Positions 1 through 64,000 of a DNA stretch of 64,000 nt are shown piece after piece (position 1 is the stretch's first letter; each line of letters starts with the position of its first letter). The notes under the pieces were generated by a model. It was not told the DNA's origin. It did no database searches and saw only the letters and a list, made by a program, of their open reading frames with translations. The DNA is from Kitasatospora xanthocidica (GTDB taxonomy: Bacteria; Actinomycetota; Actinomycetes; Streptomycetales; Streptomycetaceae), in assembly GCF_014656195.1 (NCBI RefSeq), contig NZ_BNBY01000009.1, positions 124,001-188,000 of the forward strand, written 5' to 3'. Both the position numbers and the translations under genes were made by a program.

Positions 1-75
1 GGCCCCAACCCGGCGGCCTGGCACCTCGCCGCCGTGCCCGTCCGCCTCGGCCCGCAGGCCCCGGCGGAGGGCTGA
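1..75 (+). CDS. C-terminal end of an unidentified protein (partial)
   Basis: An open frame enters from the left edge and stops with TGA at 73-75. Only 24 codons are visible and the peptide ends in PQAPAEG. It is Pro/Ala-rich with actinomycete codon use, but too short to identify. It may be shadow sequence, although the immediate drop into low-complexity repeats after the stop fits a true gene end. Confidence 0.4.
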   Translation, partial: GPNPAAWHLAAVPVRLGPQAPAEG

Positions 76-433
76 GCCTCCGCCTCGGGAGCCCGGCCGC
101 ACCCGCGCCCGGCCGCACCCGACCCTGACCGACCCGCGCCCGACCGCACCCGCGGCCGGGCGCGTCGTCATGTCCGGGCGGAGCACGCCACGCCGGGCCC
201 GTCCCACCACCGGCCGACGCCCCGTCAGCCCCGCAGCCCAGCCCTGGTGGCGGCTCCACCCGGGCGACCGTACCGTCGACTCGGCCGCACCCACCGGCCG
301 TCACCACCCGGGTACAGCGCGTCAGCCCACACCCGCCGGCCCGGGCCGAACACCGCGACACGCCGCCCCACACCGCGACACCGTCCCACCCCACCTCGAA
401 GCACCGCGCGCGCCGAAAGACAGGTCACCACTG
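76..433. other. Intergenic region with C-rich short repeats
   Basis: This 358-base stretch separates the partial left gene from the beta-helix gene. Bases 92-155 hold several imperfect copies of a CCGCACCCG-like unit. No convincing promoter hexamers were found. Frames open through it are GC-rich artefacts with no signal sequence or ribosome site. Confidence 0.5.
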
Positions 434-1519
434 ATGCCCACGCGACGGGTCCACCACCTCGCCGCGGCCACCGCCGCCGCCACCACCGCCCTGACCACCG
501 TCCTCACCACCCTGGCCGCCGCGCCCGCGGCCCACGCCGTCGACATCGGCCCGGTGCACCTCCTCCGGCCGGGCGAATCGATTCAGCACGCGGTGGACGC
601 CGCCCACCCCGGCGACACCGTCCTGCTGCTCCCCGGCACCTACCGGGGCAGCGTCCGCATCACCACCCCCGGCCTCACCCTGCGCGGCTCCGGCCCGGAC
701 ACCGTGGTCACCCCCGGCACCGGTACGGAGAACGCCTGCGCCACCGCCGGGCACGGCATCTGCGTGGACGGCACCGAGGCGAACCCGCTGTCCGGCGTCA
801 CGGTCGAGTCCCTCGCCGTCACCGGCTTCGCCAAGAACGGCATCGACGCCAGCGGCACCACCGGCCTGACCGTCCGCCGCACCTACGTCCACGACAACGC
901 CCAGCAGGGCATCAGCCAGGAGATGTCCACCCGGGCCGTCATCGTCCACAACCGCTCGACCGACAACGGCCAGTCCGGCGTCTTCCTCGCCAACTACGCC
1001 TACCGCGAGGGCGGTTCGCCCGACACCGGCGGCACCGTGGTGGAGGGCAACGAGCTGTCCGGGAACCGGGTGGGCGTCACCGTCCGCCGGCTGCGCGGGC
1101 TCACCGTCCAGAAGAACGACATCAGGGGCAACTGCGGCGGCGTCTTCGTGGTCGGCGACGAGGGCGTGCCCCGCGCCGGGAACCTCGACGTACGGAACAA
1201 CCGCGTCGTCGCCAACAACAAGTTCTGCCCGGCCAACCCGCGCCTGGGCGCCATCCAGGGCGCCGGGATCGTGGTCACCGGCACCGAGGACGTCCGGGTC
1301 ACCGGGAACGAGGTCCGCGACAACACCGGCACCTCGGACTTCTCCGGCGGCATCGTCCTCTACAAGAGCGTCGTCGGCGTCCCCAACGCCCGGACCGTCG
1401 TCACCGACAACCGGCTGAGCGGCAACGGCCCGGCCGACCTCGCCGACCGCGACGCCGGCACCGACACCACCTTCGCCCGCAACACCTGCGACCGCTCCGA
1501 GCCCTCCGGCCACTGCTGA
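434..1519 (+). CDS. Secreted right-handed parallel beta-helix repeat protein
   Basis: 361 residues. Residues 1-35 form a signal peptide (RR near the start, Ala/Thr-rich core, AHA cleavage site), so the protein should be exported. The rest is a run of short hydrophobic/Asn/Gly repeats such as VRNNRV, VTGNEV and VTDNRL, typical of NosD-type and pectate-lyase-like beta-helices. An early segment (GESIQHAVDAAHPGDTV) matches the usual first coil of these proteins. The ATG at 434 was chosen because it starts the signal peptide; longer in-frame starts add low-complexity sequence. Four Cys in the body may form disulfides. Substrate is unknown; a carbohydrate-binding or lyase-like role is inference. 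It is followed after 66 bases by the O-methyltransferase on the same strand. Confidence 0.85.
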   Translation: MPTRRVHHLAAATAAATTALTTVLTTLAAAPAAHAVDIGPVHLLRPGESIQHAVDAAHPGDTVLLLPGTYRGSVRITTPGLTLRGSGPDTVVTPGTGTENACATAGHGICVDGTEANPLSGVTVESLAVTGFAKNGIDASGTTGLTVRRTYVHDNAQQGISQEMSTRAVIVHNRSTDNGQSGVFLANYAYREGGSPDTGGTVVEGNELSGNRVGVTVRRLRGLTVQKNDIRGNCGGVFVVGDEGVPRAGNLDVRNNRVVANNKFCPANPRLGAIQGAGIVVTGTEDVRVTGNEVRDNTGTSDFSGGIVLYKSVVGVPNARTVVTDNRLSGNGPADLADRDAGTDTTFARNTCDRSEPSGHC

Positions 1520-1585
1520 ACCCCCCTCACCAAGCCCCCCGCCAAGCCCCCGCTCCCCACCCCCGCTCCACCGGGAAGGACGTCC

Positions 1586-2620
1586 ATGACCACCGCACCC
1601 GCCCACACCAGCCCGCAGGCCGCGATGCGCCTGCGCGAGCTCGTCTTCGGCGCCGCCTGCGCCGCCGCCGTCCGCGCGGCGGCCCGGCTCGGCGTCGCCG
1701 ACGCGCTCGGCGACACCCCGACCGCCGTCACCGACCTCGCCGCCGCGCTCGACACCGAGCCCCGCCAGCTGCGCCGCCTGCTGCGCGCCCTCACCTGCTA
1801 CGGGATCTTCGCCGAGACCGCCGACGACCGCTTCGAGCACACCGAGATGTCCCGGCTGCTGCGCGAGGACGCCCCCAACTCCCTGCGCTACATCTCCCTC
1901 TGGTGCACCGAGCCGTGGACCTGGGAGGCCTGGCCGAAGCTGGACGAGGCGGTCCGCTCCGGCCGCAACGTCTTCCCCGAGCTGTTCGGCAAGGAGTTCT
2001 TCGAGTACCTGCACAGCGAGGGCGGCGACTCGGCGAAGGTCTTCGACAAGGCGATGACCACCTCCAGCCGGCAGTCCGCCCGGGACTTCGCCGACTACCT
2101 GGACCTCACCGGCGTCGACTCGGTCGTCGACATCGGCGGCGGCCAGGGCCACGTGCTGGCCAGCCTGCTGGACAAGCACCCGGCGCTGCACGGCACCCTG
2201 CTCGACCTGCCCAAGGTCGTGGCCGGCGCCGACCCGCGGCTGCGGGAGGGCGGCGCCTTCTCCGCCCGCGCCCGGCTGGTGCCGGGCGACTGCCGGGTGG
2301 ACATCCCGGTCCGCGCCGACCTCTACATCATCAAGAACATCCTGGAGTGGGACGACGAGAGCACCCGCCGCACCCTCGCCAACGTGGTGAAGGCGGCCCG
2401 CCCCGGCGCCCGGGTGGTGGTGGTGGAGAACCTCGTCGACAACAGCCCCTCGATGCGCTTCACCACCGCGATGGACCTGATGCTGATGCTCAACGTCGGC
2501 GGTGCCAAGCACTCCGAGGAGAGCATGGTCCGGCTGATGGAGGAGGCCGGTCTCACCGTCACCGAGGTCTGCCCGGTCAACCCCTACCTGCACGCCTTCG
2601 AGGCCACCGTCCGCGGCTGA
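1586..2620 (+). CDS. SAM-dependent O-methyltransferase (acetylserotonin/TcmN-type)
   Basis: 344 residues, the usual length for small-molecule O-methyltransferases of the hydroxyneurosporene/acetylserotonin family that tailor aromatic polyketides. Residues about 10-110 form the helical dimerisation winged-helix part. The SAM-binding loop VVDIGGGQGH lies near residues 181-190 and the acidic ribose contact follows in LLDLPKVV. The conserved NILEWDDE stretch near 253 is where family members carry catalytic or helper residues. The ATG has a good site (GGAAGGA, six bases away). Because it lies near a whiE-type pigment cluster, O-methylation of that polyketide is a plausible role, but a sortase locus separates them and the gene is on the other strand. 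Confidence 0.85.
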   Translation: MTTAPAHTSPQAAMRLRELVFGAACAAAVRAAARLGVADALGDTPTAVTDLAAALDTEPRQLRRLLRALTCYGIFAETADDRFEHTEMSRLLREDAPNSLRYISLWCTEPWTWEAWPKLDEAVRSGRNVFPELFGKEFFEYLHSEGGDSAKVFDKAMTTSSRQSARDFADYLDLTGVDSVVDIGGGQGHVLASLLDKHPALHGTLLDLPKVVAGADPRLREGGAFSARARLVPGDCRVDIPVRADLYIIKNILEWDDESTRRTLANVVKAARPGARVVVVENLVDNSPSMRFTTAMDLMLMLNVGGAKHSEESMVRLMEEAGLTVTEVCPVNPYLHAFEATVRG

Positions 2621-2636
2621 CCGCAGGCACCGACAA

Positions 2637-2680
2637 CGACGACCGCCGGCCCCCGGTCTCCCGGGGCCCGGCGGTCGTCG
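2637..2680 (+). terminator. Terminator hairpin after the O-methyltransferase
   Basis: Bases 2637-2649 pair perfectly with 2668-2680 (13 bp), and an inner CCCCGG/CCGGGG stem (2651-2656 with 2661-2666) closes on a TCTC loop. It begins 17 bases past the stop codon. No U-tract follows, as is common in streptomycetes. Confidence 0.8.
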
Positions 2681-2747
2681 GCGTGCACCGCTCCTGGTGG
2701 GCGCGTCAGGCAGGGCGCGCCAGGTGGGGCGAGTCAGGCAGGGCGCG

Positions 2748-3443
2748 TCAGGCCTTGTGCGAGGACTCCAGGTGGGCGAAGACCACCACGTTGTCCAGGT
2801 AGTCCCGGCGCTTCTTGTCGTAGGTGCCGCCGCAGGTGATCAGCCGCAGCTGGGCGTCGGGGGTCTTGCCGTAGACCTTCTGGTCGGGGAAGGCGTCCTT
2901 GGCGAAGGTCTCCACCGAGTCCACCGAGAAGACCGCGACGGTGCCGTCGGCGCGGGCCACCTCGACCTTGTTCCCGGGCAGCAGCAGGCTCAGCAGCAGG
3001 AACACCGCCGGGCCCTTGGTGGTGTCCACGTGGCCGGCGACGACCGCGCTGCCGCGTTCGCCCGGGGTCACGCCGTCCCGGTACCAGCCGACCAGGTTCT
3101 TGTCGTCCGGCGGCGGGGCGTTGAGCTGGCCGCCCGGGCCGAGGGTCAGCTCGGTGAACGGCGCGTCCACGGCGATCTGCGGGATCCGCAGCCGGGCCGG
3201 CTTGGCGCGCTTCAGCGCCGGGGCCGCCGGGGCCGCGGGCGCCGCCGCCGGTGGCGGAGTGGCGGCCGCGGACGGCCCGGGGGCGGCCGGTGCGATGGCC
3301 GCCGGGGGAGCGGCCTGGGTGGCCGTCGAGTCGGTGCTCGGCTCGGTGTCCACCGAGTTGTAGATCAGCAGCAGACCGACCGCTGCCGCGCCCATCCCCG
3401 CGCGCAGCAGCCGGGGCATTCCAGAGGCGGGACCGCCCGTCAT
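2748..3443 (-). CDS. Class F sortase
   Basis: 231 residues. A single N-terminal membrane segment (about residues 11-27) is followed by a Pro/Ala linker to about residue 80 and then the sortase beta-barrel. The catalytic His is in AGHVD (H138) and the nucleophile in LITCGG (C204), with the DKKRRDY segment supplying the Arg region. It transpeptidates sorting-signal proteins at the outer membrane face. The start has GGAGGACAGG just upstream. It is 102 bases downstream of, and on the same strand as, a secreted protein with a sortase-like C-terminal signal, which suggests an enzyme-substrate pair. Confidence 0.9.
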   Translation of the reverse strand: MTGGPASGMPRLLRAGMGAAAVGLLLIYNSVDTEPSTDSTATQAAPPAAIAPAAPGPSAAATPPPAAAPAAPAAPALKRAKPARLRIPQIAVDAPFTELTLGPGGQLNAPPPDDKNLVGWYRDGVTPGERGSAVVAGHVDTTKGPAVFLLLSLLLPGNKVEVARADGTVAVFSVDSVETFAKDAFPDQKVYGKTPDAQLRLITCGGTYDKKRRDYLDNVVVFAHLESSHKA

Positions 3444-3545
3444 TCCTGTCCTCCGCTCACACGGGTCCGAACGGACCGCCGCCCCCGGTGCGCCCCGTCC
3501 CGGCCGGGGAGGCGCCCGGAGGCGGCGGAAGTGGGGCGCCGGGCG

Positions 3546-4001
3546 TCAGGCGACCGCGCCGGAGGCACGGCGGCCGCGGCGCAGGGCGTAGGCGCCGGCC
3601 CCGAGGCCGCCGAGCAGCAGCACCGCGCCGGAGGCGAGCCCGCCGCCGGACAGCGCCAGACCGCCGCCACCGGTGTGCACACCGCCGTGCGGGGTCGTGT
3701 GGTCCTCGTCCTTGGCCTCGGTGCCCTTGTGCTCACCGGAGCCCTTGTGCTCCTCGGTGCCCTTGTGCTCCTCGGAGGCGGCGGGGGCGCCCTTCTTGTC
3801 GTCGGCCGGCTTGGAGCTGTCGGCCGGCTTGGCGGCGTCGGCGGGCTTGGAGCTGTCGGCGGCCGTCGACTTGTCCTGCTTCTCCTGCCAGGTGAGGTTC
3901 TTGCCCTGGTCGGAGGAGCCGTCGGCGAAGGCCATGGGGGCGCCGACGGTGAGGACGGCGGCGACGGCCGCCCCGGCGAGCAGCGTGCGTGCAGAACGCA
4001 T
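3546..4001 (-). CDS. Putative wall-anchored secreted protein with LALSG sorting-like tail
   Basis: 151 residues from the ATG at 4001, chosen for its site (GGAAGGA, eight bases away) and because it begins a signal peptide (residues 1-27, cleavage near AFA). The mature part is hydrophilic with repeats: SKPAD-type units (about 50-68) and EHKG-type units (78-94). The C-terminus has LALSG (115-119), a hydrophobic helix (about 122-140) and RRGRR. That tripartite layout is a cell-wall sorting signal; LALSG resembles the LAxTG motif used by streptomycete sortases, with Ser for Thr. The next gene downstream is a class F sortase. The role of the exposed part is unknown. Confidence 0.75.
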   Translation of the reverse strand: MRSARTLLAGAAVAAVLTVGAPMAFADGSSDQGKNLTWQEKQDKSTAADSSKPADAAKPADSSKPADDKKGAPAASEEHKGTEEHKGSGEHKGTEAKDEDHTTPHGGVHTGGGGLALSGGGLASGAVLLLGGLGAGAYALRRGRRASGAVA

Positions 4002-4362
4002 GAGGATGATCCTTCCGGCGCGCGGACCCGCGACTGCCGGCTCGGTGCCGGACAAAGGGGACTCGCGGGGGGTGCGCCTGATCCACCGTCATCCACCGTG
4101 CCGCCGCCTGCCACCGGAGCGTGGCAGCGCCGGTGCTGACTGTGCGCCCTTCGGGTGGACTCCCGGGTGTGTTCACCCGGGCGCGCGGGCGATCCGGGTG
4201 AATCCGCGCCCGGGACGGCGCGAGGCGGTAGGGGAATCACAGGGGAACGGCAGGGAGTCACAGGGGAACGGCAGAGGAACACACGGGGAAGCGGCAGGGG
4301 GACGGCACATGGGCCCGCCCCCGGCGCGGTGCCGGGGGCGGGCCCATCGGGGCGAGCCGGGA
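4002..4362. other. Intergenic region with tandem repeats and two hairpins
   Basis: This 361-base gap holds three elements. A hairpin at 4162-4181 (CCCGGGTG, TGTT loop, CACCCGGG) lies in the upstream region of the wall-protein gene. Imperfect tandem repeats of about 21 bases run from 4237 to 4297. The terminator of the pigment operon is listed separately. No coding sequence is supported. Confidence 0.6.
4309..4347 (-). terminator. Terminator of the spore-pigment operon
   Basis: A perfect 17-bp inverted repeat (4309-4325 with 4331-4347) has a GCGGT loop. It lies 16 bases beyond the stop of the last minus-strand cluster gene. The very high GC stem is a typical streptomycete terminator. Confidence 0.85.
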
Positions 4363-4683
4363 TCAGCGGTCCCAGCGGTAGAACTCCCGCGCCATCGCGT
4401 CCTTGGGCTCGCGCCAGGTGGCGGGGTCGTAGGCCTGGACGAAGGAGGTCAGGCGGTCGCTGACGGACCGGAACTCCGGGTGTCCGACGACCTGGGCGAC
4501 GGCCGGGCCGGGCGGGCGGTCGGCCTCGATCAGGTGCAGGTAGACGTCGCCGAACTGGAAGAGGCTGCGTCCGGTCACCCCGATCAGGTGCGGCAGTTCG
4601 CCCTGGTCGGAGGCGGCGAACACCTCGGCGATGTCCGGCGCGGCCTCCGGCTTCATCCGGGCGACGATCAGCGCCCGGTGCAC
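4363..4683 (-). CDS. whiE-ORFVII: TcmI-family polyketide cyclase (whiE ORFVII type)
   Basis: 106 residues from a GTG at 4683; TcmI-type cyclases are about 109 residues. The start HRALIVARMKPEAAPDIAEV and the GRSLFQFGDVYLHL segment are characteristic of this ferredoxin-like-fold family, which closes a later ring of the aromatic polyketide. The GTG lies five bases after the aromatase stop, so translation is probably coupled. It is the last gene of the operon, followed by a strong hairpin. Confidence 0.9.
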   Translation of the reverse strand: MHRALIVARMKPEAAPDIAEVFAASDQGELPHLIGVTGRSLFQFGDVYLHLIEADRPPGPAVAQVVGHPEFRSVSDRLTSFVQAYDPATWREPKDAMAREFYRWDR

Positions 4684-4688
4684 GCCGC

Positions 4689-5406
<718 letters not shown>

Positions 5407-5455
5407 GGGGTGTCCCTTCGGGGTGTGACGGAGCGGTCCAGGACCGCGGTGTGGT

Positions 5456-6697
5456 TCAGGACCGCTCCCCGCGCCGGAGCACCAGCGCGGAGTTGGAGCC
5501 CATCAGCCCGCGACTGAGCACCAGGGCGGTGCGCAGTTCGGCCGGGCGGGCGCGGTCGGTCACCAGGGCGAGGTCGTGGCAGACCTCGGTGACGTTGGGG
5601 GTGGGCGGCAGCACGCCGTCCTCCATGGCCAGCACGGCGGCGGTCACGTCCAGCAGCGGGGCGCCGCAGTAGGCCCGCCCCGTACCGGTCTTGGGCGCGG
5701 TGACCGGGACGCGTTCGGCGGCCGGGCCGAGCGCGTCGGCCAGCGCCAGCGCCTCCGCCCGGTCGGCTTCGGGCACGCCCAGGGCGTCCGCGAAGACCAC
5801 GTCGATCTCCTCGGGCGCGATCCGGGCCCGGTCCAGCGCGATCCGGATCGCGGCGGCCAGCCCCTCCCGGGACTCCGCCCAGCGGGAGGCCCCGGTGAAG
5901 GTGGCGCCGTGCCCGGCCAGGTGGGCCCGGACGGCGGCGCCGCGCCGCCGGGCCGCCTGCTCGTCCTCCAGCAGCAGCATCGCACCGCCCTCGGCGGGGG
6001 CGAAGCCGCGGGCCTTCGCGGTGAACGGCAGGTAGGCCTCCTCGGCCCGCTCGGCCAGGCTGAGCTCGGGGTAGCCGAGCTGGCAGACCATCGAGTACGG
6101 CGCCAGCGGGGCCTCGGCGGCGCCGGCCACCACCGCGTCGGTGCCGCGCTCGATCGCGCGGGCGGCGTGCGCGAGGGCGTCCAGGCCGCCGGCCTCGTCG
6201 CTGGCGACGACGCCGCACGGGCCCTTGTAGCCGCCGCGGATGGAGATCTGGCCGGTGCTGGCCGCGTAGAACCAGGCGATGGACTGGTACGGTCCGACGA
6301 ACCTCGGCCCCTGGCCCCAGAGTTGCTGGAGCTCGCGCTGGCCGAACTCGCCGCCGCCGGAGCCGGCCGCGGTCACCACGCCGACCGCGAAGGGGTCCTC
6401 CGGGTCGGGCCGGAAGCCGGCGTCCGCCACCGCCAGGTCGGCGGCGGCCATCGCGTAGTGCGTGAACCGGTCGGTCTGCACCAGGAAGCGGTTGTCGATC
6501 GCCGACTGCGGCTCGAAGTCCCGCACCTGGCCCGCGATCCTGAGCGGCAGCCCGGTGCAGCCCTCGCGGGATATCCGGTCGAGGACGCTCACGCCCTGCC
6601 TGGTGGCCTTCCAGAAGGCGTCGGCCCCGACACCGTTCGGTGCCACCACGCCGAGGCCGGTGACCACCGCCCGGCGTCCCTGCTGACGTGACGTCAT
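5456..6697 (-). CDS. whiE-ORFIV: Ketosynthase beta / chain-length factor (whiE ORFIV type)
   Basis: 413 residues with the thiolase fold. It starts at the ATG at 6697 (MTSRQQGRRAVVTGLGVVAP), five bases after the KS-alpha stop. The KS cysteine position is occupied by Glu: SDEAGGLDA, E168, aligns with CTSGLDA of KS-alpha. Most antibiotic chain-length factors have Gln here. It pairs with KS-alpha to decarboxylate malonyl-ACP and set chain length. The gene order alpha-beta-ACP is diagnostic for type II clusters. Confidence 0.95.
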   Translation of the reverse strand: MTSRQQGRRAVVTGLGVVAPNGVGADAFWKATRQGVSVLDRISREGCTGLPLRIAGQVRDFEPQSAIDNRFLVQTDRFTHYAMAAADLAVADAGFRPDPEDPFAVGVVTAAGSGGGEFGQRELQQLWGQGPRFVGPYQSIAWFYAASTGQISIRGGYKGPCGVVASDEAGGLDALAHAARAIERGTDAVVAGAAEAPLAPYSMVCQLGYPELSLAERAEEAYLPFTAKARGFAPAEGGAMLLLEDEQAARRRGAAVRAHLAGHGATFTGASRWAESREGLAAAIRIALDRARIAPEEIDVVFADALGVPEADRAEALALADALGPAAERVPVTAPKTGTGRAYCGAPLLDVTAAVLAMEDGVLPPTPNVTEVCHDLALVTDRARPAELRTALVLSRGLMGSNSALVLRRGERS

Positions 6698-6702
6698 GGA
6701 AC

Positions 6703-7959
6703 TCACCCCGTTCTGTTGAGCACGACGGCGGACTGGAATCCGCCGAATCCGCTGCCGACCGAGAGGATGTGGCTCAGCGGCAGCTCGCGCGCGGTGCGCG
6801 GCACGTAGTCGAGGTCGCACTCCGGGTCCGGAGTCTCGTAGTTGGCGGTCGGCGGCACGACGCCGTGGGCGAGCGCCAGGGTGCAGGCGACGACCTCGAT
6901 GGCACCGATCGCGCCGAGCGAGTGCCCGACCATCGACTTGATCGAGCTCATCGGCGTGGCGAACGCGTGCTCGCCCAGCGAGCGCTTGACGGCCGCGGTC
7001 TCGTGCCGGTCGTTCTGCTTGGTGCCCGAGCCGTGCGCGTTGACGTAGTCGACGTCGGTGCGGTCGACCCGGGCGTGGGCGAGCGCGTGGTCGATCGCCC
7101 GGGACATCTCCAGCCCCTCCTTGGTGAGGCCGGTCATGTGGTACGCGTTGCCGAAGGTGGCGAAGCCGCCGACCTCGCCGTAGATCCGGGCGCCGCGGCG
7201 GCGGGCGTGCTCCAGCTCCTCCAGCACCAGGACGGCGCCGCCCTCGCCCAGGACGAAGCCGTCGCGGTCGGCGTCGAAGGGGCGGGAGGCGTGCTGCGGG
7301 TCGTCGTTGCGCTCGCTGGTGGCCTTGATGGCGTCGAAGCAGGCGACGGTGATCGGCGAGATCGGGGAGTCGGACGCGCCGGCGACGCAGATGTCGGCGC
7401 GGCCCTCCTCGACCGCCTGGAAGCCGTAGCCGATCGCGTCCAGACCGGAGGTGCAGCCGGTGGAGACGGTCTGCACCGGGCCGCGGGCACCGGTCCGCTC
7501 GGCCACCGCGGAGGCGAGCGTGCTGGGCGCGAAGGCCCGGTGCAGCTGCGGCTCCGCCTGCCGGTGGTCCACGTCCCAGCGCGCGCCGCCGGCGCTGACC
7601 AGGGCGTAGTCGTGCTCCAGCCGGGTGGTGCCGCCGACGGCGGTGCCGAGCGAGACGGCGATCCGCCACGGGTCCTCGGCGGTGAGGTCCAGACCGGCGT
7701 CGGCGATCGCCTCGTCGGCCGCGACCATCGCGAACTGGACGTAGCGGTCCGCCCGTCGGACGTCTTCCGGTCCAAGCCCGTGGGCCGCCGGGTCGAAGTC
7801 GACCTCGGCGGCGATCCGGGAGCGGAACCCGGTGGGGTCGAAGAGCGTGATGCCCCGGGTCGCGGTGCGGCCGGCCGTGAGGAGTTCCCAGAACGCCGGG
7901 ACCCCGACCCCGCCGGGCGCGACCACACCGATCCCGGTGACGGCGACGCGCCGGGTCAC
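6703..7959 (-). CDS. whiE-ORFIII: Ketosynthase alpha (whiE ORFIII type)
   Basis: 418 residues. The catalytic triad is visible: C169 in [10 protein letters not shown]309 in [11 protein letters not shown] and H346 in [10 protein letters not shown]. It catalyses decarboxylative Claisen condensations as a heterodimer with the following KS-beta. The GTG start overlaps the cupin stop in GTGA (7956-7959), a coupled arrangement. The whole context (cupin upstream, CLF-ACP-aromatase-cyclase downstream, hydroxylase divergent) marks this as the spore-pigment ketosynthase rather than an antibiotic one. Confidence 0.96.
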
Positions 7960-8381
7960 GAGGCCACCTTGGCGTGTTCCGGCGGGCCCGAGGCGGCGGA
8001 CTCCTCGGTGGTCACGTGGCCGAGGTCGGGGCGCGGGGCGAGCGGGCCGAGGTGGAAGACCATCCGGGCCTCGGTGTCGCCGACGTTGCGGAAGCGGTGG
8101 CGCATGTTGATCGGGATCATCAGGCCCTGGTCGGGCTTGAGCGGGTGGGGCTTCCCGTCCAGGTCCACCTCCAGCTCGCCGCAGACGACGAAGACGAACT
8201 CCTCGGAGTACGGGTGGTAGTGCTCGCCGATCCGCTCGCCCGGCTTGACGATGGCCAGGCCCATGAAGCCGCTGGTCGCCCCGCAGCTGGTCGGGGTGAG
8301 CATGGTGCGCAGCTCGGCGCCGTGGCGGCGGTTCTCCGGAGCCTCGTCGACGTTGACGATCCGTGGGTAGTGCGTGGTCAT
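7956..8381 (-). CDS. whiE-ORFII: Cupin-domain protein (whiE ORFII type)
   Basis: 141 residues forming one small beta-barrel. The first cupin motif is [21 protein letters not shown] (about residues 52-72), with His and Glu metal ligands; the second is in the MRHRFRN stretch near 94-100. Cupins at this place in spore-pigment clusters are conserved, but their step is not settled; a cyclase or oxygenase helper role is usually proposed. The start has GGAGGAAG upstream. Confidence 0.92.
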
Positions 8382-8424
8382 GGTGGTCTTCCTCCGGTGG
8401 AGTTGACGAGGGGGGGAGGGAGGG

Positions 8425-9600
8425 TCAGTCGGTGCCGGGCCCGTCGGAGCTGCGGTCGGTGACCGGGTTCATCGCGCGGGCGGCGAGGAACGCGCTGAGC
8501 CCGGCGACGGTGCGCAGGTCGCCCTGCGGGCCGAGGTCGAGCAGCCGGGCCAGGGCGGCCGCCTCCTGGTCGTCCGCCACGCCGAGCGCGGCCGCCGGGT
8601 CGGCCTCGGCCGGCACCCGCAGGTCGACCAGGCGGACCACCACGTCCTCGCGCTGGAAGACGGTGCCCGCCGCCACGGGCCCGGTCGGGTCGGCGGTGGC
8701 CAGGTTGTCGTAGTCGGCGAGCAGCTCGGCCACGACCCGCCCCTCGCCGGGGCGGACGGGGTAGAGCACGGCGTGCCGGTGCAGCCGGCCGGAGGCGGGG
8801 GAGCTGGCGATCGCCTGGTGCCTGGCGGGCAGCGCCGCCTTGGCGAAGAAGGCCCGGGCGGACTGCGGGTCGCCCAGCTGGCGGGCTTCCTCCAGGTAGG
8901 GGTTGATCGCCTCCTCGACCGCCCGGACCTCGGGCTGCATCGCCACGTGGCGCAAAGCGTCGCCCAGGCTGCCGACCACCTCGACGGCCCGCACCACCCG
9001 GTTGCCGTGCATGAACAGCGAGGTGCGCCGCAGCCGGGTGTGCTCGTCCACCTCGGCCTTGGGGGAGGTGTAGCCGGAGAGGATCCTGGCCACCTCGGAC
9101 TCGCTGCCGGGCTTGACGGTGAAGGTCAGGGCGTGCCGGACCACGCCGTCCGGGCCCGGGTCGGCCTTCGGCGGGCCGACCTGCCCGGCGGGCGCGGTGC
9201 GCGGCAGGCCCGGCGGCACCTCCATCGGGGCCCGGGTGCCGGTGGAGCCGGCCGCCGAGGTCTCGCGCAGGACGGCGTAGCGCAGCGAGCGGAAGTTGTC
9301 GCTGACGCAGCCGTGCATCGGCTTGACCATCTCGCGGTGGGCCGGGCTGTCCACCCACTCCAGGAAGGTCTCCTGGTCCCTCCACTCGCTGGTGATCAGC
9401 CACTGGCGCGGGTCGTTGATCGACTGGCACAGCTGGTCACTGACGTGGCCGGGGACCGAGGCCACCTGGTGGCGCAGCTGCTCGTAGACGTCGAGGAAGC
9501 GCTGCTGGGCGCCGTCCTGGATCTCCAGCATCAGCACCACCCGCAAGCGGGAGTCGGACTCGTCCTGCTGCTTCGGCTGGGGTTCGGACAGAGTTGTCAT
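8425..9600 (-). CDS. whiE-ORFI: SchA/CurD-like protein with antibiotic-monooxygenase-type domains (whiE ORFI type)
   Basis: 391 residues. The N-terminal part (about 20-118) is an ABM-like ferredoxin-fold domain ([20 protein letters not shown], then [17 protein letters not shown]). Two further related segments follow: [19 protein letters not shown] near 155 and [19 protein letters not shown] near 275. This matches the SchA/CurD family found only as the first gene of spore-pigment operons. The precise reaction is unproven. It opens the minus-strand operon and lies 304 bases from the divergent hydroxylase. Confidence 0.88.
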
Positions 9601-9904
9601 GATCCACTTTCTGCTCTGGGCGCGCGTGCTGCGGGCCGTGTCAGCCGTGCCCGGCGGGTGCTCCCCGGCCTGGGAAGGCGGTGCGACGGCGGTCGGCCCG
9701 GGCGGACGGCGCCAGGCCTGAGGTCGATCGTGGGCGGCTCACCGGGCGCGGCGCGAGATTTGCGGGCCATCCGGGCGAAGGGGCGGCACAGCGGGCCCCC
9801 GACGGGGGATGGAAGAGCGGGGCCCCCGGCTGAGCGGGCCCGTCGTGGGCGGCGCCGGGACCGGTCGCCGCTCCGCGGAATCCCCTTACAGGGTGGAGCA
9901 ATTG
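9601..9904. promoter_or_regulatory. Divergent control region of the spore-pigment locus
   Basis: These 304 bases separate the minus-strand operon from the plus-strand hydroxylase and must hold both promoters. In Streptomyces coelicolor the equivalent region is developmentally controlled and the hydroxylase promoter depends on sigma F. No clear match to WhiG or sigma F consensus hexamers was found by eye, so the exact promoters are unassigned. Confidence 0.55.
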
Positions 9905-11530
9905 ATGAATCCGAAGATCGACGACCGGGTGCCCGTCCTGATCGTGGGCGGCTCGCTGGTCGGCCTGTCGGCCTCACTCTTCCTCGGTCGACTCGGGGTC
10001 AGGCACCTGCTGGTCGAGAAGCACGCCGACACCTCGCGTCACCCGCGCGGCCGAGGCAACAACGTCCGCACGATGGAGCTGTACCGGGTGGCCGGGATCG
10101 ACTCGGCGATCCGCGAGGCGGCCTCGGTCCTCGCCCCCAACCACGGCATCCTGCAGGCGCCCTCGCTGACCGGCGACGAGCAGGAGTGGCTGTTCCGCGA
10201 GATCGACCCGGGCGGCCGGCTGGCCCGGTTCAGCCCGGGCGCCTGGTGCCTGTGCAGCCAGAACGACCTGGAGCCGGTGCTGCTGAGCTCGGCCCGCGAC
10301 CTGGGCGGGGACGTCCGGTTCAACACCGAGCTGATCTCCTTCGAGCAGGACGCCGACGGCGTGACCTCGGTGCTGCGCAGCCGGGAGACCGGCGAGGAGC
10401 GGGTGGTGCGCTCGGAGTACCTGGTCGCGGCGGACGGCCCGCGCAGCCCGGTCCGCGAGCGGCTGGGCATCGGCCAGAGCGGCAAGGGCGAGCTGTTCCA
10501 CAACGTCAGCATCACCTTCCGGGCCAAGCGGCTGGCCGAGGTGGTCGGCGACCGGCACTTCATCGCCTGCTACCTGACCAACCCGGAGGCGGACGGCGCG
10601 CTGCTGCCGGTGGACAACCAGGAGGAGTGGGTCTTCCACGCGCCCTGGCACCCCGAGCACGGCGAGCCGCTGGAGGCCTTCACCGACGAGCGCTGCGAGC
10701 GGCACATCCGCACCGCCGTCGGCATGCCGGAGCTGGACGTCGAGGTGACCGGCCGGGCGCCCTGGCACGCCGCCGAACGGGTGGCCGACCGGTACGGCGA
10801 CGGGCGGGTCTTCCTGGCCGGGGACTCCGCCCACGAGATGTCCCCGACCGGCGCCTTCGGTTCCAACACCGGCATCCAGGACGCCCACAACCTGGCCTGG
10901 AAGCTCGCCGCCGTGCTGTGCGGCTGGGCCGGGCCGCGGCTGCTGGAGACGTACGGGCAGGAGCGGCGCCCGGTGGCCCGGGTGACGAGCGAGCGCGCCT
11001 CGGCCCGCTCCGCCGAGCACAGCCACCCGGGCTACGCGGTGGTGCCGGGGGTCGGCCGGCAGGCCGGGGTGCTCGCGGTGGCGCTCGGCTACCGCTACCC
11101 GGTCGGCGCGGTGATCGGCACGGACCGGGAGGGCGCGGTGGTCCCCGAGCAGTTCGAGTCGACGGGCGAGCCGGGCAGCCGGGCCCCGCACCAGTGGCTG
11201 CTGCGGGCCGGGGTGAAGCTCTCCACGCTCGACCTGTACGAGCAGGCGATGGTGCTGCTCACCGGTTCCGACGGCGCGGCCTGGCACGCGGGCGCCCGCC
11301 GGGCGGCCGACCGGCTGGCCGTCCCGCTGGACACCTACCGGATCGGCGACGGCGCCGAGGACGACCTGGCCCCGGAGCCGGGCGGCGACTTCGCCGCCCT
11401 GCACGGCGTCGGCCCGCAGGGCGCGGTGCTGGTCCGCCCGGACGGGTTCGTCGCCTGGCGCTCGGCCGGTCCGGTGCTCGACCCGGAGGCCGAGCTGGGC
11501 AGGGTGCTGCGGACGGTGCTGGCCCTCTGA
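9905..11530 (+). CDS. whiE-ORFVIII: FAD-dependent polyketide hydroxylase (whiE ORFVIII type)
   Basis: 541 residues, typical of aromatic polyketide flavoprotein hydroxylases. The FAD Rossmann motif lies near residues 11-40 (VLIVGGSLVGLSASLFLGRL, then an acidic ribose contact in LLVEK). The second FAD motif GDSAHEMSPTGAFGSNTG lies near 307. A thioredoxin-like C-terminal domain ends the protein. The ATG at 9905 follows GGGTGGAG. Divergent orientation from the core operon copies the known whiE layout, where this enzyme makes the final colour-changing hydroxylation. Confidence 0.92.
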   Translation: MNPKIDDRVPVLIVGGSLVGLSASLFLGRLGVRHLLVEKHADTSRHPRGRGNNVRTMELYRVAGIDSAIREAASVLAPNHGILQAPSLTGDEQEWLFREIDPGGRLARFSPGAWCLCSQNDLEPVLLSSARDLGGDVRFNTELISFEQDADGVTSVLRSRETGEERVVRSEYLVAADGPRSPVRERLGIGQSGKGELFHNVSITFRAKRLAEVVGDRHFIACYLTNPEADGALLPVDNQEEWVFHAPWHPEHGEPLEAFTDERCERHIRTAVGMPELDVEVTGRAPWHAAERVADRYGDGRVFLAGDSAHEMSPTGAFGSNTGIQDAHNLAWKLAAVLCGWAGPRLLETYGQERRPVARVTSERASARSAEHSHPGYAVVPGVGRQAGVLAVALGYRYPVGAVIGTDREGAVVPEQFESTGEPGSRAPHQWLLRAGVKLSTLDLYEQAMVLLTGSDGAAWHAGARRAADRLAVPLDTYRIGDGAEDDLAPEPGGDFAALHGVGPQGAVLVRPDGFVAWRSAGPVLDPEAELGRVLRTVLAL

Positions 11531-11537
11531 GGAACGC

Positions 11538-11578
11538 GGAAGGGCCCGCCGGTCGTCCTGCGACCGGCGGGCCCTTCC
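11538..11578. terminator. Bidirectional terminator between hydroxylase and APC permease
   Basis: A perfect 18-bp stem (11538-11555 with 11561-11578) has a TCCTG loop. It lies eight bases after the hydroxylase stop and 19 bases from the stop of the convergent permease gene, so it can serve both. Confidence 0.9.
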
Positions 11579-11596
11579 CGATGGTGGGGGTGGAGG

Positions 11597-13258
11597 TCAG
11601 TGACCGCCCGCGTCGATCACCTCGACGTCGGCGACCTCCCGCTCGATCTCCTCGGCGGGCAGGGCGACCCGGATCGCCCAGTAGTAGATGCCGATCGCGA
11701 ACACCGCGACCAGGCCCATGTCGTACCACATCGGGATCCGGCCGGCGCCGTCACCGAAGCCGCCCTGCCAGGAGATCAGGCCCAGGCCCAGCAGGTAGAC
11801 CGGCAGCCACTGGGCGGCCTTCCAGTTCAGGCGCGGCGCGTTCGGCAGGCGGTTCTTGATCGCGTACCAGGCGTAGCCGCCGAGCAGGGCGTAGCCGAGC
11901 ACGATCGCCAGGCCCAGGCGGGACAGGGTGTGCCAGCCGGCCCAGTAGATGATCAGGCTGGAGACCACGAAGGCGGCGGGGGAGATCACGTCGCCCAGCG
12001 GCAGCCGGTAGGAGCGCTCACGGTCGGGCAGCCGGCGGCGCAGCGCGCCGAAGGCCAGCGGGGCGCCGGCGTACATCAGCACGCTGGCGGAGGTGATGAA
12101 GCCGACCAGCTCCTGCCAGCTCGGGAAGGGCAGGAAGCAGATCACGCCGGTGACGAAGGACAGGATCAGGCCGAACCACGGCACGCCGTTCTTGTCCAGC
12201 TGCTCGAACTTCTGCGGCGCGTAGCCGTTCTTGCTCAGGCCGTAGGAGATGCGCGAGGTGGAGGTGGTGTAGATCAGGCCGGTGCCGCCGGGGGAGATGA
12301 TCGCGTCGACCTTCAGGATCCAGCCGAGCCAGCCGAGGCCGATCAGGGTGGCGAGACCGGCGAAGGGGCCGTCGATGCCGGGGAAGTCGAGCTTGTCCCA
12401 GCCGTTGGCGAAGGAGCTGACCGGCAGCGCGCCGATGAAGACCACCTGGAGCAGGGTGTAGATCAGGGTGCCGATGGCGACCGAGCCGAGGACGGCGCGG
12501 GGGATGTCGCGCTTGGGGTTGCGGCTCTCACCGGCGATCTGGATGGCCTGCTCGAAGCCGAGCAGCGCGAAGATGATGCCGCTGGTGCTGATCGCGGCGA
12601 GCACGCCCTTGGCGCCGAACGGGGCGAAGCCGTGCGAGGTGAAGTTCGAGGTGTGGAAGCTGGAGATCGCCAGCATGAAGATCGTGAACAGCGGCACGAA
12701 GATCTTCAGCCAGGTGGTGATGGTGTTGGTCCGGGCGAGGGCCTTCACGCCGAGGAAGTTGACCGCGACGAAGACGCCCATCAGCAGGGTGGCGACGACG
12801 AATCCGCTGAGGGTGAGAGTCTTGTCGGCGTTCAGCAGGCCCCCGGCCCCGGGCAGGTCCTTGCTGTAGTTGATCATCGCCTCGACCTCGATCGGTGCGA
12901 CGGTGGCTGCCTGGAGCCACGAGAACCAACCGAAGGACATGCCGGCCAGGCCGCCGAAGGCGTAGTGCGGGTACCGCGCGGTACCGCCGGCGACCGGGAA
13001 GAGGCCGCCGAGCTCGGCGTGCACGAACGCGAGGAGCACGATCGCGACGGCGCCGATGACCCAGGAGATGACGGCCGCCGGTCCGGCGGCCATGACGCCG
13101 CTCTTGGCGCCGAAGAGCCAGCCGGAGCCGATGATCGAGCCGACCGATGCCCACATGAGGCCGACGAGGCCGATGGAGCGGTTGAGCGACCGGGTGGTGG
13201 TGCCGGATTCGGCGCCGGTGCTCTGTCCGGGCGGCGAGATCTGGTTGAGGGAAGCCAT
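11597..13258 (-). CDS. APC-family amino acid permease
   Basis: 553 residues with 12-14 hydrophobic helices. The N-terminal RSIGLVGLMWASVGSIIGSG matches the APC core helix 1 with its unwound Gly-rich substrate site. A second signature is GIIFALLGFEQAIQIAGES near residue 220. It is an integral proton- or sodium-coupled importer or exchanger of amino acids or amines; the substrate is not predictable. The ATG at 13258 has only a weak purine-rich site (AGAGAG). The region upstream is unusually AT-rich. Confidence 0.9.
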   Translation of the reverse strand: MASLNQISPPGQSTGAESGTTTRSLNRSIGLVGLMWASVGSIIGSGWLFGAKSGVMAAGPAAVISWVIGAVAIVLLAFVHAELGGLFPVAGGTARYPHYAFGGLAGMSFGWFSWLQAATVAPIEVEAMINYSKDLPGAGGLLNADKTLTLSGFVVATLLMGVFVAVNFLGVKALARTNTITTWLKIFVPLFTIFMLAISSFHTSNFTSHGFAPFGAKGVLAAISTSGIIFALLGFEQAIQIAGESRNPKRDIPRAVLGSVAIGTLIYTLLQVVFIGALPVSSFANGWDKLDFPGIDGPFAGLATLIGLGWLGWILKVDAIISPGGTGLIYTTSTSRISYGLSKNGYAPQKFEQLDKNGVPWFGLILSFVTGVICFLPFPSWQELVGFITSASVLMYAGAPLAFGALRRRLPDRERSYRLPLGDVISPAAFVVSSLIIYWAGWHTLSRLGLAIVLGYALLGGYAWYAIKNRLPNAPRLNWKAAQWLPVYLLGLGLISWQGGFGDGAGRIPMWYDMGLVAVFAIGIYYWAIRVALPAEEIEREVADVEVIDAGGH

Positions 13259-13644
13259 TAGCGATCTCTCTGTGTGTGGGGGCTCCGGGGTGGGCGGAGC
13301 GCGGAGAGTTGCCACACAGTAGGGCTATTCATAGACCTCTGCACAGATCTCATTACTGAATGTTTACTTTCTTTGCCGGAGATCCCTGCTGGTAGGAGGC
13401 ATTCTGTTCAGTTGTCTGTTACGTTACTTGTGAGTAAGTCCGGGATTTGAGCGTTGATTGAGGTTTGCCTCGCGAGCCTGCATTATTGACAGCCCCGGCG
13501 ATTCATGACGATGGCTTTATCCGCATAGTGATGCGGGCTGCGCCTGTGGGTGACGGGGTGGTCGCCGACCGCGCCCGACGACTCCGCCCCCGGCGGCGGC
13601 CGTGGCCGGAACCGGGGGCGGAGTCTCTTCGTGCGGGGCGGGGG
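13259..13644. other. AT-rich intergenic island
   Basis: This 386-base gap between the permease start and the MbtH stop contains about 230 bases (13310-13540) near 45-50 % GC, against about 73 % elsewhere. The permease promoter must lie here on the minus strand, but no hexamer pair stands out. A terminator for the MbtH gene occupies its right end. No ORF with a ribosome site was found. Confidence 0.6.
13580..13625 (-). terminator. Terminator after the MbtH gene
   Basis: A perfect 14-bp inverted repeat (13580-13593 with 13612-13625) with an 18-base loop lies 19 bases beyond the MbtH stop codon. Confidence 0.8.
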
Positions 13645-13854
13645 CTACCGCTCGGTGGCCTCGATCAGGCTCTTCGGGCGCATGTCGGTCCAGGAGCTCT
13701 CGATGTGGTCCAGGCACTCCTGGCGCCCGGCCTCGCCGAACACCTGCCGCCAGCCGGCCGGGACCTCGGTGAAGACCGGCCAGAGCGAGTGCTGGCCCTC
13801 GTCGTTCACCAGAACCACGTACTTGGCCTCGGGGTCCTCGAAGGGATTCGTCAC
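13645..13854 (-). CDS. MbtH family protein
   Basis: 69 residues, the normal MbtH size. The signature is clear: NPFED at the start, [24 protein letters not shown], then the [17 protein letters not shown] tail. These small proteins bind and activate NRPS adenylation domains. GTG start at 13854. No NRPS is adjacent; the only one in the window is the indigoidine-type synthetase about 15 kb away, so it may act in trans on that or on enzymes elsewhere. Confidence 0.93.
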
Positions 13855-14050
13855 CGCGTCACCTGTTCTCGCATCAGCCGGCTGACCGGCTGGCCGGATG
13901 GACAATGAGGAGGTGGCGGAGGTGGATCCTCGCTCCGGACGGACCGCCCCCGCCGGATCCGGCCGCCAGTCTTCCTCATCCGGGCCCGAAAGGGGAAGTG
14001 CGTACACGGCGTCGCCCGGCCCCGGATCAGGGCGCTGCCCAAGTCGGCCG

Positions 14051-14986
14051 TCACGGGCGGCCGTTGGTCTCCACCAGGTCGGACGGGTCGGTGTTGGCGC
14101 CGCAGAGCAGGACGGCGACGCGCTCGCCGTCGGCCTGGTCGAGGGCGGCGAGAGCGGTGGACGCCGCGTGCTCGACGGCGATCCGGCGGTCCTCCCAGAG
14201 CTGCCGACGGGCGCGCACGATGGCCTCGTCGTCCACCAGGACGGACCGGACTCCCCCCTGGGCCGCCGCGCCGACGGCCAGCGCGGTGGCGCGACGCGCC
14301 CCGAGCGCGTCCTGGGCCACCGAGGCGACCGGGACGTCCACCGGACGGCCCGCCGCCAGCGCCGCGTTGAGCGCGCGGCTGCCGGTCGGCTCCACCGCGA
14401 GCACCCGGACCCCGTGCTCGCGCGCCGCCACGGCCACACCCGCGAACAGCCCGCCGCCGCCCACCGACACCACCACCGTGTCCAGGCCGGGCACCCGGGC
14501 GCGGATCTCCGCCAGGACCGTCCCCGCGCCGGCGGCGATCAGCGGGTGGTCGTACGCGTGCGAGGCCAACGCCCCGCTGCCCGCCGCGAATTCCTCGCAC
14601 GCGGCCAGCGCCTCGGCGTACTCCCGGCCCGCCAGCCGTACCTCGGCGCCGTACGAGCGCAGCCGCGCCAGCTTCACCGGGGAGGCCGTCTCCGGGAGGA
14701 ACACCGTTGCCCGGACGCCGAGTTCGCGTGCGGCCCAGGCGCAGGCCAGCCCGGCGTTGCCGCCCGAGGCGATGGTGACCCCGGCATCCGGGAGGGTGCC
14801 CGCCTCGGCGTGCGCGAGCAGGAAGTTCTGCGCGCCGCGCGCCTTGAAGCTGCCGGTGTGCTGCAGGAACTCCAGTGCCAGCCAGGTCCGTCCGCCGTCG
14901 TCCCCCGGCGCCACCGCCACCGGGCGCACCCGCCCGGCGATCCGCTGCCCGGCGGCCTCGATCTCGTCGTACGTCAGCTGGTCCAT
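14051..14986 (-). CDS. PLP-dependent threonine/serine dehydratase-like enzyme
   Basis: 311 residues, fold type II PLP enzyme. The PLP lysine is in SFKARGAQN (about residue 50). The phosphate/cofactor loop is ASGGNAGLA, and the Gly-rich cofactor loop [11 protein letters not shown] lies near 160. The family deaminates Thr or Ser to 2-oxo acids; the short length without an ACT domain suggests an unregulated catabolic form. The ATG at 14986 was chosen for its AAGGAG site at eight bases. It faces the EamA exporter leader across about 105 bases. Confidence 0.88.
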
Positions 14987-15092
14987 CGCGTGCTGCTCCT
15001 TCGCCGGGGGCGTTGCTTCGGTCACGGCCGACGGTACGTCGCACCGCCGGACGGCGGAAGGAACACCGGCCCCGCGGGCGTACGCTGATCAC

Positions 15093-15128
15093 GTGCGTCT
15101 CGTGATCCTCCCCCCGCCGGCCCGCTAG
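15093..15128 (+). promoter_or_regulatory. Candidate leader peptide (MRLVILPPPAR) upstream of the EamA exporter
   Basis: An 11-codon frame starts at GTG 15093 and ends with TAG at 15126-15128. It contains three consecutive proline codons near its end, a sequence known to stall ribosomes. A TACGCT hexamer at 15081-15086 would place a transcript start at or next to the GTG, i.e. a leaderless reading frame. Its stop codon lies within the first of two hairpins before the exporter gene. The attenuation function is inference. Confidence 0.45.
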
Positions 15129-15180
15129 CGGGCGGCCACTCCACCCACCCCGGCCCCGCGGGACTCTCCCGCAGCCGGGG
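15120..15180 (+). promoter_or_regulatory. Tandem hairpins in the EamA leader region
   Basis: Hairpin 1 is the 14-base perfect palindrome at 15120-15133, which contains the leader stop codon. Hairpin 2 spans 15148-15180: an outer 7-bp stem (15148-15154 with 15174-15180), a small internal loop, an inner 6-bp stem (GCGGGA/TCCCGC) and a CTC loop. Hairpin 2 is terminator-like and lies 64 bases before the start codon. Confidence 0.55.
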
Positions 15181-15243
15181 CGATGACCGCCGCCCGCGCA
15201 CCCCGCGGACCCGAACCGGCGAACCATCGTGGAGTACCGACGC

Positions 15244-16116
15244 ATGACCTCCCACACCGCCGTGCCCTTCCGGCACGGCCTCCTGTCCATTTCCGCCGCC
15301 GCCGTCGCCTGGGGTGCGGGCGGCGCCGTGGCCGCGCTGCTGATGCGCACCAGCGGCCTCGGCCCGGTGGCCGTCTCCTGCTGGCGCTTCGGCGTCGCCG
15401 CGCTCTGCCTGGCCCTGCTGCCCGCGCGCGGACCCCGGGCCGTACGGCGGGGCACGGCCCGGTGGGGCGCACCCGTGCTGACCGGGCTCGGTCTGACGAT
15501 CAGCCAGTGCGCCTACTTCGGCTCCGTGCGCTACGCGGGCCTGGGGCTGGGCACGCTGATCACCATCGGCGCCGGGCCGGTGCTCACCAGCCTCGGCGCC
15601 CACCTGCTGCTCGGTGAGCGCCTCACCCGCCGAGCGCTCGCCGCCGTCACCCTCGCGCTGGCCGGGCTCGCCCTGCTGGTCGCCGCCCCGGCGGCCGGCC
15701 CGCGCCCGGCGCTGGGCGTCGCCCTGGCCGTCCTCGCGGGCGCCGGGCAGAGCGGCCTCACCCTGTGGGCCCGGGGCGGCGGTTCGGCCCGGGCCGACAC
15801 CGGCGCCTTCACCACCGGACTGCTCTGCCTGCTCCCGCTCGCGGCCGTCCAGGGCGTCCTGCCGACGGCGGGGGAGCCGGCGGTGACGGGCGGCGCGCTG
15901 CTGTTCCTGGGCACGGTGCCCACCCTGCTCGCCTACCGCTGGTACTTCACCGGCCTGGCCGCCGTGCCGGGCACCACGGCGGCGGTGTTGGTGCTGCTGG
16001 AGCCGGCCACCGCGGCGGCGATCGGGGTGCTCTTCCTCGGTGAGCCGGTCACGGCGGGCCTGGCGGCCGGTTCGGCGCTGCTGCTGGCGGCGATCGCGGT
16101 GCTGACCCGGGCGTGA
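15244..16116 (+). CDS. EamA/RhaT family exporter (DMT superfamily)
   Basis: 290 residues with ten hydrophobic helices in two EamA halves (about 10-140 and 150-288). GLGLGTLITIGAGPVLTSLG and the second-half counterpart VPGTTAAVLVLLEPATAAAI are typical. These exporters move amino acids or other small metabolites outward. The ATG at 15244 is preceded by GGAG. The divergent neighbour is a Thr/Ser dehydratase, and a leader peptide with hairpins lies upstream, which together suggest amino-acid-responsive control. Confidence 0.88.
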   Translation: MTSHTAVPFRHGLLSISAAAVAWGAGGAVAALLMRTSGLGPVAVSCWRFGVAALCLALLPARGPRAVRRGTARWGAPVLTGLGLTISQCAYFGSVRYAGLGLGTLITIGAGPVLTSLGAHLLLGERLTRRALAAVTLALAGLALLVAAPAAGPRPALGVALAVLAGAGQSGLTLWARGGGSARADTGAFTTGLLCLLPLAAVQGVLPTAGEPAVTGGALLFLGTVPTLLAYRWYFTGLAAVPGTTAAVLVLLEPATAAAIGVLFLGEPVTAGLAAGSALLLAAIAVLTRA

Positions 16117-16280
16117 CGGGCGCCAGCCGGGCGTGACCGGGCGGGAGTCGGGCGTGACCGGGCGGGGGTCGGGCGCGCCGGGACCGGCGTGACCCGGCTC
16201 CCCGGCACGGCTCCCGCATGGCCACCCGGGCGGGCGCCCTGTGGTCGCAGGGGGCGGGCGGCCGTGCTGGGGTGGTCCGC

Positions 16281-16541
16281 ATGAACCGCTCACGCCTGGC
16301 CCGGGTGGCCGCCACGACCGCGTCCGTCGTCCTCCTCTCCACCGCCGCCGGTGCCGCGGTCGCCGCCGCCGTGCCGACGGCGGCGACCGGGCTCCGGGAC
16401 GTCACCTCCGACACCTGCCGGGGCGCCGGCGGGCACGTGGAGGGCAGCGGCTACTGCGTCGACGCGCTCGGCGACGACCCCTGGGGGCAGCCGATCGACG
16501 GCCAGGCGATCAACCCGAACCCCCGGCCCGGGCAGGAATGA
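16281..16541 (+). CDS. Small secreted protein of unknown function
   Basis: 86 residues. MNRSRLARVAATTASVVLL begins a signal peptide ending near residue 30 (AAVAAA). The mature part has two Cys in TCRGAGGHVEGSGYCVD that could form one disulfide, then a Pro/Asn-rich tail. The family is not recognised. Upstream, 16129-16180 carries a short tandem repeat (about 21-base unit) between it and the exporter gene. Confidence 0.6.
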   Translation: MNRSRLARVAATTASVVLLSTAAGAAVAAAVPTAATGLRDVTSDTCRGAGGHVEGSGYCVDALGDDPWGQPIDGQAINPNPRPGQE

Positions 16542-16564
16542 CCCCGCCCGGGCCGGGGCCCGGT

Positions 16565-16906
16565 TCACGGCACCGGCCGCAGGGTCACCGGGGGCGGGGC
16601 CGACGGGGACGGGGTGAGGGCGCGCAGGACCAGGTCGATGTGGACCCTCGCGGCGCCCGCGCGGTGGAGCGCGGCGGCGATCGTCCGCAACTCCTCCGGG
16701 CCGGTGCAGACGAGGCGGAGCTCCAGATCGGCCTCGCCGGCGAGGGCGAGGCCGCTCCGGACGGCGGGGAACTCGGCCGCCAGGCGGTCGAAGTCCAGCG
16801 GGACCGGACCGTGGCTGACCCGGGCGATCGCGTGCAGGGACCGGGCCGGCCGGGGGTCCGCCTCCGGGGCGCCGCCGCCCGGGAGGAGCCGGAGCGGGGC
16901 CGTCAC
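16565..16906 (-). CDS. Stand-alone AsnC/Lrp-like ligand-binding domain protein
   Basis: 113 residues. From about residue 30 the pattern SHGPVPLDFDRLAAEFPAV, GEADLELRLVCTGPEELRTI, and ARVHIDLVLRAL resembles the RAM (Lrp/AsnC C-terminal) fold, with the GEADLELRL strand aligning to the family's hallmark. No helix-turn-helix is present. The GTG start overlaps the stop of the upstream SAV_915 gene in GTGA (16903-16906), so both are co-translated. The assignment is by pattern only. Confidence 0.5.
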   Translation of the reverse strand: MTAPLRLLPGGGAPEADPRPARSLHAIARVSHGPVPLDFDRLAAEFPAVRSGLALAGEADLELRLVCTGPEELRTIAAALHRAGAARVHIDLVLRALTPSPSAPPPVTLRPVP

Positions 16907-17208
16907 CGGTGCTGGAGCTGTGCGGTCGGGGCCGGGGCGGGCGGTACGGCGGGGGTGGTCACGGGAGGGGCGACCAGCCGCGGGTCCAGGACCAGGGTGT
17001 CCACCCCGAGCGGGGCGATGAGCTCGCGCAGGGCGGGTTCGCCGAGCTCGGTGCGGGCCTGGTCCGGCCCGAGGAGGGCGGCGAGGGCTTGGGGGCTGGA
17101 GAATCCGACCGCGCAGCGGCGGCCGTCGCGCAGGCGGAAGAGGCGGAGTGCGGTGGTGCTGCCGGTGCCGGTGGTGGTGACCGGTACGTGCCAGACGTCG
17201 CGGGCCAT
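16903..17208 (-). CDS. SAV_915 family protein
   Basis: 101 residues. LRDGRRCAVGFSSPQALAALLG, then LGEPALRELIAPLGVDTLVLDP, matches the small actinomycete SAV_915 family, whose function is not known. A Pro/Ala tail of about 20 residues ends the protein. The ATG has GGGAGC at eight bases. It heads a two-gene unit with the AsnC-like protein. Confidence 0.75.
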   Translation of the reverse strand: MARDVWHVPVTTTGTGSTTALRLFRLRDGRRCAVGFSSPQALAALLGPDQARTELGEPALRELIAPLGVDTLVLDPRLVAPPVTTPAVPPAPAPTAQLQHR

Positions 17209-19773
<2,565 letters not shown>

Positions 19774-19830
19774 CCCCGGTCCGGCCGAGCCCGGCCGGAC
19801 CCGGCCGGACCCGGCCGAACCGCAGCACCG

Positions 19831-19870
19831 GGAGGCCCCCGGGTCCGTGAGAACGGACCCGGGGGCCTCC
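19831..19870 (+). terminator. Terminator after icd
   Basis: A perfect 18-bp stem (19831-19848 with 19853-19870) closes on a GAGA tetraloop, 57 bases after the icd stop. It can also serve the convergent YdcF gene, whose stop is at 19901. Confidence 0.9.
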
Positions 19871-19900
19871 CCGCGTTCCGGCGGGGAACGCGCTCCAGGG

Positions 19901-20491
19901 TCAGATCCGGCCGAGCAGGGCCAGCGCGGTGCCCACGGCCTCGCGCAGCAGCAGGTACGGGCCGTGCGCCAGCGGGCCGTCCGCGCCGAGCACCTCGGCG
20001 GTGGCGCCGGCCCGGCGGGCGGCGAGCGCGGAGCGGACGGTGTGGAAGCCGCTGGTGACCACCGTGCAGTGGTAGCCGGGGCGCTCGGCGGCCATCAGTC
20101 CGGCGCTGAAGCGGAGGTTCTCGGTGGTGTTCACGGCCCGCTCCTCACGCCGGATCCGCTCGGCCGGGACACCCCGGGCGGTCAGGTAGCGGGCCATCGC
20201 CGCGGCCTCGGTGCACCGCTCGTGCGGGCCCTTGCCGCCGGTGACCAGGACCAGCGGGGCGTACCCGGCGGCCTCCTCGGCGGCGAACCGCTCCAGCGCG
20301 GCGTCCAGCCGGGCCGCCAGGGTGGGCCCGGGCTCGCAGCCCTCCAGGGCCGCGCCCAGGACCACCAGGTAGTCGGAGCCGACCGGCGCGGGCCGGCGGT
20401 GCCGGTGCAGCAGCGCGAAGCCGAGGAAGCCGAGCAGCCAGAGCAGGACGCATCCGCAGAGCAGGACGGCGACGATCAGCAGGGCGTGCAT
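19901..20491 (-). CDS. YdcF/DUF218 family membrane protein
   Basis: 196 residues. One membrane helix (about 2-28) precedes the DUF218 domain: DYLVVLGAALEG (about 40-51), LVLVTGGKG, the acidic/Asn segment EERAVNTTENLRFS, and TVVTSGFHTVRSALAARRAG. Relatives (YdcF, SanA, ElyC) act at the envelope, possibly in lipid-carrier or cell-wall metabolism, but the reaction is not firmly known. Confidence 0.85.
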   Translation of the reverse strand: MHALLIVAVLLCGCVLLWLLGFLGFALLHRHRRPAPVGSDYLVVLGAALEGCEPGPTLAARLDAALERFAAEEAAGYAPLVLVTGGKGPHERCTEAAAMARYLTARGVPAERIRREERAVNTTENLRFSAGLMAAERPGYHCTVVTSGFHTVRSALAARRAGATAEVLGADGPLAHGPYLLLREAVGTALALLGRI

Positions 20492-20597
20492 ATCCGTTCG
20501 AACGCGTACGGCGGAACCACCGTTCCAGGGCGGCTCCGACGCGGGCAGGCCGGGGCGTCGCGGGGCGGGGCGGTGCGGGGTGGGCCCGGGAACGGCG

Positions 20598-20629
20598 GAA
20601 CCCCCGTTCCGCGGGCGGAACGGGGGTTC
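20598..20629 (-). terminator. Terminator after the ctaG gene
   Basis: A 13-bp perfect stem (20598-20610 with 20617-20629) with a GCGGGC loop lies 21 bases past the ctaG stop. A second copy of the 3' arm follows at 20632-20645 and could form an alternative pair. Confidence 0.75.
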
Positions 20630-20649
20630 TCGGGAACGGGGGTTCCGGC

Positions 20650-21687
20650 TCAGCCGGCCTCGGCCGCGGGGGCCACGGGCGCCACCGGAGCGGCCGCGCC
20701 GCCCTGGCCCGCGCCCGGGCGCCGGTCACGCTTGTGCAGCGAGGCCAGGTAGGCGTTGTACGCCTCCAGCTCGGCGTCGCCGGAACGTTCCTCGGCGCGG
20801 TCACGGCGCCGGGCGTGCCGCTGCTCCGAGCCCATCCACTGGTACACCAGCGCGATCAGCACGATCGCGGTCGGGATCTCGCCGAACGCCCAGGTGATGC
20901 CGCCGGCCAGCTTCTGGTCCTCCAGCAGGTTCGTCCCGGGCGGCGCGCCCTCCGCGGTGAAGGTGGTGACCAGCGGGTGGGCGGCCATCATCACCGCCAC
21001 GCCGAAGAAGGCGTGGAACGGCATCCCCATGAACAGCTCGATGATCCGCATCACGTGGCCCGGGCGGTGCGGGCCCGGGTCCACGCCCATGATCGGCCAG
21101 AAGAAGGCCAGACCGGCGAACAGGAAGTGCACCATCATGAAGATGTGTCCGGCGCGGTACTGCATCAGGAAGTCGAACAGCGGGGTGAAGTAGACCCCGT
21201 AGAGGCTCGCGATGAACAGCGGGATGGTGAACGCCGGGTGCGAGACCACCTTGACGTACCGGCTGTGCAGCAGCGCCACCAGCAGCTCACGCGGCCCGCG
21301 CGGGCGGCCCTTGCCGGCCGGGCGCAGGGCGCGCAGGGCCAGCGTGATCGGGGCGCCCAGCAGCAGCAGGATCGGCGTCAGCATGGACAGCACCATGTGC
21401 TGGATCATGTGCGCGCTGAACAGCACCATGCCGTAGTCGTTCAGCCCGGTGCAGGTCACCAGCAGCATGCTCACCACGCCGGCCGTCCAGCCGACCATCC
21501 GGCCGACCGGCCAGCGGTCGCCGCGCCGGTACAGGCGCACCACGCCCGCCCCGTAGAGCCCCAGGACGACCAGGCCCGCGAGCAGGAACACCCAGTCCGG
21601 CGACCACGTCCACAGGTTGGAGAAGCTGAACGGACCTAGCCGGGTCATCCCGCCGTGGTGGTGCATGCCTGACATTCCGTCGCCCAT
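20650..21687 (-). CDS. ctaG: Cytochrome c oxidase assembly protein, CtaG family
   Basis: 345 residues with about seven membrane helices. The N-terminal MHHHGG stretch and the helix-borne HMIQHMVLSM and MMVHFLFAGLAFFWPIMGVDP carry the conserved His of the caa3-type CtaG family, which helps deliver copper to the oxidase. FHAFFGVAVMMAAHPL is a third conserved segment. A charged tail follows. Start at the ATG 21687, though a start four codons later is possible. Confidence 0.9.
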   Translation of the reverse strand: MGDGMSGMHHHGGMTRLGPFSFSNLWTWSPDWVFLLAGLVVLGLYGAGVVRLYRRGDRWPVGRMVGWTAGVVSMLLVTCTGLNDYGMVLFSAHMIQHMVLSMLTPILLLLGAPITLALRALRPAGKGRPRGPRELLVALLHSRYVKVVSHPAFTIPLFIASLYGVYFTPLFDFLMQYRAGHIFMMVHFLFAGLAFFWPIMGVDPGPHRPGHVMRIIELFMGMPFHAFFGVAVMMAAHPLVTTFTAEGAPPGTNLLEDQKLAGGITWAFGEIPTAIVLIALVYQWMGSEQRHARRRDRAEERSGDAELEAYNAYLASLHKRDRRPGAGQGGAAAPVAPVAPAAEAG

Positions 21688-21841
21688 CGGCGGGTCCTGC
21701 TTTCCGTCCTGGTGGTCCCCGGTGGGGGTCCGGTTCGCCCGTTTTGCTTGGCATACAGCCTAGGCGGGCCTTACCTCGGGCCGTGCCCCCACCCCCTCCG
21801 TACGGGCGTCTCCCCGCCACGCGGGCCGGTGGCTAGACTGA

Positions 21842-21853
21842 CCGACCGGTCGG
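21842..21853. promoter_or_regulatory. Palindromic candidate operator before the SDR gene
   Basis: CCGACCGGTCGG is a perfect 12-base palindrome immediately after a TAGACT hexamer (21833-21838) and before the ribosome site. Its sequence resembles TetR-family half-site patterns. Position on the presumed transcript start suits a repressor. Confidence 0.5.
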
Positions 21854-21868
21854 CAGGGAGGCCCAGGC

Positions 21869-22855
21869 ATGGCGACGGAACCGCGCACGGCGGCGGAACG
21901 GGGACCGGTGATGACGCGCACGGTGGTCGCGCTGACCGGGGCGACCGGCTTCATCGGCTCAGGCGTCCTGGCGGCCCTCGCCGGGCGCGGCGTCCGGGTG
22001 CGCGCGCTGTCCCGCCGGGTGCCGGGGTCCACCGCCCCCGGCACCGACTGGGTGCCGGGCGACCTCGCCGCCGGGGCCGGGCTCGGCGAGCTCTGCGAGG
22101 GCGCCGACGTGCTGGTCCACCTGGCCGCCCGGGTCGACGGCTGCGCCGAGGAGTGCGAGGCGGCGAACGTCCGCGGCACTGCCGCGCTGATGGCGGCCGC
22201 CACCCGCGCCGGAGTCGGCCGGATCGTCCACCTCTCCACCACCGCGGTGTACGGCGAGGGCCCGCACGCGGGCATCACGGTGGACGAGGTGCCCCCGGCC
22301 CCGCTGTCCGAGGCCAGCCGCACCCGGCTGCTCGGCGAGCGCCACGCCCTGGACGCCGGCGCGTACGTGCTGCGCCCCGGGCTGGTGACCGGGCCGGGCG
22401 ACCGCTGGGTGGTGCCCGCCCTGGCCGAGCTGGTCCGCCGGGTGCCGGTCCGCTGGGCGGGCGGCGCGGCCCGGCTCTCGATCGTGGACCGCACCGACCT
22501 GGCCCGGCTGGTCACCGCGCTCGCCCTCGACGAGCACGCCGTCCCGGCCGGCGTCCACCACGCCTCCCACCCCGAGCCGGTCCGCGCCGGGGACCTGCTG
22601 GCCGCCCTGGCCGCGCTGGACCTGCTGCCCGCCCCGGCGGCCGGCCCTGCCGTGGACTGGGAGGAGTGCCTCCGGCTGCTCGCGGCCGCGCCCGGCCGGG
22701 TCTCCGCGCGCCAGTTCGGCCTGATCGTCCGCGACCACTGGTACCGCAGCGAGGAGGTCTGGCGCCTCGCCGCCTGCCCGCCCGGCCCCGGCCCGCTCGC
22801 CCGCCTCCCGGAGGCCGCCGACTGGTACCGCACGGCGCTCGGCCGCAGCGGCTAG
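21869..22855 (+). CDS. Extended SDR (NAD-dependent epimerase/dehydratase-like), atypical active site
   Basis: 328 residues. The nucleotide motif GATGFIGSG lies at about 24-32, followed by VHLAARVD and HLSTTAVYGEG. The usual YxxxK catalytic pair appears replaced: the aligned stretch is ASRTR (149-153), so Tyr becomes Ala and Lys becomes Arg. The protein may be a non-catalytic or altered-mechanism member. The ATG has GGGAGG upstream; a start at residue 15 is an alternative. Its TAG overlaps the stop of the convergent dehydrogenase. Confidence 0.82.
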   Translation: MATEPRTAAERGPVMTRTVVALTGATGFIGSGVLAALAGRGVRVRALSRRVPGSTAPGTDWVPGDLAAGAGLGELCEGADVLVHLAARVDGCAEECEAANVRGTAALMAAATRAGVGRIVHLSTTAVYGEGPHAGITVDEVPPAPLSEASRTRLLGERHALDAGAYVLRPGLVTGPGDRWVVPALAELVRRVPVRWAGGAARLSIVDRTDLARLVTALALDEHAVPAGVHHASHPEPVRAGDLLAALAALDLLPAPAAGPAVDWEECLRLLAAAPGRVSARQFGLIVRDHWYRSEEVWRLAACPPGPGPLARLPEAADWYRTALGRSG

Positions 22856-23847
22856 CGTCTGGGGACGAGGGTGTTCTCGTTGGTGCGTCCGGCGGCGAAG
22901 TCGTCGATGTTGTGGGCGGTGGCGTCGATGATCTGGCTGACGGCGGTGTGGGTGAAGTAGGCCTGGTGGCTGGTGACCAGGACCTGGGGGAAGGTGACGA
23001 GGCGGGCGAGGACGTCGTCGGTGATGCCCTCGGCGGAGCGGTCGGTGAAGAAGACGCCGGTCTCCTCCTCGTACACGTCCAGGCCGACGCCGGACAGCCG
23101 CCCGGCGCGCAGGGTTTCGACCAGGGCGGCGCTGTCGACGAGGCCGCCGCGGCTGGAGTTGACCAGGATGGCGTCGTCCTTCATCCGGGCCAGCGCGGCC
23201 GCGTCGATCAGGTGGTGGGTGGCGGGCAGCAGCGGGACGTGCAGGCTCACCAGGTCGGCGCGGGCGAGGAGTTCGGGCAGTTCGGTGTAGGTCATGCCGA
23301 GGTCGCGGCAGGCCGGGTTCTCGGCGATGTCCCAGCCGAGGAGTTCGGTGCCGAAGCCGGCCGCGATCCGGGTGAAGCACTCGCCGATCTTGCCGGTGCC
23401 GATCACGCCGACCGTCATCCCGTGGACGTCCCGGCCGAGCAGGCCGTCGAGCCGGAAGTCGAACTCGCGGGTGCGGTTGGCGGCGCGGGTGAGGCGGCGG
23501 TTGACGGCCAGGGCGAGCGCCCAGGCGTGTTCGGCGACGGAGTACGGGCTGTAGTGGGAGACCCGGGCGACGGTGAGGCCGAGTCCGGCGGCGGCGTCCA
23601 GGTCGATGTTGTTGAAGCCGGTGGAGCGTTGGGCGATCAGCCCGGTGCCGCCGGCGGCCAGCACGGTGAGCGTTTCGGCGTCCAGGACGGCGTTGACGCT
23701 GCTGCTGACGACCGGGTAGCCGGCGGCGAGCGGGGCGGTGTCCCGGTTGAGGAACACGTCCAGGCAGCGCAGCCCGTGCCGGCCCGCCAAGGCCCGTTCC
23801 AGCAGGGGCCGTTCGTCGGCCTGCACCCCGTACGCGAGGATCTCCAT
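22852..23847 (-). CDS. D-2-hydroxyacid (D-lactate-type) dehydrogenase
   Basis: 331 residues. NAD-binding motif GVIGTGKIGECF lies near residue 150. The catalytic Arg is in NSSRGGLVD (about 237), Glu in the EEETGVFF region and His in SHQAYFTH. ARVSHYSPYSVAEHAWAL and the RSTGFNNIDL segment match the fermentative LdhA subgroup that reduces pyruvate to D-lactate. The ATG at 23847 follows GGAAGGAG. The stop shares CTAG with the gene opposite. Confidence 0.9.
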   Translation of the reverse strand: MEILAYGVQADERPLLERALAGRHGLRCLDVFLNRDTAPLAAGYPVVSSSVNAVLDAETLTVLAAGGTGLIAQRSTGFNNIDLDAAAGLGLTVARVSHYSPYSVAEHAWALALAVNRRLTRAANRTREFDFRLDGLLGRDVHGMTVGVIGTGKIGECFTRIAAGFGTELLGWDIAENPACRDLGMTYTELPELLARADLVSLHVPLLPATHHLIDAAALARMKDDAILVNSSRGGLVDSAALVETLRAGRLSGVGLDVYEEETGVFFTDRSAEGITDDVLARLVTFPQVLVTSHQAYFTHTAVSQIIDATAHNIDDFAAGRTNENTLVPRR

Positions 23848-23914
23848 CGGCGCTCCTTCCTCCGGCCGTCCCACGCTAACCCGGACCGCCGTCGGAACGC
23901 CCGCCGGACGCACG

Positions 23915-23948
23915 GGAGCCCCCGCGTCGCGAACGACCCGGGGGCTCC
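23915..23948 (-). terminator. Terminator after pfkA
   Basis: A 10-bp stem (GGAGCCCCCG at 23915-23924 with 23939-23948) with a 14-base loop lies 16 bases beyond the pfkA stop and upstream of the dehydrogenase gene. Confidence 0.75.
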
Positions 23949-23964
23949 GCAGCAGTGCGGGAGG

Positions 23965-24990
23965 TCAGAGGACGGTCTCGGCCTCGAGGTAGCGCTCCTG
24001 CGGGACGGTCTTCAGCTCGGCGACCGCCTCCGCCAGCGGCACCAGGTTGATGTTGGTGCCCTGCAGCGCGGTGATGTGCCCGAAGGCGCCCTTGTGGACG
24101 GCCTCGACGGCGTGCCAGCCGAAGCGGGTGGCGAGCACCCGGTCGTAGGCGGTCGGGGTGCCGCCGCGCTGGGTGTGGCCGAGGATGACCGGGCGGGCCT
24201 CCTTGCCGAGGCGGTGCTCCAGTTCGCGGGAGAGCTGGGTGGCGATGCCGGTGAAGCGCTCGTGGCCGTAGATGTCCTTGGTGCCCTCCTCCCAGTGCAT
24301 GGTGCCGGGCTCGGGCTTGGCGCCCTCGGCGCAGACCACGATGGCGAACTTCTTCTGGCGGTCGAAGCGTTCGCGGACGACGGCGGTGAGCTGGTCGATG
24401 TGGAACGGGCGTTCCGGGACGACGATGGCGTGCGCGCCGGCCGCCATGCCCGCGTTGAGCGCGATCCAGCCGGTGTGCCGGCCCATGACCTCGACGACCA
24501 TGACCCGCTGGTGGGACTCGGCGGTGGTCTTCAGCCGGTCCAGTGCCTCGGTGGCGACCGAGACGGCGGTGTCGAAGCCGAAGGTCACGTCGGTGGCGGC
24601 GATGTCGTTGTCGATGGTCTTCGGCACGCCGACGATCGGCAGGCCCGCGTCGCTCATCAGCTTGGCGGCCTTCAGGGTGCCTTCGCCGCCGATCGGGATG
24701 ACCGCGTCCAGGCCGAGGTCCGAGCAGTACTTCTTGGCCCGCTCGACGCCGTCCCGCAGGTGGCTCGGCTGGACCCGGGAGGAACCGAGGATGGTGCCGC
24801 CCTGGGCGAGGATGCCGCTCACCGAGTCCAGGGTCAGGGGGCGGTGGTGGCCCTCCAGGAATCCGCGCCAGCCGTCCTCGAACCCGATGATCTCGTCGCC
24901 GTGGTCGACCACCCCCCGGTGGACCACGGAACGGATCACCGCGTTCAGGCCGGGGCAGTCACCGCCGCTGGTCAGCACTCCGATACGCAT
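23965..24990 (-). CDS. pfkA: 6-phosphofructokinase
   Basis: 341 residues. TSGGDCPGLNAVIRS opens the nucleotide site, GGEGT (101-105) and PKTIDNDI (123-130) form the active site, and MGRHTGWIAL and HTQRGGTPTAYDR bind the sugar phosphate. Residue 104 is Gly, as in ATP-dependent enzymes, while residue 124 is Lys, as in pyrophosphate enzymes; this mixture is known in actinobacterial PFKs and usually means ATP use. It commits fructose 6-phosphate to glycolysis. Confidence 0.95.
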   Translation of the reverse strand: MRIGVLTSGGDCPGLNAVIRSVVHRGVVDHGDEIIGFEDGWRGFLEGHHRPLTLDSVSGILAQGGTILGSSRVQPSHLRDGVERAKKYCSDLGLDAVIPIGGEGTLKAAKLMSDAGLPIVGVPKTIDNDIAATDVTFGFDTAVSVATEALDRLKTTAESHQRVMVVEVMGRHTGWIALNAGMAAGAHAIVVPERPFHIDQLTAVVRERFDRQKKFAIVVCAEGAKPEPGTMHWEEGTKDIYGHERFTGIATQLSRELEHRLGKEARPVILGHTQRGGTPTAYDRVLATRFGWHAVEAVHKGAFGHITALQGTNINLVPLAEAVAELKTVPQERYLEAETVL

Positions 24991-25363
24991 TAGCTTTGCA
25001 ACTCCCGAGCAGAACCGAGGAACGGCCGGACCACAGGCTGGGACGACGAGCCGACACCGTAACGGGGTGCCCCCACGCCGCGGTGGCGGGGAGGTGGCCG
25101 TGGGGTGAAGGACCGGTCGATCCGGACAGAACGTCCGAAAAACGACCGTGAAGTCGAGCATACGACCCCTGGTCCGGCCGGGCAGGAGCCGACGCGGGAG
25201 CGGCGCCGTCGGCGCCCCCGCGCGGAATTGCGGCCTGCTGCCGAGGAGGGTGTGCAGTAGGCAGCCCCATTGTCGTACGTCCGGGGCCGCCCGCGGGCCG
25301 GGTGACCGCATCGCGGGCACCCGGCCGGGCGGGCCGGGGTACTGGCCGGGGCGAACCGGCGGA
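24991..25363. other. Intergenic region between pfkA and gatD
   Basis: 373 bases holding the upstream region of pfkA (minus strand) and the downstream region of gatD. The pfkA start lacks a strong Shine-Dalgarno. Bases 25070-25095 form an imperfect GC inverted repeat. No gene is supported. Confidence 0.5.
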
Positions 25364-26092
25364 CTACGCGGGGCGCGTCGCGGCCGCGATGCGCTCGGCG
25401 CGCAGCGCGTCGTACCAGGTGGTGTCGGCCGGCGGCAGGGCGTTGACGTCCAGCGCCAGCTTGATCAGCATGTCGGCCACGGCGGGGTTGCGCGCCAGCA
25501 CCGGACCGTGCAAGTAGGTGCCGAAGACGGTGTCCCGCCAGGCGCCCTCGGTGCCGTCACCGGTGCCGTTGCCCCGGCCGACGGAGACGTTGGCGAAGGG
25601 CTGGACGCCCTGGCCGAGGTGGGTGACGCCCTGGTGGTTCTCGAAGCCGGTCAGCTGCGGCAGGCCGAGCCGGGGGTCGACGTCGGCGAGCACGTCGCCG
25701 ACGCAGCGGGCGCCCTCGCCGCGCTGGGTCCAGACGTCGAGCAGGCCCAGGCCCGGCTCCCGCTCGCCGAGGTCGTTGATGAACTCGTGGCCCATGATCT
25801 GGAAGCCCGCGCAGACGCCGAAGATGATCGCGCCGTTCTCGGAGGCCCGCACCAGGCCGCTGTCGGCGCGCAGCCGCTCGGCGGCCAGCCGCTGCGGGCG
25901 GTCCTCGCCGCCGCCGATCAGGTAGATGTCCCCGCTGGTGGGGATCGCCTGGTCGGAGCGGACGTCGATCCGGGTCACGTTGAGATGGCGCTGGCGGGCC
26001 CGGCGCTCCACGACCAGGGCGTTGCCGCGGTCGCCGTAGGTGCTGAGCAGGTCCGGGTAGACCCAGACCACGCGCAGGCTGCTCTCACTCAT
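25364..26092 (-). CDS. gatD: Lipid II isoglutaminyl synthase, glutamine amidotransferase subunit GatD
   Basis: 242 residues of the CobB/CobQ-like amidotransferase class. The nucleophile is C94 in GVCAGFQ and the catalytic His is H195 in YLHGP. VWVYPDLLSTYGDRGNALVV at the N-terminus is typical of GatD. It releases ammonia from glutamine for MurT, which amidates the second-position glutamate of the peptidoglycan stem. It lies 46 bases downstream of murT in one transcription unit. Confidence 0.94.
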   Translation of the reverse strand: MSESSLRVVWVYPDLLSTYGDRGNALVVERRARQRHLNVTRIDVRSDQAIPTSGDIYLIGGGEDRPQRLAAERLRADSGLVRASENGAIIFGVCAGFQIMGHEFINDLGEREPGLGLLDVWTQRGEGARCVGDVLADVDPRLGLPQLTGFENHQGVTHLGQGVQPFANVSVGRGNGTGDGTEGAWRDTVFGTYLHGPVLARNPAVADMLIKLALDVNALPPADTTWYDALRAERIAAATRPA

Positions 26093-26138
26093 CCTCGAAG
26101 GCCTTCCGTCACGAAAAGACTGGTGTGCGGGCGCGGCA

Positions 26139-27401
26139 TCAGCCGGCCACGACCTTCCGCAGCTGCTGGAAGGCGGTGTAGTTGGCGATGGCCTCGATCC
26201 GGCCGGGCGGCGCCATCCGGACGGCCTGCTCCAGGGTGTCCACCACGTGGAACTGCAGCCCGGCGACCTCCAGGCGGACGGCCAGGTCCAGCTTGCGCTG
26301 GCCCATCACGAAGACCGGGTGCCCGGCGAGGCGCTCGTAGTCGACGTCCCACAGCCAGGAGGTGTCGGTGCCGTCGGCGTCGAGGGCGTTGACGGAGAGG
26401 ATGACCGGGGCGGGCGGGCCGTCGATCAGCGAGAAGGTCTCCAGCCAGCCGGCCGGGTTCTTGGCGAGCAGCAGCCGGATGTCGCGGCCCTGGTACTGGA
26501 CCACGTCGTAGCGGCCGGCCACGGCGGTCACCGAGCGCATCCGCTCCAGGGCGACCTGCGGGGAGACGCCGAACACGGCGGCGACGGCGGCCGAGCTGGT
26601 GGCGTTGGCCAGGTTGGCCCGGCCGGGCAGCTGCAGCTGGATCGGCCAGGCGCCGCGCTGCGGGTCGATCACGTGGGTGCCCTGGAGTGCCCAGTGCGGG
26701 TTGGGGCGACGGAAGCCGCACTCCTGGCAGAACCAGTCGTCGCCGGGGCGCTGCATCACACCGCCGCAGGCGGGGCAGGACCAGGCGTCCTCCTTCCAGG
26801 CCTGTCCGGCGGCCACCCAGACCACCTTCTTGCAGGAGGAGGCGGCCCAGGTCACCAGCGGGTCGTCGGCGTTGGCGATGACCACGGCCTCGGTGTCCTG
26901 GAGGCCCTCGCGCCACTTCTCGGCCATCATCCGGGTCTCGGCGGCGCGGTCGAGCTGGTCGCGGGAGAGGTTGAGCAGGGCGATCGCCTTGGGGCGGGTG
27001 TCGCGGGCGACCGTCGCGAGGTACTTCTCGTCGACCTCGATCACGCCGAAGCGGGCCTCGGAGCCGCCCGCCAGGGCCGAGGTGATGCCGGCCGGCATGT
27101 TGGCGCCGAGGGCGTTGGAGACCACCGGGCCGGCGGCGCGCAGCGCCTCGGCGATCAGCCGGGTGGTGGTGGTCTTGCCGTTGGTCGCGCTGACCAGGAC
27201 GACGTCGAGGTGGTCGGCGAGGGTGGCGAGCAGGTCGGGGTCGAGCTTGAGGGCGACCTTGCCGCCGATCACCGAGCCACTCCCGCGTCCGGCCTTGCGG
27301 GACACGGCGGCGGCGACCCGGCCGGCCGTGACCGCGATCTTGGCGCGGGCCGGCAGCGAGGCGTCGCGTGCGCCTGTGGGCTCCGATTCGGTGCCTGCCA
27401 T
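26139..27401 (-). CDS. murT: Lipid II isoglutaminyl synthase, Mur ligase-like subunit MurT
   Basis: 420 residues. The ATP loop is SATNGKTTTTR (71-81). A Cys4 zinc ribbon, specific to MurT among Mur ligases, is at C209, C212, C225 and C228 (CPACGG and CQECGF). The LPGRANLANATSSAAVA segment and the C-terminal DUF1727 domain complete the family layout. With GatD it converts lipid II D-glutamate to D-isoglutamine. The ATG follows GGAGGAACC. Confidence 0.95.
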   Translation of the reverse strand: MAGTESEPTGARDASLPARAKIAVTAGRVAAAVSRKAGRGSGSVIGGKVALKLDPDLLATLADHLDVVLVSATNGKTTTTRLIAEALRAAGPVVSNALGANMPAGITSALAGGSEARFGVIEVDEKYLATVARDTRPKAIALLNLSRDQLDRAAETRMMAEKWREGLQDTEAVVIANADDPLVTWAASSCKKVVWVAAGQAWKEDAWSCPACGGVMQRPGDDWFCQECGFRRPNPHWALQGTHVIDPQRGAWPIQLQLPGRANLANATSSAAVAAVFGVSPQVALERMRSVTAVAGRYDVVQYQGRDIRLLLAKNPAGWLETFSLIDGPPAPVILSVNALDADGTDTSWLWDVDYERLAGHPVFVMGQRKLDLAVRLEVAGLQFHVVDTLEQAVRMAPPGRIEAIANYTAFQQLRKVVAG

Positions 27402-27663
27402 GCTCAGTGGTTCCTCCTTGCTGCGGCACCACCCGGGACCGGATAACGGGCCGTCGGGCGGCGGGGACGGGGGTCAGCCTACCGACTCCGTCGCCCGGCC
27501 GGACGAACCGGACCCCGCGCCGCCTGCTGCGACGCGCCGGTACGGACTGCTGACGCCCCGTCAAGGAGGGCGGTGTACGGAGGGACCCTGCTCTGCTTGA
27601 CGACGCTCCGGGGCCGCCCGGGGGTTCCCGGGAGGCGCCGGTAAGGATCTCGTGAAGAAATGA

Positions 27664-28371
27664 TCAGCGGCCCGGATGGTGGGAGCGGGCGGCCGTCTCC
27701 CCGGCGTCCAGGGTGGCGGTGATGACCAGGGTCCCGTCCTCGGACCGGAAGTCCAGCGGCGCGGCCAGCCGGCGCATCGCGGTGATCAGACCGGTGTTGG
27801 CGGCGTGGGTCACGGCGTACACCGTCTCGATCCCGGCCGCCCGGGCCGCCTCCGCCAGCCGCCGCAGCAGCGCCACGCCCAGCCCGCGCCGCTGCCAGGC
27901 GTCCTCGACCAGGACGGCCAGCTCCGCCTCCCCGTCGTCCCACATCAGGTGCCCGAGGGCGAGGACCCGCCCGTCGGGGGCGGCCACCGCCAGGCTGTGG
28001 CCGTGCCGGGGGTCCAGCAGGTGGTCGAGGTAGCGGTCGGCGTCGCGGACCGGGCCGTGGTAGCGCAGCCGCAGCGCGGCGGGGGAGCAGCGGCCGTGCA
28101 TCGCCAGCGCCGCCGCCTTGTCGGCCGGGCCGGCGGGGCGCAGCAGCAGCGCGGTCCCGTCCGGCAGGGACAGCCGGGACACCGCCTCGGCCGCCGTACG
28201 GGGACCGCCGTGCCGGGCGTGCGGGTGCGGGTGCGGGCGGGCGACCCGGAACGGGCCGTCGGTGAGCGCGGGCAGCCGGGTGGCCTGCCCCTCCGGCGCC
28301 GCGCACCTGCGGTCCGACCTGCGGAAGGGTCGGTGCCAGAGCCGTTCGGTGCGGGTGCGTGATGCCGTCAT
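27664..28371 (-). CDS. GNAT family N-acetyltransferase
   Basis: 235 residues. The GNAT fold runs from about residue 65 to 220: LRPAGPADKAAALAMHGRCS, the AVLVEDAWQRRGLGVALL acetyl-CoA loop (Q/RxxGxG form), and the TLVITATL end. The first 60 residues are basic and His-rich with no known domain. The length suits tandem-helix protein or small-molecule acetyltransferases. ATG 28371 was chosen by elimination; no good ribosome site precedes it, so it may be leaderless or start elsewhere. Confidence 0.75.
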   Translation of the reverse strand: MTASRTRTERLWHRPFRRSDRRCAAPEGQATRLPALTDGPFRVARPHPHPHARHGGPRTAAEAVSRLSLPDGTALLLRPAGPADKAAALAMHGRCSPAALRLRYHGPVRDADRYLDHLLDPRHGHSLAVAAPDGRVLALGHLMWDDGEAELAVLVEDAWQRRGLGVALLRRLAEAARAAGIETVYAVTHAANTGLITAMRRLAAPLDFRSEDGTLVITATLDAGETAARSHHPGR

Positions 28372-28687
28372 GAGGCCGACGCTACCTACGCTTCGCTTCC
28401 GGTCGGTTACGTGATCGTGAACGGCCGAATGCCCTGGGGCCACTCCGGTCCGACCCCGGGTCGGCGACCGCCCGGCCCCGCCCGGGACCGGCCGAGTCCG
28501 CGCCCGGGACAGCCGGGTCGGCGCCCGGGACGGCTGGGCCCCCGGTCCGGGACGGACGTGGCACAGGTCCAGACCGCTGCCTCAGGCGGGCGGGACAACG
28601 GGCGGCCGACGGTGGATCCCGTACCCGGCGCTCCTGGTGAGCAGGACGCCCGGGATCCCGATCCCCCGAGCACCGAAGGCCGTTCCC
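28372..28687. promoter_or_regulatory. Divergent upstream region of GNAT and indigoidine synthetase
   Basis: 316 bases. Three exact CGCCCGGGAC units at 28479-28488, 28501-28510 and 28522-28531, plus a near copy at 28544-28553, recur every 21-22 bases, about two helical turns. This could be a cooperative protein-binding array controlling the synthetase. Promoter hexamers are not evident. Confidence 0.5.
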
Positions 28688-31600
28688 ATGCGCAACACCC
28701 CGTCCGTCTCCGCCGCCACCGCCACCGCCGCCGTCCCGCACGCCCGCCGGGCGCCGGTCGGTACCTCGCTCACCGCGCTGCTCGACCGGCAGGTGCACAC
28801 CCGGCCGGACGCCCCGGCCGTCGTCGGCGAGGGCTGCGGCCTCACCTTCCCCGAGCTGGCCGGGACCGCCCGCAGGCTGGCCGCCGAGCTGCGCCGGCTG
28901 GGTGCCGGCGCCGACACCTGCGTCGGGCTGTACGTCGAGCCGTCGGTGGAGCTGGTCGCCGGGGCCTGGGGCGTCCTGTACGCCGGGGCCGGCTACCTGC
29001 CGCTGTCGCCCGAGTACCCCGAGGACCGGCTCCGCTACATGATCGAGGACAGCGGCACCCGGATCGTGCTCACCCAGGAGCACCTGCGCGGGCGGCTGGC
29101 CGCGCTGGCCCCGGCCGGGACGACGATCGTCACCTTCGAGGAGGTCCCGGCGGGCGACACCACCGAGGACGCCGCTACGGAGGAGCACGCCCGGCCGGAG
29201 TCGCTGGCCTACGTCATCTACACCTCCGGCTCCACCGGCCGCCCCAAGGGCGTGATGATCGAGCACCGCGCGGTCGTCTCCCAGCTGCGCTGGATGCTCG
29301 ACGCCGGGCACCTCGACGCCGGTGTCACCGTGCTGCAGAAGACCCCGATGAGCTTCGACGCCGCCCAGTGGGAGATCCTCGCCCCGGCCGTCGGCGCCCG
29401 GGTGGTGGCCGGCGCGCCCGGCCTCTACCGGGACCCGGAGGCGCTGGTGGCCACCGTACGGCGGCACGGCGTGACCGCGCTGCAGTGCGTGCCCACCCTG
29501 CTCCGGGCGCTGCTGGACACCGAGGGCTTCACCGACTGCACCAGCCTGGCCCGGCTGTTCTCCGGCGGCGAGGCGCTGTCCGTGCGGCTCGCCCGCCAGC
29601 TGGGCGAGGCGCTGCCCGGGGCGGCGCTGGTCAACCTGTACGGCCCGACCGAGTGCACCATCAACGCCACCGCGCACGTGGTCGACCCGGCCGAGCTGGG
29701 CGACGGCGCCGGCTCGGTGCCGATCGGCCGGCCGGTCGACGACACCCAGTGCTACGTCCTGGACGAGCGGCTGGTGCCGGTGGACGCCGGCGGCGTCGGC
29801 GAGCTGTACATCGGCGGCGTGCAGCTCGCCCGCGGCTACCTGCACCGGCCGGAGCTGACCGAGGAGCGGTTCGTCCCCTCCCCGTTCACGCCCGGCGAGC
29901 GGCTGTACCGCACCGGCGACCTCGCGCAGTGGAACACGGACGGCACCCTCCAGTTCGCCGGCCGGGTCGACAACCAGGTCAAGCTGCGCGGCTACCGGGT
30001 CGAGCTGGACGAGATAGCCCGCGCGATCGAGGAGCACACCTGGGTGCGCCGCTCGGCCGCGATCGTCACCGGCGACGAGCGCACCGGCCACCAGAACCTG
30101 GTCGCCTGCGTCGAGCTCAACCCGCGCGAGGCCGCCCTGATGGACCAGGGCAACCACGGCGGCCACCACCAGTCCAAGGCCAGCAAGCTGCAGGTCAAGG
30201 CGCAGCTCTCCGACCCGGGCGTCCGGGACCCGCTCCAGCTGGCCGGCCGCGAACGGGTCGAGCTGCCCGGGCGCCGCGAGAGCGCGGCCCAGCGCCGGGA
30301 GACCTTCGCCCGCAAGACCTACCGCTTCTACGACGGCGGGCAGGTCACCCGCGAGGACCTCACCGCGCTGCTCGCCCCGAAGCCGGCCGGCACCTTCGGC
30401 CGGGACCTGGAACTGCTGAGCTTCCCCGAACTCGGGCGCGTGCTGCGCTGGTTCGGCCAGTTCCACAGTGAGGAACGGCTGCTGCCCAAGTACGCCTACG
30501 CCTCGCCGGGCGCCCTGTACGCCACCCAGCTGTACCTGGAGACCGGCGGCCTGGACGGACTCGCGGCCGGGCTGTACTACTACCACCCGGTCGAGCACGG
30601 CCTGATCCGGATCGGGCCCGCCGAGCCCCGCGAGGCGGCGTACCTGACGCTGCACTTCTCCGGCAAGCACGGCGCCGTCGAGCCGGTCTACAAGAACAAC
30701 ATCCGCGAGGTGCTGGAGTTCGAGACCGGCCACATGCTGGGCGTCCTCGAGGAGGTGCTGCCCGAGTACGGGCTGGACGTGCGCCCGCTCGGCCTCGACC
30801 CCGCGGTCAAGGAGCGGCTGGACGTCGCCGAGGAGGACCACTACCTGGGCAGCTTCACGGTCGGCCGGGGCGGCGGCACGGCGCGCGCCGAGCGCACCGA
30901 GCTGTACCTGCAGGCCCACGAGGGCCGGGTGGACGGCCTGCCGGGCGGCCTCTACCGCTACGCCGACGGCGCGCTGGTGCCGGTCTCGGACGAGGTGGTG
31001 GAGTCCCGGCACGTGATCGCCATCAACCAGTCCGTCTACGCCAGGGCCTCGTTCGGCGTCACCGCCGTCAGTCGCGCCGAGGAGGAGTGGCTGGAGTACA
31101 TCGTGCTCGGCACCAAGCTGCACCACCTGCAGCGCAACGGCCTCGGCCTGGGCTTCATGTCCTCCGGCTACAGCTCCAGGTCCGGGCACCCGCTGCCCGC
31201 CGCGCGCCGGATCGACCAGGTCCTCGCCGACCGCGGCATCGCCGGCGGCGCGTCGTACTTCTTCGTCGGCGGCAAGGTCAGCGAGGAGCAGATCCGCAGC
31301 GAGGGCATGCACGAGGACACCGTCCACATGAAGGGACCGGCCGAGATCATCAAGGACGAACTGGCCAACCTGCTGCCCGACTACATGCTGCCCAACCGGG
31401 TGCTGGTGGTGGACGCCCTGCCGCTCACCGCGAACGGCAAGGTCGACCTCAAGGCCCTCGCCGCCTCCGACGCCGTCCGCACGGCCGAGGTCCGCAGCGA
31501 GTACGTCGCGCCGGGCACCGAGGACGAGCGGTGGCTGGCCGAGGCCTGGGGGCAGGCGCTGACGTACGAGGACGTCTCGGTGGCGGACGAGTTCTTCGCC

Positions 31601-32605
31601 GTCGGCGGCAACTCGCTGATCGCCGTCGCCCTCGTCCACCGGATCAACCGCGAGTTCGGCATTGCTCTGCCGCTGCAGGTGCTCTTCGAGTGCCCGATCC
31701 TCCGTGACCTGGCCGCGCGGATCGGGCGGGCCCGCGCCGCGGAGGGCAGGGGCGGCGGGGCCGAGGCCCCCGGCTCGCGGCTGATCCCGCTGCACCCGGG
31801 CGACTCCGGCCGGCCGGTGTTCTGCTGGCCCGGGCTGGGCGGCTACCCGATGAACCTGCGCCTGCTCGGCCGGGAGGCGAGCGCCGGCCGCGCCTTCTAC
31901 GGCGTCCAGGCACACGGCATCAACGAGGGAGAGACGCCGTACCCGACCATCCGGGAGACGGCCGCCGCCGACGTCGCCGAACTGCGCCGGGTGCAGCCCG
32001 AGGGCCCGTACACGCTGTGGGGCTTCTCCTTCGGCGCCCGGGTCGCCTTCGAGGCCGCCTGGCAGCTGGAGCGGGCCGGCCAGCGGGTGGAGAACCTGCT
32101 GCTGATCTGCCCCGGCAACCCGGAGGTGCGCCAGGACGAGGGACGGCAGTGGGGCCGCGAGGCCTCGTACGCCAACCCCGCGTACGTGACCATCCTGTTC
32201 GGGGTGTTCACCGGCCGGATCAGCGGCCCCGAGCTGGAGCGCTGCCTGGCCGAGACGGCGGACGAGTCCACCTTCGTCGCCTCGGTGCGCCGGACCCTGC
32301 CGGAGCTGGACGAGGAGCTGATCCGCCGGATCACCGGAATCGTCGGCGAGACCTACGAGTTCGAGTACAGCTTCCGCGAGCTCGCCGAGCGGCGGCTGGA
32401 CGCCCCGGTGACCCTCTTCAAGGCCGCCGGCGACGACTACTCCTTCATCGAGGGCAGCACCGGCTACTCCGCCGCCCCGCCCACCGTGGTCGACCTGGCC
32501 GGCGACCACTACGGGGTGCTGAAGGAGCACGGCGTGGCCGAACTCGTCGCCGCGATCCGGGCGCTGGAGCGGACGGACGACGAGGAGGCCTCCCGGGGGC
32601 GCTGA
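28688..32605 (+). CDS. indC: Indigoidine synthetase-type single-module NRPS (A-Ox-T-TE)
   Basis: 1305 residues, close to BpsA/IndC (about 1280). An adenylation domain starts near residue 35 (core YTSGSTGRPKGVMIEH near 177; SFDAAQWE for the substrate pocket; LRGYRVELDEI near 433-443). A flavin oxidase domain is nested between its A8 and A10 motifs (about 529-890; TYRFYDGG, LRWFGQFHSEERLLPKY). The carrier serine is S976 in GGNSLIA and the thioesterase serine S1114 in GFSFGARVAFE. Such enzymes cyclise and oxidise two L-glutamines to the blue pigment indigoidine. The ATG at 28688 has GAAGG at eight bases. indA/indB partners are not adjacent; a hairpin follows the stop. Confidence 0.93.
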   Translation: MRNTPSVSAATATAAVPHARRAPVGTSLTALLDRQVHTRPDAPAVVGEGCGLTFPELAGTARRLAAELRRLGAGADTCVGLYVEPSVELVAGAWGVLYAGAGYLPLSPEYPEDRLRYMIEDSGTRIVLTQEHLRGRLAALAPAGTTIVTFEEVPAGDTTEDAATEEHARPESLAYVIYTSGSTGRPKGVMIEHRAVVSQLRWMLDAGHLDAGVTVLQKTPMSFDAAQWEILAPAVGARVVAGAPGLYRDPEALVATVRRHGVTALQCVPTLLRALLDTEGFTDCTSLARLFSGGEALSVRLARQLGEALPGAALVNLYGPTECTINATAHVVDPAELGDGAGSVPIGRPVDDTQCYVLDERLVPVDAGGVGELYIGGVQLARGYLHRPELTEERFVPSPFTPGERLYRTGDLAQWNTDGTLQFAGRVDNQVKLRGYRVELDEIARAIEEHTWVRRSAAIVTGDERTGHQNLVACVELNPREAALMDQGNHGGHHQSKASKLQVKAQLSDPGVRDPLQLAGRERVELPGRRESAAQRRETFARKTYRFYDGGQVTREDLTALLAPKPAGTFGRDLELLSFPELGRVLRWFGQFHSEERLLPKYAYASPGALYATQLYLETGGLDGLAAGLYYYHPVEHGLIRIGPAEPREAAYLTLHFSGKHGAVEPVYKNNIREVLEFETGHMLGVLEEVLPEYGLDVRPLGLDPAVKERLDVAEEDHYLGSFTVGRGGGTARAERTELYLQAHEGRVDGLPGGLYRYADGALVPVSDEVVESRHVIAINQSVYARASFGVTAVSRAEEEWLEYIVLGTKLHHLQRNGLGLGFMSSGYSSRSGHPLPAARRIDQVLADRGIAGGASYFFVGGKVSEEQIRSEGMHEDTVHMKGPAEIIKDELANLLPDYMLPNRVLVVDALPLTANGKVDLKALAASDAVRTAEVRSEYVAPGTEDERWLAEAWGQALTYEDVSVADEFFAVGGNSLIAVALVHRINREFGIALPLQVLFECPILRDLAARIGRARAAEGRGGGAEAPGSRLIPLHPGDSGRPVFCWPGLGGYPMNLRLLGREASAGRAFYGVQAHGINEGETPYPTIRETAAADVAELRRVQPEGPYTLWGFSFGARVAFEAAWQLERAGQRVENLLLICPGNPEVRQDEGRQWGREASYANPAYVTILFGVFTGRISGPELERCLAETADESTFVASVRRTLPELDEELIRRITGIVGETYEFEYSFRELAERRLDAPVTLFKAAGDDYSFIEGSTGYSAAPPTVVDLAGDHYGVLKEHGVAELVAAIRALERTDDEEASRGR

Positions 32606-32614
32606 CGCGGACAC

Positions 32615-32642
32615 GCTCACGGATGGCCCAGGATCCGTGAGC
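32615..32642 (+). terminator. Terminator after the indigoidine synthetase
   Basis: A perfect 10-bp stem (GCTCACGGAT with ATCCGTGAGC) and an 8-base loop begin ten bases after the stop codon. Confidence 0.75.
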
Positions 32643-32711
32643 GGGGGAGCCCCTTCGGATAGGGATGGCTCGGCTTTCCGCCGATTCCGTCCCGATCCGA
32701 AGGGGTTCCCC
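32643..32711 (+). promoter_or_regulatory. Long inverted repeat burying the ribosome site of the next gene
   Basis: CCCCTTCGGAT at 32650-32660 pairs perfectly with ATCCGAAGGGG at 32695-32705. The outer G-run (32643-32647) can pair with the C-run at 32708-32711, and an inner GGGA/TCCC extends the stem. The GAAGGGG Shine-Dalgarno of the gene starting at 32712 is inside the 3' arm, so folding should block initiation. Confidence 0.6.
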
Positions 32712-32969
32712 ATGTCCGTGAAGAAGCCGGTGCAGAAGTCCGTACGGGCCGCCGCGTGTTGCGCGCTGCTCCTCGTCGCCCCGCTCGCCCTCGCCCAGCC
32801 CGCCGCCGCGATCGCCTCCTCCACCGTCACCTCCGACTCCGGCAGCAACGGCCCCAAGACCCCGGAGGAGGCCGCCGCCTGCAAGTCCGTCACCAGCGCC
32901 CTGCTCGGCGGCTTCGGCTCGATGCTCGGCAACGCCGTCTGCGTGGTGAAGCCCGCCGACCAGGGCTGA
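32712..32969 (+). CDS. Small secreted protein of unknown function
   Basis: 85 residues. Basic start MSVKKPVQKSVR, hydrophobic core and AxA cleavage near residue 34 (PAAA-IASS) make a signal peptide. The mature part (about 50 residues) has Ser/Gly/Asp stretches and two Cys, in ACKSVTS and AVCVVKP, likely a disulfide. Its end LLGGFGSMLGNAVC is hydrophobic. Family not recognised. Start fixed by GAAGGGG, which lies in a long hairpin; a strong terminator follows. Confidence 0.7.
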   Translation: MSVKKPVQKSVRAAACCALLLVAPLALAQPAAAIASSTVTSDSGSNGPKTPEEAAACKSVTSALLGGFGSMLGNAVCVVKPADQG

Positions 32970-32982
32970 GCGGCGCACGACC

Positions 32983-33028
32983 CGTCAGCGCACGGACACC
33001 CCCGTCGGGGAGGGTCCGTGCGCTGACG
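32983..33028 (+). terminator. Terminator after the small secreted protein gene
   Basis: A 15-bp perfect stem (32983-32997 with 33014-33028, allowing one-base registration) encloses a loop that itself can form CCCC/GGGG. It begins 13-14 bases after the stop. Confidence 0.8.
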
Positions 33029-33042
33029 TAGTATCCGGCGCC

Positions 33043-33741
33043 ATGACGAACGAGGACACGGCCGTCGCCGAGCCCGAGGAGGCCGGCGGCCTGCGGGCGA
33101 TCTGGGCGAACACCCTGGTGCCGGTGGCACCGCTGCCCTGGTACCGCAGGGTGCCCCTGAAGCTCGCGGCCGCGGGTGTGGTCGTCGTCGGCCTGGCGAC
33201 GGCGCTGACCGTGGCGGCCGTGACCGGGGCGGGCGCCCCGACCCGGCACCGGATCGTGCTGGGGGACGAGCTCGGCCACCAGGTGCGGATGCCCGAGGAC
33301 GGGGACCTCCGGGCGACGCACGCCGACTACCAGAGCCGGATGACGGCCTTGCGGCCGTACCGGGAGCTGACGGTGGCCGGCTACGGCACCGCCGGGACGA
33401 GCACGATCACCCTGACCGTGGTCGGGCTGACCGGGACCTATTCCGACCCCTTGCGGGAACTGGACATCTACTTCGACCGGCTGGCGTGGCGCGAGCAGAC
33501 CGGCGGGAGCGGCTTCGGCGCGACCCTGTCGACGCGGCTGAACTTCCCGTCCGGCCCGCTCGGCGGCCTGCTCGACTGCGCGGAACTCGTCCGCCCGACC
33601 GCCTCCGAGACCACCTGCGCCTGGGCCGACGGCAGCACCGTCGGGATCGTGGTCGACCGGACCGGGAGCCTGGGGCCGGCGGACCTGGCCGCCCGCACGC
33701 TGGAGGTCCGCGCGGCGGTCGAGGTCGAGGCGAAGGGCTGA
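33043..33741 (+). CDS. Membrane-anchored protein of unknown function
   Basis: 232 residues. A cytoplasmic start (acidic, about 1-40) precedes one membrane helix at about 41-65 (LKLAAAGVVVVGLATALTVA). The outside part has two Cys (LLDCAELV and ETTCAWADG) that may pair, and a GIVVDRTG strand; the pattern resembles other actinomycete single-pass proteins but no domain is recognised. TAGTAT at 33029-33034 lies nine bases before the ATG, consistent with a leaderless mRNA. Confidence 0.7.
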   Translation: MTNEDTAVAEPEEAGGLRAIWANTLVPVAPLPWYRRVPLKLAAAGVVVVGLATALTVAAVTGAGAPTRHRIVLGDELGHQVRMPEDGDLRATHADYQSRMTALRPYRELTVAGYGTAGTSTITLTVVGLTGTYSDPLRELDIYFDRLAWREQTGGSGFGATLSTRLNFPSGPLGGLLDCAELVRPTASETTCAWADGSTVGIVVDRTGSLGPADLAARTLEVRAAVEVEAKG

Positions 33742-33745
33742 GCCG

Positions 33746-34159
33746 TCAGGCGATCCGGGTCGGGGGGGCTTCGACGGTGTGGCCGGTGGTGGCGAGGACG
33801 GCGGCGAGGTCGGCCGGGGTGACGGAGCGGGGGGTGCGGAGGAAGAGCTCCTCGGGGTGGAGCGAGAGCAGGGTGATCCGGTGGTCGGCGAGGGCCGCCG
33901 GGGTGTGCGACAGCGGCGTGGTGCGGACCCGCCAGAGCGTCGTCGGCGGCGGGGCGTGCGGGGACCACCAGGTGTGGAACAGCGCGGTGGCGATCAGGGC
34001 GAGCGCGGAGCTGACCAGGACGACGGGGCCGTCCGGGCCCTCCACGACGAGCTTGGCGATGAGGTCGGCGGCGGTGACGGAGAGGAAGACGGCGGCGAGC
34101 TCGACGGTGTCGCGGCGCCAGCGGTGGGCGCGGGGGAGGGAAGGCTTCGAGTGCTCCAT
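33746..34159 (-). CDS. Membrane protein of unknown function
   Basis: 137 residues from the ATG at 34159; a GTG at 34195 in the same frame would add 12 residues. Two hydrophobic segments (about 19-35 and 43-60) precede a soluble C-terminal part with FLRTPRSVTPADLAAVLATTGH, which looks like a small regulatory or interaction motif. No family recognised. It converges with the membrane-anchored protein gene, four bases apart. Confidence 0.6.
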   Translation of the reverse strand: MEHSKPSLPRAHRWRRDTVELAAVFLSVTAADLIAKLVVEGPDGPVVLVSSALALIATALFHTWWSPHAPPPTTLWRVRTTPLSHTPAALADHRITLLSLHPEELFLRTPRSVTPADLAAVLATTGHTVEAPPTRIA

Positions 34160-34236
34160 GGCCTCCACCGTGCCCCACCGGTGTTTCCCGACCACGAACC
34201 GGCCGTGACCTGACGGTTACGGTCCGCTCGGGGCTG

Positions 34237-35661
34237 TTACGGGCGGAGATCGCGGGCCGCGGCCTTCACCTCGGTGAGGAGCAGGCGGAGGTCGTCCTCG
34301 GTCGTGGCGGCGTTGAGGAGGCAGGCGCGGAGCATCTCGTCGCCGCCGAGGCGGGCGCCGGTGACGAAGACCCGGCCGCGCCGCTGGACGGCCGCCGGGA
34401 GGTCGCGGTTGAGGGCGTCGCGGGTGGCGGCGTCCAGGCCGGGGGCGCGGTGACGGAACGCCACGATGGACGTCTGGACCTCGGCGAGCAGCTCCAACTC
34501 CTCGTCCGTCTCCACGAGTTCGCCGAGCCGGCGGGCCAGCGCGGTGCACCGGGCGATGTCCTCGGCGAGGCCGGTGCGGCCCCGGTGGGCGATGGTGGCC
34601 CAGACCTTGAGGGCGCGGAACGGGCGGGTCTGCTCGGTGCCGTACTCGGAGAACCAGCCGAGCGCGCCGGCCGACTCGTCCCGCAGGTAGGAGGGGACGA
34701 GGCTGAAGGTGTCGCGCAGCTCCTCGGTGTCACGGACCAGGGCGCAGCCGCAGTCGACCGGGACGCCGAGCCACTTGTGCGGGTCGAGGGCGAGCGAGTC
34801 GGCGCGCTCCAGGCCGGCGTAGCGGTGGGCGATGGCGGGGTCGAGCCGGCCGAAGGCGCCGTACGCGCCGTCCACGTGCAGCCAGAGGCGCTGCTCCGCG
34901 CAGAGGTCGGCGATCGGGTCGAAGGCGTCGACCGCGCCGGTGCCGACGGTGCCGGCCGAGGCGACGACCAGGAAGGGCAGCAGGCCGGCCGCGCGGTCGC
35001 GTTCGACGGCCGCCCGCAGGTCGACGGTGTCCAGGCGGCCGTCGGGGCCGGTCGCGACGGTGCGCAGGTGCCGGCTGCCGAGGCCGAGGAGCTCGGCGGC
35101 CTTGCGGACGCAGGAGTGGGTCTCGCCGGTGACGTAGCCGACCAGCGGGGGCAGGCCGGCCAGGCCCTCCTCGCGGACGTTCCGGCCGGCCAGGCGGGCG
35201 GCGCGGTTGCGGGCGGCGGTGAGGCAGACGATGGTCGCCATCGAGGTGCCGGAGGTGAGCAGCCCGCCGCCGGCCGGATGCGGGAAGCCGGCCAGCTCGG
35301 CGATCCAGCGCACGACCGCGCGTTCCAGGTGGACGTCGGCGTGGTCGCCGCCGGCCGAGCTGGGGTTCATGGCGGAGGCGGCGAGGGTGGCGAGGACGCC
35401 GGCCGGGGCGGGGGCGGCGTTGACCCAGCCGAAGAAGCGCGGGTTGCCGTTGCCCATGGGGTACGGGAGGACGTCCCGGCCCATGGCGTCGATCAGCTCG
35501 GCGAGCGGGCGGCCGTCGGCGGGCAGCGGGGCGTCGAGCAGGGCGCGGCGGGCGGTCTCGTCCATGGGCTGCCAGACCGGGCGGCCGGGCAGTTCGGCGA
35601 GGTAGTCGGAGACCAGCTCGGCGGTGGCGCGGGCGGCGGCGCGGAAGTCGTCGGTGGCCAT
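34237..35661 (-). CDS. PLP-dependent group II (aromatic L-amino-acid type) decarboxylase
   Basis: 474 residues, standard length. The PLP lysine is K296 in DPHKWL and the cofactor aspartate D264 in HVDGAYGAF. LTSGTSMATIVCL (about 135-147) holds the phosphate, and NPRFFGWVNAAPAPAGVL is the substrate-side motif. The family removes CO2 from aromatic amino acids, glutamate or diaminobutyrate; the exact substrate is not decided by these motifs. It is transcribed separately from the secreted protein upstream, since a terminator lies between. Confidence 0.9.
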   Translation of the reverse strand: MATDDFRAAARATAELVSDYLAELPGRPVWQPMDETARRALLDAPLPADGRPLAELIDAMGRDVLPYPMGNGNPRFFGWVNAAPAPAGVLATLAASAMNPSSAGGDHADVHLERAVVRWIAELAGFPHPAGGGLLTSGTSMATIVCLTAARNRAARLAGRNVREEGLAGLPPLVGYVTGETHSCVRKAAELLGLGSRHLRTVATGPDGRLDTVDLRAAVERDRAAGLLPFLVVASAGTVGTGAVDAFDPIADLCAEQRLWLHVDGAYGAFGRLDPAIAHRYAGLERADSLALDPHKWLGVPVDCGCALVRDTEELRDTFSLVPSYLRDESAGALGWFSEYGTEQTRPFRALKVWATIAHRGRTGLAEDIARCTALARRLGELVETDEELELLAEVQTSIVAFRHRAPGLDAATRDALNRDLPAAVQRRGRVFVTGARLGGDEMLRACLLNAATTEDDLRLLLTEVKAAARDLRP

Positions 35662-35750
35662 GCGGGGACACTCCAGGGGGCCGGGGAGGGCAGGAGCGGC
35701 GTCCTCGGCGCATCCTGATCAGGCGATGGTCGGGTGATCCTACGCAAAGA

Positions 35751-35772
35751 GCCCGCGCCGTGCGGCGCGGGC
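35751..35772 (-). terminator. Intrinsic terminator after the cysteine-rich secreted protein gene
   Basis: A 9-bp stem (GCCCGCGCC with GGCGCGGGC) and a 4-base loop, followed on the minus strand by TCTTTG, the nearest thing to a U-tract in the window. It lies 21 bases past the stop. Confidence 0.8.
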
Positions 35773-35793
35773 CCTGTCGGTGAGACGGAGGGG

Positions 35794-36918
35794 TCAGTCC
35801 AGCGAGCCGGACAGGCCGCTCGCGGAGCGGCAGTAGCCCTGCATCTCCTTGTTGGTGATCTTGGCGCAGAGCCGGCCGGCCGCGCCGCCGTCGGTGTAGT
35901 TGACCGTGTAGTAGCTGACCAGGCCCTCCGCACAGGCCTTGCGCTGCCAGCCGTCGGCGGCGGTGGCGCACTGCTGGGCGGCCCAGTCCTCGCGGTCCAG
36001 GTTGTACTTCATGGTCCGCGAGCCGACGCCCCGGCTGCAGTCCACCGACCCGCCGCTGGCCTTGCCGTTGAGGCACCACTTCAGGGCGTCGGCGTAGACC
36101 TCGGGGTGGTTCGGGTAGTCGTGCGAGGAGAGGTAGAAGGTCGGGGCGTAGAAGAAGCAGGCGGACTGGAACAGGGACGGCTGGTCCTTGCACGGGTAGA
36201 GCGGGTCCTGGGCGATCTTGTCGGCGGGCAGGTTGGCCTTGGCCTGCTCGTCCTCCTCGTCCGGGCCGAAGAGCTGCATGAACAGGCCCTCGGAGCAGCG
36301 GATCCGGTTCTGGTCGGTGGTGAACTTGTTGCACAGGTCGCGCGCCTTGGCGACGTCCTGCTTGGCGACGAACATGGTGCCGTGGCCGACGCCGTGGATG
36401 CAGGGGCCGCTGTTCTTGGGGGCGCAGAGCTTGAGCAGGTCCACCTCGGGCTGGGTGGAGGCGTTGAGCATCTCCTCGACCGCGCCGTGCAGGTAGCCGG
36501 CCGCGCAGGTCTCGTGCGGGAAGGAGATGACCTTCTGGAAGTCGGCGTTGAAGCGCTTGACCGCCGCGTGGCCGAGCTCGTGCGCGATCGGGTGGCAGAA
36601 GCGCACGGTGTACGGCTTCTCCTTGGTGATCTTGTCGAGGTCGGCGAGGGCGACGCCCGGGTCGGTGGCGTCCATCTCGGCCATCATCTTGTTGCGCAGC
36701 GTCGAGCGGGTCCACACCGCCGGGTCACCGGTCGGGGTGGCGTTCGCGGGGCCCGCCGAGGCCGGCTGGGCTCCGGCGGCGGGCGCCCCGGGGGCCGGGG
36801 CCTCGGCGGCCCGGGTCGCGGTGGCCGCCGCGGGCGACCAGTCGGTGACGGCCACCGACCCGAGGCCCAGGACGCCCAGGAGCAGGGCGGTGAGAATCGC
36901 GAAGACTCGCGGCTGCAT
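35794..36918 (-). CDS. Secreted cysteine-rich repeat protein with HELGH motif, function unknown
   Basis: 374 residues with a signal peptide (about 1-32) and an Ala/Pro linker to about 65. The mature part has 14 Cys in a regular order: pairs 173 (with 165), 196/208, 243/254, 282/294, 317/329 and 351/363, most 11-12 residues apart, with a Gly three residues after several second Cys (CSEG, CSRG, CAEG, CIHG, CAAG). The repeat period is about 34-47 residues. This suggests an alpha/alpha solenoid with a disulfide in each unit. The first unit contains CHPIAHELGHA (HELGH at 113-117), a zinc-protease-like motif, plus H144, H175 and H179. No family was recognised; metal binding or protease activity is inference. 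Confidence 0.7.
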   Translation of the reverse strand: MQPRVFAILTALLLGVLGLGSVAVTDWSPAAATATRAAEAPAPGAPAAGAQPASAGPANATPTGDPAVWTRSTLRNKMMAEMDATDPGVALADLDKITKEKPYTVRFCHPIAHELGHAAVKRFNADFQKVISFPHETCAAGYLHGAVEEMLNASTQPEVDLLKLCAPKNSGPCIHGVGHGTMFVAKQDVAKARDLCNKFTTDQNRIRCSEGLFMQLFGPDEEDEQAKANLPADKIAQDPLYPCKDQPSLFQSACFFYAPTFYLSSHDYPNHPEVYADALKWCLNGKASGGSVDCSRGVGSRTMKYNLDREDWAAQQCATAADGWQRKACAEGLVSYYTVNYTDGGAAGRLCAKITNKEMQGYCRSASGLSGSLD

Positions 36919-37118
36919 GACGGGATCCCCCGGCGGATCGAGGTGAACGGTTCGCTCCCATCCTGACGGCACGGCGGCGGGAATCCATGATTTCGCCCGC
37001 CATTCGGGAGGTGTCGGCGACGCTACCGCACGGTGCGACGCCCGGGCGCGCCGGGATGGTTCCCGACGTTCACCCGGACGGCCCACAGGCGTCGTGTCCG
37101 GCGAGGTCTTCGGTGAGG
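36919..37118. other. Intergenic region between asnB and the HELGH protein gene
   Basis: 200 bases with the ribosome site and presumed promoter of the secreted protein on the minus strand. No repeat or hairpin stands out, and no asnB terminator was found. Confidence 0.4.
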
Positions 37119-38975
37119 TCAGAGCTCCAGGGTGACCTGGTACTCCGTCAGCCAGGCGTCCAGGTCGAGCGCGAGGTCGACGCCCAGCCGGACGGACTGC
37201 GGATCGGTGTCCGGGGCGAGCGCGTCGGAGAGGCGCCGCCGGTCGAGCAGGTCCAGCGCCGGGGAGTCCGCGGCGTCGACGAGCCGGGCGAGCTCGGCGC
37301 GCAGCTGCGCCGGGTAGCGCGGGTCGGTGGTCACCGGGTACGGGCTCTTCGGCCGGTCGGCGATCTCCGGGGGCAGCAGGTCCCGGACGGCGGCGCGCAG
37401 CAGGCTCTTCTCCCGTCCGTCGAAGCTCTTCATCGCCCACGGCGTGTTGAACACGTACTGGACCAGCCGGTGGTCGCAGAACGGCACCCGTACCTCCAGT
37501 CCGTTGGCCATGCTCATCCGGTCCTTGCGGTCGAGCAGGATGCGGACGAAGCGGGTCAGGTTGAGGTAGGAGATCTCGCGCATCCGCCGCTCCAGTGGGT
37601 CGGCCGCGTCCAGGTGCGGGACCTCGGCGATCGCCTCGCGGTAGCGGGCCCGCCGGTAGTCCGCGAGGTCGAGCTTGCGCAGCAGTTCGGCGTCGAGCAG
37701 CTGTTCGCGCGGGCCGGAGCCGGCGCCGGCGATGCGGGTGAGGTCGGCGGCCCAGGGGAAGTCCTCGGTGGCGACCAGCTCCGGGTCGTGGAACCAGCGG
37801 TAGCCGCCGAAGAGCTCGTCCGCGGACTCGCCGGACAGCGCGACGGTGGAGTGGCGGCGCACCCCGCGGAAGAGCAGCAGCAGCGAGACGTCCATGTCGC
37901 CGACGCCGCCCGGCAGGTCGCGGGCGCGCACGGCGGCGGTGCGCCGGGAGCGGTCGGTGAGCTCGGCGGCGTCCAGCTCGATCACGCTGTGGTCGGCGCC
38001 GACGTGCCGGGCCAGCAGCCGGGCGAACGGGCTGTCCGGGGTCTCCCGGACCTCGCTGGCGCGGAACTCGCCCGGGCCGGTGAAGTCGACGGAGAAGGAG
38101 CGCAGCGGGCCGGCCCCGGCGGCGCGCAGTGTCCGGGCGGCGAGGGCGGTGACGGCGCTGGAGTCCAGGCCGCCGGAGAGCAGCGAGCAGAGCGGGACGT
38201 CGGCGTCGAGGTGGCGGTGCACGATGTCGTCCAGCAGGGCCCGGACGGTGGCGACGGTGTTCGCCAGGCCGTCGGGGTGCTCGCGCGCCTCCAGCGCCCA
38301 GTAGCGGCGGAGCGTGACGCTCCCGCGGCGCACCCGGACGACGTGCCCGGGCGGGACCTCGCGGATGCCCCGGTACGGCGTCAGGCCGGGGGTGCGGGTG
38401 TGGCCGAGCAGTTCGCGCAGCCCGTCCAGGTCGACCACCGGGCGGACGGCGGGGTGGGCGAGCACGGCCTTGGGCTCGGAGCCGAAGACCACGCCGTCCG
38501 CGGTGGGGTGGTAGTGCAGCGGTTTCACGCCCATCCGGTCGCGGACCAGCAGCAGCTCCTCGCTCCGGGCGTCCCAGACGGCCAGGGCGAACATGCCGTT
38601 GAGCCGCTCGGCCAGGCCCTCGCCCCACTCCAGGTAGGCGTGCAGCACGACCTCGGTGTCGCTGCGGGTGCGGAAGCGGTGCCCGGCCGCCGCCAGCTCG
38701 GCGCGCAGCTCGCGGTGGTTGTAGACCTCGCCGCTGTAGGTGAGCACGACCGGCGGCCGGCCGTCCGGCCCGAACGTCATCGGCTGGGTGCCGCCCTCGA
38801 CGTCGATCACCGCGAGGCGGCGGTGGCCGATCGCGGCGTGCGGCTGGAGGAGGACGCCGCCGGCGTCCGGGCCGCGGCAGAGCTGGGTGGCCGTCATCGC
38901 GTCGAGGACCTCCCGGCCCTCCGGTCCGGCGGTGAGGTCGCGGTCGAAGGCGACCCATCCGGTGATCCCGCACAT
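37119..38975 (-). CDS. asnB: Asparagine synthase (glutamine-hydrolysing)
   Basis: 618 residues. MCGITGWV places the N-terminal nucleophile Cys2, so the ATG at 38975 (GGAGG at six bases) is the true start, not the upstream codon. The glutaminase half (1-210) has YSGEVYNHRELR and RSDTEVVLHAY. The synthase half carries the ATP loop SLLSGGLDSSAVTAL near 255 and the SGESADELFGGY segment. It amidates aspartate, or in specialised members another carboxylate. Being placed among secreted and pigment genes, a peptide- or wall-tailoring role cannot be excluded. Confidence 0.93.
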   Translation of the reverse strand: MCGITGWVAFDRDLTAGPEGREVLDAMTATQLCRGPDAGGVLLQPHAAIGHRRLAVIDVEGGTQPMTFGPDGRPPVVLTYSGEVYNHRELRAELAAAGHRFRTRSDTEVVLHAYLEWGEGLAERLNGMFALAVWDARSEELLLVRDRMGVKPLHYHPTADGVVFGSEPKAVLAHPAVRPVVDLDGLRELLGHTRTPGLTPYRGIREVPPGHVVRVRRGSVTLRRYWALEAREHPDGLANTVATVRALLDDIVHRHLDADVPLCSLLSGGLDSSAVTALAARTLRAAGAGPLRSFSVDFTGPGEFRASEVRETPDSPFARLLARHVGADHSVIELDAAELTDRSRRTAAVRARDLPGGVGDMDVSLLLLFRGVRRHSTVALSGESADELFGGYRWFHDPELVATEDFPWAADLTRIAGAGSGPREQLLDAELLRKLDLADYRRARYREAIAEVPHLDAADPLERRMREISYLNLTRFVRILLDRKDRMSMANGLEVRVPFCDHRLVQYVFNTPWAMKSFDGREKSLLRAAVRDLLPPEIADRPKSPYPVTTDPRYPAQLRAELARLVDAADSPALDLLDRRRLSDALAPDTDPQSVRLGVDLALDLDAWLTEYQVTLEL

Positions 38976-39213
38976 CAGCAAGCCTCCGGTCTTCCGCTAC
39001 GTGTTCAAGGGCTCACGCTACGTGTGGAGTCGGTGGCGCTTCAAGGGTTCGGGGGAAGACGAACGGATGGGGGGTGGGGTGGTCGGCGCGGGTGGGTGGG
39101 GGGTGGTCGGCGGGGGTGGGTGCGGGGTGCTGCTGAGCCGAAAGGTGTCATGCCTGCCCGATTTCGGGCAGGAACTTTGGTTTCGGCGGCGTTGCGGCCT
39201 AGTGTCTTCACTC
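38976..39213. promoter_or_regulatory. Divergent region with G-rich repeats and a short hairpin
   Basis: 238 bases between asnB and the small conserved gene. G-runs at 39069-39128 repeat in roughly 27-base units and could form a quadruplex. A hairpin at 39153-39172 (CCTGCCCG, ATTT loop, CGGGCAGG) lies beyond it, and a TAGTGT hexamer at 39200-39205 precedes the small gene by eight bases. Confidence 0.55.
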
Positions 39214-39489
39214 GTGCCGAGCTCACCCCACCCTCACGAAGACCTCCTCGCCCACCTGACCCGGACCAGCCCGCTCGGGCCCCGGGAGGCGGCGCGGGTC
39301 GTGGCGGAGGTGCTGGCGTACTTCTCCGAGAGCACCGAGGACTACGTGCGCCGCCGCCACACCGAGCTGCAGGCACGCGGACTGACCAACGAACGGATCT
39401 TCGCCCGGCTCGCCGAGGAGCTCCCGCAGCGCCGCGTCGCGGCGCCGGAGCTCTCGGCCCGCCAGCTGCGGCGGATCGTCTACGGCTGA
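39214..39489 (+). CDS. Conserved small actinomycete protein of unknown function
   Basis: 91 residues from GTG 39214. Helical and charged: DLLAHLTRTSPLGPREAARV (about 9-28), FSESTEDYVRRRHTELQARG, then FARLAEELPQRRVAAPELS and a basic LRRIVYG end. The pattern resembles a widely kept protein of streptomycetes, but no function is known. The GTG lies eight bases after TAGTGT and lacks a ribosome site, so the mRNA is probably leaderless. It precedes glmS by 134 bases. Confidence 0.72.
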   Translation: MPSSPHPHEDLLAHLTRTSPLGPREAARVVAEVLAYFSESTEDYVRRRHTELQARGLTNERIFARLAEELPQRRVAAPELSARQLRRIVYG

Positions 39490-39580
39490 GCGGCCGTCGC
39501 CGACGCCCGGCCCCGGACGTCGCGCCCGGGGCGTCGCGCCAACGGTGCCACGCCTGGGCGGCACGCCCACGTCACTTCGA

Positions 39581-39610
39581 AACTTCGAACGACTACGAAC
39601 GACTACGAAC
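39581..39610 (+). repeat. Tandem 10-base repeats before glmS
   Basis: GACTACGAAC occurs exactly at 39591-39600 and 39601-39610, and a related AACTTCGAAC at 39581-39590 precedes them. They end 13 bases before the start codon, so they are part of the leader or overlap the promoter. Confidence 0.7.
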
Positions 39611-39623
39611 GAGGAGTCCACCC

Positions 39624-41450
<1,827 letters not shown>

Positions 41451-41466
41451 CCGTCGCCCTTGTTCC

Positions 41467-41503
41467 CCGGGCCCCGGTCGCTGTGCGGACGACCGGGGCC
41501 CGG
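41467..41503. terminator. Terminator between glmS and glutaminase
   Basis: A perfect 14-bp stem (41467-41480 with 41490-41503) with a 9-base loop lies 16 bases after the glmS stop and 19 bases from the convergent glutaminase stop, so it can serve both genes. Confidence 0.88.
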
Positions 41504-41522
41504 CGCTGTTTCCGCCCTCGTC

Positions 41523-42473
41523 CTAGAAGACGGAGCAGCCGGAGAGGGTGGTGAGGGTGTCCAGCGCCGTGACCGCGGCGACGGAGTTGCCGGCCTGGTC
41601 GAGGCGCGGGCCCCAGGCGCAGACGGCGGCGCGGCCGGGCAGTATGGCGAGGATGCCGCCGCCCACGCCGCTCTTGCCGGGCAGGCCCACGCGGAACGCG
41701 AACTCGCCGGCCGCGTCGTAGGTGCCGCAGGTCAGCAGGACGGCGTTGATGCGCTTGGCCTCGCTGCGGGACATCAGGCGGGTGCCGTCGGCGCGCACGC
41801 CGTAGCGGGCGAGGAAGGAGCCGGCCAGGACGAGGTCGCGGCAGCTCGTGGTGAGGGCGCAGTGGGCGTAGTAGTGCTCCAGGACGGTCTCGACCGGGTT
41901 CTCCAGGTTGCCGTGGCTGGCGATGAAGTGGGCCAGGGCGGCGTTGCGGTGGCCGTGCTCGGCCTCGGAGGCGGCGACCACCGGGTCGGTGTCCAGCCCG
42001 GCGTTCCCGGACTCGCGGCGCAGGAACTCCCGGACCGTGCCGGAGGCGTCGCCGGTCATGGTCTGCAGGCGGTCGGTCACCACGAGGGCGCCCGCGTTGA
42101 TGAACGGGTTGCGCGGGATGCCGTGCTCGGTCTCCAGCTGCACCAGCGAGTTGAACGGGTTGCCGGACGGCTCACGGCCGACGCCCCGCCAGAGGCTGTC
42201 GCCGCCGTAGGCGACCGCGAGGGCCAGCGAGAACAGCTTGGACACGCTCTGGACGGAGAACGGCCGCTCCCAGTCCCCGACGCCGTACAGCTCCCCGTCG
42301 ACGGTGGCCACGGCCATGCCGAAGGCCTCGGGGTCGGCGGTGGCGAGCGCCGGGATGTAGTCGGCGACCCTGCCCCGGCCCCTGGTGGCCCGGGCGGCCG
42401 CCTCGGCGGCCTCCAGCAGCACCGGCCAGTCCAGGTGCTCCCCGCCGTTCTGCCCGCCGGGCACACTGTTCAA
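41523..42473 (-). CDS. glsA: Glutaminase A
   Basis: 316 residues from a TTG at 42473, chosen because GGAGGA lies seven bases before it; a GTG nine bases downstream or at 42506 is possible. The serine-lysine catalytic pair is in FSVQSVSKLF, and NPFINAGALVV, YYAHCALTTSC and GLPGKSGVGGG are family signatures. It belongs to the beta-lactamase-fold glutaminases that split glutamine to glutamate and ammonia. It converges with glmS. Confidence 0.92.
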   Translation of the reverse strand: MNSVPGGQNGGEHLDWPVLLEAAEAAARATRGRGRVADYIPALATADPEAFGMAVATVDGELYGVGDWERPFSVQSVSKLFSLALAVAYGGDSLWRGVGREPSGNPFNSLVQLETEHGIPRNPFINAGALVVTDRLQTMTGDASGTVREFLRRESGNAGLDTDPVVAASEAEHGHRNAALAHFIASHGNLENPVETVLEHYYAHCALTTSCRDLVLAGSFLARYGVRADGTRLMSRSEAKRINAVLLTCGTYDAAGEFAFRVGLPGKSGVGGGILAILPGRAAVCAWGPRLDQAGNSVAAVTALDTLTTLSGCSVF

Positions 42474-42638
42474 CGTTCTTCCTCCACCGGCACCGAGTGC
42501 GGACACGACCGGGACCGGGCGCTCGCCGGTGCGGGCGGCGTCCGGTCCGACCAGGATTATCCGTGTTTCGGGAGGAGGGGTTGGTACGGGGGGTGCGGCA
42601 GGGCGCGTCAGGGTGGTTCGGGGGGGCGTCAGGCGGGT

Positions 42639-43373
42639 TCAGGGGGCGTTGGTGGGGGCCTGGACGGGCGGGCCGGTGAGCAGGGTGCCGGTGTCGGAGT
42701 ACGGCCGGCCGTTGGGGACGCAGCCGTGCAGGCCCTTGATCTGCTGCATCATCACCGGCGCCGGGGCGCCCGGCCCGGGGCAGTCGACGTGGCCGTTGCC
42801 GAGGATGTGGCCGACCTCGTGGTTGACCGCCAGCGCGTGGTAGGTCTCCGGCTGGCCCTGGTAGAACTCGGACAGCTCGGTCCAGCGCTTGAGGTTGATC
42901 ACCACCTGGTGGGTCACGCCGCAGTTCACCCAGCCGCCGGTGTCCAGCCCGTACTGGCCGCAGATCCGGTCGGTGGAGCGGGGGGTGGCCAGGTAGACGG
43001 TGAAGTCCACCGGGTCGGCGGGGACCCGCTGGAAGGACGCCGTGCCGCCGGCGGCCCAGCCGCGCCGCACGTCGCCGAGGACCGCGTCCACCTCGGCCGC
43101 GAACTGCTCCGGGCTCTCCGCGATCCCGTTCTCCACCCGGACCTTGTACCGGTACAGGTGCTCGCCGGTGCCGAAGCGGGCGGAGCCGCCGGGCGCGGTG
43201 GTGAACGCGAGCGGGGCCGGGCCGTCGTCGTGCCACGGCTGCCACCACAGCAGGCCGGCGGTCAGGGCCGCGGCCACCGCGGCGGCCACCGCCGCGGCGA
43301 GCGCGCCCTGCCGGCGGCTGCGGGGCCGGAGCCGGGACCGGGACCGGGAGCGGAGCCGGGCGAGGGCGCTCAC
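42639..43373 (-). CDS. DUF3152 secreted/membrane metallopeptidase-like protein
   Basis: 244 residues. A very basic N-terminus and one membrane helix (about 23-44) anchor or export it. The zinc motif is HEVGHILGNGH (185-195, the HExxHxxxxxH form). Two Cys (ICGQYG and NCGVTHQ) and one in VDCPGPG surround it. This fits the actinomycete DUF3152 family. The GTG start overlaps the hemerythrin-like stop in GTGA (43370-43373), so translation is coupled. Confidence 0.82.
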   Translation of the reverse strand: MSALARLRSRSRSRLRPRSRRQGALAAAVAAAVAAALTAGLLWWQPWHDDGPAPLAFTTAPGGSARFGTGEHLYRYKVRVENGIAESPEQFAAEVDAVLGDVRRGWAAGGTASFQRVPADPVDFTVYLATPRSTDRICGQYGLDTGGWVNCGVTHQVVINLKRWTELSEFYQGQPETYHALAVNHEVGHILGNGHVDCPGPGAPAPVMMQQIKGLHGCVPNGRPYSDTGTLLTGPPVQAPTNAP

Positions 43374-44026
43374 CGGACGCCCCCGGCCGGGAGGTGGCCG
43401 TACACCGCGCGCATCCGGCGGTGGTGGGCGGGCAGCGTGCGCCGGAAGGCGAGGTAGCTCTGGAGCCGGCCGCCGGTGGCGCGCAGGTGCGCGAGCTGCT
43501 CCGGACTGCCGTACGACAGCAGGAGGCCCTCGACCCGGGACCGCAGGGACGGCGGGATCCGCCACCTCCTGGTCTCCTCGAACCGCTCCCAGGCGGACAT
43601 CGGCAGGAAGGCGCGGATCCCCTCCAGGCAGAGCCCCTCCTTCACCGTCAGGTACGCCGCCACGGCTTCGCCCGCCTCCCGCAGGCGGTCGGCGAGCCGG
43701 TCCGGCGGGCCCGCCGAGGCGACCCGGACCCGGGCCAGCGGGACGGCCAGCGAGGCGCGCTCGGCGGCCAGCGCGCCCAGCTCGGGGCGCAGACACGGTG
43801 CGGCCCCGGACAGTGCGGGCCACAGCACGTCCTCCTCGGCCTCGTGCAGCAGGCGCAGGACGTCCAGCACCAGCGCGAGGTGATCGGTGATCCCGGCCCG
43901 CAGCGCCTCCGCGCCCGGGGCGCGGCAGGCCTCGGCGAGGCGGGCGAACTCGCCGCGCAGCGCCGCGTGCGACAGCAGGAGGGCGGTGGTGTCCGGCCGG
44001 GCGTGTATCGGGGCCAGTGTGGACAT
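43370..44026 (-). CDS. Hemerythrin-like (HHE domain) protein
   Basis: 218 residues. A four-helix bundle with His/Glu pairs at spaced positions: LLLSHAALRGEF (about 16-27), DHLALVLDVLRLLHEAEEDVLW (about 48-69), and later His. The layout fits the hemerythrin HHE cation-binding domain, which senses or binds oxygen, NO or iron. The C-terminal 80 residues (RWRIPPSLRSRVEGLLLSY) resemble a second domain seen in actinomycete members. ATG 44026; GGAG about 11 bases before it. Confidence 0.75.
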   Translation of the reverse strand: MSTLAPIHARPDTTALLLSHAALRGEFARLAEACRAPGAEALRAGITDHLALVLDVLRLLHEAEEDVLWPALSGAAPCLRPELGALAAERASLAVPLARVRVASAGPPDRLADRLREAGEAVAAYLTVKEGLCLEGIRAFLPMSAWERFEETRRWRIPPSLRSRVEGLLLSYGSPEQLAHLRATGGRLQSYLAFRRTLPAHHRRMRAVYGHLPAGGVR

Positions 44027-44389
44027 GGCGGTACGGCTCCAGTACGGGGATCGGCGGTCGGGCGGCCGATCGGCGACCGGGGACCAGTGAGGCCCGGTCG
44101 GGCGACGGGGTTGTACCTGGAGGAACGCGAACGGGTGGGGTGTTGGTTCACGGCGGTGTCGCCCGGGCGCGTCGCGGGGCCCCTGTCGGACGCGGGGCCC
44201 GGCCGGTTCCCGGAACCGCTCGATGGTGTCACCCGTGCGGCGTGTCCCTGGGGCCGGGCCCCGGATTGGGGTGTCGTGGTGCGGGTCGATCCGTTTCACG
44301 GTTGCCGTCGGGGTGCTTGTTGAGGTGCCTGTCGGGGTGCCGTTGGAACGTGACCGGAATGCCATCGGAATGCCATGGGAGGCACCGTC
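44027..44389. other. Intergenic region between hemerythrin-like and CopZ-like genes
   Basis: 363 bases. An exact tandem repeat of CGGAATGCCAT occupies 44355-44365 and 44366-44376, 13 bases before the CopZ start, overlapping its leader. The rest is mildly less GC-rich from 44280 on, consistent with a promoter. No gene is supported. Confidence 0.55.
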
Positions 44390-44614
44390 ATGTCCATCAC
44401 CGCCGTCACCACCGTCCTCGCCGTCGACGGGATGAGCTGCGGCCACTGCGAGCGGACGGTCGCCGCCGCCCTGTCCGCGCTGCCGGGCGTCAGCGAGGTC
44501 GTCGCCGACGCGCCGAGCGGGCGGGTCACCGTGGCGTCCGAGCGGCCCCTGGACGAGGACGCCGCCCGCGGCGCCGTCGACGGGGCCGGGTTCACGCTGG
44601 TCGGGCGGGGCTGA
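44390..44614 (+). CDS. Heavy-metal-associated domain protein (CopZ-like copper chaperone)
   Basis: 74 residues. A single HMA ferredoxin-like domain with the metal-binding pair in GMSCGHCE (Cys about 19 and 22). The ATG at 44390 is set by GGGAGG at seven bases. It carries Cu(I) to a transporter or regulator; no copper ATPase is adjacent in the window. Exact tandem 11-mers lie in its leader. Confidence 0.9.
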   Translation: MSITAVTTVLAVDGMSCGHCERTVAAALSALPGVSEVVADAPSGRVTVASERPLDEDAARGAVDGAGFTLVGRG

Positions 44615-44680
44615 GGCCCGGGGGCGGGGCGGGGCGGGTCCGTCGGTGGTCGTCGGCGGACCCGCCCCCGCCCGTCCGGC

Positions 44681-45253
44681 TCAGCCCATCGTCTTCGCGC
44701 CGTCCAGGGCCTCGCGGATGATGTCGGCGTGGCCCGCGTGCTGGGAGGTCTCGGCGATCACGTGCAGCAGCACCCGGCGGGCCGACCAGCGGGCGTCCGC
44801 CTGGAACCAGGGGGCCTTCGGCAGCGGGTGCGCGACGTCCAGGTCGGGGAGGGTGACCACCAGCTCGTCGGTGCGGCGCGCCACCTCCTCGTACGCGGCC
44901 AGGACGCCGGCCAGCGTCTCCCCGGGCAGCATCCGGTACTCGTCGGCGCGGCGGGCGAGGTCGGCCTCGGTCCAGTTGCTGAAGTCGGGCATCGCGGACG
45001 GGCCCTCCAGGATGAAGTCCGCCCAGAGCCGCTCCATCGAGGTCACGTGCTTGATCAGACCGCCCACGCACAGCTCGCTCGTCGTGGTCCGCAGGCCGGC
45101 CTGCTCGTCGGTGAGGTCACGGGCGGTGAAGCGCAGGAAGTAGCGGTGCTTGGCCAGCGCCTCCAGGAAGTCCGCGCGCTCCCCGGTGATGTGCGTCGGC
45201 ACGGCGTCGGAGGTGGCGGTGACGACGCTGCTCGCGGCGTTGGTGGTGGTCAT
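44681..45253 (-). CDS. DinB/DUF664 family protein
   Basis: 190 residues. Four-helix DinB fold: DFLEALAKHRYFLRFTARDL (about 28-47), ELCVGGLIKHVTSMERLWADF (about 60-80), and LLHVIAETSQHAGHADIIRE (about 160-179) with the His ligand positions (H69, H162 and H171 approximately) of a metal site. Relatives use mycothiol or bacillithiol as thiol partner. It is divergent from a WYL regulator, which probably controls it. Confidence 0.88.
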   Translation of the reverse strand: MTTTNAASSVVTATSDAVPTHITGERADFLEALAKHRYFLRFTARDLTDEQAGLRTTTSELCVGGLIKHVTSMERLWADFILEGPSAMPDFSNWTEADLARRADEYRMLPGETLAGVLAAYEEVARRTDELVVTLPDLDVAHPLPKAPWFQADARWSARRVLLHVIAETSQHAGHADIIREALDGAKTMG

Positions 45254-45353
45254 GATTCAGGCCTTCCGTTCGGTTCCTGCTCCCTCGGACAAGAACAACG
45301 CTACGGGCCATAGCGGTCACTTCCTGTCCTGAATGCGCGGCAGAATCGGAGGC

Positions 45354-46349
45354 ATGGCGAACACCAGCTCCAGAACGCTGCGACTGCTCTCCCTGCTCCA
45401 GACCCACCGGTACTGGCCCGGCGAGGAACTGGCCGACCGGCTCGGCGTCTCCGTCCGCACCCTGCGCCGCGACATCGACCGGCTGCGCGAACTCGGCTAC
45501 CCCGTCGAGGCGCAGCGCGGCGTCGAGGGCGGCTACCAGCTGGCGGCGGGCGCGGCACTGCCGCCGCTGGTCATCGACGACGAGGAGGCGGTGGCGCTCG
45601 CGGTCGGCCTGCAGGCGGCGGCGGAGAGCCCGGTGGAGGGCGTGGGCGAGGCCTCGGTGCGGGTGCTGGCGAAGGTGGTCCAGGTGATGCCGGCCCGGCT
45701 GCGCCGCCGGGTGGAGGCACTGCGGGCGGTCACCGTCCCGGTGGACTGGGGTACCCGGGCGGGTGCGGGCGTCGACCCGGACGTCCTCACCGTGGTCGCC
45801 CTCTCCTGCCGGGACGGCGAACGGCTGCGGTTCGCGTACACCGCCGCCGACGGGCGCGGCACCGAACGGCACGTCGAACCGCACCGGCTGGTCAGCCTCA
45901 ACCGCCGCTGGTACCTCGTCGCCTACGACCTCGACCGCGCCGACTGGCGCAGCTTCCGCCTCGACCGGCTGACCGCCCCGCAGGGCAGCGGCGCCCGCTT
46001 CGCGCCGCGCACCCTCCCGGCCGCCGACGCGGCGGAGTTCGTCCGGGCCGGGCTGAACCACGTGCCCCGGCCGCACCGGGTGGAGGCGCTGGTCGCCGCG
46101 CCCGCCGACGTCGTCCACGCCCGGGTCGGCCGCTGGGGCACGGTCGAGCCCGCCGGCCCCGGCCGCTGCCGGCTCGTCATGACCGCCGACTCCCTCGACT
46201 GGCCCGCGATGGCCCTGGGCTCCCTGGGCGCGGAGTTCGAGGTGGTCGAGCCGCCCGAGCTGCGCATGCTGCTGGCGGACTGGAGCTCCCGCTTCGCGCG
46301 GGCCGTCGGGGAGGGCGGGGAGGGGGCGGCTGTGGGGCGGCTGGAGTAG
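45354..46349 (+). CDS. WYL-domain transcriptional regulator (YafY/PafC type)
   Basis: 331 residues. An HTH_11 domain (about 1-60; LADRLGVSVRTLRRDIDRLR) is followed by the WYL ligand domain (about 140-205; RFAYTAADGRGTERHVEPHRL, then NRRWYLVAYDL) and a C-terminal WCX part. Regulators of this class bind nucleic acid or small ligands. No proper ribosome site is placed (GGAGG is one base from the ATG); CAGAAT at 45341-45346 would make it leaderless. It faces the DinB-like gene across 100 bases. Confidence 0.9.
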   Translation: MANTSSRTLRLLSLLQTHRYWPGEELADRLGVSVRTLRRDIDRLRELGYPVEAQRGVEGGYQLAAGAALPPLVIDDEEAVALAVGLQAAAESPVEGVGEASVRVLAKVVQVMPARLRRRVEALRAVTVPVDWGTRAGAGVDPDVLTVVALSCRDGERLRFAYTAADGRGTERHVEPHRLVSLNRRWYLVAYDLDRADWRSFRLDRLTAPQGSGARFAPRTLPAADAAEFVRAGLNHVPRPHRVEALVAAPADVVHARVGRWGTVEPAGPGRCRLVMTADSLDWPAMALGSLGAEFEVVEPPELRMLLADWSSRFARAVGEGGEGAAVGRLE

Positions 46350-46438
46350 GAAGTCGGGCAGGTCGACTTTTGGTGCGGCGTCGGGGGCCTTTCGGGAGAA
46401 ATATGCAGACCGGTCTACTGATTCGATGGGGGCGGGCG

Positions 46439-47773
46439 CTACGGGGCGATGGCGTCCAGGGTGGCGCGTAGGTGGGTGAGGGCGGCGGGGAGGTCGGCTA
46501 GTGGGGGTGTGGCGAGGGCGAGGCGGATGGCGTTGGGGTGGTGCGGGGTGGTGGCGAACGCGTCGGCGGTGGAGATCAGGATGCCCTCGGTGGCGAGCGC
46601 GGCGGCCACGTGGTCGGGGCGCTGGTGGGGTTCGAGGGTGAGCCAGACGATGTACGAGGCGGGGTGGGCGGTGGTGGCCAGTCCGGCGAGGGCGGTGCGG
46701 GCGAGGGTCTGGCGGGCGGCGGCGTCGGTGCGGCGCTCGTGCTCCAGGCGGGCGACCGTGCCGTCGGCGAGCCAGCCGGTGGCGAGCGCGGTGATCAGGC
46801 CCGGCGTGCCCCAGGCCGCCGTGCGCAGCTGGGTGGTCGCGGCCCGCAGCAGCCGGTCGGGCAGGACGGCGAAGCCGAACCGCAGCCCCGGCGCCACGTT
46901 CTTCGACAGGCCGGCCACGTAACAGGTGTGCTCGGGGGCGAGGGCGTGCAGGGGCTGGGGTGGCGCGGTCTCCAGGAAGGCGTAGGTGCCGTCCTCGATC
47001 AGCGTGCAGCCGTGGGTGGTGGCGAGGGCGGCCAGGCGCTCGCGCCGTGCCTGGTCGAGCACCCAGCCGAGCGGGTTGTGGACGGTCGGCATGGTGTACA
47101 CCGCGCGTACCGGGCGGGCGTGGCAGAGCCGGTCGAGCGCGTCGAGGTCCGGGCCCGCGGGCGTGACCGGGACGGGCGCCAGGTCGAGCCCGTGCGCGGC
47201 GGCGAGCAGCTTGATGCCGGGGTAGCTGAGCGCGTCGACCGCCAGGACGTCCCCGGGGTGGGTGAGGGTGCGCAGCACGCAGTCCAGCGCCTGCTGGGCG
47301 CCGTTGGTCAGCAGGACGTTCTCCGGCGCGGTGTCGATCCCGCGGTCCAGCAGGTAGGTGGCGACGGTCGCCCGGTCGTGCCGGTGGCCGCCCGGCGGGT
47401 GCTGGTGCAGCAGGGACTCGGCGTCGCCGGAGGCGGCGAGGGTGCGCAGGGCCTGCCGCAGCAGGTCGCCCTGGCCGGGGGTGAGCGGCTGGTTGAAGGA
47501 GAGGTCCGCTACCCGGGGCACCGGGAGCGTGCGGGAGGGTTCGAGGCCGTCGTAGCCGGCCCGCTGCCGGACGAAGGTGCCCCGGCCCTGCTCGCCCACC
47601 ACCAGTCCGGCGGCGGCCAGTTCGGCGTAGACCCGGGTGGCGGTGGCGAGGGCGACCCGCCGCTCGCGGGCGAGGGAGCGGTGGGTCGGCAGCCGGGTGC
47701 CGGCCGGGAGCGCGCCGGAGCGGATCGCCGCCGCGTACTCGTCGACGATGGCCTTGTAGGAGGGCGGTCGCAC
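46439..47773 (-). CDS. MocR-type GntR/aminotransferase fusion regulator
   Basis: 444 residues. A GntR winged helix (about 1-72; LPTHRSLARERRVALATATRVYAEL) is fused to a fold type I aminotransferase domain. The PLP lysine is in GLSKNVAPGLRFG (about 272) and NGAQQALD and HNPLGWVLD are cofactor-side motifs. MocR proteins sense PLP or amino-acid adducts and control a divergent or neighbouring gene. GTG start. A 26-base inverted repeat lies in the divergent region toward the enoyl-CoA hydratase. Confidence 0.92.
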   Translation of the reverse strand: MRPPSYKAIVDEYAAAIRSGALPAGTRLPTHRSLARERRVALATATRVYAELAAAGLVVGEQGRGTFVRQRAGYDGLEPSRTLPVPRVADLSFNQPLTPGQGDLLRQALRTLAASGDAESLLHQHPPGGHRHDRATVATYLLDRGIDTAPENVLLTNGAQQALDCVLRTLTHPGDVLAVDALSYPGIKLLAAAHGLDLAPVPVTPAGPDLDALDRLCHARPVRAVYTMPTVHNPLGWVLDQARRERLAALATTHGCTLIEDGTYAFLETAPPQPLHALAPEHTCYVAGLSKNVAPGLRFGFAVLPDRLLRAATTQLRTAAWGTPGLITALATGWLADGTVARLEHERRTDAAARQTLARTALAGLATTAHPASYIVWLTLEPHQRPDHVAAALATEGILISTADAFATTPHHPNAIRLALATPPLADLPAALTHLRATLDAIAP

Positions 47774-47817
47774 GGGTCACCTGCCGTTCCGGGGTGTCGT
47801 GGGTGCCGGGAGTGTAT

Positions 47818-47843
47818 CCAGGACAATAAGTGGATTGTCCTGG
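47818..47843. promoter_or_regulatory. Inverted repeat, candidate MocR operator
   Basis: CCAGGACAAT (47818-47827) and ATTGTCCTGG (47834-47843) are perfect inverted 10-mers six bases apart, lying 45 bases from the regulator start and 88 bases from the enoyl-CoA hydratase start. Confidence 0.7.
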
Positions 47844-47930
47844 CCGGGTGTTCCTAACCTCGGAGGTGTCCGGCGGAAGGCCGGGGCAAGGCAGGGTCCG
47901 GAACAGAGGCCGGGAACGGAGCGCGCGTCC

Positions 47931-48707
47931 ATGACCATCCGCAGCGAGCGGGACCAGCACGTCGTCACCCTCACCATCGACCGGGAGGCGAAGCTCAACG
48001 CCCTCGACTACCCGACGATCGACGCGCTGCTCGCCGAGCTGGACCGGATCGACGCCGACGACACCGTCCGCGCCGTGATCCTGACCGGCGCCGGGCAGCG
48101 GGCGTTCAGCGCGGGCGCCGACATCCCGTCCCTGGCCGCCAGCGTCGCCGGCGGGCCCGAGCGGGCGCTGCGCGAGTTCGTCCGGCGCGGCCACACGCTC
48201 ACCCGGCGGATCGAGGAGTTCCCCAAGCCGGTCATCGTCGCGGTCAACGGCTTGGCGTACGGCGGTGGTTGCGAGGTGACGGAGGCGGCGCCGCTGGCCG
48301 TCGCCGCCGAGCACGCCACCTTCGCCAAGCCGGAGATCTCGCTCGGCTTCCCGCCGCCCTTCGGCGGATCGCAGCGGCTGCCGCGCCACGTGGGCCGAAA
48401 GCGCGGACTGGAACTGATCCTCACCGGCGACCCGGTCCCGGCCGCCCGGGCGGCCGAGCTCGGCCTGGTCAACTCGGTCGTCCCGGCGGCTGAACTGCTG
48501 GACGCGGCCCGGGATCTGGCCGACCGCATCATCCGGCACGCCCCCACCGCGGTGGCCGCGTGCCTGCGCGCCGTCACCCGGGGCATCAACCTCCCGATCG
48601 ACGAGGGGCTCGCGGTGGAGGCCGCGGCCTTCGCCGCGACCGTGCCCACCGAGGGCGTCCGGGACGGGCTGCGGCGCTTCCTGGACCGTACGGCCGACGC
48701 CCGCTGA
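47931..48707 (+). CDS. Enoyl-CoA hydratase/isomerase family protein
   Basis: 258 residues, normal crotonase length. The oxyanion hole is in AFSAGADIPSL (about 58-68) and VNGLAYGGGCEVTEAA (about 103-118), with the family Gly-Gly. FAKPEISLGFPPPFGGSQRLP and a C-terminal helix complete the fold. Substrate unknown. It faces the MocR regulator, which suggests co-regulation. The start lacks a good site (GGGAACGGAG about 12 bases upstream). Confidence 0.88.
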   Translation: MTIRSERDQHVVTLTIDREAKLNALDYPTIDALLAELDRIDADDTVRAVILTGAGQRAFSAGADIPSLAASVAGGPERALREFVRRGHTLTRRIEEFPKPVIVAVNGLAYGGGCEVTEAAPLAVAAEHATFAKPEISLGFPPPFGGSQRLPRHVGRKRGLELILTGDPVPAARAAELGLVNSVVPAAELLDAARDLADRIIRHAPTAVAACLRAVTRGINLPIDEGLAVEAAAFAATVPTEGVRDGLRRFLDRTADAR

Positions 48708-48785
48708 GGCGGCCGCCGGTCCTGCGTCGTCCCTGTTGGTGAACGAGGCTGATCGGAAGGGAAGTTGGCGGATCGATCGGGGGGA

Positions 48786-49721
48786 TCAGGGCCCGTCCGG
48801 TCGATCCGACGGTTGATTCGACGGGAGGGTGACCTCGGCGCCGCAGTGGGCGGCGACCGTGTCGGCGAAGGCGCGGGCGAGCGGGCCGAGGCTGTCCCAG
48901 TCCCGGACGGCCCAGCCGGCGGTGAGGGCGGGCAGGTCGGGGAACGGGAGCAGCCGCAGCGCGGGGTGGCCCGGGCCGCGCCACTGCGGCAGGACGGGCA
49001 CGATGGCGTGGCCGAGCCCGAGTTCGGCCAGCAGGATCGCGGTGTCCCAGTCCGCGACGCTGGTGTCGAAGACCGGTCGGATGCCCGACTTCCCCAGCCA
49101 GGCGTCGAGTTGGGAGCGGGCCACGGAGTTCGGCGGCAGCCCGATCAGCCGGGCGTCCTGCAGGTCGGCGGGCTCGATGCGGGCCCGGGCGGCGAGCGGG
49201 TCGCCCGCCGCGACGGCCAGCACCCACGGCAGGTCGACGACCGGCCGCTGCTCGATGCCGCGGACCGGGGAGCCGAGGGTGATCCAGGCGAGGTCCGCCC
49301 GGCCGGCGGTGAGCGACTCCAGACAGCTGCGGCTGGAGACCTCGGTCTGGAACTCCAGGCTGACCTGCGGGAAGCGCCGTCGGAAGGCCACCACGGCCTC
49401 GGACATGAAGTGCCGGACGCTGGTGGCACCGGTGGTGATCCGCACGGATCCGCCCTCGCCGCGCGCGAGTTCGGCGATCCGGTGCAGCGCGTGGTCGATG
49501 CCGCCGAGCCCGGTGGCGACGGCCGCCTGGAGCAGTCTGCCCGCCACGGTGGGCACGACCCCGCGCGGATGCCGCTCGATCAGCGAGAGCCCGAGCTCCC
49601 GCTCCAGCCGCTTGACGTGCTGGCTGACCGCGGACTGGGTGCAGTGGAGGTCGCGGGCGACGGCGCTGAGCGAGCCGGCCCGGCAGACCGCGGCGAACAC
49701 GCGGAGGTCTTCGATGGTCAC
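48786..49721 (-). CDS. LysR family transcriptional regulator
   Basis: 311 residues from GTG 49721. The HTH is at about 3-62 (VTIEDLRVFAAVCRAGSLSA, HCTQSAVSQHVKRLERELG). The periplasmic-binding-type effector domain follows (about 90-300; SVRITTGATSVRHFM, DLAWITLGSPV). An upstream longer reading is Pro/Arg-rich and unlikely. CCAAG/CTTGG half-sites at 49729-49793 sit in its upstream region. The divergent SRPBCC gene is the likely target. Confidence 0.88.
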   Translation of the reverse strand: MTIEDLRVFAAVCRAGSLSAVARDLHCTQSAVSQHVKRLERELGLSLIERHPRGVVPTVAGRLLQAAVATGLGGIDHALHRIAELARGEGGSVRITTGATSVRHFMSEAVVAFRRRFPQVSLEFQTEVSSRSCLESLTAGRADLAWITLGSPVRGIEQRPVVDLPWVLAVAAGDPLAARARIEPADLQDARLIGLPPNSVARSQLDAWLGKSGIRPVFDTSVADWDTAILLAELGLGHAIVPVLPQWRGPGHPALRLLPFPDLPALTAGWAVRDWDSLGPLARAFADTVAAHCGAEVTLPSNQPSDRPDGP

Positions 49722-49728
49722 GGTGGCC

Positions 49729-49793
49729 CAAGATATCGCGGACACCCAAGGAATCACTTGGACCTGCCCCAGCAAACCGGCGGATTGACTTGG
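49729..49793. promoter_or_regulatory. CCAAG half-sites upstream of the LysR gene
   Basis: CCAAG occurs at 49729-49733 and 49746-49750 and its reverse CTTGG at 49757-49761 and near 49789-49793. The 49746-49761 pair is an inverted repeat with a 6-base gap. This suits a LysR protein bound over its own promoter. Confidence 0.5.
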
Positions 49794-49963
49794 GGGTTCG
49801 CCGGGCTCGATCATCGATTCCGGGCCCAGGGCGGCAACCCGCCCGCTGTCCTCGCGGCGTTCCGGACGCCGAGGCGGGGGCACGGGCGGGTGTCGACCCA
49901 CGACTGATCCGCTGATCCGCAAGGATCCGCGACACGAACGACGTACACCACCGTGGGGGGAAC

Positions 49964-50533
49964 GTGACGCGCTACGCCGACGGACCGGGGACGGTCTGTG
50001 AGATCTACGTCCAGGCGCCGGTCGAACGGGTGTGGGAGCTGGTGACCGACATCGCCCTGCCCGCCCGGCTCAGCCCGGAGCTCCACCGCGTCGCCTGGCT
50101 GGACGGCGCCGACGGCCCCGCGCCGGGCGCCCGCTTCGAGGGTCACAACAGCCGCCCGGGCATGCCCGACTGGCGGACGGTCTCCGAGGTCATCGAGCTG
50201 ACCGGCGAGGCCGGGACGGCGGCCGAGGCCGGCCCGGCCGGCCCTCGCGCCTTCGCCTGGGCGGTGATGGACGCGGACGGCCGCTACGGCGAGCCGGTCG
50301 CCGAGGTGGCCGGCTCGCTGGCCCGGTGGCGCTTCGAGCTCGCCCCCGAGGACGGCGGCACCCGGCTGCGCCAGTCGGTGGAGATCGGCCCGGGCCGCAG
50401 CGGCATGAGCTCCTACATCGACGCCAAGCCGGAGGCCGAGGAGAAGATCGTCGAGTTCCGGCTCGGCGAACTGCGCACGGGCATGACGGCCACCCTCGAA
50501 GGCGTCAAGTCGCTGGCGGAGCAGGCAGGGTAG
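49964..50533 (+). CDS. SRPBCC (polyketide cyclase-like) family protein
   Basis: 189 residues with a START-like ligand pocket: CEIYVQAPVERVWELVTDI (about 11-29) and the C-terminal helix VEFRLGELRTGMTATLEGVK. These proteins bind hydrophobic ligands and often act as stress or small-ring cyclase proteins. GTG start after a GGGGGG site. Divergent from the LysR regulator. It is the last intact gene before a damaged stretch. Confidence 0.82.
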   Translation: MTRYADGPGTVCEIYVQAPVERVWELVTDIALPARLSPELHRVAWLDGADGPAPGARFEGHNSRPGMPDWRTVSEVIELTGEAGTAAEAGPAGPRAFAWAVMDADGRYGEPVAEVAGSLARWRFELAPEDGGTRLRQSVEIGPGRSGMSSYIDAKPEAEEKIVEFRLGELRTGMTATLEGVKSLAEQAG

Positions 50534-50604
50534 GCAGGGCAGACAAGGAAGGCAGGGCAGGCGGAGTAGCGCGACGCGCCGGGCTTCGCGGAAGGAGCGG
50601 CGCG

Positions 50605-50925
50605 GTGGCGCGCGTGACGTGGGCGGGCTCGGAGGTCCGCTGGGTGAGGCGGCTCGGTCGGCTGCTCGCCGTGGTGCGCGAGGTGGACGGTCGACTGATC
50701 CTGCGGATCGACGACTGGTCCACGGTGGTGGACGAGTGGACCGCCGTCCACCACCGCACCGGGCCGCTGCGCCACCGCATCGTGGTCCGGCAGCCCGGCC
50801 GGTTCCCGGTCGAGTTCCGCTACCGGCTGCGGTGGACTCGGTGCTCCTGCGGGAGGGGCTGGTCTCCCTGCTGGAACGGTTCGGGCACACCGTGGCCGCC
50901 GCCGTCGGCGACGCGCCGTCGCTGA
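50605..50925 (+). pseudogene. Fragment of an unidentified protein fused out of frame to response-regulator DNA
   Basis: A GTG at 50605 with AAGGAG eight bases before it opens a plausible short protein: MARVTWAGSEVRWVRRLGRL, then LILRIDDWSTVVDEWTAVHH up to FRYRLRW near residue 76. From about 50830 the same frame runs through DNA that clearly encodes a response regulator in another frame (RCSCGRGWSPC). So a once-longer gene appears to have been joined to other DNA. The family of the N-terminal fragment is not recognised. Confidence 0.4.
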
Positions 50926-51458
50926 TCGAGGCCGTCCGGGTCCACCGGCCGGACGCCGTGATCGTCGACGTCCGGATGCCCCCGGACAACACCGACGACG
51001 GCCTGCGCGCGGCCCGCCGGCTGCGCGCCGAGGACCCGCGCCTGCCCGTCCTGGTGCTCAGCCAGTACGTCTCGCAGGGGTACACCTCGGAGCTGGTCGC
51101 CTCCAGCGATCAGGGCGCGGGCACGGGGTACCTGCTCAAGGACCGGATCGGCGAGGTGCAGGACTTCGTCTCCGCCCTCGCCAGCGTCGTCGCGGGCGGC
51201 ACGGTCGTCGACCCGGAGGTGGTCCGCCAGCTGCTGACCCGCCGTCACGACCCGCTCCAGCGGCTGAGCCCCAAGGAACTCGAGGTCCTGGGACTGATCG
51301 CCGAGGGCCGCTCCAACGCCGCCATCGCCCGGCGGCTGGTGGTCACGGAGGCCACGGTGTCCAAGCGGATCGCGAGCATCTTCACCAAGCTCGACCTGCC
51401 CCAGGCGCCGGACGACCACCGGCGGGTGCTGGCGGTGCTCACGTACCTGGGGTCCTGA
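50832..51458 (+). pseudogene. N-terminally truncated NarL/LuxR-type response regulator
   Basis: From DSVLLREGLVSLLERFGHTV the sequence is a receiver domain (phosphorylated Asp in VIVDVRMPP, LVLSQYVSQGYTSEL, KD in LLKDRIG), followed by a LuxR HTH (LSPKELEVLGLIAEGRSNAA, TVSKRIASIFTKL). The first strand and the acidic pair that starts a receiver (normally R-V-V-I-A-E-D) are missing: the aligned residue D is immediately preceded by unrelated frame. No histidine kinase is adjacent. A GTG at 50832 could allow a crippled 208-residue product. Most likely a deletion remnant. Confidence 0.65.
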
Positions 51459-51543
51459 GGGCCCGGGGCTCGGCGGCCGCCGGGGTTCACCGGGAACAGC
51501 CGGGGACAGCCGGGGAGCGGTTGCCAGGGCGGTTCGTCGGCGG

Positions 51544-52035
51544 TCACCAGGACAGCGGGTAGCGGACCGGGTGGCCGCCGATCCGGCCGGGGAGCAGGCC
51601 GATGAGGACCAGGAGGGTGGTGGCCAGCACGAGCAGGGGGAGGAACGGCACCGGATGCGGCGCCTGCAGGACCACGATGACGGCGGTGGCCGCCGCCGGG
51701 GAGTGCGAGAGGTGGGTGAGCATCATCGCGCCCAGTGAGAGCCCGGCGGCGATGGCCGCTCCCCAGGCGGTGCTGCCGGTGACGGCGAGGGTGGCGAAGC
51801 CGATCAGGGCCGACATCAGCTGACCGCCGACCAGGTTGCGCGGCTGGGAGATCGGCAGGCCGGGCGCCCCGTGCACCAGGGCCGCGCTGGCGGCCAACGG
51901 GGGGATCAGCAACGGTTGGTGGAGCACGACGCCGACCGCGGCCAGCAGGAGCAGGGCGCCGATGGCGAAGACGGTGGCCCGCAGGACGTGCAGCGGGTGC
52001 GGCCTGGGCGTGGCGGCGGACGGTGGCGTGGGCAT
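51544..52035 (-). CDS. HPP family membrane protein
   Basis: 163 residues with four hydrophobic helices. The HPP signature appears as LIPPLAASAALVHG and LPISQPRNLVGGQLMSALIG (Gln-Pro-Arg-Asn), and LTHLSHSPAAATAVI lies between helices. HPP proteins are linked to nitrite or nitrogen transport in some organisms; the role here is not known. ATG 52035. Its upstream gap is AT-richer and carries a palindrome AACAGACTGTT at 52078-52088. Confidence 0.85.
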   Translation of the reverse strand: MPTPPSAATPRPHPLHVLRATVFAIGALLLLAAVGVVLHQPLLIPPLAASAALVHGAPGLPISQPRNLVGGQLMSALIGFATLAVTGSTAWGAAIAAGLSLGAMMLTHLSHSPAAATAVIVVLQAPHPVPFLPLLVLATTLLVLIGLLPGRIGGHPVRYPLSW

Positions 52036-52346
52036 GCGCGAGTGCTCCGGATGGGGGACGGGGACTCGGAGATGATAAACAGACTGTTGAGTGAAAGGTA
52101 GGACGTTTTGCCTCCCGGGCACATTCGTCCCCACCCGAGGAACGAGAGCGAGCCGGATCGACGGCACCCGGGCGGTGCGGGCCCATGTGGACGTGGCGCC
52201 CGCGTACGGGCCGGCCGGGGTCACCGGGCTCGCCGAGGTGCGCGAGCGGCTGGCCGGGGTGCTGGACGTCCAGCTGGTGGCCTTCCCGCAGCACGGGGTG
52301 AGCGGCACCTTTGGCCCGGGCGGGCCCGGCCGGCCGTTCGCGCAGC
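52036..52346. other. Gap with AT-rich promoter region and an amidohydrolase remnant
   Basis: 311 bases between the HPP gene and the erythromycin-esterase gene. AACAGACTGTT at 52078-52088 is palindromic and lies about 45 bases from the HPP start, with TATCAT-like sequence on the minus strand. The plus strand holds a truncated coding remnant, listed separately. Confidence 0.55.
52157..52300 (+). pseudogene. Remnant of a cytosine-deaminase-type amidohydrolase
   Basis: A 48-codon stretch on the plus strand reads DGTRAVRAHVDVAPAYG, then LAEVRERLAGVLDVQLVAFP and QHGV. The AHVD and DVQLVAFPQ pattern matches the metal-site and core region of amidohydrolases such as cytosine deaminase. The frame lacks both ends of such a protein (typically about 400 residues) and no ribosome site serves it. 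It is probably the leftover of a deleted gene. Confidence 0.55.
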
Positions 52347-53750
52347 TCAGAGGCGGTGGGCGGCGGTCGTCCGGTGGAGGTGGACGAGGGCGTCGTAGGC
52401 CCCGCCGATCGCCAGGGTGGGCAGGGGGTCCCGCTCGAACACCGTCCCGGCGTCGTACGTCGGGCGGGCGGTGTCCAGCCAGGCGCGGGTGGCCGGCGGG
52501 ACCGAGCGCAGGTCGAGGTAGTAGTCGCGGTGCCGGACCCGGTCCAGGGTGTGCTCGGCCATGCCCGGGGCGGCCGGCGGAACGGTGACCGTCTTCCAGT
52601 CGGGGGCGAGCGGGGCGTCCTTGGTGAGGAAGGATCCCTGGCCGAAGGTGACGCCGATGGCGCGGTAGCCCGCGCCGAGGGCGTCGCGCAGGTAGGAGCC
52701 CTGGGTCCTGGGGTACAGCTCGGGGTGGGCGGTCCGGTAGCCGACGTGGCCGTTGTGCGCCGAGAGCAGTACCTTGCCGCCGGTGCGGCGCTGCCACCAG
52801 AGGGTGTTGTCGGTCATCGCCCGGTCGCGGAGGTTCTGCTTCTCGGCGACGTCGGCCGGGTCGTCGAGGTTGATGCCGGTGAACTCGAAGGTCTGGGCGA
52901 TGGACCGGGCGTGCTGCAGGGCCCACTCGTACGCCTCGCCTCCCTCGCCCCCGGCCTCGGTGGCCAGGGCCAGGGACTGCCGCGCCAGTTCGGCCCTGCG
53001 GCGGCGCTCGGCGAGCGGTGTGGTGGTCAGGTACGCGATGGCGTCCTCGAACGGGCGCAGTTCGGCGTACAGCCGTTCCAGGCGCGGCAGCGAAGTGGGG
53101 GCGGCTGCGCGTACGTAGGAAGTCACCCGGTCGAAGAGCTGGTCGCCGATCCCGGGGATGTTCACGTCGTCGCCGACGAAGTGGACCGGACGCTGCGGGT
53201 GTTCGCGGTTGTAGCCGCGCATCCAGGCGATGAGGTCGGCGAACTCCTCTCGGTGCCACGGGGATTGGGCGAACACCTGGTCGGCGATCCGCCGGGCGTC
53301 ACCCCCGGTGCGGCCCTGGACGTAGTCGTCGATCCGCAGGCCCGCCGACCAACTGGTCTCCAGCGCGAAGGCGGTGAAGCCCTCCTCCTCGACGAGGTAG
53401 CGCAGGACCCGGTGCTTCATGGTGAAGAACTCATGGGTGCCGTGGGTGGCCTCGCCGAGCCCGACCACCGTGGCGTCGCCGATCATCGCGCCCAGGGCCC
53501 GCAGGTCGGTGTTCCGGCCGCCGGGGTCGGTGGACCGCAGAGGACGGGCGAGGGTGTTCAATTCGCTGATGACGGAGGCTGTCTGACGATCCGTCACAGC
53601 GTCGGCAGCAGGCTCCGATCGGTCGGCCGGCGGTGCTGCCGCGGTTGTCGCCGCTGCTTCGGTGGCCGGGGCCAGCAGGGCGGTGGTGGCGACGGCCGCC
53701 GTGGCGGCCAGCAGGGACCGTCGGCCGACGGGCGTGCTGCGTACGGTCAT
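52347..53750 (-). CDS. Erythromycin esterase family protein
   Basis: 467 residues. A signal sequence with VGRRSLLAATAAVATTALL (twin Arg at 10-11) suggests Tat export. The family core is VVGLGEATHGTHEFF with the putative catalytic E100 and H103, followed by LETSWSAGLRIDDYV, FVGDDVNIPG and KVLLSAHNGHVGY. Family members include EreA/EreB macrolide esterases, but most actinomycete homologues have unknown substrates, so resistance is not implied. ATG start. A 16-base palindrome lies upstream. Confidence 0.85.
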   Translation of the reverse strand: MTVRSTPVGRRSLLAATAAVATTALLAPATEAAATTAAAPPADRSEPAADAVTDRQTASVISELNTLARPLRSTDPGGRNTDLRALGAMIGDATVVGLGEATHGTHEFFTMKHRVLRYLVEEEGFTAFALETSWSAGLRIDDYVQGRTGGDARRIADQVFAQSPWHREEFADLIAWMRGYNREHPQRPVHFVGDDVNIPGIGDQLFDRVTSYVRAAAPTSLPRLERLYAELRPFEDAIAYLTTTPLAERRRRAELARQSLALATEAGGEGGEAYEWALQHARSIAQTFEFTGINLDDPADVAEKQNLRDRAMTDNTLWWQRRTGGKVLLSAHNGHVGYRTAHPELYPRTQGSYLRDALGAGYRAIGVTFGQGSFLTKDAPLAPDWKTVTVPPAAPGMAEHTLDRVRHRDYYLDLRSVPPATRAWLDTARPTYDAGTVFERDPLPTLAIGGAYDALVHLHRTTAAHRL

Positions 53751-53809
53751 TCTCGACTGCTCCTCGACTCGGTGACATCGGCGGGCGGCGGCGGGCGCCG
53801 GCGGGAAAT

Positions 53810-53825
53810 CGTTCGCCGGCGAACG
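53810..53825. promoter_or_regulatory. Perfect 16-base palindrome upstream of the esterase gene
   Basis: CGTTCGCC at 53810-53817 is mirrored by GGCGAACG at 53818-53825, 60 bases upstream of the esterase start codon on the minus strand. Candidate operator. Confidence 0.45.
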
Positions 53826-53887
53826 CCGTAGACGAATCGTCGATCACCGAGGGGCTGTTGCGCGCTGAGGGCACCCGCCGGGTCGGG

Positions 53888-53905
53888 CCGGGGGATAACC
53901 CCCGG
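53888..53905 (-). terminator. Short terminator-like hairpin after the small secreted gene
   Basis: CCGGGGG and CCCCCGG with an ATAA loop, about 75 bases past the stop codon at 53981. Weaker than other terminators here. Confidence 0.5.
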
Positions 53906-53980
53906 GACGGCCCGGCCGGTCGTGGCGTCAGGGCGGCCGGGATCAGCCGGGATCAGGTTGGAGGGGTCAGGTTGGAGGGG

Positions 53981-54280
53981 TCAGGTCGAGTGGACGAACT
54001 GCTGGTAGCAGGCGACGTCGTACTGGGACGGCGCGCCCGCGTTGCTGTAGGCCTGGCCGCCCTTGCCGCCGTTCGGTTGGCTGCCGAAGCCCGGCTCGTC
54101 GAAGGGGGAGCCGGGGGAGGAAGCCGTGTGGCCCGGGGCGTGTCCGCCGGCCGCCAGGAAGTCCTGGCAGGTCTGGTTCGGTGGCCCCGGCTGGTTCGGG
54201 GTGGGGTTCGCGAACGCCGCGGACGCGCCACCCAGGCAGAGGAGTCCGGCGAGCAGCCCGGTGGCTGCGGTGCGGAGCAT
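53981..54280 (-). CDS. Small secreted protein of unknown function
   Basis: 99 residues. Signal peptide MLRTAATGLLAGLLCLGGAS to cleavage near AFA (residue 24). The mature region is Pro/Gly/Ser-rich with two Cys, in QTCQDFLAAGGH and DVACYQQFVH, which may pair. It resembles the family of small disulfide-linked secreted proteins common in streptomycetes. ATG 54280 has GAGGAGAC upstream. Direct repeats (CAGGTTGGAGGGGT) overlap its 3' end at 53953-53981. Confidence 0.7.
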   Translation of the reverse strand: MLRTAATGLLAGLLCLGGASAAFANPTPNQPGPPNQTCQDFLAAGGHAPGHTASSPGSPFDEPGFGSQPNGGKGGQAYSNAGAPSQYDVACYQQFVHST

Positions 54281-54315
54281 CGTGTCTCCTCGGTCGGGCA
54301 CGTACGCGGGACCGG

Positions 54316-54356
54316 GCGGCCCCGCGCCCCCGTTCAGGGGTACGCGGCGGGGCCGC
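54316..54356 (-). terminator. Structured terminator after the amidohydrolase gene
   Basis: GCGGCCCCG at 54316-54324 pairs with CGGGGCCGC at 54348-54356; an inner CCCC/GGGG stem lies inside. It is 70 bases past the amidohydrolase stop. Confidence 0.55.
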
Positions 54357-54425
54357 TCGGTGTTCAGCCGGGGGAGGGCGTGGCCTGGTCCGGCCCGTCA
54401 GCGCGAGCCGGTCAGAGCGCGACGG

Positions 54426-56063
54426 TCAGAGTGAGTCGGCCCGGTGGGTGGGCCGCCCGTCGAGGACCGTGAGCAGGACGGGGAGGCCGGCGAGTTCGGT
54501 GGCCGGGGTGGTGAGCGGGTCGGCGGCCAGCACGGTGAGGTCCGCGCGGTGGCCGACCGTGATCCGGCCCGCCGACTGCTCCTCGCCGGCCGCCTGGGCG
54601 GCGTTGACGGTCATCGCCCGCAGTGCCTCCAGGGCGGTGAGCGCCTGGCCGGGGTTGTGCGGGGGCCGGTCGAGGTCGCGGGTGGGACGGCGGTGGCGGG
54701 CGCCCGCCATCACCCCCAGCGGAGGGTAGGGCGCGATCGGCCAGTCCGAGCCGAGGACGACGGTGGCGCCCGCGTCCCACAGGTCGCGGCAGCGCCAGGC
54801 GCGGTCGGCCCGCTCCTCGCCGAGGCGGCGCGACCAGTTGTCGGTGTGGTCGGCCCGGGTGAAGTCGCAGCAGTGGGTGGGCTGCATGGACGCCGTCACG
54901 CCCAGCTCGGCGAAGCGCCGGACGACCTCGTCGGGGACGGTCTCGATGTGCTCGATCCGGTGCCGGACGGCCGGCGCTCCGCCGAGCGGCGGGTTCCCGT
55001 CCGCGGCCCGCTCGATCGAGTCGAGGGCGTGCCGGACGGCGGCGTCGCCGATGGCGTGGGTGGCGGTCGGCACACCGGCCCGGTGCAGCTCCCGGATGAC
55101 GTGGGTGTAGTGCGCCGGGTCCGGCCAGAAGGCGTGGGTGGACTCGCCGTGGCAGTCCGGGCGTTCCAGCCAGGCGGTGCCGTTGTCGATGGTGCCGTCC
55201 ATGAACAGCTTGACGCCGGCCACCCGCCAGAGCAGCCCGCCCCGGCCCTGCCGGTCGACCAGCGAGCGCAGGCCGTCCGCGTCCACGCCGGGCTGGCACC
55301 AGGGGGCGACCCGCAGGCGCAGCGGCAGCTCGCCGGCCTCGTCCAGCTCGGCGTAGAGGTCGAGGCTGTCACCGTTGGCGTCCATCGCGTGGCCGCCGGT
55401 GAGGCCGGTGGCGGCCATGGCGCGCAGGGCGGTGGCGAGGCGCTCGCGGCGCTCGGCGCGGGTGGGCTGCGGGGCGGCGCGCTCGACCAGCTCGCAGGCG
55501 GCGTCCTCCAGCAACAGGCCGGTGGGTCGGCCGTCGGCGTCGCAGACCACCTCGGCGGCCTGGTCGAAGGTGCGCGGGCCGTCCACTCCGGCCAGCTCCA
55601 GGGCGCGCGGGCTGGCGAGCATGGAGTGGGCGTCGAAGAGCTGGAGCAGTGCCGGGACGCCGTCCAGGACGGGCGCGAGCGCGGCGGACCCGATCGGGCG
55701 GTCGCCGAAGACGTTCGGGTCCAGGCCCCAGGCGTGCAGCCACGCGCCGCGGTCGAGGCGGTGGACCTCGGCGGCGAGGGCGGCACGGACGGAGTCCAGG
55801 TCGGTGCAGCCGGAGAGGTCCAGGCCGTGGGTGAGCTCGGCGCCGGTGACCGGGTGCAGGTGGCCGTCCACCAGGCCGGGGGTGGCCACGGCACCCTTGA
55901 GATCGATCACCGTCGTTGCGGGGTCGGCGAGTTCGCGGATCGTGCGGTCGTCTCCGAGGGCGGCGATCCGGCCGTCCGTGACGGCGAGCGCGGTCTGCGG
56001 GAGGAAGCCTCCGGAGGCGGGGTCGAGCAGACGGGCGGAGAGGAGGACGAGGGAGGTGCGCAC
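54426..56063 (-). CDS. Amidohydrolase family protein (YtcJ-like)
   Basis: 545 residues, typical of the YtcJ/amidohydrolase-3 group. Metal motif VDGHLHPVTGAELTHG (about 61-75), then HAIGDAAVRHALDSI (about 350) and a late GSDWPI. These enzymes hydrolyse amides or esters of unknown small molecules, often exoenzyme-like. GTG start, GGAG at eight bases. It is 40 bases downstream of a TetR gene in one unit and faces an NCS1 permease, suggesting import and hydrolysis of a nucleobase-like compound. Confidence 0.9.
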   Translation of the reverse strand: MRTSLVLLSARLLDPASGGFLPQTALAVTDGRIAALGDDRTIRELADPATTVIDLKGAVATPGLVDGHLHPVTGAELTHGLDLSGCTDLDSVRAALAAEVHRLDRGAWLHAWGLDPNVFGDRPIGSAALAPVLDGVPALLQLFDAHSMLASPRALELAGVDGPRTFDQAAEVVCDADGRPTGLLLEDAACELVERAAPQPTRAERRERLATALRAMAATGLTGGHAMDANGDSLDLYAELDEAGELPLRLRVAPWCQPGVDADGLRSLVDRQGRGGLLWRVAGVKLFMDGTIDNGTAWLERPDCHGESTHAFWPDPAHYTHVIRELHRAGVPTATHAIGDAAVRHALDSIERAADGNPPLGGAPAVRHRIEHIETVPDEVVRRFAELGVTASMQPTHCCDFTRADHTDNWSRRLGEERADRAWRCRDLWDAGATVVLGSDWPIAPYPPLGVMAGARHRRPTRDLDRPPHNPGQALTALEALRAMTVNAAQAAGEEQSAGRITVGHRADLTVLAADPLTTPATELAGLPVLLTVLDGRPTHRADSL

Positions 56064-56103
56064 TTCGGCTCCAGCGGTAGTGCGGGGCGGGGGTGGTGTG
56101 GGG

Positions 56104-56847
56104 TCAGGACGGCTCGGCGTCGGGCTCCGTGGCGGGGGCTTCGGGCTCTACAGCGGGGGCGGCGGGCTCCGCGGCGGGGGGTGCGAGGGTCGTGGCGGTG
56201 CCGGGTTCTCCGGTGGCCGCGGGGGTCGCCAGTGCGCCGTCGGGCAGGCCCAGTTCGCGCTCCGCGGTGGCGGCGGCGAGCCGGGTGACGGTGGCCGGGT
56301 GGTTGCCCAGCCCGGTGTTGGCGTGGCCGGCCAGGCCGTCGATCACCACGAGGATCCGGACTGCCGCCAGCACCGGGTCCTCGGTGCGGAACTCGCCCCG
56401 CTCGACCCCGGTGGCGATCACGCCGCTGAGCCGGCCGCGCCAGTCCTTCTCCTGGTCGAGCACCCGGTCGCGGAGGACGGGGCGGTACCGGCTGAGGTGG
56501 CGGGCGTTGAGCCAGAGCCGGCTCATGTCGTCGTAGGCCGGGCCGGTGGTGCGGGCGAAGAAGCGGGCGAGGTGCTCCTGCGGGGACCCGTCCCGGGGGC
56601 CGACGGGCAGCAGCGTCTCCAGTTCGGCGGTGGCGGCGCTGCCGAAGGCTTCGGCGACGAGGTCCTCCACGGCGGGGAAGTAGTGGCTGATCAGGCCGGG
56701 CCGGACGTCGAGCTGCTCGGCGATCCGGCGCAGGGTGATGCACTCCAGCCCCTCGGTGAGGGCGACCTCGGCGGCGGCTCCGACGATCTCGGCCCGTCGG
56801 TCGTCGGGGGACTTGCGAACCCTTTTGCGCTGAACGCTTGACGTCAT
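56104..56847 (-). CDS. TetR/AcrR family regulator
   Basis: 247 residues from ATG 56847. The HTH is in DDRRAEIVGAAAEVALTEGL (about 15-34) and LRRIAEQLDVRPGLISHYFP (about 38-57), with GLISHYFP the recognition helix end. The ligand domain follows to about 195; the last 45 residues are an Ala/Pro/Glu-rich tail (TLAPPAAEPAAPAVEPEAPA) of unknown use. It likely represses the divergent permease and its own operon through an imperfect inverted repeat at 56856-56882. Confidence 0.88.
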   Translation of the reverse strand: MTSSVQRKRVRKSPDDRRAEIVGAAAEVALTEGLECITLRRIAEQLDVRPGLISHYFPAVEDLVAEAFGSAATAELETLLPVGPRDGSPQEHLARFFARTTGPAYDDMSRLWLNARHLSRYRPVLRDRVLDQEKDWRGRLSGVIATGVERGEFRTEDPVLAAVRILVVIDGLAGHANTGLGNHPATVTRLAAATAERELGLPDGALATPAATGEPGTATTLAPPAAEPAAPAVEPEAPATEPDAEPS

Positions 56848-56855
56848 GTGGCGGA

Positions 56856-56882
56856 TGCTATTGAGTGTGCGACCAATAAGCA
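56856..56882. promoter_or_regulatory. Imperfect inverted repeat, candidate TetR operator
   Basis: TGCTATTG at 56856-56863 and CAATAAGCA at 56874-56882 are near-inverted copies around a 10-base centre, between the divergent TetR and NCS1 permease genes. Confidence 0.5.
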
Positions 56883-56918
56883 AGCAGGTGGGCACGACAC
56901 CCCCATGGAGGGCCCCCA

Positions 56919-58457
56919 ATGGCGTCCACGCTCCCGGACCACCCCCACACGTCCCCCGACCTCTCCTCGCCCGTCGCAGCCCCACGCGCTGCGGCCCCGC
57001 ACCTCGCGAACCCGCACGTCACAGCCCCGCACGCCGAAGCCCCGCACGCTGCGGCTCCGCCCGCCGCAGCCCCGCCCGCTGCGGCCCCGCCCCAGCAGGA
57101 AAGGGGCGGGCGGGTCGAGGTCCACGGCATCGACCACATCCCCGAGACCGAGCGGCGCGGCCGGGCCCGCGAGCTCTTCTCCGTCTGGGCGGCGGCCAAC
57201 GTCAACTACCTCAACCTGGTGGTCGGCGGCGCGCTCGTGCTCACCGGACTCAGCCTCCCGCAGGCCTTCGCGGTGGTCGTGGTCGGCAACCTGTGCTGGC
57301 TCGGCACCGGCCTGCTCGCCGTCTCCGGACCGGCCGCCGGCGCACCCAGCGAGGTCATCACCCGCGCGATGTACGGCGTGCGCGGCAACCGTGCGAACAA
57401 CGCGGTCACCGGCTGGATGATCTCCGTCTGCTACTTCGCGCTGAACCTCGCCGCGGCCGCCGTCGCCGCCTTCTCGCTGGCCGAGTGGGCGGGCCTCACC
57501 CCGACCACCCCGATCAAGGTCGCCATCGTGATCGCGATCGTCGTGGTCACCCTCACCATCAGCGTGTACGGCCACGCCGTGATCGTCCGGCTCTACCTGC
57601 CGATCACCCTCGCGCTCGCCGCGGCCTTCGCCGTCGTCGGCTACGCGATCGTCCGGCACGCCGACTTCGGCTGGACCCAGCCCGAACCGCTCACCGGCGG
57701 CCGGCTCTGGGCGGCCGTCCTGGCGGGCGTCACCCTGATCGCCTCCGGCCCGCTCTCGTACACCACCAGCGCCGACTTCTCCCGCTACCTGCCCGCGACC
57801 ACCTCCCCACGGGCGGTCCTCGGCTGGACCGCCCTCGGTGGCTTCCTGCCCAGCGTCGTGGTCGGCGGCCTCGGGGTACTCGGCGCCACCGCCGTCGACA
57901 TGACCGACCCGCAGGCCGCCCTGCAGTGGATCCTGCCCGGGTGGTTCAACCCGGTCTTCCTGCTCTCCCTGGTCGTCGGCACCATCGCCGTCAACGCGCT
58001 CACCGCCTACAGCGCCGGCCTCGCCCTGCAGGCCGTCGGCATCCGCATCCGCCGCACCCTCAGCGTGCTGGTGGACGGCGCGGTCGCGGTCGCTCTCACC
58101 CTGTACGCGCTGCTGGTCTCCAACTTCCTCGACACCGTCAGCAACGTCCTCCAGCTGACCGTCGTCCTGCTCGGGCCGAGCACCGCGATCTACGCCGTCG
58201 ACATCCTGCTGCGCCGCAACCGCTACGACGGGCACGCGCTCGGCGACGAGAGCCCCGGCAGCCCCTTCTGGTACCGCGCGGGCGTCAACCCCGCCGGTGC
58301 CCTCGCCCTCCTGGGTGGCGTGGTGAGCGCGGCCCTCTGCGTCGACACCCTCTACCCGGGCCCGGTGGCCGCACTGACCGGCGTCGACCTGTCGCTGCCG
58401 GTGGGCACGACCGTGGCGGCGGCCCTGTACGCCCTGCTGATGCGCCGCCGGGCCTGA
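56919..58457 (+). CDS. NCS1 family nucleobase:cation symporter (cytosine/purine type)
   Basis: 512 residues. After a low-complexity Ala/Pro/His N-terminus (about 1-65) come 12 helices. FSVWAAANVNYLNLVVGGAL (about 87-106) is the helix-1 core, and ALNLAAAAVAAFS and ASGPLSYTTSADFSRYLPAT are substrate-site regions. It imports a purine, cytosine, allantoin or hydantoin; the substrate is not resolved. ATG 56919 has GGAGGG. Divergent partner is a TetR-amidohydrolase operon. Confidence 0.9.
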   Translation: MASTLPDHPHTSPDLSSPVAAPRAAAPHLANPHVTAPHAEAPHAAAPPAAAPPAAAPPQQERGGRVEVHGIDHIPETERRGRARELFSVWAAANVNYLNLVVGGALVLTGLSLPQAFAVVVVGNLCWLGTGLLAVSGPAAGAPSEVITRAMYGVRGNRANNAVTGWMISVCYFALNLAAAAVAAFSLAEWAGLTPTTPIKVAIVIAIVVVTLTISVYGHAVIVRLYLPITLALAAAFAVVGYAIVRHADFGWTQPEPLTGGRLWAAVLAGVTLIASGPLSYTTSADFSRYLPATTSPRAVLGWTALGGFLPSVVVGGLGVLGATAVDMTDPQAALQWILPGWFNPVFLLSLVVGTIAVNALTAYSAGLALQAVGIRIRRTLSVLVDGAVAVALTLYALLVSNFLDTVSNVLQLTVVLLGPSTAIYAVDILLRRNRYDGHALGDESPGSPFWYRAGVNPAGALALLGGVVSAALCVDTLYPGPVAALTGVDLSLPVGTTVAAALYALLMRRRA

Positions 58458-58725
58458 GGCGGGGCGCGCCGGGGGCGTGCGGCGGAGCGGCTGGGTGGTG
58501 CGTGGTGGTGGCCGGGAACGACGACGGGCCGAAGCGGAACCGAAAAGGAACCCGAAAAGGGCTCCGAAAGGGATTCGAAAGAGGCCCGAAAAAGAAAACG
58601 GCACGGAGAACACTCTCCCTGCCACTACCAAGCTATACCGCACCCGGGGGCTTGCGGCAAGGCCCCCCTCGTCCCGCAGAATCGACGGCCTGAAGGCCTT
58701 GACCTGCGGAAACGGGAGTCGTGAA
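58458..58725. other. Gap with phased A-tracts upstream of the glycosyltransferase
   Basis: 268 bases. Five A-rich tracts (58543-58546, 58555-58558, 58567-58569, 58578-58580, 58589-58598) recur every 11-12 bases in an otherwise GC-rich genome, each after a CGAAA or CCGAAA. Such phasing can curve DNA. No gene is supported. Confidence 0.6.
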
Positions 58726-59964
<1,239 letters not shown>

Positions 59965-60270
59965 GCCGCCGGTATCGGTGCCGGGCGGTGGTGCCGGTGC
60001 CGGTGCCGGTGCCGGTGCTGGTGCTGGTGCCGTGCCGGTACTGGTGTCCGCAGTCGGCGTCCGCGCTGTGTGCCGCTGGAACGTCCTTGTGGGCTGGGTG
60101 AGTTCTGCTCGATGGTCCTCCTCCGGACGGCTGGTCGGGGATGGGTGTCGGCCGACGGCGGGCCGTGTTCCGGCACCGTTCCGGCGACCGGGCTCCGGCT
60201 GTCGGCGGCGTCGGTTAGGGTGCCCACCGGCGCGCCCGGTCACCGCAGGCCGGCGCGAGGGGAGGGCGCC
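59965..60270. other. Gap with a hexanucleotide tandem repeat
   Basis: 306 bases. Seven adjacent GGTGCC-type units (two are GGTGCT) at 59990-60031 form a microsatellite just after the glycosyltransferase stop. The remainder is GC-rich. A short GGGGAGGG site precedes the DUF6461 start. Confidence 0.65.
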
Positions 60271-60981
60271 ATGACCGACGGCACGCGCAAGGCATCCGTG
60301 AGGGACGGCGACGGCATCCAGTGGCTCGCGGAGGTCGGCCGCCCCGGCACCGGCCCACAGGGAACGGGCGGGCCCGGCGCGGACGGTGAGATCGGCGGAG
60401 TGGTGTTCGCCCGGGGGATCCCGCCCGAGGAACTCGCCCGCCGGATGGGCGCCGACCCGGCGGCCGGGACGACGCCGATCAGTGGCACCGAGATCCAGGA
60501 CCTGGACATCGAGGTCTACCGGCCGAGCGACGACGGCGACGGCGTGATCCGGGTCGGCGAGTGCGGCGGCTGGTCGTTCGCGATCGAGTACGGCGACTCC
60601 ACCGGCGGCGAACTGCTCACCGAGATAGCGCGCGACGGCGTCGAGGTCGTGCACTTCCGCCCGATGCCGGAGCAGCCGCCGGCACTGCTCGACTACGCCC
60701 ACGACGGCGCCGTGCTGTGCGGCTTCGGCCTCGGCCAGGAACGCTGGCGCTGGGGCCAGGAGCCCGATCTCCTGGTGCCCGACCTGGTCGCCGCCGGCGT
60801 GCTGGAGGCGGACGGCGTCACCCCCTGCCACCCCGAGGGCGACGGCGGCGACGCTGCCCACCGCCGCACCCTCGGCGCCGTCGAGCGGCGCTTCGGACTC
60901 AGCCTGCCCCGCGCCGCCCTCGACGGACTGCGCCTGGCGGCGTACGCCGTCCGCGGCACCCCCGGGCTGGTCCCGCGGTGA
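60271..60981 (+). CDS. DUF6461 domain-containing protein
   Basis: 236 residues. IQWLAEVGRPGTG, then VVFARGIPPEELARRMGADP and GGWSFAIEYGDSTGG with LVPDLVAAGVLEADGVTP resemble the actinomycete DUF6461 family, which has no known function. A conserved ERRFGLSLPRAAL near the end fits. The ATG is set by GGGGAGGG. Relatives often occur beside toxin-immunity genes, but no partner is seen here. Confidence 0.75.
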   Translation: MTDGTRKASVRDGDGIQWLAEVGRPGTGPQGTGGPGADGEIGGVVFARGIPPEELARRMGADPAAGTTPISGTEIQDLDIEVYRPSDDGDGVIRVGECGGWSFAIEYGDSTGGELLTEIARDGVEVVHFRPMPEQPPALLDYAHDGAVLCGFGLGQERWRWGQEPDLLVPDLVAAGVLEADGVTPCHPEGDGGDAAHRRTLGAVERRFGLSLPRAALDGLRLAAYAVRGTPGLVPR

Positions 60982-61303
60982 GGTACGGGCGGCCACGCCG
61001 CCAGCGGGGACGGCGGTGCGGGCCACGGCGGTGACGGTCACGGCGAGCACCGCGAGCACAAGGGACATCACGGTCATGGCAGGGCTCCTTCCCGGGCCCC
61101 ACCGGAGGGGCCCCGATGACCGTCATCCTTGCGCGCCACCCCTCCCCGCACATGTGCCGATCGGGAGGTTCCCCGGCCCGAACCCCCGCTGAGCCCCTGC
61201 CGATCGGCAGGGGCTCAGGCCCGCCCCGGCGCCGGCGCGGGTGGCGCACGTGCTGCCGGAAACCCGGATGTGCCGTCGGTTGCGCCGCGCCTAGGCTGCG
61301 GCC
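60982..61303. other. Gap with a lone start region and a perfect palindrome
   Basis: 322 bases. On the minus strand, a strong GGAAGGAG site at seven bases precedes an ATG at 61077 that begins a hydrophobic MTVMSLVLAVLAVTVTAVAR peptide, yet no closed short frame follows. A 28-base palindrome at 61190-61217 is listed separately. A TAGGCT hexamer at 61292-61297 precedes the next gene. Confidence 0.5.
61190..61217. terminator. Perfect 28-base palindrome, probable terminator
   Basis: The inverted repeat at 61190-61217 has no spacer apart from its central GATC, so it can form a 12-bp stem with a 4-base loop. It is far (209 bases) from the nearest upstream stop, so it may terminate an unseen transcript. 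Confidence 0.5.
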
Positions 61304-61675
61304 ATGGAATTCTCCTCGGGGTGGGGTGTCGGCCCGGCCTTCGACGGTCGGGAGCCCGTCGTCGAGATCAGCGGTTCGGTGCCGACGGCACGCGATGCCC
61401 AGCAGGTCGCGGAGCTCCTGTTCGGGGCGGGCTGGCGGGTGCGCAAGCAGTCCTGGACGGAGTTCGAGGCCGAGCACACGTACGCCCGGTTGTCGGTGCT
61501 CCCGCTGGACCCGGTGGTCTTCACGGGGGAGATCGCGATCGACGGGATCACCGCGTTCGTCGAGACCTTCGGCCGGACCGGCCACCGGTGCACCATCGAG
61601 TTGTACGACCCGGACAGCGGCGAACTCCTCATCGAACGTCCGGTCCGTCCGGTCGGCCGTGGCCCAGGGTGCTGA
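61304..61675 (+). CDS. Small protein of unknown function
   Basis: 123 residues, soluble. SGSVPTARDAQQVAELLFGA (about 24-43), AEHTYARLSVLPLDPVVFTG and FVETFGRTGHRCTIELYDPD suggest an alpha/beta fold. No family recognised. TAGGCT lies seven bases before the ATG and there is no ribosome site, so it is probably leaderless. Confidence 0.65.
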   Translation: MEFSSGWGVGPAFDGREPVVEISGSVPTARDAQQVAELLFGAGWRVRKQSWTEFEAEHTYARLSVLPLDPVVFTGEIAIDGITAFVETFGRTGHRCTIELYDPDSGELLIERPVRPVGRGPGC

Positions 61676-61707
61676 GGAGGACCCACAGCGGGCGCGGAAG
61701 GGCAGGC

Positions 61708-62127
61708 CTAGGCGGACGCGTCCGGGGGACCGGCGGGGTGCCGGGGCCGCCAGGCGGCGAGGTGGGCGGTGAGGACGGCGGCCGGGTCGGGCGTGGTCTC
61801 GCGCAGGGCGACCATGGCCGCGGTGATCACGTCGCAGAGCTCGCCCTGGAGGTCGGCGACGGTGTGGCTGACGCCCTTGCGGGGGTTGGCGCCGAGGACG
61901 CCCAGCAGGGCCTCGGCGACCTCGCCGGCCTCCTCCTGGATCTTGACCACCTGGAGCGGCAGCAGCGGCTGCCCGATGAGCGCCCGGTGCTCGGAGAGGT
62001 GGCGGTGGACGGCGTCGACCACGGCCCAGTCGCCCGCGCGGGAGCCGGAGCCGATCCCGGAGCCGGAGCCGGAGCCGGCGTAGTCGGCGTGGCCGTTCCG
62101 GTCGGATGCGGTGGTGTCGTCGGTCAA
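61708..62127 (-). CDS. MazG-like nucleotide pyrophosphohydrolase
   Basis: 139 residues from TTG 62127 (GGAGG at five bases); a GTG at 62211 in frame adds 28 low-complexity residues. A Gly/Ser repeat region (about 18-30, GSGSGSGIGSGSR) comes first. The all-alpha MazG core follows: PLQVVKIQEEAGEVAEALLG (EExxE metal motif) and GELCDVITAAMVAL (ExxD). The enzyme hydrolyses abnormal or signalling nucleotides. Confidence 0.82.
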   Translation of the reverse strand: MTDDTTASDRNGHADYAGSGSGSGIGSGSRAGDWAVVDAVHRHLSEHRALIGQPLLPLQVVKIQEEAGEVAEALLGVLGANPRKGVSHTVADLQGELCDVITAAMVALRETTPDPAAVLTAHLAAWRPRHPAGPPDASA

Positions 62128-62381
62128 CTCGCCCTCCGTGCCGAGGTTCCGGTGCCCGATGCGGGCGGACGGCGGTAAGGGTGCCACCGGGCGGGGCGGT
62201 TGAACCCTCACCCGGGTGGCCGATGGCAGAGCGGGTGGCGCGCGCCGTCCGTCCGGAGGCTTCCGGCAGGCAGCGGGGGTACCCGGCGCCTAGGGTCTGT
62301 CGTGCGTCGACCGGGCTGCGCGCCGGGCGCACGCCGCCGCGCGCCGGGGTGACCGGCCCTCCTGAGAGGTGGACCCGCCCC

Positions 62382-64000
62382 ATGCACACCGTCGTCCGCG
62401 GTGCCGGAGCGCTCGGCCTGGCCGCGCTCCTGCTCACCGCCACCGGCTGCCAGGGCGAGGGTTCGTCCGTCGCCGAGCCCGCGCCCACCTCCCCGGTCAC
62501 CGGCAGCTCCGCGACGGCCACCTCCGCGACGGCCACCTCCGCGACCGGCGCCTCCGCGACCGGCACCTCCGCATCCGCCACCGGGCTCGCCGCCCAGCAG
62601 CCGGCCTGGCACGCCTGCGCCGCCCCCAGCACCGCCCAGGGCGGCGGCACCGCGCCCGCCGCCGACTGGCAGTGCGCCACCCTCAAGGCGCCGCTGGACC
62701 ACACCAAGCCGGACGGGGCGACCATCGACCTCGCGCTGATCCGCAGCCGGGCCACGGACGAGCAGCACCGGATCGGCTCGCTGCTCTTCAACTTCGGCGG
62801 CCCCGGGGCCTCCGGCGTGGCCACCCTGCCCGCCCTCGCCCCGACCTACGCCTCCCTCAACGCCCGTTACGACCTGGTGAGTTTCGACCCCCGCGGGGTC
62901 GGCGCCAGTGCCGGGGTGAGCTGCCTGGACGACCAGGCGACGGACGCCTCCGCGGCCGTGGACAGCACCCCCGAGGGCCCGGCCGCGGTGAAGGTCCTGG
63001 ACGACAGCAACGCCCGGTTCGTCGCCGCCTGCGAGCACAACTCCGGGGCGGTGCTGCCGTACGTGGACACCGAGAGCGCCGCCCGCGACATGGACCTGAT
63101 CCGCCAGGTGCTGGGCGACCCGAAGCTCTCCTACTTCGGCATCAGCTACGGCACCCAGCTCGGTGGCGTCTACGCCCACCTGTTCCCGCAGCAGGTCGGC
63201 CGGCTCGTGCTGGACTCGGTGGTCGACCCGACCAAGGACCCGCAGCAGTCCGCGCTCGGCCAGGCCCGGGGCTTCCAGCTCGCCCTCGACGACTTCATGA
63301 AGGCCTGCGCCACCGAGGTCGGCGCCTCCTGCCCGACGGGTGCGGGCGGCGACGAGGGCACCGCGAGGATCACCGCGCTGGTGCGGAAGCTGGAGCAGTC
63401 GCCGCTGCCCGCCAAGGACGGGCGGCAGCTCACCGAGACCCTGGCCGTCACCGGCATCGCCGGGGCCCTGTACAGCCAGCGGACCTGGCCCGTGCTGGCC
63501 GCCGGGCTGACCGAGGCGATGGAGCAGGGCTCGGGCACCACGCTGCTCCAGCTCGCCGACGGGCTGAACGGACGCGACGCGCAGGGCCACTACAGCAACC
63601 TGAACGCCGCGAACCGGGCGATCAGCTGTGTGGACGCCCGGCAGCGCTACTCGGACCAGGACGTCGAGCAGCAGCTGCCGCAGTTCCGTACCGCCTCGCC
63701 GGTGTTCGGCGCCTTCACCGCCTGGGGCCTGACGGGCTGCACCGGCTGGCCCGTCCCGGGCAAGGCCGACCACCCGGAGGTCACCGCCCCCGGAGCCGCC
63801 CCGATCCTGGTGGTCGGCACCACCGGCGACCCGGCCACCCCGGTCGAGGGCGCCCGGGCGATGGCGCAGCAGCTCGGCGCGGGCGTCGGCGTCACCGTCA
63901 CCCTGCAGGGCGAGGGCCACGGCGGCTACAACACCGGCAACCCCTGCCTGAAGCAGACCGTGGACGCCTACCTGCTGGACGGCACGGTGCCCGCGGACGG
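62382..64000 (+). CDS. Lipoprotein alpha/beta-hydrolase (TAP-like), cut by the window end
   Basis: At least 539 residues, open at the right edge. A lipoprotein signal ends in LLTATGC (C23), followed by a Thr/Ser/Ala repeat region to about 67. The hydrolase domain has the Gly-rich oxyanion loop LLFNFGGPGASG, FDPRGVGAS, and the serine nucleophile in FGISYGTQLG (about 255). The C-terminal PILVVGTTGDPATPVEGARA is the TAP-like Asp region and GEGHGGYN supplies the His. This is the tripeptidyl aminopeptidase (SlpD/E) group of membrane-bound exopeptidases. Confidence 0.92.
   Translation, partial: MHTVVRGAGALGLAALLLTATGCQGEGSSVAEPAPTSPVTGSSATATSATATSATGASATGTSASATGLAAQQPAWHACAAPSTAQGGGTAPAADWQCATLKAPLDHTKPDGATIDLALIRSRATDEQHRIGSLLFNFGGPGASGVATLPALAPTYASLNARYDLVSFDPRGVGASAGVSCLDDQATDASAAVDSTPEGPAAVKVLDDSNARFVAACEHNSGAVLPYVDTESAARDMDLIRQVLGDPKLSYFGISYGTQLGGVYAHLFPQQVGRLVLDSVVDPTKDPQQSALGQARGFQLALDDFMKACATEVGASCPTGAGGDEGTARITALVRKLEQSPLPAKDGRQLTETLAVTGIAGALYSQRTWPVLAAGLTEAMEQGSGTTLLQLADGLNGRDAQGHYSNLNAANRAISCVDARQRYSDQDVEQQLPQFRTASPVFGAFTAWGLTGCTGWPVPGKADHPEVTAPGAAPILVVGTTGDPATPVEGARAMAQQLGAGVGVTVTLQGEGHGGYNTGNPCLKQTVDAYLLDGTVPAD

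Follow-up and report, generated by a model that had tools for sequence, protein, structure and literature searches.

A conserved proline-containing leader peptide ahead of an EamA exporter gene in Streptomyces and related soil bacteria: a candidate leaderless translational attenuator

Introduction

What could a reading frame as short as MRLVILPPPAR, with its run of prolines close to the stop codon, be doing ahead of an exporter gene? The question is raised by a locus in 64,000 nucleotides of Kitasatospora xanthocidica DNA, the whole of which we call the window. A first-pass annotation had proposed there a leaderless leader peptide, a palindrome holding its stop codon, a terminator-like hairpin and an EamA gene, in the geometry of translation-dependent attenuation. 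A regulatory peptide of about 12 residues is easily overlooked in annotation, and we find one beside a single exporter at nearly every locus examined. Our preferred reading, to which we give a probability of about 0.63, is that the exporter is governed by a translational attenuator run by a leaderless leader peptide. The leader would probably act as a switch, ribosome pausing on its prolines uncovering the exporter start site.

Results

The locus in the window

The features of the region are collected in Table 1. The full reading of the leader is GTG CGT CTC GTG ATC CTC CCC CCG CCG GCC CGC TAG, so that the GTG at 15093 does open the proposed peptide, whose coding sequence is conserved in relatives, and the palindrome around its TAG is perfect. 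Both strands of the window hold a single match to the leaderless pattern xPP[AV]x*, at 15093. The distance from TACGCT to the GTG would place the start of the message at the leader start codon, and the transcript is thus probably leaderless, as had been suggested from the box at 15081. A TAnnnT box stands 6-8 nt upstream of the start in 115/115 loci of the comparative set described below (most often 7 nt, in 88; 23 loci have 6 nt and four have 8), although the box also helped to pick the start. The RNA from 15093 to 15244, the folding of which had been proposed as a check, is more stable than its shuffles (z = -3.06; equalled by 3 of 200).

Table 1. Features of the leader and exporter region, in window positions
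Feature	Position	Strand	Basis or remark
-10 box TACGCT (TAnnnT)	15081-15086	+	Read from sequence; 6 nt 5' of leader GTG
Leader ORF MRLVILPPPAR*, GTG start	15093-15128	+	Sequence, conservation, synonymous changes
Pro codons CCC CCG CCG, codons -6 to -4 (stop = -1)	15111-15119	+	
Helix 1:2, GCCCGC-TA-GCGGGC enclosing stop codon	15120-15133	+	Sequence and alignment of relatives
Segment 2, GCGGGCGGC	15128-15136	+	3' arm of stop hairpin; alternative partner segment 3
Anti-SD ACTCCAC	15138-15144	+	Complementary to GTGGAGT 15229-15235
Hairpin B, CCCCGGC...GCCGGGG	15148-15180	+	Conserved, without T tract
Helix 3:4	15182-15228	+	Folding and alignment of relatives
Segment 3, GCCGCCCGC	15189-15197	+	Pairs with segment 2, or joins helix 3:4
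Exporter Shine-Dalgarno (SD) region GTGGAGT	15229-15235	+	Sequence, folds
EamA-family (DMT) exporter, 290 aa from ATG	15244-16116	+	ORF list, Pfam EamA

The protein encoded 3' of the leader scores 86.5 bits against Pfam EamA (cut-off 28.2), as expected from the annotation, and a search of solved structures gave no relative at E 0.001. Its start is likely ATG 15244; GTG 15229, the gene start in the ORF list, belongs to the exporter's SD. A 21-bp tandem repeat of 3.7 copies, CGGGCGTGACCGGGCGGGAGT, lies across the 3' end of the gene (16108-16182). The divergent gene at 14051-15025 is a serine/threonine dehydratase (NCBIfam PRK08246, 361.3 against a cut-off of 331). This neighbour, named in the annotation, stands for the window but not as general context: in 57/66 named loci, mostly Streptomyces, its place is taken by a second EamA-cluster gene some 1.1 kb 5' of the leader, the Pfam check resting on one representative. 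Downstream, the named loci carry a Pyridox_ox_2 gene in 47/66 cases and a GntR/aminotransferase regulator, which we take to be of the MocR type, in 45/66. The three conserved neighbour clusters scanned in these 66 loci include no proline-related gene. A gene of the EF-P family is present in the window's genome.

The leader is found at nearly every exporter locus fetched

At the DNA level, 45 of the 61 genomes of the window's genus (its own genome included) gave some match at E 0.001, and only 14 gave a long orthologous one. An alignment of 13 relatives gives the consensus MRxxILPPP[AV]R*. The codons show synonymous changes, and one locus (L002) has TGA for the TAG stop while keeping the same hairpin. 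A covariance model at E 0.01 matched in 20/70 genomes, 17 of them strongly and beside close EamA orthologues, one of which (in G022) is incomplete; the weak matches inspected in G060, G054, G010, G022 and G035 showed no leader.

The protein reaches further. EamA was matched in 58 of the 70 genomes, 42 of the rows being just 42-48% identical, and the upstream regions of 40 of these were fetched (L016 was already in the set, and row G050 is outside the count). A leader of the form M...VL[P/A/S]PP[AV]x* follows a TAnnnT box at 39/40 of these gene-first loci; the fortieth is interrupted by a contig end. At E 1e-40 the exporter was found in 99/147 genomes of the order and in 40/246 of the class, in 8/104 genera, and all 54 loci fetched from Streptomyces and other families (the window's own excluded) have the leader. 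In a distant family, f21, 8/10 further loci have the canonical leader, one of the exceptions reading SPPSAS (L162) and the other having an altered frame (L155). Judged from these loci, a proline-containing leader ahead of the exporter is kept in Streptomyces and related soil bacteria; its absence from relatives had been named as grounds for abandoning the idea.

Two loci depart from the intact arrangement. In genome G027 (L052, L014; G027:C1, about 1295300-1297089), the fourteenth of the long orthologous matches, the promoter and leader lie ~1.6 kb from the remaining element and EamA. Apparently DNA has been inserted at the CTAG that contains the leader stop, so that in nature an exporter has become detached from its leader. 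In G022 (L011/L035; G022:C65, about 24062-24589) the leader and attenuator are intact very near an EamA remnant, of which only the final third is matched (residues 187-289), and it appears that the exporter is broken while its switch persists.

The exporter follows at nearly all in-frame leader-pattern loci

In the opposite direction, a pattern of a TAGGGT box, ATG and LPPPAx-TGA was searched in a collection of 84,980 species and matched 81 stretches, of which 80 (all but L245) were examined. The frame holds in 76/80; the other four, among them a Syntrophus and a Geobacter, look like chance matches. EamA follows the leader in 69 of the 76 in-frame loci (E 1e-10), a closer Streptomyces query adds four more (73/76), and in the other three just 31, 181 and 182 nt remain downstream. 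Across the 66 named relatives' loci (516 kb) the leaderless xPP[AV]x* pattern occurs solely at the EamA leader and at none of 406 other genes; since these loci were picked via the leader pattern, the zeros elsewhere are the informative part.

The idea of a wider regulon was tried and rejected. When 70 genomes were searched with a codon-degenerate VLxPP[AV]x* pattern, 35 matches were obtained; the reversed pattern yielded 15. Five of the 35 end in TGG, with no stop, and 24 are known EamA leaders; the remaining six comprise four tails of longer frames and two true leaders, one before a truncated EamA-like frame (L150; tblastn E 6e-13) and one at a contig end (L151).

Coding selection on the leader

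Residues were counted in 115 unique loci found without the leader pattern; the large set numbers 181 loci, and the other 66 were excluded because they had been obtained with the pattern that fixes LPPPA and TGA. The leader finder accepted a frame only if it had xPP with 1-3 codons after it and was preceded by a TAnnnT-like box, which also served to choose the start. Eight of 189 loci had been dropped from the large set (L011, L066, L147, L155, L157, L162, L197, L233); L155, with its changed frame, and L162 deviate from the motif, and in L011 the leader is present and the EamA gene incomplete. Only identical stretches were removed, so that some named loci are of the same species as others in the set. 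Numbering the stop as -1, Pro occupies -5 in 115/115 and -4 in 114/115 loci, as the finder demands of Pro-Pro; Pro, Ser or Ala is found at -6 in 115/115, Ala or Val at -3 in 113/115, Val or Ile at -8 in 109/115 and Leu at -7 in 96/115. When the 115 loci are joined in a minimum spanning tree, single-step codon changes are synonymous in 93 cases and non-synonymous in 34, where a synonymous share of 31% is expected (nominal p = 1e-22). At positions -8, -7, -3 and -2, which lie outside the finder's demands, the counts are 42 and 28 (p = 1e-5). By these counts the putative regulatory codon run near the stop is maintained by coding selection.

One may ask whether the proline codons are kept for their RNA, a C-rich anti-SD facing the exporter SD, rather than for the nascent peptide. 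There is a precedent in the leuA LEU element, in which a run of leucine codons is described as pairing with the SD (PMC1262725, seen in excerpt), and in some lineages the leader codons pair well with the SD. Overall, the leader's own pairing with the SD is slightly better than that of synonymous recodings (p = 0.003), but with genomic codon usage the gain is small (-12.2 against -11.6 kcal/mol) and it is reversed in f21; moreover, third codon positions vary freely while the residues are fixed. With the leader codons so weak overall as an anti-SD in the recoding test, we rejected them in that role and regard this explanation as improbable, a conserved nascent peptide being the reading we prefer.

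The use of codons within the run is uneven. CCT makes up 94/177 codons at -5 in the full set and 54/115 in the less biased one, against 3.2% of Pro codons in the genes of the 66 named loci. Rare T-ending codons are likewise greatly enriched at -8 (GTT, 76/148 Val) and -7 (CTT, 73/158 Leu) over neighbouring-gene backgrounds of 1.8% and 1.4%, and no such enrichment is seen at -6 and -4. The clade of the window has CCG at -5 in 15/15 loci and no CCT, so the CCT preference is not universal. In E. coli, CCU and CCC give slow diproline synthesis (PMC8129111, seen in excerpt).

Alternative RNA structures

Between the leader and the exporter lie segments that can pair in two ways. Helix 3:4 joins GATG 15182-15185 to CATC 15225-15228 and CGCCG 15188-15192 to CGGCG 15217-15221, with an inner CCGCG/CGCGG, and in 2/13 relatives both sides have changed at alignment columns 102/150. 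Hairpin B is conserved with some compensatory changes. The SD mask is paired in 87.6% of cells in the 13 relatives, with a two-sided change in no pair. Both alternative folds have covariation scores above 500/500 shuffles, a result that relatedness alone can yield. The covariation comes from hairpin B together with helix 3:4. Since helix 2:3 is nearly invariant in this close set, it shows no covariation of its own. No Rfam family matched anywhere in the window at the gathering score.

Swapping partners between loci gave a divided answer. Spacers pair better with their own SD than with swapped ones (interior-SD pairing; p = 0.003 within clade, 2e-5 between), and the mask is built from different segments in different lineages. 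When helix 2:3 was put through a swap test, the overall outcome was negative (-22.37 for its own pairing, against -22.48 after a same-clade swap and -22.76 after an other-clade one), and within the window's clade its own pairing was slightly worse than swaps. Compared with shuffles, the excess in strength of this helix is weak for the window clade and for f21, and in Streptomyces there is hardly any (mean p 0.48).

We also observed that the 5' bases of the leader, GTGCGTC (15093-15099), could form a helix with GACGCAT (15239-15245), where the exporter starts. This helix appears in the RNAalifold consensus of the 13 relatives and in the window's best fold, and in these models it may mask the exporter start too.

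The hairpin at 15148-15180 had been called terminator-like. This we do not uphold, because it has no T tract; it sits inside the alternative helix, and a scan of 14900-15400 found no intrinsic terminator. A different output is conceivable, in which the position of the ribosome decides whether RNA polymerase stops within the 115-nt spacer, by intrinsic or Rho-dependent termination; a mechanism of this type has been proposed for CruR. Several S. lividans leader peptides, some without T tracts, have been interpreted as attenuators (PMC8079986, in the text available), and in f21 a hairpin is followed by CTTCTTCG. Such transcriptional attenuation is nevertheless unlikely in our view, given that SD partners match their own SD and that SD opening tracks the ribosome beyond shuffles (see below). 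Exposure of the exporter SD is the better-supported output, to which a transcriptional component may add.

Ribosome position and opening of the SD

The annotation had suggested that stalling on the proline run could alter the folding of the RNA, an idea that a partial-folding calculation supports. In this calculation the cost of opening the SD was followed in 170 loci against the assumed ribosome edge, in nt from the end of the stop codon. In the window, ACTCCAC pairs with GTGGAGT on top of helix 3:4 in the naked RNA and with the edge at 0 or +9, the best fold at 0 being already SD-masked. Moving the edge to -3 lets segment 2 pair with segment 3, which leaves the SD nearly free.

Over the 170 loci, opening costs 8.0 kcal/mol in naked RNA. 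The cost drops to about 6.0-6.3 for edges between -6 and 0, rises to 7.1 at +6 to +9, is still above the minimum at +12 and returns to 6.3 by +24, beyond the reach of a ribosome on this leader. The gene-first subset of loci shows the minimum as well. The usual distance from the P site to the ribosome edge is 15-16 nt. The low-cost edges thus correspond to a P site at about codons -7 to -5, and the minimum coincides with the expected Pro-Pro stall position. By this calculation, then, the SD would open most easily with the edge about where a Pro-Pro stall puts it.

The cost at +9 minus that at -3 is 0.97 kcal/mol in the pooled loci and -0.01 in shuffled spacers (8 per locus). By group it is 1.57 in win (null maximum 0.39), 3.42 in f21 (0.62), 0.98 in strep (0.18) and 0.38 in kit (0.27; a small effect), and in misc it is 0.68, within the null (maximum 1.08). 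The pooled set and four of the five groups thus exceed their shuffles, although the difference is above 0.5 in only 56% of loci against 25% of shuffles, and the window result shifts within a few nt of edge. With the edges expected of a stalled ribosome (-2 or +1) and of one at the stop (+10), the raw costs are 6.10 or 6.28 against 7.00 over all loci; the window's clade alone gives 4.91 or 5.58 against 6.14.

In the window itself the cost is 3.7 kcal/mol at -3 to -1, 4.0 at 0, 4.4 at +1, 6.8 at +2 and 7.2 at +9, falling to 5.3 at +10, 3.4 at +11 and 2.4 at +12 (naked 5.7); edges from -30 to -15 cost ~4.0, so the minimum there is not sharp. Because of the drop at +11 and beyond, a ribosome at the stop could itself expose the SD if its edge extends that far, and the switch falls inside the uncertainty of where the edge lies. 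Another scheme would be a constitutive leaderless frame that delivers ribosomes near the exporter start by coupling or re-initiation, nothing stalling conditionally, and in which a terminating ribosome would expose the SD. For the window's clade, edges of +11 to +12 do open the SD about as well as the Pro-Pro stall or better, but the other four groups differ: there +11 and +12 are costlier than the stalled -3 to +1 and fail to reopen it. Coupling would also leave unexplained why Pro-Pro keeps a constant spacing to the stop codon, and would have to work across leader-exporter spacers of 95 to about 300 nt (375 in one row). We hold it to be very improbable. In the translational attenuator that we favour, our confidence was lowered by the edge sensitivity of the window, the negative swap and weak strength of helix 2:3 and the small effect in kit.

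Discussion

Four things are established at the level of sequence: that the leader is there, that its coding is conserved, that it goes with this exporter, and that complementary segments are present. From these one may sketch how the switch would work. The transcript would begin at the leader start codon, so that ribosomes load on the leader immediately. With no stalled ribosome, helices 1:2 and 3:4 would form and ACTCCAC would hide the exporter SD. A ribosome held on the Pro-Pro codons would disrupt helix 1:2 and leave segment 2 free to pair with segment 3 around hairpin B, opening helix 3:4 and the SD mask; the freed SD would then allow translation of the EamA exporter. In this sketch, leaderless transcription, the stall and the stall trigger are what we infer.

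What might the leader sense? The conserved core (V/I)(L)(P/S/A)PP(A/V)x-stop suggests that it is peptide-bond formation at prolines, in a specific nascent-chain context. Candidate triggers of the stall would be weak EF-P activity, a shortage of prolyl-tRNA or an inhibitor that the pump may remove. More tentatively, and at somewhat less than even odds, the leaders may represent a new family of leaderless arrest peptides of 11-15 residues, present in at least four actinobacterial families, that sense the joining of prolines and switch a dedicated exporter. Joining would be sensed at the core through EF-P, tRNA-Pro or a metabolite acting on the PTC, and the fold over the SD would have been rebuilt from differing segments in each lineage, with the logic from stall to open SD retained.

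In GC-rich bacteria such a leader would serve as a naturally occurring readout of Pro-Pro pausing, and it offers a route to the signal and the substrate of an EamA pump in an antibiotic-making group. Were the trigger a compound acting on the ribosome, self-protection would become a candidate role for the pump gene.

Among known systems, ermC-type translational attenuators have four segments and keep their SD masked until a ribosome stalls within the leader. There the stall is drug-dependent and the leader is SD-led, whereas here the leader is a leaderless Pro-Pro one. Another point of comparison is HisL*_Lux, a reporter built on an attenuator leader. In it a polyproline run reports ribosome pausing (PMC8129111; this and the papers below are cited from partial text); it is man-made, and the Pro-Pro exporter leader would be its natural counterpart.

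Leaderless short frames with a residue run that control what lies downstream through ribosome speed are described for the mycobacterial polycysteine ORFs (Canestrari et al. 2020, as reviewed in PMC9031893). Those respond to cysteine; here the run is Pro-Pro, in a V-L-x-PP-A context, and the target is an exporter. In S. lividans, leader peptides (leuL1/2, trpL1/2, ilvL, thrL, metL, alaL) are short, mostly described as leaderless and followed by hairpins, some without a T tract, but their residues correspond to the amino acid that the downstream function deals with (PMC8079986). In the available part of that source, none of the eight listed has a proline run and none precedes an EamA gene. The actinobacterial leuA LEU element also has a codon run in an upstream ORF and alternative pairings that involve the SD; it differs in its leucine run, its pseudoknot and its biosynthetic gene (PMC1262725), and the word proline is absent from the accessible text of that 2005 actinobacterial survey.

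Prolines themselves act in other leaders. Salmonella mgtL, the short leader of mgtA, contains proline codons through which deletion of efp raises mgtA mRNA, but these are described as interspersed, the gene encodes a Mg2+ transporter and the host is an enterobacterium (PMC6460261). The CruR uORF, with its C-terminal RAPP, has near its stop a Pro-Pro motif that is needed for downstream expression; unlike our leader it encodes a long copper-sensing protein and acts through Rho, and an efp knockout has no effect there (PMC9426467). Among the matches listed from the open-access literature, seen in part, none describes the present leader; subscription journals lie mostly outside it, so this absence is no proof. 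In its working the leader resembles known leaderless and erm-type attenuators, while the run of residues, the context conserved around it and the gene it targets appear, to our knowledge, to be new.
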